Of a stretch of 33,306 bases of DNA, positions 1-33,306 are shown one piece after another. The notes under the pieces were generated by a model. It was not told the DNA's origin. It was given only the letters and a program-made list of their open reading frames with translations, and did no database searches. A program made the position numbers and the translations under genes. Position 1 is the stretch's first letter. The number at the start of each line of letters is the position of its first letter. Source of the DNA: Thermodesulfobacteriota bacterium (GTDB taxonomy: Bacteria; Desulfobacterota_D; UBA1144; Nemesobacterales; CSP1-2); assembly GCA_036397855.1 (NCBI GenBank), contig DASWID010000070.1, positions 1 through 33,306 on the forward strand, given 5' to 3'.

Positions 1-94
1 CACTTGCCTGTTTGCTCATGATCCGGGTACAGCAAAAAGGTACTATCGGCCAAGTTTTCAGGTACAAACGTTGACGAATATTTTAGAGTAGTGA

Positions 95-119
95 CGCCCG
101 CTGCAGTGCCTTGTTAGGC
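95..119 (-). other. attC-like half site (possible integron recombination site)
   Basis: On the minus strand, 18 bp after the SDR stop codon, the sequence starts GCCTAACAAGG and continues CACTGCAGCGGGCG. GCCTAAC fits the RYYYAAC core that opens an integron attC site, placed just after a cassette gene as expected. No matching GTTRRRY core is visible in the remaining 94 bp to the window edge, so at best it is a half site or is cut by the edge. An integron-type integrase remnant next door makes this reading plausible, but it stays an inference. Confidence 0.3.
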
Positions 120-137
120 CTATTCGTAAAGATTCAT

Positions 138-305
138 TTACAGGAACATTCCACCTGAGGCCTCAATTCGCTGTGCGTTAACCCAGCGCCCTTCTTCAGA
201 GCAGAGAAATGCAACAACGCCTCCTATGTCATCAGGCAAACCTACGCGACCCAATGCGGTTTGTGAAGCATATATCAAGGAGTTATGAGGACTGACAGGT
301 GAAGC
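138..305 (-). pseudogene. C-terminal fragment of a short-chain dehydrogenase/reductase
   Basis: The minus strand encodes the C-terminal end typical of SDR oxidoreductases: an LGRVGLPDDIGGVVAFL stretch, then WVNAQRIEASGG and a stop. This is the region after the catalytic Tyr-Lys, so the Rossmann core, the nucleotide-binding glycine motif and the active site are all missing. Homology fades near 300, where the integrase remnant on the other strand begins. An open frame continues to 440, but its upstream residues are only the antisense of the integrase. The call is a truncated gene joined to unrelated sequence, not a working enzyme. The 3' end lies beside an attC-like core, which would suit an old cassette gene. 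Confidence 0.65.
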
Positions 306-428
306 AGGCTGGTTCATGCGCCATCGCTTCAGAAAGCTTTTAAAACGGAAGTTGGGAAAGCGGGAATAACTGAACAGGCTTCTTTCCATACGTTGAGACA
401 CAGCTTTGCCACGCACCTGCTTCAAACA

Positions 429-452
429 TGTCCTGAGCAACGTCGAAGGGAC
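429..452 (+). repeat. 24-bp REP-like palindromic insertion, copy 1
   Basis: TGTCCTGAGC, two bases, then CGTCGAAGGGAC. It lengthens the conserved integrase HLLQ-x-GYDIRT block by exactly eight codons. It belongs to the CCTGAGC...GTCGAAGG family also seen at 516-539 (inverted), 1903-1937 and 8946-8967. Confidence 0.75.
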
Positions 453-515
453 GGTTATGACATTCGGACTGTGCGGGAATTGCTAGGGCATAAGGACGTG
501 AAAACGACAATGATC

Positions 516-539
516 CTTCGACTGCGCTCAGGACAGGTT
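516..539 (-). repeat. 24-bp REP-like palindromic insertion, copy 2 (inverted)
   Basis: On the plus strand CTTCGACTGCGCTCAGGAC; its reverse complement is TGTCCTGAGC...GTCGAAG, the same element as at 429-452. It splits the integrase KTTMI-YTHV block by exactly eight codons (LRLRSGQV), keeping the frame and landing one residue before the catalytic Tyr. Confidence 0.75.
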
Positions 540-736
540 TACACGCACGTTCTGGATCTAGGAGGACTGGCAGTGCGTAGCCCAATTGATATGCTTTGAT
601 CACAAGATGGTGGGTGGGTTGCCCTTACGCAGGGACATAACATTCTTATCTCCCTACTCAATTTCAAGTATAATAACCTCTCTTATTCGGCGCGTTGTCA
701 ACCCCCGGCGTTTACGGAGGATTTCCTTCCGAATAT

Positions 737-1162
737 CTAGCCCTCGCGATTGGGGGTACCGAGGATGTGGGATTTCGGCGGCAACATCACGTTGTCGAAG
801 TTTTGCGTGAACATAGCGGCAGCGAAGAAGGCCACCGCCCGCAATGTCTCCGTACCGACATTCGCGAGGTCGTGCTTTACCCCTGTCGGGAGGACAAAAA
901 CGCTGCCGGGACCGACGAGATGAGTAGTACCGTCTTCCAGGAACAGCTTGCCGGCACCCCCGATGATGTATTGCGTCTCCTCAGTGGCGTCAGTGTGCCA
1001 GCCGAGCCGTCCACCAGGCTCGATCTCGTAGACGATAGTCGATGACTGGGTCGCGCCGTGGCCTCCATAGACCGCGAAAGCACCAGCCCAGCGGACCGAT
1101 GTGTCATCCTCTGCCCAAACCTTAGTACGCTCGAGTTTGTCGGACGCGACGACCGGATTCAT
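737..1162 (-). CDS. Single-domain cupin protein
   Basis: A 141-residue small cupin. A jelly-roll metal-binding pattern is visible: GGRLGWHTDATEETQYIIGG (cupin motif 1, with H, T for the usual second H, E and a late Q/Y), then GPGSVFVLPTGVKHDL (motif 2, with P and H). Such proteins are usually metal-dependent dioxygenases, isomerases or sugar/ligand binders; no substrate can be named. The ATG at 1162 was chosen because GGGAGG stands 9 nt before it; an upstream ATG at 1207 has nothing comparable. The gene is clearly richer in G+C than its neighbours and sits between integrase fragments, so it was probably acquired. It is the only intact gene in the first 2 kb. Confidence 0.75.
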   Translation of the reverse strand: MNPVVASDKLERTKVWAEDDTSVRWAGAFAVYGGHGATQSSTIVYEIEPGGRLGWHTDATEETQYIIGGAGKLFLEDGTTHLVGPGSVFVLPTGVKHDLANVGTETLRAVAFFAAAMFTQNFDNVMLPPKSHILGTPNREG

Positions 1163-1416
1163 AATGCTGTTCCTCCCATGACGTTTTTGATGACAGACGT
1201 TGGACAATTCTCCTGGCGGTGTAAGTGAGTCAACTGCATTTGTAGTTGCGCATTGGTTTATAGGAAATCGGTATTCTCTGCAAGGCCCGCTGCTTATTAT
1301 CCGGAATTACCTCCGCATAATCATCCCAATATCGGATGTTTTACAGAAATCCTTGCCCTTTTTTTCTTAAAATATAATTTAAAAGCTCGTCTAAGTCAAT
1401 CGCTAGAAGAAAAATT
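1163..1416. other. Intergenic stretch between cupin gene and integrase/PIN chimera
   Basis: No open frame or RNA gene recognised. Base composition drops from the GC-rich cupin side to an A/T-rich run around 1365-1415, which marks a boundary between pieces of different origin. Confidence 0.4.
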
Positions 1417-1677
1417 GTGAAACAACATCTTAAGAAACTCCTCGATCGAGTTCGTGAGATCATAAGACGCAAGCGCTACTCTTTTCGCACTGAGAAGAGT
1501 TATGTCGCCTGGAACCTGCTTATTCTACTGTCCAATTATAGTATATCAAGACAAGAGGTATTTGATGTTGTTTTTGTAGCAACCCTAATAGACAACGGTG
1601 TGGATGGGATAACTACTAGAAAAGCAAACCGCTTTAGTAAGTTCGAATTTCTCGAGATTCTAAACCCTTTGGAATAA
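1417..1677 (+). pseudogene. Chimeric remnant: integrase N-terminus fused to PIN (VapC-like) C-terminus
   Basis: From a GTG start, residues 1-34 match the N-terminal SAM-like DNA-binding domain of integron-type integrases (LLDRVREIIRRKRYSFRTEKSYVAW). The frame then runs without a stop into a different fold: YSISRQEVFDVVFVATLIDNGVDGI and FSKFEFLEILNPLE, the end of a PIN-domain toxin of VapC type. The family's usual TRN-x-x-DF motif has become TRKANRF, so a catalytic acidic residue is lost. Neither half is complete and no antitoxin gene is adjacent. The open frame looks like a chance fusion after deletion. Whether it is translated is unknown. Confidence 0.55.
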
Positions 1678-2009
1678 AAGAGTCGTTATACCTGCCGAAG
1701 TTGCTTCTCTTGTTGAAAACTGCTTTTTAATCAGAAGGGTAAGAAAAGCGTGAGGGGAAAATCCCGAGGCAGTGTCTAATTGAATTATCCGCTCTTTAGC
1801 ATGTACCAATTGTGCATGACTGGGGCGGTATGTTTCTTTATAGTATGTTCATGATTGCCGTTCATGGTTCGACAGGCTCACCACGAACGGCTTATCTCAA
1901 GTGCCGTTCGCCCTGAGCACAGTCGAAGGGCGCGACGGTCCTAATAAACCCTTTGTTTAATACGGCCCTTTTAAAGGTAATTGGCAGTAGCAAAGAATTT
2001 GAGCCCGTT
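1678..2009. other. Intergenic region with REP-like hairpins
   Basis: No gene seen. It contains the double palindrome at 1858-1937 between the end of the decayed island and the 3' end of clpB. Confidence 0.4.
1858..1937. repeat. Two-part REP-like palindrome
   Basis: First unit 1858-1890 has CCGTTC and GAACGG ends around TTCGACAGGCTC. Second unit 1903-1937 contains CGCCCTGAGC...GTCGAAGGGCG, the same core as the 24-bp insertions at 429 and 516. Both units can fold into hairpins and are separated by 12 bp, like a bacterial interspersed mosaic element. Confidence 0.65.
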
Positions 2010-4619
2010 TTAACTCACTGTTGCTTTCTTTTTTTCCTTTTTCAAGCTGAAGGTAAAATCTCTGTTCTTATCGACATCGATTACAATCGAATCTCCGTCT
2101 TTAAAGGTGCCTTTTAAAATATCTGTTGCAAGGGGATCCTGAATTAATTTTTGTATTGTTCGCTTTAGCGGTCTTGCTCCATATACTGGGTCGTAGCCCT
2201 TTTCAGCGAGTGCTTCTTTCGCATTGTCGGTGAGTTCGATCGAAATTTTTCTTTCTTCCAGCCTCTTTCTCAGGTGCTCAAGTTGAATGTCAACAATTTC
2301 TTTTATTTGCTCCATTCCGAGAGGTCTAAAGATGATGGTTTCATCTACCCTGTTGAGGAATTCGGGTCTGAAAGAGCTTCTCATAACCTCCATTACCCTT
2401 CTCTGCATCTCCTCTTCGTCGTTAATTAACTCTTGTATGAAGTGGCTTCCGAGGTTGGAGGTCATGATGATTATAGTGTTTCTGAAATCGACCGTTCTCC
2501 CATGGCCATCGGTTAATCGCCCATCTTCGAGTATTTGTAGCAGTATATTGAAAACATCATGGTGGGCTTTTTCGATTTCGTCTAAGAGTATCGCAGAGTA
2601 AGGGCGCCTTCTTATGGCTTCTGTCAATTGTCCCCCCTCTTCGTATCCTACGTAACCGGGAGGGGCACCTATTAACCTTGAAACGGTGTGCTTTTCCATA
2701 TATTCGCTCATATCAATCCTGACCATAGCGGTTTCATCGTCAAACATAAATTCTGCAAGAGCCTTAGCAAGTTCAGTTTTTCCCACTCCCGTAGGACCTA
2801 GAAAGATGAAAGAGCCAATTGGTCTATTAGGATCGGAAAGCCCCGCGCGGGACCTCCTTAGTGCATTGGAAACAGCCTGGATGGCTTTATCCTGTCCCAC
2901 AACCCTTTTTGAAAGCCTTTCTTCCATGTGTATAAGCTTTTCAATTTCTCCTTCCATCAGCTTAGAAACTGGAATACCTGTCCATTTGGATACGATCTCT
3001 GCGATGTCTTCTGCGTCAACTTCCTCTTTAAGCATCTTTTTTTCTTTTTGAATCTCCGCAAGCTCGGTACTAAGATTCTCTAGTCTCTTGTTCAGATCTG
3101 GAAGTTTTCCGTATAGAAGTTCGGAGGCAGTAGAAAGATCACCATTACGTTGCGCTCTTTCAGCTTCCATCTTTACGCTGTCAATCTCTTCCTTTATGGA
3201 CCTGATGTTTGCGATATGCTCCTTTTCCCTTTTCCAATGGGTCACTAAGCCATTTACGTCCTCTTTTTGGTTTGCGATGTTTTTTTCAATGAGTTTTAGT
3301 TTGTCCTCCGAAGCTTTGTCCTTTTCCTTTTTAAGCGCCTCTTTTTCAATCTCTAGTTGCATTATGCGCCTTTGCTTCTCATCAATCTCAATTGGCATTG
3401 AATCGATTTCCATTTTTAACCTCGCTGCGGCTTCGTCAATCAAGTCAACTGCCTTATCCGGGAGGAATCTTCCGGTTATATATCTGTTGGATAGAACCCC
3501 GGCGGCAATCAATGCTTCATCTTTTATTTTAACACCATGATGAACTTCATATTTTTCTTTCAGTCCTCTTAGAATAGAGATGGTTTCTTCTACTGTAGGT
3601 TCGTCGACGAAAACCTGCTGAAATCTTCTCTCAAGAGCGGCGTCTTTCTCAATGTGTTTTCTGTATTCATCTAGAGTAGTAGCTCCTATGCAATGGAGCT
3701 CGCCCCTAGCCAACGCTGGTTTAAGCATGTTGGATGCATCAATTGCACCCTCTGCAGCTCCCGCTCCGACTATTGTATGAATTTCATCTATGAATAATAT
3801 TATCTCTCCCTCTGAGGATGTTACTTCTTTCAAAACGGCTTTGAGCCGCTCTTCAAATTGGCCCCGATATTTGGCTCCGGCAAGAAGAGATCCTATATCT
3901 AATGCGACGAGCCGCTTGTTCTTCAATCCCTCCGGCACATCACCATTCACTATTCTTTGTGCCAGCCCCTCTACTATAGCGGTCTTTCCTACTCCAGGCT
4001 CACCAATGAGTACTGGATTATTTTTTGTCCTTCTGGACAGTACCTGTATAACCCTTCTGATTTCATCATCGCGTCCTATGACAGGGTCGATCTTCCCCTG
4101 CCGTGCAAGTTCAGTAAAGTCCTTTCCAAATTGCTTCAGGGATTGAAAAGTGTCTTCGGGTGTTTGACTTGTAATAGCTTGGCCGCCTCTTACCTCTTTC
4201 AAAACCTTAATGATGTTATCCCGGGTGATTCCGTTCTTTTTAAAATCGTTTTTAATATCACCTATGGCATGTTGCACAATACCAAGGAGAAGATGTTCGG
4301 TGCTAACGTATTCATCGCCCATTGATTTGGCTTCTTTCTCTGCTCTGCTAAATGACTGGCTTGCTTCGCGGCTAAGATAGACCTGGTCTGTACCGCCATC
4401 AACCTTCGGCAGTTTGGCGAGCTCCTTTCGGGCTAATCCTCTAATTATTTGAGGATTAACACCGATCTTTCCCAGAATTTCATTTGGAATGCCTTGTTCT
4501 GCTAAGAGCGCAAGTATTAAATGTGGAATATCAACTATCTGGTTTCTTTCAGTTTGGGCGATGGACTGAGCTTCTGAAAGTGCTTCCTGCGCTTTTATTG
4601 TAAGTTTGTCGAATTTCAT
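2010..4619 (-). CDS. clpB: ATP-dependent disaggregase ClpB
   Basis: 869 residues, the usual length of the Hsp100 ring disaggregase that works with DnaK to pull proteins out of aggregates in the cytosol. Domains in order: Clp N-domain repeats (1-145); first AAA+ module with Walker A GEPGVGKT at 206-213 and Walker [10 protein letters not shown]; the long coiled-coil middle domain (about 400-525); second AAA+ module with [16 protein letters not shown] and the GYVGYEEGG pore loop; C-terminal D2-small domain. The middle domain separates it from ClpA/ClpC, and no ClpP-binding IGF/IGL loop was noticed. ATG at 4619 has a GAGG 10 nt upstream. It is transcribed alone and divergently from dodecin. No CIRCE operator was recognised upstream. 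Confidence 0.97.
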
Positions 4620-4751
4620 GTATTGATACCTCAGAGTTATTTGTTACTATTCTAAAATATTACTAATTTGATAAAAATCAAGGAAGCCCTGATTATGAAC
4701 TTTAATATGAGAGGCTTCAACTAAAATAGAAATTAGTCATTTAAGTCTATC

Positions 4752-4779
4752 TTTACAAACGTTCAAAATTAGGTATATA
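4752..4779 (+). promoter_or_regulatory. Predicted sigma70-type promoter of dodecin gene
   Basis: TTTACA (4752-4757), 16-bp spacer, TATATA (4774-4779). The predicted start would leave a leader of about 20-25 nt holding the AGGAGG ribosome-binding site. Confidence 0.45.
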
Positions 4780-4808
4780 TACACACCACTTAAAGTCAGG
4801 AGGGTACC

Positions 4809-5012
4809 ATGGCTGTCGCAAGAGTAACTGAAGTGATTGGTTCTTCCGAGAAGTCTTGGGACGATGCGGTTAAAAATGCTCTCGCTAGAGCAAACAAGAC
4901 TCTCAGGGGTCTTACCGGTATAGAGATAACAAAGATGAACGCCCACATAGAAAAGGGGAAAATCAAAGAGTATAGAGCTCACGTAAGAATCACATTCATT
5001 TTAGAGGGCTAA
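4809..5012 (+). CDS. Dodecin family flavin-binding protein
   Basis: 67 residues, normal for dodecin, a small dodecameric beta-alpha-beta-beta protein that stores or buffers flavins such as FMN or riboflavin in the cytosol. Visible family features are the VTEVIGSSEKSWDDAVKNAL opening, where the Trp stacks on flavin pairs, the GLTGIEI strand, and the closing strand YRAHVRITFILEG. AGGAGG lies 5 nt before the ATG, an excellent site. The gene stands alone, divergent from clpB, with a predicted promoter of its own. Confidence 0.93.
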   Translation: MAVARVTEVIGSSEKSWDDAVKNALARANKTLRGLTGIEITKMNAHIEKGKIKEYRAHVRITFILEG

Positions 5013-5261
5013 TTACTTCTAACTTTATTACCTGTGTCACATTCTGTTTGTTTTTTTAGATTAGTCCGTTAAGCGATGAACAGTATTCTTTTATACGTTC
5101 AAATAAAGGTTGATAAAATTCCCTTAGGATCTATGATGGTTTATTATCTCTAGATTCTAAAAGTGCAATTACTTTTATTGAGACTATTGTTATTCTTCTG
5201 GTACTTAAGAACTTAACTTTCTTAATTTCTACTAAGATATTTTTAAGTGAGGTTAATAAAA

Positions 5262-6119
5262 TTGAAAGTCGATGAAATAAAAGAGGTTGGCGTAATAGGG
5301 GCCGGAACAATGGGTTCGGGGATTGCTCAAGTCGTGGCGAGTAGTGGAAGGAAAGTGGTTTTAGTTGACGTGTCTGAAGCTAGCCTTGATAGGGGCATAA
5401 AAACCATAGAGAAGAGCCTCGCCAGGATGGTAAAGAAGGGGGACATTGCGGAAAGCGATAGCCGAGCTATAGTATCAAATATTCAAGCGACAACTAGTTT
5501 TCAGGATTTGTCAGGCGTGGATATGGTTGTTGAAGCGGTTTTTGAAGAAATAGGGGTAAAAAAGGAGACTTTTAAGAAGCTTGATGAATTCACAAAGCCG
5601 GAAATAGTTCTTGCCACAAACACGTCTTCGCTTCCAATTGTAGAAATTGCTATAAGCACAAAGAGACCGGACAGGGTGGTGGGAATGCATTTCTTTAATC
5701 CCGCGCCAATAATGAAGCTGGTAGAGGTTATCAAGTCGTTAACAACTTCCGATGAAACTGTACAGATTGCGTATGATTTTAGCAAAGCCCTCGGTAAGGA
5801 GCCGGTGAAAGGAAAAGATATGCCTGGATTTATAGTCAATCGTATTCTTATGCCAATGCTCAATGAAGCTGTATTTACTCTACAGGATGGGGTTGGAAGT
5901 GCTGACGATATAGATAAGGCCATGAAACTGGGCACAAACCAACCTATGGGTCCCCTTGCTCTGATTGACTTAATAGGGCTTGACGTAACACTTGATGTTA
6001 TTGACGTCTTGTACAAAGAATTTCAGGATTCAAAATACCGTGCTGCTCCCCTTCTAAGACAGATGGTTCGTTCGGGTCGGTTGGGTAGGAAGAGTGGAAG
6101 GGGCTTTTATGAATATTGA
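5262..6119 (+). CDS. hbd: 3-hydroxybutyryl/3-hydroxyacyl-CoA dehydrogenase
   Basis: About 285 residues, the size of the monofunctional NAD(P)-dependent enzyme that interconverts (S)-3-hydroxyacyl-CoA and 3-ketoacyl-CoA. The N-terminal Rossmann domain has VGVIGAGTMGSGIAQV; NTSSLPI and GMHFFNPAPIMKLVEVI hold the catalytic Ser/His-Asn region; the C-terminal helical domain starts at PGFIVNRILMPMLNEA. The frame can start at GTG 5247, but that codon overlaps the GTGAGG that makes a good ribosome site 9 nt before TTG 5262, and from there the protein begins as family members do; TTG is preferred. It stands alone upstream of the convergent CBS gene, but functionally pairs with the crotonase at 6845. 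Confidence 0.92.
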   Translation: MKVDEIKEVGVIGAGTMGSGIAQVVASSGRKVVLVDVSEASLDRGIKTIEKSLARMVKKGDIAESDSRAIVSNIQATTSFQDLSGVDMVVEAVFEEIGVKKETFKKLDEFTKPEIVLATNTSSLPIVEIAISTKRPDRVVGMHFFNPAPIMKLVEVIKSLTTSDETVQIAYDFSKALGKEPVKGKDMPGFIVNRILMPMLNEAVFTLQDGVGSADDIDKAMKLGTNQPMGPLALIDLIGLDVTLDVIDVLYKEFQDSKYRAAPLLRQMVRSGRLGRKSGRGFYEY

Positions 6120-6265
6120 GCAAGATTAGTTGCTAAGTATAGTGGGATTAAAAGATTATCATATTTCTTTATCTCTGGATTTCCGAACTTAGCAAAGTCC
6201 TTACATAGATTTTGAATTTTGTCGTTGCAGTTAATTTTCGTTTCTATCGTATTAGATATTTTAGA

Positions 6266-6667
6266 TTAAATAACCTCTTCGGCATAACCTTCTGAAGCCC
6301 TAAATGTGAATTTAAATAGGTCCGCCGTCGAAACAATTCCAACCAATTTTCTCTTGTCCATAACTGGTAGGTATCGTACATTCTCCTGGTACATCACCCT
6401 CAACACGTCCTCCACATCGTCTTCTGCCTGTGCACACTTAATGCTCTGCGTCATAACATCCTTGATCTTTGTGGTTTCTAGATCTTTGCCTGGGGCTACC
6501 ACTCGGGTCAAGAGATCATGTTGTGTAAATATACCAAATGCAGGGCCCTCAATTTGGACAACGATGGCGCCGATGTCCTTGTCAGCCATGATCTTAACTG
6601 CTTTACTTAACGGAGTATTCTGATCGACTGACACTACATCTTTTGTCATTATCTCATTTACCTTCAT
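6266..6667 (-). CDS. CBS-domain pair protein
   Basis: 133 residues made almost wholly of two CBS motifs (a Bateman module): about 1-60 starting VNEIMTKDVVSVDQNTPL and about 68-125 starting IKDVMTQSIKCAQAED, each closing with the typical hydrophobic strand and D-L-L/D-L-F helix (GIFTQHDLL, GIVSTADLF). Such stand-alone modules bind adenine nucleotides and act as energy or redox sensors, but no partner enzyme can be read from the context. AGGAGG lies 11 nt before the ATG. It is convergent with the hbd gene and divergent from the crotonase gene. Confidence 0.88.
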   Translation of the reverse strand: MKVNEIMTKDVVSVDQNTPLSKAVKIMADKDIGAIVVQIEGPAFGIFTQHDLLTRVVAPGKDLETTKIKDVMTQSIKCAQAEDDVEDVLRVMYQENVRYLPVMDKRKLVGIVSTADLFKFTFRASEGYAEEVI

Positions 6668-6770
6668 AATGCTTTTTACCTCCTAATCTTTTTCATTTAA
6701 TAATAAAATACATGATTTTCACAGGTTATAAATTTTATATCAATAGCAATTAATTTATAAGATTCTATCG

Positions 6771-6798
6771 TTGACAAAGATCTATTAGAGTGGATAAT
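6771..6798 (+). promoter_or_regulatory. Predicted sigma70-type promoter of crotonase-phasin unit
   Basis: Perfect -35 TTGACA (6771-6776), 16-bp spacer, GATAAT (6793-6798, five of six consensus bases). Predicted leader of about 40 nt to the ATG at 6845. Confidence 0.55.
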
Positions 6799-6844
6799 TA
6801 TTCCCCGGCTGGTCATTAAATAAACATGCTTTTGGAGTATCATT

Positions 6845-7630
6845 ATGAAATTTGAGTTTATTAATTACGAACGACAACCCAACGAGATTGGGATTCTTAC
6901 GATTAATCGCCCAAAGGTCCTGAATGCACTGAGTTGGCAATCACTTAGAGAACTAAAGGTGTTCCTAGAGGATATCCTTCCAAAAGAGAATTTGAAAGCA
7001 CTATTAATCACAGGCGCAGGCGACAAGGCATTTGTTGCAGGCGCTGACATAGCAGAAATGAACAACATGAAGGATAGGGAGTTCCAGGAATATGTTGATT
7101 TTGCCCATAGGGTTTATGAACTCATAGAAAATGATCCGAGTCCATGCATTGCGGTCATAAACGGTTATGCACTTGGTGGAGGGTGTGAACTTGCTCTAGC
7201 TTGTGACATCAGGATTGCATCAGATAAAGCCAAACTTGGATTTCCTGAAGTAAGACTTGGGATATTTCCAGGTTGGGGTGGAACACAAAGGGTTACGAGA
7301 ATACTAGGTCTTGGAAAGACAAAGGAGTTGGTCTTCACAGGAGAGATGATTGATGCACAAGAAGCCCTAAGGATTGGTTTGGTAGAGCGGGTGGTGCCAC
7401 ATGACAATCTTATGGACGAGGCGAGAAATCTAGCCCATAAGATTGCGAAGAACGGACCAAGGGCCGTTAGGATGGCGAAGACGGCAATCAACTCCGGATC
7501 TGAAATGGATTTGCAAAGGGCTCTCCTTCTCGAGAAAACGCTTGTGTCATTGTGTTTCGATTCCGAGGACAGGGTGGAGGGTATGACTGCATTTCTTGAG
7601 AAAAGAGAACCGAATTTCAATGGTAGGTAA
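6845..7630 (+). CDS. Enoyl-CoA hydratase (crotonase family)
   Basis: 261 residues, normal for a single-domain crotonase that hydrates trans-2-enoyl-CoA to (S)-3-hydroxyacyl-CoA. The oxyanion-hole segments AFVAGADIAEM and GGGCELALACD are present, and both catalytic glutamates are kept: Glu115 and Glu135 (FPEVRLGIFPGWGGTQR), spaced 20 residues as in hydratases, which favours true hydratase activity over an isomerase. GGAG lies before the ATG. The phasin-like gene follows 53 bp later on the same strand, so the two are probably cotranscribed. With the dehydrogenase at 5262 it completes two successive beta-oxidation steps, or the reverse butyryl route. Confidence 0.92.
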   Translation: MKFEFINYERQPNEIGILTINRPKVLNALSWQSLRELKVFLEDILPKENLKALLITGAGDKAFVAGADIAEMNNMKDREFQEYVDFAHRVYELIENDPSPCIAVINGYALGGGCELALACDIRIASDKAKLGFPEVRLGIFPGWGGTQRVTRILGLGKTKELVFTGEMIDAQEALRIGLVERVVPHDNLMDEARNLAHKIAKNGPRAVRMAKTAINSGSEMDLQRALLLEKTLVSLCFDSEDRVEGMTAFLEKREPNFNGR

Positions 7631-7683
7631 TTAACAAGCTTGAACGTAAATTAAACCTATTTGTACATAAGGAGGTACCTAGA

Positions 7684-8097
7684 ATGTCAAAAGATAAAAC
7701 TCCGTTTTCTGACTTATTCGATACTATCGAAAAGCAACGAAAGGAGATGGAGAAAGTCATGAAGCCATTTCTTGATCAAATCAAAAAAACCAAGGATGTG
7801 GCTGGACCAATCTTAGAGTTTCAGAAAACTTTCCTCGAAAAATCGATGGAGCTTCAAAAATCTCTGATGCATCATGCCATAGAAACTACTGGTAAGATCT
7901 TTGAGCATGTCGGGGAAGAGCAGAAAAAGCAGTCAAAAGAATCGGAGAGAATTATGGAAGGTGCAGGCGTTCCTAGCCAGGTAAAGGATTATGTTAAAAG
8001 TGTACAAAAATTACAGGAAAATTGGCTGGAGCAGCTACAAGCCACAACCAAGATGATGGAAGATTTTCTCAAAAGTAGTGAAACGAAGCGAAAGTAA
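7684..8097 (+). CDS. Phasin-like / PHA granule-associated protein
   Basis: 137 residues, highly charged, Gln/Lys/Glu-rich and predicted almost entirely helical with heptad-like spacing (FLEKSMELQKSLMHHAIETT, then VKDYVKSVQKLQENWLEQLQ). This is the look of phasins and PhaE-like proteins, amphipathic helical proteins that coat polyhydroxyalkanoate granules. There is no signal peptide or membrane segment. A strong AAGGAGG lies 8-9 nt before the ATG. Position after a crotonase supports an acyl-CoA or PHA role, but no PHA synthase or depolymerase occurs in the window. The family call rests on composition and context, so it is less certain than its neighbours. Confidence 0.65.
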   Translation: MSKDKTPFSDLFDTIEKQRKEMEKVMKPFLDQIKKTKDVAGPILEFQKTFLEKSMELQKSLMHHAIETTGKIFEHVGEEQKKQSKESERIMEGAGVPSQVKDYVKSVQKLQENWLEQLQATTKMMEDFLKSSETKRK

Positions 8098-8344
8098 AAG
8101 CGACAAATGGTTCAATGTTGTGACAATATCGATTGCGAATTAAAGAACTTTTTATAGCAGTGCTGATTCATTTGCTTAATTGTTGCGTAAACCATACCAT
8201 TCAGTAGCAGCCGCTGATAATTTGAAAATCTCCCATTATATGCCTTTGGTTTATAATTTTTTGCCGATCGACGGTCATGTATCGCTTTTTTCATGCAGAT
8301 AAACTTTGGTCCTATACGTGGTTATTGATTGGAGTTTTGTTCAA

Positions 8345-8689
8345 CTAAGAAATAAGCTCTCTCCAGGTCTTCCAAGCAAGTTCATGTTGTTTTAATATAT
8401 TAGTCCATGTAAAGGATGGTATTACAAAAGAGTTCCCATCTACTGATTTTAATCTGTCGGTCAGTCTGCTAATCCTATCTTTGTTTTTGTCAGTTATTTC
8501 GGCTCTCCATCTACCCACAAAAATCCAGATTAAGGGGTTTATGGTTTTAATTAATTTAAAATCGGAAAGGAGTCCTTCAACTGCTTGTTCAACTTTTTTC
8601 TCATCGGGTTGTTCTATGCTATATCTAGATATAATCATGCATATTGGCTCGAGATCGTAAACTGATCTTGGTTCGTTGTTTTTTCGCAT
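8345..8689 (-). CDS. Hypothetical protein
   Basis: 114 residues, no family recognised. The sequence mixes helices and a hydrophobic strand (INPLIWIFVGRWRAEI) and has several Trp residues; no signal peptide, metal motif or nucleotide motif is visible. GGGAG lies 12 nt upstream of the ATG, a poor spacing. It is convergent with the phasin-like gene and borders a repeat-rich intergenic region. Composition looks protein-like rather than random, but it could still be spurious. Confidence 0.45.
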   Translation of the reverse strand: MRKNNEPRSVYDLEPICMIISRYSIEQPDEKKVEQAVEGLLSDFKLIKTINPLIWIFVGRWRAEITDKNKDRISRLTDRLKSVDGNSFVIPSFTWTNILKQHELAWKTWRELIS

Positions 8690-8945
8690 GACGCAATGCT
8701 ATCTCCCATGCTGTTGAAGGTTAAATATCTATTACGGAGATGTGATTAGTTTACTGAAATTTTGAACTGTTAGGAAATACTATATAATCCAAACCCCGTT
8801 AGTTTCGTTACCGATAGATTTAATGAGAAAAGTCCAATAATTGCATTTATGAATTTCAAATCGTATTGTTTTTCATCAAGAAGCCCGGCGTCAAGCTATG
8901 GGGCATCGGTACCCGAAAATCGGTCTCTCATGTCATTGTCAGAAA

Positions 8946-9289
8946 CCCCTGAGAGACATCGAAGGGGATGAAGCAACCGAAAACGGAAAAAATGAGATTG
9001 CTTCGGGATAAAACTCCTCGCAAAGACAGAATGGGAGCAAACCCGGATGCCACCGACTCTCCGCCAGCAGCGTGCGGGGGCAGGCCTTGTCGGGGATCCG
9101 GAGGCGAAAGAATGGATTCCCGCTTACAATCCGCCCGAATGACTGGTTGTGAGATTGCTTCACTTTCGGAATTTATTCTCAGCGAGTCGAAGGGCAAATT
9201 TCACAGCAACTCTGGGATTTCCTGTCATCGCGAGGATATCGAAGCGATCTCCTGCCTAAGTTGAATGAATATTAGCGCGGCAAGCAACA
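8946..9289 (+). repeat. Composite dispersed repeat, copy 1
   Basis: Begins with a REP-like palindrome (CCCCTGAG...TCGAAGGGG, 8946-8967), contains GAGATTGCTTC twice, and ends with the 63-bp core 9227-9289 starting ATCGCGAGGATATCGAAGC. A longer 95-bp block, 9195-9289, aligns without gaps to the inverted copy at 12463-12557. The core holds a short ATCGC/GCGAT inverted repeat. Confidence 0.75.
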
Positions 9290-9401
9290 TGAAGTTATCA
9301 AGCTAAATTTGATAAAGACTTAAATTAATCTGCGTAACTGAAGAAAGGTTTCTGTGTTGTGAATTTATCTGTTATTACTTTTGCAACTGCGAATTAACTA
9401 C

Positions 9402-9430
9402 TTGACAACAATATATTATTTATATAAATT
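9402..9430 (+). promoter_or_regulatory. Predicted promoter upstream of maoC-like gene
   Basis: Perfect -35 TTGACA (9402-9407) followed by an AT-only stretch with overlapping -10 candidates: TATAAA at 15-bp spacing, TAAATT at 17 bp. It would give a leader of about 250 nt before the MaoC start. Confidence 0.35.
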
Positions 9431-9602
9431 AATATTCAGAAATTAAAAATACTCATTTTATCATTTTTTAAGTTTTATGAATGATACTATTAAGTTAACT
9501 CGCTTCCCAACTGGATAAATTTCCTCTGCTATGAATCTGACAATCTGTTTCATCAGGATTTCTAATTCTTATTTATAAACGTGTATAAGCAATTGCGAAG
9601 CA

Positions 9603-9695
9603 ATGGCTGCTTCTGAAAATCTAGAGGATGTAGAAACAGATGTGAATATAAAGGTGGAAAAACTTAAAGGAGGAAGAGAAGTGCTATGGGACTAA
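9603..9695 (+). CDS. Possible 30-residue upstream ORF
   Basis: ATG at 9603 opens MAASENLEDVETDVNIKVEK, continues LKGGREVLWD and stops at TAA 9693-9695, which overlaps the start of the MaoC-like gene by 10 nt. Its GGA GGA AGA codons are the ribosome site of that gene. No clear ribosome site precedes it. The acidic/basic composition looks peptide-like, and the overlap would allow translational coupling, but it may be chance. Confidence 0.25.
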   Translation: MAASENLEDVETDVNIKVEKLKGGREVLWD

Positions 9696-10588
9696 ATAGA
9701 GAATATATAGGACGTGAGTATGACCCTATCATTCATACTGTAACTGAACAAGAAATTAAAGAATATGCATGGGCTATCGGTGCTCGTAATTTGAGTTACT
9801 TTAATTATAATGGGGCCCTGAGTCCAATTGCTCCTAAAGGCATGGCACCACCGAGTTATGCGGTTGTATACGAATTGCCAATACTTGAGAAACTCTGGGC
9901 CGATCCGGATCTTCATGGTGGGGAAGAGCAAGCCAAAAGAAATGTTCTGATGCTTGTGCATGGCTATCAAGAGATGCGTTTTTACAAACCTATCAGACCT
10001 GGTGACAAGCTCATATTTAGAATCAAAGTAACCGATATTGAAGATAAGGGAAGCGGTGAATTATTGATTTTCAACGCGGTAACTACAGACGAGTCTGCAA
10101 ACAAGGTTGTGGAGTCTGATTGGGGTCTTTTTATAAGGGGTATCGGTAGTGGAAGACAACCCGAAAGGAAAACGAAGAGTGAACATCCTCCATCGGGTGG
10201 TGAAAGTCCTTTAGCATTTAGGAAGATAATCAGAGTTCCACTTGATATTACTTATAGATATGCTGAGGCTTCACATGACAAAAATCCCATACATATCGAT
10301 GAGGAAGTGGCTAAGAAAGCGGGACTTAAGGGTATTGTAGTTCACGGCCTATGTACGATGTCGATGGCGATGAGGGCAATAATAGAATGTTACACCGAGA
10401 GCGATCCCACGATGCTGGTACAGTTGGGTGTTAGGTTTTCTAGCCCGGTCTATCCTGGAGATACATTGGTTGTGGATGGATGGGAGTTAGGCAAAAAGGC
10501 AGAAAATACAATCCTAGGCTTTGAGGTATGGCGCCGTGACGATAATGTTAAGGTTATAAAAGGCGGTACGGCCGAGGTTACTATTTAA
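9686..10588 (+). CDS. MaoC-like hydratase with double hot-dog fold
   Basis: 300 residues, two hot-dog domains in tandem. The N-terminal one (about 5-155) is of the FAS1/MaoC N-terminal type (GREYDPIIHTVTEQEIKEYA). The C-terminal one (about 180-300) carries the hydratase-2 motif YAEASHDKNPIHIDEEVAKKAG, with Asp198 and His203 in the D-x4-H arrangement used to hydrate enoyl-CoA to (R)-3-hydroxyacyl-CoA. Such enzymes supply PHA monomers or act in modified beta-oxidation. GGAGG precedes the ATG by 12 nt. It stands alone, convergent with hflX, and the pair is enclosed by inverted repeat copies. The exact substrate is not readable. Confidence 0.88.
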   Translation: MGLNREYIGREYDPIIHTVTEQEIKEYAWAIGARNLSYFNYNGALSPIAPKGMAPPSYAVVYELPILEKLWADPDLHGGEEQAKRNVLMLVHGYQEMRFYKPIRPGDKLIFRIKVTDIEDKGSGELLIFNAVTTDESANKVVESDWGLFIRGIGSGRQPERKTKSEHPPSGGESPLAFRKIIRVPLDITYRYAEASHDKNPIHIDEEVAKKAGLKGIVVHGLCTMSMAMRAIIECYTESDPTMLVQLGVRFSSPVYPGDTLVVDGWELGKKAENTILGFEVWRRDDNVKVIKGGTAEVTI

Positions 10589-10627
10589 TTTTTCCAGGTA
10601 GATAGCTTTCGATAATAGTTTCAAGAC

Positions 10628-12346
10628 TTAATTTAATAGGACAGAATCAGCTGGCGCGGCTTTCTCTTGTATCCCACCAGAGGTTTTATCTTCGTTAATC
10701 TCATATTCTAAATCATATCTGCCATAACCAAAGAGTTTTACCTCGAGAAGTTCGAGTAAATCTGAGAGAGTTTCCTTGTTTAGAGCTGATATCAGGCGTG
10801 CTTGGTGTGCTTTCTTAAGTCTATTTATGGTTTCAATTGTAGCAGAGTCTATTTTATTGAACACAATGATTCTAGGTATAGATTCATAGCCTGTGCTTTC
10901 TAATATCTTATCAACTGAATCAATCCTTTCGTCCAGAAGTGGATCACTAGCGTCTGCTACATGCACGAGTAAAGAGGATTCACCCATTTCTTCAAGGGTT
11001 GCCCTGAATGCTTTTATCAGTTCATTCGGCAAGTTTCTTATAAATCCTACGGTATCTGTAACTAATATTTCTCCTTTACCCGGTAATATTAGTTTTCTGG
11101 TCGTAGGATTCAGGGTTGAAAAAAGCTTATTTTCAACAACAGCGTTACTTTTTGTGAGGGTGTTAAAGAGTGTAGATTTCCCAACATTCGTGTACCCGAT
11201 CAATGTTACGGTCGGTATTCCGGTTTCTGTTCTTTTCTTCCTTGTATGTTCACGTCTCTTGCTTATCTCCTCTATTTGCCTTTCGAGGTGTTCTATCTGT
11301 TGTCTTAATCGTCTTCTTTCTTCTTCAAGTTTTTTTTCGCCTGGACCCCTTGTTCCTATTCCACCTGCAAGTTGAGATAGCTCGATGCCTCTTCCGGTCA
11401 GCCTTGGTAGCAGGTAACGGAGCTGCGCTAATCGGACCTGGATTTTACCTTCACTTGTTACTGCATGTCTTGCGAATATCTCAAGTATCAATTGCGTTCT
11501 GTCAATTACGCCTAAATTTGTCTTTTCGGATATTGATTTTACTTGCGCAGGGGTTAATTCTAGGTCAAAAACAAGTGAATCTGCACCTAGCTGCCTGGCC
11601 CTCAGAATAACCTCTTCCGATTTTCCTTTTCCGATAAGATATCTTGGGTCTATCTGTTTTCTACCCTGAATTGTTTTATCTAATACTACTTTGTCCGCAG
11701 AGATGGCAAGAGATTCAAGCTCTTTAATTGAATTTTGCGCATCAACCCGGGAATTCGTATACACTCCTATAAGGAAAACACCCTCTTTTTCTCTGTGTCC
11801 GCCGATTTCGAAGAATGATCTTTCGTTGTCATATTCAATATCTGTTAGAAACTCTTCAAAATTAATATCTATGCGTCCCAGGTCGTTGTAGTCTATTATC
11901 TCCCACATCTTCCCGTCAGTATTCGGCGGGAGGATATGAGCTATTTGAAACTTCCCCGGAATTCCACCGTCTCTTACTTCAAGCACCCCTATAAGGTCTA
12001 GTCTTTCTTTCAACAGGGTTACAAGGTCAGGGTGTGATAAAATGGAGTCTTTTAGATGCGTGTGAATAAGCCGATAGCCTCTAAGTCTATACTTCGCCTC
12101 CCTTGAACGTTGGAGTTGATCAAAGGGCACTTGAAAGGAATCGCCAATAAAAACAATCTCTATTTTCCCTTTCCTGTTTATTAAAACTGTTATGCTTTTA
12201 TTTATTTCCTTCGATAAACTTGAAAGTGTCCTTCCAAGCTCTAAGGTGATGATTTCTCTTGGGGGTATCCTTCTCTTATATAGCCTTGAGAGGTTTCGAA
12301 TATGGCTAGATTTAAGACCTGAAATATTTCCTAGAATTTTTTCTAT
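10628..12346 (-). CDS. hflX: Ribosome-associated GTPase HflX (apparent ATA start)
   Basis: HflX binds the 50S subunit and splits or rescues stalled ribosomes using GTP. Seen: the glycine-rich linker GGIGTRGPGEKKLEEERRR before a coiled coil; the G domain with G1 GYTNVGKST, G3 DTVGFIRNLP and G4 NKID; upstream, the HflX N-terminal domain with ALIGKGK-like RYLIGKGKSEEV. The first ATG/GTG/TTG in frame is GTG 12130, which would begin inside a conserved block. The same frame stays open for 72 more codons reading GNISGLKSSHIRNLSRLYKR, ELGRTLSSLSKEINKSITVL and IGDSFQVPFDQL, matching the family's long N-terminus. None of these codons is ATG, GTG or TTG, but GGAGG lies 9 nt before ATA at 12346. The start is therefore set there (572 aa); GTG 12130 (500 aa) is the fallback. 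Confidence 0.85.
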   Translation of the reverse strand: MEKILGNISGLKSSHIRNLSRLYKRRIPPREIITLELGRTLSSLSKEINKSITVLINRKGKIEIVFIGDSFQVPFDQLQRSREAKYRLRGYRLIHTHLKDSILSHPDLVTLLKERLDLIGVLEVRDGGIPGKFQIAHILPPNTDGKMWEIIDYNDLGRIDINFEEFLTDIEYDNERSFFEIGGHREKEGVFLIGVYTNSRVDAQNSIKELESLAISADKVVLDKTIQGRKQIDPRYLIGKGKSEEVILRARQLGADSLVFDLELTPAQVKSISEKTNLGVIDRTQLILEIFARHAVTSEGKIQVRLAQLRYLLPRLTGRGIELSQLAGGIGTRGPGEKKLEEERRRLRQQIEHLERQIEEISKRREHTRKKRTETGIPTVTLIGYTNVGKSTLFNTLTKSNAVVENKLFSTLNPTTRKLILPGKGEILVTDTVGFIRNLPNELIKAFRATLEEMGESSLLVHVADASDPLLDERIDSVDKILESTGYESIPRIIVFNKIDSATIETINRLKKAHQARLISALNKETLSDLLELLEVKLFGYGRYDLEYEINEDKTSGGIQEKAAPADSVLLN

Positions 12347-12452
12347 ACTAAGATTCCTCCGCGTTCAGAGCGAAATTAAGATTACAAAAATTATAACCAT
12401 CATTAACTCTAAGTACAAGGAAGAGAGTGGCAACTTCAACATGATTTAACTC

Positions 12453-12630
12453 GCGAATTCCCTGTTGCTTGCTGCGGTACTGCTCATTCAATGTAGGTAG
12501 TAGATCGCTTCGATATCCTCGCGATAACAGTCAACCCCGGGGCTTATTGCGAAATTTACAACGCAAATTGAAGCAATCCCATCTTTTTTCACCTGTTTAG
12601 GATTCCCTCGTCCCCTTCGACCCTTCGATC
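12453..12630 (-). repeat. Composite dispersed repeat, copy 2 (inverted)
   Basis: Core 12463-12525 read on the minus strand matches 9227-9289 at 54 of 63 positions without gaps, the first 24 bases being identical. Similarity continues to 12557, and shorter shared pieces (GATTGCTTC, TCGAAGGGG) reach 12620. A GCGAATTC at 12453 extends the unit and recurs in copy 3. Confidence 0.8.
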
Positions 12631-12704
12631 TTTCGTTATTTCTCAACACTCAGGACTCAGGACTCCTCGCAACAACCGAAGAGACTGTCTGTTTATGTTC
12701 TGAT

Positions 12705-12726
12705 ACCCTGCAGCTTGCTGCAGGGT
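12705..12726. repeat. Perfect palindromic hairpin
   Basis: ACCCTGCAGC, TT, GCTGCAGGGT: a 10-bp perfect stem with a 2-base loop. No T-tract follows directly, so it reads as a REP-like palindrome rather than a terminator. Confidence 0.6.
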
Positions 12727-12827
12727 TGTTCATTTGTAAACCGTTAATTTATGAAATAAATTTAACCAATAAGTATTTTTGATGATTTCTAGCTTTCTTA
12801 TTTTGCCTGCTCAATGGGAGAAGCTTT

Positions 12828-13322
12828 ATGCAAGATTTTCGCGAAAAAATATTGAACATTGCTGATAGAAAGAAGCAAATTAGTAATAAAAGATCGATTG
12901 AGCCCGAAGGTAATAATTTGAGTATCAATTTGAAAGAGGTTATGAACATTCTATATGGTAAAACCGAACTAGGTGTCAATATCTACAATGAAGTGATTAA
13001 TGGTGGAGGACTCTCGATATTTAGGCTACCAGAGGAACTGTTACAGGTATTTCTAAATGTGCCTGGGAAACAGATCGGATTTTGCCTAATGTCAGATATT
13101 AAATTTGTCCTTTTTATTGGGGAAGTTCCGGATGAGGTTCTTGTCTTAGGGAAGAAAAGACAATCTTCCGGGAGTAGAGAGCCCTTTGTCACAAGAGCCA
13201 TACAGCTGATAAGAATTAAATTTGAACGCTCGGGAAATATTTATAGCTATGAGGATAACACAGGGTCTTTGATCGATCCCGATGAAATAATTATTCATAT
13301 AATTAAGTGGGCAGTTACCTGA
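12828..13322 (+). CDS. Hypothetical protein
   Basis: 164 residues, family not recognised. The first 40 residues are charged and helical (FREKILNIADRKKQI, with many Lys/Arg/Glu); the rest alternates hydrophobic strands and helices (IGFCLMSDIKFVLFIGEV, FVTRAIQLIRIKF). There is no signal peptide, membrane span or recognised catalytic motif. GGGAG lies 7 nt before the ATG, and composition matches neighbouring genes, so it is probably real. Its stop is 8 nt from the stop of a possible small membrane protein on the other strand. Confidence 0.65.
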   Translation: MQDFREKILNIADRKKQISNKRSIEPEGNNLSINLKEVMNILYGKTELGVNIYNEVINGGGLSIFRLPEELLQVFLNVPGKQIGFCLMSDIKFVLFIGEVPDEVLVLGKKRQSSGSREPFVTRAIQLIRIKFERSGNIYSYEDNTGSLIDPDEIIIHIIKWAVT

Positions 13323-13329
13323 TTAATGG

Positions 13330-13437
13330 CTAGGGATGTAGCACCACATGAGTTAGAGAGGCAAGGATTACGATAGATGCAATTAATCCAATTATGCCCA
13401 GTATGTATATGAACCCTTCCTTTTCGTTATTTTTCAT
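13330..13437 (-). CDS. Possible 35-residue single-span membrane protein
   Basis: The minus strand reads MKNNEKEGFIYILGIIGLIA, then SIVILASLTHVVLHP and stop. A charged N-terminus is followed by one hydrophobic span of about 20 residues, a common design of small membrane proteins. The only upstream purine stretch is a weak AGG about 8 nt before ATG, so translation is uncertain. It is divergent from the radical SAM gene. Confidence 0.35.
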   Translation of the reverse strand: MKNNEKEGFIYILGIIGLIASIVILASLTHVVLHP

Positions 13438-13527
13438 GGGAGCCTAATTATAACCAAGCCGGGTATTTTGTAAACAGTACTGAATACTATAGTTGCTTTG
13501 TTAGTTTTTTTTGTTTAATTTAAATGT

Positions 13528-14424
13528 ATGATTGAATATATAATTCCGTTTTTTAGACCTCCTAGCGAAGGTAAAAGCTTCATCCTGCAGGCGACAATTG
13601 GCTGTTCCCACAATGAGTGCACTTACTGTGCCATGTACAGAAAAGATGAACAGAGGTTTCGCGCTCGCCCTATGGCTGAAATAAAAAAAATTATAGATGA
13701 GGCGTCTGAATTCGGTCACATTACTGACCGTGTATTCATTGGTGATGGTAATGCCCTAGTACTTTCGCAAAAAAAGCTTGTCGAGATTCTTGAGTATCTT
13801 AATTTGAAATGTGTCAGACTTGCGAGGATAAGAATGTATGCAAATGTTGGGGATATAATAAGAAAGGGGGTTGATAAACTCAAGGAGCTAAGAAATCTAG
13901 GTCTGGATATGGTATACATAGGATTTGAAAGTGGTGACGATGTAGTTCTGGAGAGAATCAGGAAGGGCGCAAATTTTGAGGAAACCGTTAGGGCATCAAG
14001 GGTGCTCAAAGAGGCAGGCATTAAAAACTCTGCAATGGTTCTTCTCGGTGTCGGCGGGTTAGATAGGAGCCGTGAGCATGCTTACGCTACCGGAAAACTT
14101 CTTACCGATTCTGATCCAGAATACGTAGGGGCGTTATCACTCCAATTGAGACCGGGAGCACCGATTTACAAGGAATGGGAAGAAGGTAGATTTAAACTTC
14201 CTGATAAGTTTCAAATGATACAAGAACTTGAAATAATGGTGGAGAACACAATTCTTACCGACGGTTATTTCTTTTCAAATCATATTTCCAATTATCTACC
14301 AATAAAGGCAAAATTCCCGCGTGACAAAGAGAGCGTGCTTTCTAGAATTAGAGAGGTTTTGGAAAGTAAAGATGAAAAGTATCTTCGTCCCGATTTCTAC
14401 AGGGACGTTATAAATCAATATTAG
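13528..14424 (+). CDS. Radical SAM protein
   Basis: 298 residues. The 4Fe-4S cluster motif is CSHNECTYC (Cys26, Cys31, Cys34), spaced C-x4-C-x2-C rather than the common C-x3-C-x2-C; aromatic Tyr33 precedes the third Cys as usual. FIGDGNALVLS and MVYIGFESGDDVVLERI correspond to the beta-strand motifs that bind S-adenosylmethionine in the TIM-barrel half, and the C-terminus (about 230-298) lacks an obvious extra cluster or B12 domain. It resembles the COG1032-type Fe-S oxidoreductases whose substrates are mostly unknown. No Shine-Dalgarno sequence precedes the ATG, which follows an AT-rich stretch; initiation may be weak or leaderless. No partner gene indicates its substrate. Confidence 0.88.
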   Translation: MIEYIIPFFRPPSEGKSFILQATIGCSHNECTYCAMYRKDEQRFRARPMAEIKKIIDEASEFGHITDRVFIGDGNALVLSQKKLVEILEYLNLKCVRLARIRMYANVGDIIRKGVDKLKELRNLGLDMVYIGFESGDDVVLERIRKGANFEETVRASRVLKEAGIKNSAMVLLGVGGLDRSREHAYATGKLLTDSDPEYVGALSLQLRPGAPIYKEWEEGRFKLPDKFQMIQELEIMVENTILTDGYFFSNHISNYLPIKAKFPRDKESVLSRIREVLESKDEKYLRPDFYRDVINQY

Positions 14425-14435
14425 AAATGAGTCCG

Positions 14436-14551
14436 CAAATTACAAATCGCAAATGCCAAATCTCAAACAAATCCAAAATACAACCCCCAAAATTTTGCGA
14501 TTTGTGATTTCTTGGTTGGAATTTGTTTGTAGATTGGTGCTTGGAATTTGG
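14436..14551. repeat. Long imperfect inverted repeat of the AAATTCCAA type
   Basis: The left arm repeats CAAATNNCAAATNNCAAA-like units; the right arm (TTGGTTGGAATTTG, TGCTTGGAATTTGG) is its approximate reverse complement. It fills most of the gap between the radical SAM and LLM genes and could form an extended hairpin in a readthrough transcript. Confidence 0.6.
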
Positions 14552-14613
14552 TTAATATAGCCTGTCCATTGTGGATGAATAGCAACAAGTAAAACTCTTA
14601 AAGGGGAGTTAAG

Positions 14614-15552
14614 ATGAAACGGATTGGTACTATTTCTCCGGTTTGGGGTTGCAGTGTTGATGACTTGAGAGCGCTTGCGAGGATTGCTGAGAATGCTGGT
14701 TTTGAAGGCATATTCTCTCCAGAGGTGCCGCCTTATAGTGCACTTGCCAACGCACAGGTTTTTGCAGAGGCTACTTCAAAAATAAAAGTGGGCACTTGGA
14801 TCACTAATATTTATATGCGCCACGCTGTGGTTGCAACAGGCGAAGCTTTGACAATTCAGGAGATTTCGGGGGGAAGGATGATTCTGGGGTTGGGGGTGAG
14901 CCATAAACCAGTAAATGACCGCTATGGAATCGATATGGGTGACCCAGTCGAGGTAATGAGGAATTATGTAAATGCTGTTAAATCATTCGCGGATGGAAGC
15001 TCTCCGCTTCTTACTATTAAAAGGCAGCTTCCTAAATTGCCCGTTTATATCGCGGGTCTCACAAAGGGTGCGGCTCAATTAGCAGGTGAGGTTGCAGATG
15101 GTATCATGCCCTATCTGGCAACACCTGAATATATCAAAAAACTAAAAGCATACGTTATTGAGGGAGCAAATAAGGCGGGACGTAATCCATCTGAAATAGA
15201 TACTACTAGTGGTATACCATCGTATATATCCGACGATCTGGAAGCTGCACGTAATGCTGGAAAGCGGGGGTTGAGTGGTTACGCTAGGCTTCCATTTTAT
15301 CAGAGGATGATTAGGAATATAGGTTTTGGAGAAGTTGTTGATAAGATACAATCTGGCGAAAATCCTGCCGAAGCCTTTTCGGATGAATTGTTAGATGCCA
15401 TAGCCTTGGTTGGTCCCCCGGATCGAGCCAGATCTAGATTGGAGGTACATAGAGCGGCAGGAGTTGATCTGCCAATAATAGTTCCAGGTCCAGTAGGAAA
15501 GCAGAGTAATGTCGAGGTCATGCAGATAACAGTTGAGACCTATTCTGATTAA
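14614..15552 (+). CDS. LLM-class (luciferase-like) flavin/F420-dependent oxidoreductase
   Basis: 312 residues, a TIM-barrel luciferase-like monooxygenase/oxidoreductase. Family signs: the start MKRIGTISPVWG, AENAGFEGIFSPE, IKVGTWITNIYMRHAVVAT, then ISGGRMILGLGVSH (cofactor-phosphate loop) and LPVYIAGLTKGAAQLAGEVADGIMPY. Members use reduced FMN or coenzyme F420 to oxidise varied substrates; this sequence cannot decide between them, and no F420 biosynthesis gene is in the window. GGGGAG lies 6 nt before the ATG. It is followed by a hairpin pair and the convergent acyl-CoA synthetase. Confidence 0.88.
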   Translation: MKRIGTISPVWGCSVDDLRALARIAENAGFEGIFSPEVPPYSALANAQVFAEATSKIKVGTWITNIYMRHAVVATGEALTIQEISGGRMILGLGVSHKPVNDRYGIDMGDPVEVMRNYVNAVKSFADGSSPLLTIKRQLPKLPVYIAGLTKGAAQLAGEVADGIMPYLATPEYIKKLKAYVIEGANKAGRNPSEIDTTSGIPSYISDDLEAARNAGKRGLSGYARLPFYQRMIRNIGFGEVVDKIQSGENPAEAFSDELLDAIALVGPPDRARSRLEVHRAAGVDLPIIVPGPVGKQSNVEVMQITVETYSD

Positions 15553-15626
15553 TTTCATCTATCTCGAAGGGTATCCATGTAGCTTAATATAATTTTTTTA
15601 ATGAAATGTTGAAGAAAAAAGGTTTG

Positions 15627-15672
15627 CCTACCAGTCTCGCTGGTGGGATTTGATCATACGAGCAAGTCTCGT
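15627..15672. repeat. Pair of hairpins between convergent genes
   Basis: CCTACCAG-TCTCG-CTGGTGGG (8-bp stem with one wobble) and, 10 bp on, ACGAG-CAAGT-CTCGT (5-bp stem). Neither is followed by a proper T-tract. It may be a REP-like unit or may end transcription from both sides. Confidence 0.4.
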
Positions 15673-15763
15673 TTCCTACCCATATCAGATATGTATTAAA
15701 TATTTTAGAGCAGAGGATAGCTTTAGCCCTCCATGTATAGTCACTTAATGAGATCAGCAGAAA

Positions 15764-17377
15764 TTATAATAAACTGAACGTTTCCCTTAGGACCCTTCTC
15801 TTGATTTTTCCATTAGCGGTTTTGGGAATAGAGTCTATGAATACTACCTCTCTAGGGCATTTGTATTTAGCAAGATGTAAATGAGTATAGTCTAAAAGCT
15901 CTAGTTTGAGTTTTTCTTGGTCGTGCTTTGTTTCTTTAGGTACTACGAAGGCAGTTGTAATTGTTTTATCCTTATCAACTGTAATCCCTGCGACGGCACA
16001 TTCGCTGACTTTAGGGTGCTCGTTTAAGACCCTCTCGACCTCATGGGGGGAAACTCTGTATCCAAAACTTGTAATCAGGTCATCTTCACGCCCTACTAGC
16101 CAATAATAGCCGTCTTCATCTTTACAGAAATAATCTCCGCTTATAAACCAATTGTCCTTAAACATTTGATAGGTTTCTTCGGGTTTATTCCAATAACCAA
16201 GCATGATGCCTGGGTCATTTTTTGGTGTTGCTAGAACGCCTGTTTCGCCAATGCGTACCTCATTGCCATCTTCATCCAATAGTGTTGATAAATGACCAGG
16301 TTGTGGTTTACCAGGAGAACCAGGCTTTATGTTCATACCAGGCATATTTGAAAGATAGTAGCTGAACTCACTCATCCCGAGTCCATCGTAGAGTTCTACC
16401 CCTAATTTTTCTTTCCATAAAGTAAATAATTCTTCGCTCAGATGTTCACCTGCACTTAGGGCATGGTTTAAACTGGATAGGTCTGTATTGATTCCTTCTG
16501 CTATCCGAAGCATTTGTCTGTAAACCGTTGGCACTGCCATAAATACGTTCACCCGGTACTTTGTTATTAATTCAAAAAACTTCTTAGGTTCGTGTTCTCC
16601 CCCATATATAACAGTTGCACATCCATGACGCCATGGGTCCAAGAAACCGGTTCCTAGCGTGTATGTCCAATTTAATTTCCCTGCATGTAAGACCGTATAA
16701 TCGGGTCTTAACGCCTGCCAGAATAATGCGGCAGGGTCATGAGCAATCAACGCACGCTGTGCATGTACAACACCCTTTGGATAGCCTGTTGTTCCAGACG
16801 TATAACATATGTACGCCATATCGTTTGAATTGGTTTCTGGCGCATCAAGTTCAGTATTGCATTTAATAGCTAGTTCGTTGAAGTCGATACAGCCAGAAGG
16901 AATAGGTGAGCCCACAATAATAACTTCGTTGAATGCCTTATGCTTTCCCATGTTCACTTCCACTTCTTCAAAAAGGTCAGGGGTTGTTATAACTGCTTTT
17001 GCTCCGCTATCGTCAAGTATGTAGCCGATTTCTTCAGAAGTAAGCATTGAGCTTGATGGAATCGGGACTGAGCCTATCTTAATAGCTCCCAAAAAGGCCA
17101 GTGGAAATTCGGGAATGTTAGGTAGACGGATTATTAATCGGTCGCCCTTTTTGAAACCAAGCGATAGAAGAGCATTGCCAATTTGATTAGTGAGGTTAGA
17201 TAGCTCCAGGAATGTAAATTTTCTTGATTCTCCATATTCATTTTCCCAGTATAGAGCTACTTTACTTCTAAGGTGTTCTTTTTTTGCGGGGTTGTCTGTA
17301 CAGTCTGCACCAATGTTAAACCGTGGCGGTATTTCCCATTTCCATGTTCGACAAAGTTTTTCGTAATCGAAATGCAT
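15764..17377 (-). CDS. Acyl-CoA synthetase (AMP-forming, ANL superfamily)
   Basis: 537 residues. It activates a carboxylic acid to its acyl-adenylate and then to the CoA thioester. Motifs in order: P-loop YTSGTTGYPKGVVH, the aromatic/adenine segment LSAGEHLSEELF, YDGLGMSEFSYY (A5), SGDYFCKDEDGYYWLVGREDDLI with the ribose-binding Asp and hinge region (A7-A8), and the C-terminal PKTANGKIKRR with the catalytic Lys of A10. Overall pattern is closest to medium-chain acyl-/benzoate-CoA ligase types; the substrate is not predictable. No clear ribosome site precedes the ATG at 17377. It probably feeds the hydratases and dehydrogenase elsewhere in the window. Confidence 0.9.
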   Translation of the reverse strand: MHFDYEKLCRTWKWEIPPRFNIGADCTDNPAKKEHLRSKVALYWENEYGESRKFTFLELSNLTNQIGNALLSLGFKKGDRLIIRLPNIPEFPLAFLGAIKIGSVPIPSSSMLTSEEIGYILDDSGAKAVITTPDLFEEVEVNMGKHKAFNEVIIVGSPIPSGCIDFNELAIKCNTELDAPETNSNDMAYICYTSGTTGYPKGVVHAQRALIAHDPAALFWQALRPDYTVLHAGKLNWTYTLGTGFLDPWRHGCATVIYGGEHEPKKFFELITKYRVNVFMAVPTVYRQMLRIAEGINTDLSSLNHALSAGEHLSEELFTLWKEKLGVELYDGLGMSEFSYYLSNMPGMNIKPGSPGKPQPGHLSTLLDEDGNEVRIGETGVLATPKNDPGIMLGYWNKPEETYQMFKDNWFISGDYFCKDEDGYYWLVGREDDLITSFGYRVSPHEVERVLNEHPKVSECAVAGITVDKDKTITTAFVVPKETKHDQEKLKLELLDYTHLHLAKYKCPREVVFIDSIPKTANGKIKRRVLRETFSLL

Positions 17378-17586
17378 TTAAGAGGTTGTTCAGTAGAAGG
17401 TTTTTTGTGTAGAAATTTACATTGATTCCAGGGAAATTCAATGATCTATCACACTCTCATTATTGTGTGTTTTTTTAATATTGATTGTCTACGGATTCGA
17501 TGGGAAGAATTGTGAACATTTTGTGGTAATTAAATGATTTGGTTATCTGATAGAGTGAATATTCTTCTGGTTGATTTGATTAAGTT

Positions 17587-19281
17587 CTATGATATCCTAC
17601 GCAAAGACTGATAAAGGGCTTCGTCTCTTCCGTACACATCATGACGAAATTGGATATCCCCCTGATCGTCAACCCAAGCTGTAAAGTATACGAGGTAGAC
17701 AGGTGTTGGGTCGGGCAGGACTATTGATTGCGATCGACCCTTTCTAATCTCTGATTCAATCCTTTCCTTTGTCCAGCCAGGCTCCCCTGATAATACGTAT
17801 TCTGCTAATCCTAATGGATTCTCAACACGTATGCAGCCATGGCTGAAATCCCTTCTTTGTTTTCTGAATAGATTTTTTTGTGATGTGTCGTGGAGGTAGA
17901 CGTTATAGTGATTCGGGAGCATAAACTTAATATGTCCGAGGGGATTAGATGGACCCGGATTTTGACGAAACCTATATTTGAGATTGTTATTATTCACCTG
18001 GGACCAGTCGATTGTGCTGGGATCGATTTCGGTTGAACCGTCTGTCCAACCTTGAAGGACCCTTATATTTCGTTTGGAGAGGTATTCTGGATCTGCATGG
18101 ATTTTGGGCAGTGTTTCTTCCAATGCAATGCTTCTTGGTATATTCCAATAGGGATTAAGAATAATATAGGTCATATTTGCACTAAATAGTGGAGTATTCC
18201 AATAGGGTTTTCCGACCACAACGGGCATGGCTAATACGGTCTTTCCGTTTTGAATGACATCTAAATGGAAGCTTGGGATATTTACCTGTATATACCGAGG
18301 ACCAATATTTTGTGGCAACCAGCGGTAGCGTTCCATGTTTATTTTTATCTGCTCAATTCTTTTTTCAACCGGGACATTTAATTCAGTTAAGGTGGATGGG
18401 CCGACAACTCCATCTTCCGTTAATCCGTGGCGACGCTGAAACTTACGTGCAGCGTTTTCGAGTATTTTATCATAAGTATCAAATTTATCTGTAGATTCAG
18501 CGTCTAGGTCTCCGCTTACTATGAGCCTTTTGCGGAGAAGCTTTACTCTTTCTCCACTTTGACCCTTTTCAATCTTTGGACCAGGGGGTATAGATGGCCA
18601 GCCTCCATTTGCTTCGATAATCTTATATTTTATTAATGCCTTACGTAGTCTAATATAGAGTGGGTTTTGGTAATTCGAGATAGCGTCTTGAAACTGATTA
18701 GAATCCTGACTGAGGTTAAGTATCTTAGTGAAGTCAACCTTGTTATGGCTTTTTAACCAACTAAAATCAACTCCCTGGGGATCTATCCGACCGTTAATGA
18801 GATGCGATACATAGAGAATAAATGCGTCTGTCAACAACAAATCAAATTTTGCCAACATTTGTGAGTCTAAAGAGTCCTTACTGTTTTGAATTTCATTCAA
18901 CGAAACGTTAATTTCCCCCATGTGATAATCGCCTGGCTGTAATCCCTCGTTCTCAGAGCCCTTGATCATGCTTATAAGCGCATGTGCCTGAGGCAAAACT
19001 TCGCTATTATGGCTCCAAATAGGTTGATAATTCTGCAGCCCATAGAACTTAGAGACCTGGTCTGATAGCTGTATACGACTTTCACCAACCGTTAGGATGA
19101 CTGGACCCTTTGAGTTTAGGATCTGATTCTTGAGGTCATTGCTGATAGCGTTTACCGCAGCACCGCTTTGATCTGGTTTTAACTGCTCTAAGTCTTGCTT
19201 TTTTGCTATGCAACTGGCTAGAATTATTAACAATATAAAAAAGAAAGGCTTAAGGAGCTTATATCCATTTATCAATCTCAT
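17587..19281 (-). CDS. L,D-transpeptidase, YcbB/LdtD-like lipoprotein
   Basis: 564 residues. Such enzymes make 3-3 (mDap-mDap) peptidoglycan cross-links in the periplasm. The N-terminus is a lipoprotein signal: FFFILLIILASC with the lipobox Cys at 24, so it is probably membrane-anchored, whereas the E. coli enzyme uses a transmembrane helix. Then come a scaffold domain (about 60-230), a peptidoglycan-binding domain (GQSGERVKLLRKRL ... FQRRHGLTEDGVVGPSTL), and a YkuD catalytic domain with SHGCIRVENP, the nucleophile being Cys483. The inserted capping loop typical of YcbB lies before it (ILNPYWNIPRSIALEE). It is transcribed alone after a 200-bp gap. Confidence 0.92.
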   Translation of the reverse strand: MRLINGYKLLKPFFFILLIILASCIAKKQDLEQLKPDQSGAAVNAISNDLKNQILNSKGPVILTVGESRIQLSDQVSKFYGLQNYQPIWSHNSEVLPQAHALISMIKGSENEGLQPGDYHMGEINVSLNEIQNSKDSLDSQMLAKFDLLLTDAFILYVSHLINGRIDPQGVDFSWLKSHNKVDFTKILNLSQDSNQFQDAISNYQNPLYIRLRKALIKYKIIEANGGWPSIPPGPKIEKGQSGERVKLLRKRLIVSGDLDAESTDKFDTYDKILENAARKFQRRHGLTEDGVVGPSTLTELNVPVEKRIEQIKINMERYRWLPQNIGPRYIQVNIPSFHLDVIQNGKTVLAMPVVVGKPYWNTPLFSANMTYIILNPYWNIPRSIALEETLPKIHADPEYLSKRNIRVLQGWTDGSTEIDPSTIDWSQVNNNNLKYRFRQNPGPSNPLGHIKFMLPNHYNVYLHDTSQKNLFRKQRRDFSHGCIRVENPLGLAEYVLSGEPGWTKERIESEIRKGRSQSIVLPDPTPVYLVYFTAWVDDQGDIQFRHDVYGRDEALYQSLRRIS

Positions 19282-19710
19282 CTTCTATTGAAATATCGTT
19301 TCTCGTATCTGTTAAATTAGGTTCGATTATAGCAGGCTAATAAGCCTTAATCAATATCAAAAAATTCATTTTTTCTTAGAAATTAACTTATCTCGAGATT
19401 TATAATATTCTCAATTTATATAGACCTCGTTGCTAATAAGTTATGCGAGCTATTGTAATTTAAGCAATTTTAATATTAAATTAACATGTGTTCCTTTCAC
19501 TAAATATAGAATTCTCTCAGTTAACTGGTCTAGGCTCAGGCCATTATTTTTATTATTATAGTAGCAAATTAGTGAAGAATATAATATTATATTATCCTTT
19601 ATTGACTTTTTTATGATTTGAATATGTAGTTATTTTAGGTAAGTTATGGATTTTATCTTTGCTCGTTGTAATATATTTGCATTATAAATAAACTTAAGGA
19701 GGGAGGTATA
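19282..19710. other. AT-rich intergenic region
   Basis: 429 bp between the divergent transpeptidase and lipoprotein genes. Very AT-rich, with many TATAAT-like strings and no open frame; it likely holds promoters for both sides, but I could not single one out. Confidence 0.4.
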
Positions 19711-19902
19711 ATGTCAATGTTTAAAAAACTTATGTTAATTTTGTGTTTCGGTGTCACCACTTCTGTCTTTTACGGATGTACTCAGCAACAGCCGGGTGAG
19801 GAAGAAGGAGCGGTAGTCGAGGAAGAGACAGTTGAGGAAGTAGCAGTTCCAACCCCGACACCTGCGCCTACTGTTAAAGCAACTGAAAGTGGAACAAATT
19901 AA
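19711..19902 (+). CDS. Small acidic lipoprotein
   Basis: 63 residues. Signal of lipoprotein type: LMLILCFGVTTSVFYGC, the lipobox ending in Gly-Cys at residue 23. The mature part is about 40 residues, Glu/Val-rich, then Pro-Thr-rich (VPTPTPAPTVK), with no fold recognised. It would be exported and lipid-anchored, perhaps as a spacer or cell-envelope component; function unknown. GGAGGGAGG lies just before the ATG, so expression may be strong. An alternative ATG two codons later is possible. A terminator-like hairpin lies 174 bp downstream. Confidence 0.75.
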   Translation: MSMFKKLMLILCFGVTTSVFYGCTQQQPGEEEGAVVEEETVEEVAVPTPTPAPTVKATESGTN

Positions 19903-20075
19903 TATTATAGGGTTGTGGCTTTAAACCTTAGCATGTGTTTCTGGCAGGTTAGGGCAGATTAGTTTTCTAGTTAGATATGTTACAGCCAATATTGTTTTGA
20001 ATTGATTTGTCCAAGATCAAAAGGATCGAGGCATTTCAATTTTGATGTTGATAGATCAAAAGCTAAATCTTGAAG

Positions 20076-20102
20076 AAGGGCGAGTTGATAACTCGCCCTT
20101 TT
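20076..20102 (+). terminator. Intrinsic terminator
   Basis: AAGGGCGAGTT, loop GAT, AACTCGCCCTT: a perfect 11-bp stem that runs into TTTT. It closes the lipoprotein transcript before the promoter of the next gene. Confidence 0.75.
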
Positions 20103-20118
20103 GCCCTCACTTTATTCC

Positions 20119-20147
20119 TTGACACTATCTATCGTAAACTACATACT
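20119..20147 (+). promoter_or_regulatory. Predicted sigma70 promoter of DUF883-type gene
   Basis: Perfect TTGACA (20119-20124), optimal 17-bp spacer, CATACT (20142-20147, four of six). Transcription would start near 20154, leaving a leader of only about 10 nt that is essentially the GGAGG ribosome site. Confidence 0.45.
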
Positions 20148-20164
20148 TTCCATTGGAGGTAAGT

Positions 20165-20458
20165 ATGAAAGGAAACAGTGATCCGTTAGACCTGAGTGCT
20201 GTTAAGGACGACATATCAAATTTGCGATCCGATATGAAAGAGCTTTTCCAGAAACTAATAGATACTGGAAAAAGTGAAACGGGAGCTGCTAAAGATAAGG
20301 TAATCGAAGAGTTACATGATGCGCTAGAAATAGCGAGCAAGAGTGGAAAAGAGACAGTCGAATCACTGGAGAGTAAGGTTCAGGAGAAGCCCTTTATCAG
20401 TCTATTATTAGCATTCTTTGTTGGATTGTTCTTCGGAGTTTTTTTTAATAGAAAGTAA
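20165..20458 (+). CDS. DUF883 (YqjD/ElaB-like) membrane-anchored helical protein
   Basis: 97 residues: a long amphipathic helical part (about 8-75, DDISNLRSDMKELFQKLIDT and onward) followed by KPFISLLLAFFVGLFFGVFF, a glycine-patterned membrane helix, and a basic end NRK. This is the layout of the YqjD/ElaB/DUF883 family, inner-membrane proteins reported to bind ribosomes in stationary phase in E. coli. A frame opens at TTG 20153, but that codon overlaps the ribosome site; GGAGG 5 nt before ATG 20165 fixes the start. It has its own predicted promoter. Confidence 0.8.
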   Translation: MKGNSDPLDLSAVKDDISNLRSDMKELFQKLIDTGKSETGAAKDKVIEELHDALEIASKSGKETVESLESKVQEKPFISLLLAFFVGLFFGVFFNRK

Positions 20459-20544
20459 GAACCCCGTTTTCTGTGTATATTCCCAATATTCCGAATTGCC
20501 ACATAATCAGTTAATCATAGCGAATTAAGCAAGTTAAGTTATAT

Positions 20545-20564
20545 CCCTACCCGTGAGGGTAGGG
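20545..20564. repeat. Perfect hairpin overlapping the ferredoxin stop
   Basis: CCCTACCC-GTGA-GGGTAGGG, an 8-bp stem and 4-base loop. It covers the last codons of the ferredoxin gene. On the plus strand a TTTTTT run follows 11 bases later, so it may help end DUF883 transcription, but the spacing is too long for a classic terminator. Confidence 0.5.
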
Positions 20565-20879
20565 CAACCCTGATTTTTTCCGATGATGTTGCATTTGGTT
20601 TTTTTGATGAGTTTTTAAGCAAAGGTCGGAAAGTGGTTTTGCGCTACAGATCAGTATGAAACGGGATTTTCTGTCCTCAGGATAGTATCTTATCGCATCA
20701 GATTGATCTACCTTACCCTTAATAAGCCTAGAAGCACACGTAAGACAAAATCCCTGAAGGCACATAGAAGGTAACTCATACCCTGCCTTATATGCAGCAT
20801 CTAAAATATAGTCATCTTCCCCCACTTCAAGTCGGACTATCCCTTCAGGTGTATGAAGTTTAACATGGTAGGTTTTCAC
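20547..20879 (-). CDS. 2Fe-2S plant-type ferredoxin
   Basis: 110 residues. Cluster ligands are Cys40, Cys45, Cys48 (CLQGFCLTC) and Cys78 (LICSAKP), the C-x4-C-x2-C...C pattern of plant-type [2Fe-2S] ferredoxins, cytosolic low-potential electron carriers. The fold is preceded by the usual beta strands (YHVKLHTPEGIVRLEV). The tail after the last Cys (KTHQKNQMQHHRKKSGLPYP) is basic. The start lies 18 bp after the thioferritin stop on the same strand, so the two are probably one operon, which suggests it delivers electrons for iron release. The end overlaps a hairpin. Confidence 0.88.
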   Translation of the reverse strand: MKTYHVKLHTPEGIVRLEVGEDDYILDAAYKAGYELPSMCLQGFCLTCASRLIKGKVDQSDAIRYYPEDRKSRFILICSAKPLSDLCLKTHQKNQMQHHRKKSGLPYPHG

Positions 20880-20897
20880 CCACCTTGGTCCCCATTC

Positions 20898-21524
20898 TTA
20901 GGGATTGTAGAATGACCGGTTTTTGCTGTAGGGTGCCTCTCCAGGGTCTCCACGTCGGAAGTGGCCAGATGGTCTAACAACTCCATCTCTTTCCATGCTG
21001 AGTAATTCGATGAACCATGCTTCATGCTCAATCTCCTCTTGGAGTATTCTGGACGCCATGTCATATGTACGTGGATCTTTCCCGAAAGTCAAATCACATA
21101 TCTCGCTCCAGGTTCTGATTGCACACCTTTCAGCTTCTAGGAGCACTTCTAAGATGTTTGCCGCCGTAGGTTTATTGGGTAAATAGGCATCTGCACAAGA
21201 TGCTCTATCTGCGAAGTCGCGAATATCTTTGGGTAGTCCGCCCCCGAGCTCATAAATCCTCGGGGTTATTAATTCAAAATGAGCGCGGTCCTCAAGGCGT
21301 GCGTCTTCACAAATTTCTTTATAATCTTCGTTTCCGGCGAGATGCATACGAAGTATTGTATAGTAATAATATGTGGTAAACTCCGCTCCCGCGGCATCGA
21401 TTAATTTTTCAGTGAGCCTCTTAACATCGACTCCTCTCGCCTCAATTTGCTCAACTCCTACGCGATTACTGACATCTCCTGACTTCACTTTTCCGCTCAT
21501 ATGGGGTTTCTTTTTTATGGTCAT
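20898..21524 (-). CDS. Dps-like ferritin (DPSL/thioferritin) protein
   Basis: 208 residues with a four-helix ferritin-like core. Iron-site residues are recognisable: Glu48 ([12 protein letters not shown]), Glu78 and His82 ([12 protein letters not shown]), Glu132 (EAERC) and Glu163-His167 ([11 protein letters not shown]). Two cysteines, Cys110 (RASCADAYL) and Cys134, occupy positions like the conserved pair near the ferroxidase site of archaeal and Bacteroides Dps-like proteins (thioferritins), which detoxify peroxide with Fe(II). The C-terminus [11 protein letters not shown] is also typical of that group as I know it. GGAGG lies 5 nt before the ATG. It heads a two-gene operon with the ferredoxin. 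Confidence 0.8.
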
Positions 21525-21797
21525 TGTCTCCTCCGATATAGGGTATTAAGTTTCATAGTATATTTGAAAGAAAGTAATATTCAAATTTTGCATCATGATC
21601 GATTTTAGGTGGGGTTACAGATGTTGCCCAATGACTCCATCTTGTGTCTAATTTGTTATCATCTATTAACCACAAGTCTGAGCAATCCCATATGACGTGA
21701 ACCTGAAAGCAAAACTTCTTGTGGATATGCTAGCTCTTGAGTATATTTACAGCCCAAAACCGTCAAACTCATAGACCTTTGGAGGTTCTCGACCGAC

Positions 21798-23360
21798 GTG
21801 GACTCTCTTTTAGATGGAAGTCTAACAGTAATTACCTTTTTTCCTGTTTTTGGAAGCTTGATAGTTATTATTTTGTCCCTGCTTTTCAGGGAGTCTGAAG
21901 AACCGATGAAAATCGGAGCTCTTGTGATAGCCGCCATTGAATTTATTATTTCGTTACCGCTCTTTATAAACTTTAAAATTGGTTTCTCGGGCTTTCAGTT
22001 CGAAGTCAAAGCCGAGTGGATAAAGACCCTGGGGATAACCTATCATTTGGGTATAGATGGAATTAGCCTATTTCTAGTGCTTCTCACTACATTTCTTATC
22101 CCCATTACGATTCTTAGTTCTTGGAATGCAATTAAGAGAGGCATGAGAGAGTTTTTAGCCCTGATTTTAATGATTGAGACCGCTTTAATCGGAACTTTTA
22201 TAGCACTGGATATGATTCTTTTCTTTATTTTCTGGGAGGCGGTTTTGATACCTATGTATTTTATAATCGGAATATGGGGAGCAGAGCGTAGAATATATGC
22301 AGCCATAAAATTCTTTATATATACCGCGTTTGGTAGTGCTTTGATGCTCATTGCCATATTCTATCTATACTCTCTACATCTGGATCAATTTGGAACCGCT
22401 TCTATGAATGTCATTGATTTTTATAGACTAAACATTCCATATTCTGGAATATTAAGTCCTCAGGGTTTAGCTTTTCTTGCTTTTCTCCTGGCGTTTGCGA
22501 TCAAGGTTCCAATGTTTCCGTTCCATACTTGGCTTCCTGATGCACATGTCGAAGCCCCTACGGCTGGAAGCGTAATACTTGCAGCTATTCTTCTTAAGAT
22601 GGGAACATATGGTTTTTTGCGATTTTTACTTCCGATTTTTCCAGAGGCAACCATTGACTTTCTTCCTTTCATTTTAATAGTCGCGATAATCGGGATTATC
22701 TATGGTGCAATGGTGGCATTTGCACAAGAAGATCTTAAGAAGCTGGTTGCGTATTCAAGCGTAAGTCATTTAGGCCTTGTCGTTCTAGGGATTTTTGTTC
22801 TAAATATTCAGGGAATAGAGGGTGGAATATATTTAATGATAAGCCATGGTCTTTCCACCGGTGCACTTTTCCTTATTGTTGGAATGGTCTATGAAAGGAG
22901 ACATACCAAGATGATTAAGGAGTTTGGCGGAATTTCAAAGGTGATGCCACTGCTTGCCGCGTTCTTCATGGTTTCAATGCTATCATCTATTGGACTTCCG
23001 TCTCTCAATGGCTTCATTGGGGAATTTCTTGTGCTTCTCGGTGCTTTCAGGATGAATTACATTTATTCGATCTTTGGTGCTACTGGTATAGTTCTAGGTG
23101 CCATTTACATGCTGTGGGCTTATCAGCGGGTTATGTTTGGACAACTCGATAAGCCTGAGAACAAAGTGCTCCTTGATATTAATCTGAGGGAAGTTATGGT
23201 CTTACTCCCGCTTGCAATTATGATGTTTGTAATGGGACTATATCCTAAGCCATTTCTTTCGAGAATGGAGCCCACGGTGAGGCAGCTAATTACCTCGAAG
23301 TTTGATCATACGTTATCTATTACTGAAGTAATTCAGCCCGGAAGCGTTGTGAAGGAGTAG
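21798..23360 (+). CDS. nuoM: NADH-quinone oxidoreductase subunit M (stand-alone)
   Basis: 520 residues, about 14 transmembrane helices, the antiporter-like proton-pumping subunit of complex I. Key residues: the Glu in FFIFWEAVLIPMY, the Lys in AFAIKVPMFPFHTWLPDAHVEAP, the helix-breaking loop after it, the Lys in LLKMGTYGFLRF, and the signature GIIYGAMVAFAQEDLKKLVAYSSVSHLG. It starts at GTG 21798 with GGAGG 12 nt upstream, a long spacing; no better start is in frame. It is not flanked by nuoL or nuoN and is convergent with the MoxR operon, so it is an extra or detached copy. Confidence 0.92.
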   Translation: MDSLLDGSLTVITFFPVFGSLIVIILSLLFRESEEPMKIGALVIAAIEFIISLPLFINFKIGFSGFQFEVKAEWIKTLGITYHLGIDGISLFLVLLTTFLIPITILSSWNAIKRGMREFLALILMIETALIGTFIALDMILFFIFWEAVLIPMYFIIGIWGAERRIYAAIKFFIYTAFGSALMLIAIFYLYSLHLDQFGTASMNVIDFYRLNIPYSGILSPQGLAFLAFLLAFAIKVPMFPFHTWLPDAHVEAPTAGSVILAAILLKMGTYGFLRFLLPIFPEATIDFLPFILIVAIIGIIYGAMVAFAQEDLKKLVAYSSVSHLGLVVLGIFVLNIQGIEGGIYLMISHGLSTGALFLIVGMVYERRHTKMIKEFGGISKVMPLLAAFFMVSMLSSIGLPSLNGFIGEFLVLLGAFRMNYIYSIFGATGIVLGAIYMLWAYQRVMFGQLDKPENKVLLDINLREVMVLLPLAIMMFVMGLYPKPFLSRMEPTVRQLITSKFDHTLSITEVIQPGSVVKE

Positions 23361-23367
23361 GTCAATT

Positions 23368-23440
23368 GCGGGGTTAGAAAACCCTGCCTATCCATATTGT
23401 TGATGAATTGCAAAACGATAGTCGAGGTTTTCCAACCTCG
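23368..23440. repeat. Inverted hairpin pair (BIME-like)
   Basis: GCGGGGTT-AGAA-AACCCTGC (23368-23387, 7 of 8 pairs) and CGAGGTT-TTCC-AACCTCG (23423-23440, 7-bp perfect). The central 12 bases of the two, GGTTAGAAAACC and the reverse complement GGTTGGAAAACC, differ at one position, so they are inverted copies of one unit. It lies between the convergent nuoM and moxR genes. Confidence 0.6.
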
Positions 23441-23450
23441 TATGAATAGT

Positions 23451-24464
23451 CTAGATATCGGGTTTAACTTTTTCCAATAGCTCATTAATTACATCTATTG
23501 GTTTAATCCCTTCAGCTTCAGCACGATAGTTCAAAACAATTCGATGCTTGAGAACTGCCGGTGCAATAAATTTCACGTCTTCAGTGGTTGGTGTAAATCT
23601 CCCTTCAAGAACCGCTTTAGCCTTACTTCCCAGGATCAAATACTGCGAACCCCTGGGTCCAACACCCCAGGAAACCCATTTCTTTACAGTTTCGATTGTG
23701 TTTGAATTATTAGGTCTTGTTGATCTTGCAAGGCTCACTGCATAATCTGCTACATGTTCTGAGACTGGCACCCTATGGACTAACTCTTGGTAGCAAATAA
23801 TTTTATCAGCGTCAAGGACTTTTCTTGGGCTAGGATTATACATTGATGTAGTAGCCTTCACGATCTCGATTTCTTCATCGTGAGAAGGATAATCCACATC
23901 AATTTGAAACATAAACCTATCGAGCTCTGCCTCAGGTAGTGGATAAGTTCCCTCCTGTTCGATCGGGTTTTGAGTGGCAAAAATCAGGAAGGGAGGATCC
24001 AGCTGATATGTTTCTCCCCCAACGGTAACTCTATGCTCTTGCATTGCTTGAAGAAGAGCCGCCTGGGTCTTTGGGGATGCGCGGTTGATTTCATCAGCAA
24101 GTAGAATATTACAAAAGATTGGTCCTTTAATAAACTTGAAGAATCTCTTGTCAGTTAATACATCCTTCTCCAATACTTCGGAGCCGGTGATATCCGAAGG
24201 CATTAGATCCGGTGTAAATTGAATTCGATTAAAATCTAAGTTTGTGACGTTTGATAACGTACTAACAAGCAATGTTTTTGCAAGGCCGGGAACTCCAACG
24301 AACAATGAATGACCCGAGGACATAAGCGATATTAGCAGTAATTCAACTACATTTTTCTGTCCAACAATTACCTTGCTGATTTCCTTAACAATCTGATTTT
24401 TAATTTCAGAAACTTCTTCAACTCTCTCAGTATCTTCGTTTCTTTGATACTCAATCTGATTCAT
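23451..24464 (-). CDS. MoxR-family AAA+ ATPase
   Basis: 337 residues. Walker A GVPGLAKT, Walker B ILLADEINRASPKTQAALLQAMQEHRVTVGG, sensor FATQNPIEQEGTYPLPEAELDRF and the C-terminal lid with HRIVLNYRAEAEG are all standard for MoxR ATPases, cytosolic chaperones that activate or insert cofactors into partner proteins, often VWA-domain ones. The ATG at 24464 lies 14 nt inside the end of the upstream TPR gene, which implies translational coupling. It is the last gene of a three-gene operon. The usual DUF58 and VWA partners are not next to it; nuoM converges from the other side. Confidence 0.93.
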   Translation of the reverse strand: MNQIEYQRNEDTERVEEVSEIKNQIVKEISKVIVGQKNVVELLLISLMSSGHSLFVGVPGLAKTLLVSTLSNVTNLDFNRIQFTPDLMPSDITGSEVLEKDVLTDKRFFKFIKGPIFCNILLADEINRASPKTQAALLQAMQEHRVTVGGETYQLDPPFLIFATQNPIEQEGTYPLPEAELDRFMFQIDVDYPSHDEEIEIVKATTSMYNPSPRKVLDADKIICYQELVHRVPVSEHVADYAVSLARSTRPNNSNTIETVKKWVSWGVGPRGSQYLILGSKAKAVLEGRFTPTTEDVKFIAPAVLKHRIVLNYRAEAEGIKPIDVINELLEKVKPDI

Positions 24465-26049
24465 TTCTGGGCTCCTCTTCTAATAGTATGTTCAGAACCT
24501 CTTTTTCCTTTTCAACTGATTCCAATATCCCTTGATTTTCATATACTGATATAAGAGCTGTGTGTATTTTTGGATCGAACGGGTTTATAGATAATGCAAT
24601 TTTTAATTCCTGTTCCGCCTTTTTAAAATTCCCCTTCTTAAAGTAAATTCTCCCAAGATTTAAATGTGTGTCGACATAATCAGGGTATAATTCTATAATC
24701 GGTTTTAATAGTTGTTCTGCGTTATCGTATTGGCCTAAATCGGTTTTGGTTGAAGTAAGTCGGTTTAAAACTACCGGCGAGGTCTGGTCAAAATGGATTG
24801 CCTTTTCGTACTCATATGCTGCCGCTTTTAACCGCCCTCTTGTCCTGAGCATATCGCCCAATCTTGAATATTCTCTTGCTTTGATATCGTCGATATCGAT
24901 CAGGTCCTCGCTCCCGTCTCGAGAAGGTCCGCTTTCAGTAAATCTCAATTCCTTTACTTCGACGTCAGGAATTCTAACTGAAAGTTTCTTGAACTTAAGG
25001 TATTCTACCCAGGAATCATAGAAGCTATCGAATTCTTTGTCTGTAACCATTTTTATCGATAACTTATAATCATCCCTTTTTCTTAAGTTATCCAGTAAAC
25101 TAACTATTGCATTATTACCCCAAATATTCACGAGATATTCGATCATCGATCCCGATTGCGCAAAAGCAAGCTGTGCTTCATAGGCAGTGTCAAGCTTACC
25201 GAATGATGGATGCATTTTTTCTATTGATACTAGCTTATTATCTCTTAGCGCTATAGCCAGAAGCGATTCATAAAAAGGGGTGATAACATCGCTATCTTTT
25301 CCCCTCCATCTTTTTTCTTCAAACTTTGCAATACCTTCATGAATCCAAACAGGCGTTTTATTTTGACTCTTAATAAATACTAAGTAGTGAGTGTATTCGT
25401 GAGTAAGTGTATCGAACCATGAGAAACCTTTTGGTAGTAATCGGGGGGATAGAATCATGATTCGGTTGAACTTACATATCCCTACTACACCAGTAGTTTT
25501 TATATCATTTTCTGATAGGGTCGAAGCATCAGTAAAGCTTTTCAAGTCTGGGTATATTTCGACTACTATAGGCGCTTTTGGGTAGTAATCTAGGTCCAAA
25601 CCCACTTCATAATAAGCCTTCTCAAGCACAGTTTCGGCGTAACTCATAAGAATTTTATCTTTTGGATGTATGTATCTGATATTGAAGTGTTTTGTGTTAA
25701 TTTCCTTAAAGTTCAGCCCAAAATCTGAGACGTCGAGAATATAAACTAACGGCCTAAATTTTTCTTGAATGGCTTTTTCTGACATGTCAATCCTTTTTCC
25801 ATACTCGAGTGCTTGAGCATAGTTCCCCTTATAGTATTCGACCATAGATTTAAAATAGTAGGCTTGTGCTTTATCATCATCACTCAGCGACTGGTCTAAA
25901 ACTCTATCGGCGACATCTGAGGCCATCGAAATCTGCCATGAGTTTAGATATTCTTCCCCTTTTTTAATTAATTTCTCTGTACCAAACGGGTTGGCAGTAG
26001 CATTAAGAAACATAGCAAATAACGGTATTAGAAGATTAATTGTCATCAT
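24451..26049 (-). CDS. Exported HExxH metallopeptidase-like protein with TPR repeats
   Basis: 532 residues. N-terminal signal-like segment (INLLIPLFAMFLNATANPF), a first TPR-like helical region (about 30-95), then a peptidase MA-like domain (about 115-370) with zinc motif HEYTH at 217-221 and the downstream Glu in WIHEGIAKFEE (Glu238). A set of about three to four TPR motifs (about 395-515, for example YVDTHLNLGRIYFKKGNFKKAEQEL) ends the protein. It probably acts in the periplasm on an envelope substrate, unknown. It starts inside the stop of the DUF4175-like gene (ATGA, 4-nt overlap) and overlaps moxR by 14 nt. Confidence 0.8.
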   Translation of the reverse strand: MMTINLLIPLFAMFLNATANPFGTEKLIKKGEEYLNSWQISMASDVADRVLDQSLSDDDKAQAYYFKSMVEYYKGNYAQALEYGKRIDMSEKAIQEKFRPLVYILDVSDFGLNFKEINTKHFNIRYIHPKDKILMSYAETVLEKAYYEVGLDLDYYPKAPIVVEIYPDLKSFTDASTLSENDIKTTGVVGICKFNRIMILSPRLLPKGFSWFDTLTHEYTHYLVFIKSQNKTPVWIHEGIAKFEEKRWRGKDSDVITPFYESLLAIALRDNKLVSIEKMHPSFGKLDTAYEAQLAFAQSGSMIEYLVNIWGNNAIVSLLDNLRKRDDYKLSIKMVTDKEFDSFYDSWVEYLKFKKLSVRIPDVEVKELRFTESGPSRDGSEDLIDIDDIKAREYSRLGDMLRTRGRLKAAAYEYEKAIHFDQTSPVVLNRLTSTKTDLGQYDNAEQLLKPIIELYPDYVDTHLNLGRIYFKKGNFKKAEQELKIALSINPFDPKIHTALISVYENQGILESVEKEKEVLNILLEEEPRNESD

Positions 26050-29000
26050 TTGATGATCCTTTCATAATATCTCTTGTTGAGATCGCTGTAACCTTCGGGT
26101 GAACCTTCCTTTATTGCATCCAATATTTTGTCTTTGAATTCTTGTTGAGAATTTGATTCTTGCGGTTTTGGAATTTCGACATAGCTGGTATCAAAACCGA
26201 AAGAGTTTTCCCGAGTTTGATTTTTTCCTAGTACCAGTGGAACAGATTTCCCTGCTCCGTTAGAACTGAGCATAAAATCTTTAAGTAAACCTTCGGATTC
26301 TCTTCGAGCTTTGTTCAATGATTTTATTGCTTCTTCTTGGTTTGATATTGCCCTGGATAGTTCATTTTCTTTAAGATTTTTGAGCGAGCTGCTCATAAAA
26401 TCTCTAGCTTCATCTAACGAGTCACCAATTTCGGGTGGAAGCGAAGGTTCATTCTGAGAATTTCTGAGTTCATCCGAGAACCTAGTGGACTCTTCCCGGA
26501 TTTCGTTCTGCTTTTGAGCAAGATGTTGGGTATTGGATTCTTTCGTTTCATTTTTCAATAAATTTTCAAGGTCATTGTGGATTTCCTTTGCCAATAGTTC
26601 TGATTTATACATTTGTTTAGACAAATTTTCCATGTGACCATATCCAAGCTTGCCTAATTCGCTAATTCCATTTATCCGTTCCTCCACTTCTTTTGATAGC
26701 ATCAGGGCTTCGCTAAATTCAAAGGCTTCAACCCACTTTGATAACTCATCGGTCTGATCAAGAATCCTGTCAAATAATTGATGGTTCTGAAATATTCCAT
26801 CATCGGGTAAAACGAGTGAAGATTTAGATTTTATTCCCAACAGGTAATTTTGAAGCATTTTAATCTTTTCCCTTTCATTATCTACGAAGTCTCTTAGATT
26901 TCCATTTTTTGCAGAGTCAAGCAGCCTGTTTTTATAATCCTGAGTTTTTAGCTTTAGTGCTTCCTCTTCCTTCTCAATATTGTTAAGCCTCGATATATAT
27001 TCGTTCATTTTCATCATCTCTGTTGAGAGTGATGCAGTTCTGTAAGACTTTAAACCACTCTCAAGAGAAGCGATCATATCTTGCATACTATTTCTAAAGT
27101 CTTCCAACAATTTCAGGGCCTTGCCCATATCACCATTGAGGGCTTCATTCAATATATTGTTAAGCTTTTCTTCTAAATCTATAGATGTAAAGGCGTCACG
27201 ATTTAAAAATTCCCTTTGTAAATCCCCACTTAACTCGCTCAGTTTTTGAGCTAGATCTGATAGCTGATTTTTTAGGTATTCAATCTTTTTCTCAATCTCC
27301 CTTCTTGTTTTCTCATTATTATTTTGATTTAGTTTTTCTAATAGCTCTTTTAGATTGTCATATTCATCCTGCATTTTCGCCCCAATATTAAGGGACTGTC
27401 TCAATTTCTCTCCCTTCAGCATTGAATCTAAGAAAAGAATGTCATCCTCAAATTCGTTGATTTCCCTGGTTACTTGATTATCTAATCTTGAGAAGTAGTT
27501 CGGAGCGAGGGATGAAAGCAGTTGGACTCTATCGTAATAAAGATCGTCGATCCTTATTTTCATGTTCGATAATCCTATGAAATAAGTATAATCTGAATGC
27601 TCGTCGTTCTTCATTTTAACGAGTCCATGACCCAAAGAACTCAGGGCATTTTTAATCTTTGATGTTATTGTCTGTTGGGAATTTTGTGTGATCAGCATTT
27701 CATCCTTTACATTACTTCTAGCTTCTTCTTCGGAAGCCGCGTCTTCTAACTTTCCGTTTTTAAACAGCCGGTTGTCTGTAAGCCTTGAATTATCTATTTC
27801 ATCGGCGAGTATTTCCAATAGCTGTTCCTGCAACTTCTCCGCAATTAACATGACATCTTCGTGCGTTTTATTCGGATTACTTAATGTAACCTTAATTACA
27901 TTTGACTCACCTATCTTGGGACCTGAAACGGTATCATTATCGTATGCCTTAAGTTTTACATTAATCGTCTCATTGGGCTCAGCTTCAATTCCCTGTGGTT
28001 CCCAAAGAAATTCTCCCTCTTTTGATTTTGTTTCAGTTTTGAACTGTTCAATTGTTTTACTCCCAACACCCCCACTAGATTCCCATTCCAATATTATTTT
28101 GGAAATGCCGAAATCGTCGGTCGCTCTGTAGGAGATCGCTAGTTGTTCGTTGCTGCTAGCCAGGTTTGCTTCTGATAAAGGGTAATCAATCTTTACTTCG
28201 GGATTAAAATCCTCTATGGCATTGATAAGAAAATCCCTCGATCTGATATCATTACTTTGATCTTCAATATAATAGGTATCGTCTGAAACAATAACAAAAT
28301 TTGCCCTCACATTTTGCTTACTTGTGTCTATAGCGTAAGGGACACCTTTTTCGAGAATTAACTTTCCCCTATTTAGTGGTCTTAAAGGGGTTGCTTCAAA
28401 AGTTACATTTGTACCCTTGATAGCTTCTACCTTTCCGTCTGTTCCCAAAGCTACCTTCCTCGGCATCCGTGTGTATGCAGGATAATCATATGTAATCTCA
28501 ATATCTGCTAGTTCAAGAAGGTGCCTTTTGTCAAAAGAGAACATGCGTCTACTGAATAGAAAGTTTCTGTATTCTGAGGGAGTAAATAGAATCATGACGA
28601 GGAATATGATCAAGGAAATTGTGACCAGTTTCCAGTATCTACTCAATTTTTTATCCGTAAATAGTGGACTAAGGTCAGAGGTCTCCATTCTGAGGACAAC
28701 TCGATCTATGTGGGCTATTATAAGATCTTTCGAAACACCTGTTTCATTTTCTTTATCTCCTAAAATCGATTTTAGTAAACAGGCATTGATAAAGTCTTCT
28801 CCGAGTCCAGGGGATATCCTGTCTATTTCATGAGATAATTCAGCAATTTTATGTCTTGTTAAAAGGGCAGACAAAAAAAACTTATAGAAGCAAATTGTAA
28901 TTGCTATAATGGTGAGGATTTTTGTCAAAGAGAGAAAAATGTGATTTAAAGAAATAAACGAAAGGATCGAGGATAATGACAGGATTATAATCGTAGCTAT

Positions 29001-29102
29001 GAAAAATTCTACTATCCCTTTCAGGGCGCGAATTTTTTTTTGTTTCTCTTCTATGTGATCTGAGATTGTTTCAAAACGTCTTGATGAACTGTAATCTATC
29101 AC
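26046..29102 (-). CDS. DUF4175-like membrane coiled-coil protein
   Basis: 1018 residues. Two N-terminal membrane helices (about 29-77) and a third at about 155-172 (LVTISLIIFLVMILF) anchor it. A beta-rich extracytoplasmic part follows (about 190-400, with YDYPAYTRMPRK and YRATDDFGISKIILEWES), then a very long Gln/Lys/Glu-rich coiled coil (about 410-930), and a C-terminal stretch EGSPEGYSDLNKRYYERI. This architecture matches DUF4175-type proteins often coded with MoxR ATPases; function is not known to me. It is first in the operon and overlaps the next gene by 4 nt. It is divergent from queD. Confidence 0.75.
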   Translation of the reverse strand: MIDYSSSRRFETISDHIEEKQKKIRALKGIVEFFIATIIILSLSSILSFISLNHIFLSLTKILTIIAITICFYKFFLSALLTRHKIAELSHEIDRISPGLGEDFINACLLKSILGDKENETGVSKDLIIAHIDRVVLRMETSDLSPLFTDKKLSRYWKLVTISLIIFLVMILFTPSEYRNFLFSRRMFSFDKRHLLELADIEITYDYPAYTRMPRKVALGTDGKVEAIKGTNVTFEATPLRPLNRGKLILEKGVPYAIDTSKQNVRANFVIVSDDTYYIEDQSNDIRSRDFLINAIEDFNPEVKIDYPLSEANLASSNEQLAISYRATDDFGISKIILEWESSGGVGSKTIEQFKTETKSKEGEFLWEPQGIEAEPNETINVKLKAYDNDTVSGPKIGESNVIKVTLSNPNKTHEDVMLIAEKLQEQLLEILADEIDNSRLTDNRLFKNGKLEDAASEEEARSNVKDEMLITQNSQQTITSKIKNALSSLGHGLVKMKNDEHSDYTYFIGLSNMKIRIDDLYYDRVQLLSSLAPNYFSRLDNQVTREINEFEDDILFLDSMLKGEKLRQSLNIGAKMQDEYDNLKELLEKLNQNNNEKTRREIEKKIEYLKNQLSDLAQKLSELSGDLQREFLNRDAFTSIDLEEKLNNILNEALNGDMGKALKLLEDFRNSMQDMIASLESGLKSYRTASLSTEMMKMNEYISRLNNIEKEEEALKLKTQDYKNRLLDSAKNGNLRDFVDNEREKIKMLQNYLLGIKSKSSLVLPDDGIFQNHQLFDRILDQTDELSKWVEAFEFSEALMLSKEVEERINGISELGKLGYGHMENLSKQMYKSELLAKEIHNDLENLLKNETKESNTQHLAQKQNEIREESTRFSDELRNSQNEPSLPPEIGDSLDEARDFMSSSLKNLKENELSRAISNQEEAIKSLNKARRESEGLLKDFMLSSNGAGKSVPLVLGKNQTRENSFGFDTSYVEIPKPQESNSQQEFKDKILDAIKEGSPEGYSDLNKRYYERIIK

Positions 29103-29204
29103 AGGGAATAAATTCTACACTAGAGAAGGGTCTAAGAAAAATTGGCAAGAACTAATAATTCATGATAACATAATTTTCCTTAATAGCTTGTCTACGGATT
29201 GCCC

Positions 29205-29627
29205 ATGGGCCATAAAACACTTCTGACAAAAAGGGTCGACTTTGCTGCCTCACATCGTTATTGGAATCCTGAGTGGAGTGAAGAAAGGAATCAAGCAGTC
29301 TTTGGTAAATGTACGAGTAAATATGGTCATGGACACAATTATATCCTTGAGGTTACAATTGAGGGTGAGGTTGATCCCAAAACGGGTATGATAATTAACC
29401 TATATGACTTAAAACCAATGATAAATGATGTTCTTAAGGATTTTGACCATAAACATCTGAATGATGATAACATCTATTTTCGAGATAGAATTCCCACTAC
29501 AGAAAATATCGCACGAGTATTTTGGGAATTGATAGAAAAACAGCTTGGGAAAGAAACAAACTGTAGACTATATAGAATAAGACTCTACGAGACCCCTGAT
29601 CTGTTTGTGGATTATAGGGTTGTATGA
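29205..29627 (+). CDS. 6-pyruvoyl tetrahydropterin synthase / QueD family, paralogue 1
   Basis: 140 residues. Zinc ligands His17 (FAASHRYW), His42 and His44 (GHGHNYILEV), catalytic Cys36 (FGKCTSKY), the Asp/His pair in FDHKHLND and the Glu in LYETPD match the 6-PTPS/QueD fold. These convert 7,8-dihydroneopterin triphosphate to 6-pyruvoyl tetrahydropterin or 6-carboxytetrahydropterin. TTG at 29199 is also in frame; ATG 29205 is preferred, though neither has a clear ribosome site. The next gene begins one base after its stop. Which of the two reactions it catalyses cannot be told from the sequence alone. Confidence 0.87.
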   Translation: MGHKTLLTKRVDFAASHRYWNPEWSEERNQAVFGKCTSKYGHGHNYILEVTIEGEVDPKTGMIINLYDLKPMINDVLKDFDHKHLNDDNIYFRDRIPTTENIARVFWELIEKQLGKETNCRLYRIRLYETPDLFVDYRVV

Positions 29628-29628
29628 T

Positions 29629-30054
29629 ATGCCAAGGGAGATTTGTAGTATAACAAAAGTGTATCACTTCTCGGCAGGACATCGACTTTTTCTAAAAGAT
29701 GTGTCAGAGGAAGAAAATTTTCGAATTTTTGGCAAATGCACCAATCCTAAAGGGCATGGGCATGATTACTATTTAGAGGTAAGGGTTAGTGGACATATTG
29801 ATCCAGATACGGGAATGATAATAAGTATTAGTGAGCTGGATGACATAACGGGAGATGTCATCGATGAATTAGATCATAAAAGGCTTGATATTGAAGTTCC
29901 CTATTTTACAGATGTGCAAGCCTCTGGAGAGAACATTGTGAAGTACTTTTGGTTACAACTTAGACCAAGGATAAAAAAAGGGGAACTCAGTTATCTGAAA
30001 CTCTGGGAAACGCAAAATAACTATTTCGAGTATTTTGAGGAGGAACCTTCATAA
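29629..30054 (+). CDS. 6-pyruvoyl tetrahydropterin synthase / QueD family, paralogue 2
   Basis: 141 residues, a second member of the same family. Zinc ligands are His18 (HFSAGHRL), His43 and His45 ([10 protein letters not shown]); catalytic Cys37 (FGKCTNPK), ELDHKRLD and [10 protein letters not shown] follow. It is clearly related to the gene just upstream (same motif spacing) but well diverged, so it is an old duplication. An open frame extends upstream to TTG 29605, but ATG 29629, one base after the previous stop, is the natural start. folE follows after one base, so the three are one operon. Confidence 0.87.
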
Positions 30055-30055
30055 A

Positions 30056-30607
30056 ATGAGTATAGCGACAGCCGTGCGGGAGATTCTTACAGAGATTGGA
30101 GAAGATCCTGACAGACAGGGGCTTAAAAATACACCTGATAGGGTTGCAAGGATGTATAAAGAGCTTACAACTGGTTATATGATCTCACCTCAACAAATGA
30201 TAAACGGTGCTATCTACGATATTAAGTATGATGAGATGGTAGTAGTCAAGGACATAGAGTTTTATAGCCTCTGCGAACATCATCTGCTCCCCTTTTTTGG
30301 TAAGTGCAGCGTCGCATATATTCCGGATGGGAAAGTAATAGGGCTTAGCAAGATACCGAGGATTATCGAGGTTTTTGCACGACGTCTTCAGATACAAGAG
30401 GCAATGACTGTTCAGATCGCGGATTTCTTAAATGATACTCTTAAACCCCAGGGTGTAGCTGTGGTTGCAGAAGCATATCATCTTTGTATGGCCATGAGGG
30501 GGGTTGAGAAATCTGAGGCTAGCATGTTAACCAGCTCTATGCGTGGGGTGTTTAAAAAGGATGAGAGGACAAGAATAGAATTTTTAAGCTTGATAGGTAA
30601 GCGTTGA
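30056..30607 (+). CDS. folE: GTP cyclohydrolase I
   Basis: 183 residues. It opens GTP to 7,8-dihydroneopterin triphosphate, the first step to folate, tetrahydrobiopterin and queuosine-type deazapurines. Zinc-binding [11 protein letters not shown] and the later Cys in [10 protein letters not shown] are present, as are [20 protein letters not shown] and the N-terminal [25 protein letters not shown] stands 10 nt before ATG 30056 and lies inside the end of the preceding gene; an in-frame TTG at 30035 overlaps that ribosome site and is rejected. Its product is the substrate of the two upstream 6-PTPS proteins. The stop overlaps an SDR remnant start (TGATG). Confidence 0.95.
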
Positions 30608-30767
30608 TGTCAAAAGAAGTAGCAGTGATTACTGGAGCTGGAAGGGGTATAGGGAAAGAATGATGAAACCGGACGCTGTAGCGGATATGATTATTAACAT
30701 CTACAAGCAACCCAAGGATGTTCTCACTGAAGAAGTATTTATTATGCCTAGAAGGGGGGCTTTTTAG
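30607..30767 (+). pseudogene. SDR gene scar: N- and C-terminal ends with the middle deleted
   Basis: ATG 30607 overlaps the folE stop and encodes [18 protein letters not shown], the nucleotide-binding start of a short-chain dehydrogenase, then hits TGA at 30661. From 30663, two bases out of phase, the sequence reads MKPDAVADMIINIYKQP, then a strand ending EEVFIMPRRGAF and stop, which is how SDR proteins end. The central part of roughly 170-180 residues, with the catalytic Ser-Tyr-Lys, is gone. The junction lies at about 30658-30668. The intact gene would have been fourth in the pterin operon, a position fitting a pterin reductase of the FolM/sepiapterin reductase kind (inference). Confidence 0.75.
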
Positions 30768-30851
30768 TGGTTATTTTTGATGATAAGATTTATCGGTGAA
30801 ATTTATCAAAATCCTTAGCATACTATGCATGTTTGAGGGTAAAATACTAAG

Positions 30852-32174
30852 ATGCATCGGATAGTAGTCGTAGGGCTAGATTATAAGTCTGCTCCTGTAG
30901 AACTCAGAGAGCGTTTAGCCTTTTCACAATCTATGTTGGAATTGGGTCTCGAAGAGCTATATGCAAAAAGATATGTCCAGGAGTGTCTTATCTTATCTAC
31001 CTGCAACCGTGTTGAGGTGTATGCTGTTTCTGACAATATTGAGGAATGTGTTGAAAGTATAAGGGAGTTTCTTTCGGACTTTCACAGGTTATCATTAGAT
31101 TCGTTTGCTCACGTACTCAATATCTCCATAGGACACATGGCAATAAGGCATTTATTCAGTGTCGCTTCCAGCATAGACTCTATGGTTATTGGGGAGCCTC
31201 AAATACTTGGGCAGGTAAAACAGGCATACAAGTCAGCCGTTTTCAAGCAGACAGTCGGTTTAATCTTGAATCGACTGTTTCATACCGCTTTTTTCGTGGC
31301 TAAAAAGGTTAGGGCTCAGACCAAAATAGGCACGCAGGCGGTTTCGGTAAGTTATGTCGCTGTAGAGCTTGCAAAGAGGATATTTGATGATCTATCAAAA
31401 AGAAGGGTCATGCTGATTGGTGCTGGAGATATGGGGGAACTTGCTGCTCAACATCTGATTAACAGCGGTATAAGGGATTTAATTATAGCAAGTCGGCGGT
31501 ATGACAGCTCTGAAGCACTTGCGAGTAAACTTAATGGAAACCCGATAAGTATGGATGAGGTTTATTATTTTCTGAAGGAAACTGACATTGTGATAACCGC
31601 TACTGGGTCGTCTGAGTATATTATTAAACCTCACCATATGCGGGAAGCCCTCAAGCTGAGAAATAATGAGCCAATTTTTATGATTGATATTGCAGTTCCA
31701 CGCGATATAGATCCGAGGGTTGAAGAAATATCAAACATCTATCTTTACGATATCGATGATCTAAGAGGCGTGACGGATGAAAATATGGAGTCCAGGCGGG
31801 AAAATGCCAAATTGGCCGAAGAAATTGTACTTCAAACTGAAAGAAAGTTCCAAGGGTGGCTAAATGGTTTGAAGGTGGTGCCGACAATAGTTAAGCTGAG
31901 GAGTAAGCTCGAGATTATTAAGGAAGCGGAGTTAAGAAAGGCACTCGATAAGTTGGGAAGCGATGACGAAAAGGTTAAGAATATAATTGAAAGCATGGCT
32001 TCGGGAATCGTTGGAAAGATACTTCATGATCCGCTGACAAATTTGAAGAAGGAATCCTCTACGTCTTTAGGTGCCCTATATATGGATTCAATGCAAAAAT
32101 TGTTTGAGCTTGACAACGAATTTAAGGTCTTTGAAGAAGAGGAAGATGAAGCAGACGTTAAGGATTGGGAGTAG
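30852..32174 (+). CDS. hemA: Glutamyl-tRNA reductase
   Basis: 440 residues. It reduces glutamyl-tRNA to glutamate-1-semialdehyde with NADPH, the first committed step of C5-route heme synthesis. The N-terminal domain has the nucleophile Cys51 in ILSTCNRVEVYA and the SVASSIDSMVIGEPQILGQVK stretch; the NADPH domain has VMLIGAGDMGELAAQHL; a helical dimerisation domain ends the protein, with a very acidic tail (EEEEDEAD). GAGGG lies 12 nt before the ATG. hemC begins 29 nt before its stop, so the two are translationally coupled. Presence of hemA implies the C5 pathway. Confidence 0.96.
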   Translation: MHRIVVVGLDYKSAPVELRERLAFSQSMLELGLEELYAKRYVQECLILSTCNRVEVYAVSDNIEECVESIREFLSDFHRLSLDSFAHVLNISIGHMAIRHLFSVASSIDSMVIGEPQILGQVKQAYKSAVFKQTVGLILNRLFHTAFFVAKKVRAQTKIGTQAVSVSYVAVELAKRIFDDLSKRRVMLIGAGDMGELAAQHLINSGIRDLIIASRRYDSSEALASKLNGNPISMDEVYYFLKETDIVITATGSSEYIIKPHHMREALKLRNNEPIFMIDIAVPRDIDPRVEEISNIYLYDIDDLRGVTDENMESRRENAKLAEEIVLQTERKFQGWLNGLKVVPTIVKLRSKLEIIKEAELRKALDKLGSDDEKVKNIIESMASGIVGKILHDPLTNLKKESSTSLGALYMDSMQKLFELDNEFKVFEEEEDEADVKDWE

Positions 32175-33069
32175 GGGTAGCAAGCTTGCGCTCTGGCAAG
32201 CTGGTTTTATAGAGTCTCTCATAAGTAGTAAATTCCCCGAAATAAAAACTGAAAAACATATTATAAAGACGGCCGGAGACAAGGAGTTAGATTCACCCCT
32301 TTCGGTAATAGGGGGCAAAGGGGTATTTGTTAAGGAGATTGAAGAGTCACTCCTTAAACATGAAATAGATTTTGCGGTTCATAGCCTGAAGGATTTACCG
32401 ACTGTTCAACCACACGGGCTTAAAATTGGGGCAGTCTCAAGAAGGCACGATCCGAGAGATGCTGTCGTATCGAATGGGAGTTTAAAATTGACTCAACTTA
32501 AAAAAGGGTCAATAGTTGGAACTGGTAGTCTAAGGCGTCAAGCACAGATACTTCATCATTTCCCTGATCTACGAATAGCCTCAATCAGAGGGAATGTTGA
32601 TACTCGGATAAGGAAGTTAAGAAATGGCGGATTTGATGCTGTTGTTCTTGCAGTGGCAGGACTTGAGAGGCTGAATTTAGTTGAAGAACTTACAGAAATC
32701 TGTCCAATCGATTTTCTTATACCGGCCCCGGGACAGGGAATTTTAGCTGTCGAATGCAGAGAAAAAGATGATGACTTACATGAAATCCTTTCAGAAATCA
32801 ATCACCTCGATACAAGTATAGCTGCCTCCGCGGAAAGATCGTTTCTTCTGAGAATTGGCGGAGACTGCAATCTGCCTGCAGGGTGTTACGCTTCAATTAA
32901 AGAAGAAAGTCTCAGTATATTAGGTTTCCTTGCCTCTCCCGATGGTAGAGATATTGTAAGAAAGGAGATACAGGGTTCATTGAGAGATCATAAATCGCTG
33001 GGGAAAGAGCTTGCTGAAACAATTCTTTTGGATGGCGGGAATAAAATCATATCAAAGCTTGCTCCCTAA
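32146..33069 (+). CDS. hemC: Porphobilinogen deaminase (hydroxymethylbilane synthase)
   Basis: 307 residues. It joins four porphobilinogens into hydroxymethylbilane using a covalent dipyrromethane cofactor. Seen: LRIGSRGSKLALWQA start, FAVHSLKDLPT (catalytic Asp region), GTGSLRRQAQ and RIASIRGNVDTRIRKL (substrate-carboxylate arginines), FLIPAPGQGILAVE, and GGDCNLPAGCYA where Cys241 should carry the cofactor. A longer open frame starts at 32071, but ATG 32146, preceded by GAGGAAG, gives the family N-terminus. It overlaps hemA by 29 nt. No hemD follows; the downstream sequence is repeats to the window edge. Confidence 0.96.
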   Translation: MKQTLRIGSRGSKLALWQAGFIESLISSKFPEIKTEKHIIKTAGDKELDSPLSVIGGKGVFVKEIEESLLKHEIDFAVHSLKDLPTVQPHGLKIGAVSRRHDPRDAVVSNGSLKLTQLKKGSIVGTGSLRRQAQILHHFPDLRIASIRGNVDTRIRKLRNGGFDAVVLAVAGLERLNLVEELTEICPIDFLIPAPGQGILAVECREKDDDLHEILSEINHLDTSIAASAERSFLLRIGGDCNLPAGCYASIKEESLSILGFLASPDGRDIVRKEIQGSLRDHKSLGKELAETILLDGGNKIISKLAP

Positions 33070-33163
33070 TTTATGAAATCCCTCCTAATCCCCGGCTTGA
33101 GAAGTGTAAAGTATTATCAGGGGAAGACACAATTCGTCCGGACGGGGACATGGGTAACAATTC

Positions 33164-33191
33164 TCCTCCCCCCAATAAATTGGGGGGAGGA
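33164..33191. repeat. Strong G/C hairpin
   Basis: TCCTCCCCCCAA, loop TAAA, TTGGGGGGAGGA: a perfect 12-bp stem. The following ATTAAGGTGGGGGGG carries no T-tract, so it is REP-like rather than a standard terminator, though it may protect the 3' end of the hem transcript. Confidence 0.6.
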
Positions 33192-33218
33192 TTAAGGTGG
33201 GGGGGACGATTTTAGCCA

Positions 33219-33306
33219 GCGAATTCTCTTTAGCTTGCGGCGGAGGTACCCATTCAGCATAGGCGGGAGGTCGCTTTGATATCCTCCCGATTGTAAAAGG
33301 CAGTTG
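33219..33306 (-). repeat. Dispersed repeat, copy 3 (cut by window edge)
   Basis: Read on the minus strand, 33229-33291 gives a 63-bp unit starting ATCGGGAGGATATCAAAGCG that aligns without gaps to the cores at 9227 and 12463, followed, as in copy 2, by GAATTCGC. Here compensating changes give a CGGGAGG/CCTCCCG stem in place of ATCGC/GCGAT. Confidence 0.7.

Follow-up and report, generated by a model that had tools for sequence, protein, structure and literature searches.

Non-AUG starts and the control of HflX in described systems

The textbook case of a bacterial gene with an AUU or AUA start is infC, and AUA, AUC and AUU are the codons which IF3 discriminates against. To our knowledge, few other bacterial genes have conserved non-AUG starts, and repression by IF3 concerns mainly infC and sigR. 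The AUU start of infC and the GTC start of Streptomyces sigR are both repressed by IF3 (PMC5472188), and in S. aureus, where non-canonical starts reach about 10-30% of the AUG output, infC and ccpN start on AUA (PMC13009471). The hflX gene described here resembles infC by a rare AUH start (AUA, AUC or AUU) found across phyla, a strong Shine-Dalgarno (SD) motif and a product acting on ribosomal subunits, and infC of the same class itself starts on AUA; it differs in that infC serves a feedback on IF3 itself, whereas hflX would be a separate target, with a codon that does not strictly follow that of infC. With sigR it shares a non-AUG start in a gene other than infC, but the codon is not GTC, the organism is not Streptomyces, and the IF3 effect, which comes from experiment for sigR, is deduced for hflX. 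The AUA of ccpN and the AUU of cvfC1 in S. aureus are likewise conserved and preceded by an extended SD; these starts are backed by ribosome profiling and reporters (PMC13009471), whereas that of hflX is backed by comparison. Conservation links S. aureus to B. subtilis for ccpN and is found among staphylococci for cvfC1, whereas the hflX codon class extends across several phyla.

The HflX of E. coli has 426 residues and belongs to a type devoid of the N-terminal extension of roughly 190 residues discussed below, and the control of Listeria hflXr is by attenuation. E. coli HflX splits 70S ribosomes while IF3 keeps free 30S subunits apart, and E. coli hflX is controlled by heat-shock promoters (PMC9067457); a candidate stalling leader has been described for hflX of Bacillales (PMC8632094). 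In none of these systems (E. coli, Bacillales, Listeria hflXr) is the described control exerted through the start codon. The HflX proteins of E. coli and S. aureus belong to the same GTPase family, TIGR03156. At the level of titles and abstracts, the open-access papers searched report no non-AUG start for hflX, the study of Deinococcus deserti N-termini by Baudet (2010) lying outside this scope. Conserved non-AUG starts are thus already known, and what we did not find in the open-access papers searched is hflX as a member of this group, with such breadth.

The hflX frame and its ATA start

The window, that is the whole stretch of 33,306 nucleotides that was analysed, carries an hflX frame whose features are collected in Table 1. 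Its 572-residue product scores 418 bits against NCBIfam TIGR03156, for a cut-off of 216.75, and presents the domain order PF13167 (GTP-bdg_N, residues 205-292), PF16360 (GTP-bdg_M, 294-372) and PF01926 (MMR_HSR1, the G domain, 380-498), the earliest family match in Pfam and NCBIfam searches being at residue 190. By analogy with the E. coli protein, this HflX would be expected to split 70S ribosomes. The minus-strand frame ends with a stop codon whose last base is at 10628, and its first 72 codons from the ATA contain no ATG, GTG or TTG. A previous sequence-only reading had already counted these 72 open codons, placed a GGAGG nine nucleotides before the ATA and located the GTG at 12130, and all its coordinates hold. 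It had left two alternatives: either ATA is used to start translation, or an ATG-to-ATA change has cut or reduced expression, leaving a possible short form from the GTG. The comparison with related genomes, a check which it had named, strongly supports the first alternative and refutes both parts of the second.

Table 1. Features of the hflX locus in the window (positions on the forward strand)
Feature	Position	Strand	Basis
hflX coding sequence, 572 codons, ATA start	10628..12346	-	TIGR03156, Pfam domains, alignment from residue 1
Start codon ATA	12344..12346	-	ATA in 46/46 readable class genomes; next in-frame canonical start at 12130
N-terminal extension (residues 1-189) of long-form HflX	11780..12346	-	No Pfam or NCBIfam match
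GTG, first canonical start, rejected	12128..12130	-	No SD; position not common to relatives
Shine-Dalgarno motif GGAGG, nine-base spacer to ATA	12356..12360	-	Sequence
In-frame TGA, closing the frame six codons 5' of ATA	12365..12367	-	Sequence
Probable -10 element TATAAT of the hflX promoter	12390..12395	-	Sequence; inferred
Tentative, weak -35-like TTGTAC with a 17-base spacer to the -10	12413..12418	-	Sequence; below promoter-scan threshold

Conservation of the start codon within the class

The search for HflX covered 60 relatives, and starts were taken from the class loci with a readable N-terminus. Under one uniform rule, codon 1 was ATA in all 46 of these loci, the most distant of which have about 39% protein identity; a canonical codon lay near the ATA as well in two of them, and in two genomes (G010 and G014) the ATA is displaced upstream by two codons and has GCG after it. 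The codon alignment of 44 class coding sequences presents ATA at codon 1 in every row, whereas the 32 other isoleucine columns all mix ATA, ATT and ATC, even those with isoleucine in all 44 sequences, so that it is the codon which is held and not the amino acid. From each gene's own isoleucine codon use, the fixation of ATA at codon 1 has a log10 P of -15.4, a value overstated because the genomes are treated as independent. Judged on these alignments, the ATA at codon 1 is not there by chance. In one genome of the same family (G001, about 98% complete) the long-form HflX was not found; it is present in all other family members searched.

The same position in other phyla

Over all samples, ATA, ATC or ATT occupied the aligned start in about 206 of 234 loci, an approximate count since some genomes sit in both the named set and a phylum set. 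The phylum samples are the best-matching loci of each sample and not random ones, except for 20 weaker cyanobacterial loci, and within them the three codons were found in 49 of 50 loci of Cyanobacteria, 27/30 of Nitrospirota (the phylum of Thermodesulfovibrionales), 28/30 of Acidobacteriota (that of Pyrinomonadaceae) and 26/30 of the phylum of Desulfovibrio piger. The named set of relatives was more mixed (30/48): ATT, ATC or ATA in Blastocatellia, Syntrophaceae, Thermodesulfovibrionales, Nitrospirae, Desulfovibrio and its relatives, Holophagales and nearly all Cyanobacteria, ATG in most of the Desulfobacterales read and most Clostridia, and TTG in Thermus. Complete or isolate genomes with these codons include Calothrix NIES-22, Picosynechococcus PCC 7117, Desulfovibrio piger and Solidesulfovibrio aerotolerans. 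A quick tree was built from 209 HflX proteins; the aligned position is ATH in 174 of its rows and a canonical codon in 15, with at least eight changes between the two states, whose direction cannot be told on an unrooted tree. If the AUH start is true, the cyanobacterial peptide IETIYGNLQGLK would bear a methionine in place of its first isoleucine. One HflX-like protein of Nostoc (L102) starts on ATG and is separated on the tree from the remaining cyanobacterial HflX rows; it is possibly the product of a second hflX copy. Plasmid records gave no informative annotated long-form hflX.

Shine-Dalgarno motif, leader and promoter

The weak codon is accompanied by a strong ribosome-binding site. A four-base SD match at the right distance was present in 42 of the 46 class loci (9.9 expected from control positions) and a five-base motif in 26 of 27 Nitrospirota loci (1.5 at control positions); across phyla, SD motifs at the proper distance were well above control positions, with Cyanobacteria presenting one in only about half of their loci. 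The 3' end of the 16S RNA of the window's genome carries the canonical anti-SD (L200:3319-3332).

Upstream of the SD, the TATAAT of the window probably implies an hflX leader of roughly 35-40 bases, in a promoter which is tentative, given a weak -35 and no call at that site in the promoter scan. Among 202 loci, -10-like hexamers peaked 20-49 bases before the start (62, 45 and 43 per 10 bases, 150 in the three peak bins), while more distant upstream bins held about 7-17 each. With this clustering near the start, a promoter of its own and a short leader seem to be common for hflX. A dispersed repeat occurs nearby in two copies of opposite orientation (8959-9308 and 12444-12690, with 95-base arms at 79%), one of which stops some 25 bases short of the -35-like site of hflX.

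A proposed control of the weak start by IF3

Comparison between genomes fixes the position of the hflX start and shows that AUA is used there. Our reading, to which we give a probability of about 0.85, is that hflX of the window is translated from the AUA at 12346 into 572 residues by near-cognate initiation, as one instance of a conserved AUH design that is most likely responsive to IF3. The low output of HflX and its dependence on IF3 would arise as follows. The fMet-tRNA(CAU) would pair imperfectly with AUA in the P site, the strong SD on a short leader would compensate in part for the weak codon, and IF3 would destabilise the resulting initiation complex. With IF3 in sufficient supply, HflX synthesis would stay low; when start selection is relaxed, because IF3 is scarce relative to free 30S subunits or under stress, it would go up, as for infC. 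Since HflX splits 70S ribosomes and IF3 keeps the free 30S subunits apart, making more HflX when IF3 falls short of free 30S would make sense.

The distribution of infC starts is compatible with such a coupling. In the class, infC starts on ATA in all 31 loci read (30 relatives and the window's genome), and outside it mostly on ATA, ATT or ATC, with GTG in Cyanobacteria. The two genes do not follow each other strictly: Cyanobacteria have hflX on ATA or ATC while infC is on GTG, and in Desulfobacterales, Pelosinus and Thermus a canonical hflX start goes with infC on ATA or ATT. As the two codons are not locked together, joint control by IF3 is plausible but not demanded. The occurrence of AUA, AUC and AUU in several phyla suggests that HflX may be under the same start-codon checkpoint as IF3 itself. 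We also put forward, as a tentative proposal to which we give somewhat less than an even chance, that the long-form HflX carries across much of bacteria an old start-codon switch of the IF3 type, hflX and infC being two outputs of one fidelity checkpoint through the balance between free IF3 and 30S subunits. If true, control by IF3 would not stop at self-regulation but take in a broader group of genes for ribosome maintenance.

The alternative that survives best keeps the AUA start and drops the signal: AUA, AUC or AUU would be a fixed weak start holding HflX low, and the level of IF3 would not be a physiological signal. HflX is a factor for times of stress, dispensable in E. coli under normal growth (PMC9067457), reporter output in S. 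aureus falls to about 10% with non-AUG starts (PMC13009471), and the lack of strict linkage between the hflX and infC codons goes in the same direction. However, GTG, TTG or a weak SD would be a simpler way to low output, yet a strong SD is kept beside the weak codon, and what is kept across phyla is the class AT-plus-A/C/T. We regard this explanation as a serious contender, if one a little under even odds.

Other explanations of the ATA codon

The reading of an IF3-responsive AUA start supposes an ordinary initiator tRNA. An initiator tRNA dedicated to AUA (anticodon UAU), or an altered genetic code, would instead make AUA a full-strength start in this lineage; the class uses only AUA for hflX and AUA again for infC, and no initiator tRNA gene was recognisable in the incomplete assembly of the window's genome (37 tRNAs). 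But the initiator-type tRNAs checked in class relatives all have the anticodon CAU, and the GGGCTTATAACCC matches (GGG-UAU-CCC) found in many class genomes, which resembled the anticodon arm of an initiator, proved to be coding sequence from ARAGORN and the flanking sequence. Elsewhere in HflX, AUA is an ordinary isoleucine codon, invariant-isoleucine columns included, and by our own reading of the sequence the genome has an Ile2-like CAU tRNA. With a CAU initiator and AUA read as ordinary isoleucine, initiation at the hflX AUA would be near-cognate, and we consider a special initiator or code very improbable.

Just as improbable is that the ATA is an internal isoleucine codon of a protein begun upstream. 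A canonical in-frame codon does exist 2-8 codons upstream at a few loci, but at most loci a stop, not the same one everywhere, shuts the frame after a few codons. In several class genomes (L004, L013, L018, L059 and L060) a single codon separates the stop from the ATA, and elsewhere the stop directly precedes the start, as TAA ATA (L358, L386), TAG ATA (L377) or TAA ATT (L327, L330), which makes an upstream start impossible there; L329 has TAA ATG at the same place. An internal codon would also be hard to reconcile with synonymous isoleucine codons that are free elsewhere and fixed at codon 1.

Translation of a short HflX from a downstream codon, with the first 72 codons untranslated, can draw on the GTG being the first canonical start of the frame and on family models which cover only the later part of the protein. 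Against it, the first 72 codons align without gaps from residue 1 with relatives at 53-77% overall identity, which bears out the assignment of these residues to the HflX N-terminus by the sequence-only reading, and between G000 and G004 codons 2-72 present 28 synonymous and 21 amino-acid-changing differences, a sign of purifying selection and thus of coding sequence. No SD motif was found before the GTG at 12130, and the first downstream canonical starts of relatives lie anywhere from codon 26 to codon 147, so that there is no shared short form; this explanation has a very small probability. Gene callers limited to ATG, GTG and TTG should misplace the start of hflX, or truncate the gene, in such genomes. 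Least probable of all is a recent ATG-to-ATA mutation or a sequencing error. One base change would suffice for it, and the genome is an assembly of 195 contigs, but it is refuted by the ATA of every class relative, the protein-level selection on the upstream region and the same codons in complete or isolate genomes of other phyla.

Non-AUG starts elsewhere in the genome

General use of non-AUG starts by the window's genome was considered and rejected: a scan of 542 kb with 470 long ORFs gave only a few candidates preceded by a good SD, and the one tested lacked conservation. This NUDIX-like gene, so named from our own reading (L224:16997-17380, or G000:C130:36997-37380), has ATC as apparent start, preceded by AAGGA, and the following 83 codons hold no canonical start; in three of the four family relatives an ATG stands at that place or beside it, so the conservation seen in hflX is missing. 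CTG is a candidate start, with an AAGGAG or AAGGA motif, at three sites of the window's genome, L219:3123 (-), L190:14755 (-) and L197:7411 (+), two of the three preceding long ORFs with membrane or signal-like N-termini. In the window itself, positions 29199-30607 hold a pair of neighbouring 6-pyruvoyl-tetrahydropterin synthase genes that overlap each other and, next to them and likewise overlapping, a GTP cyclohydrolase I gene, and TTG is the first listed start in all of them.
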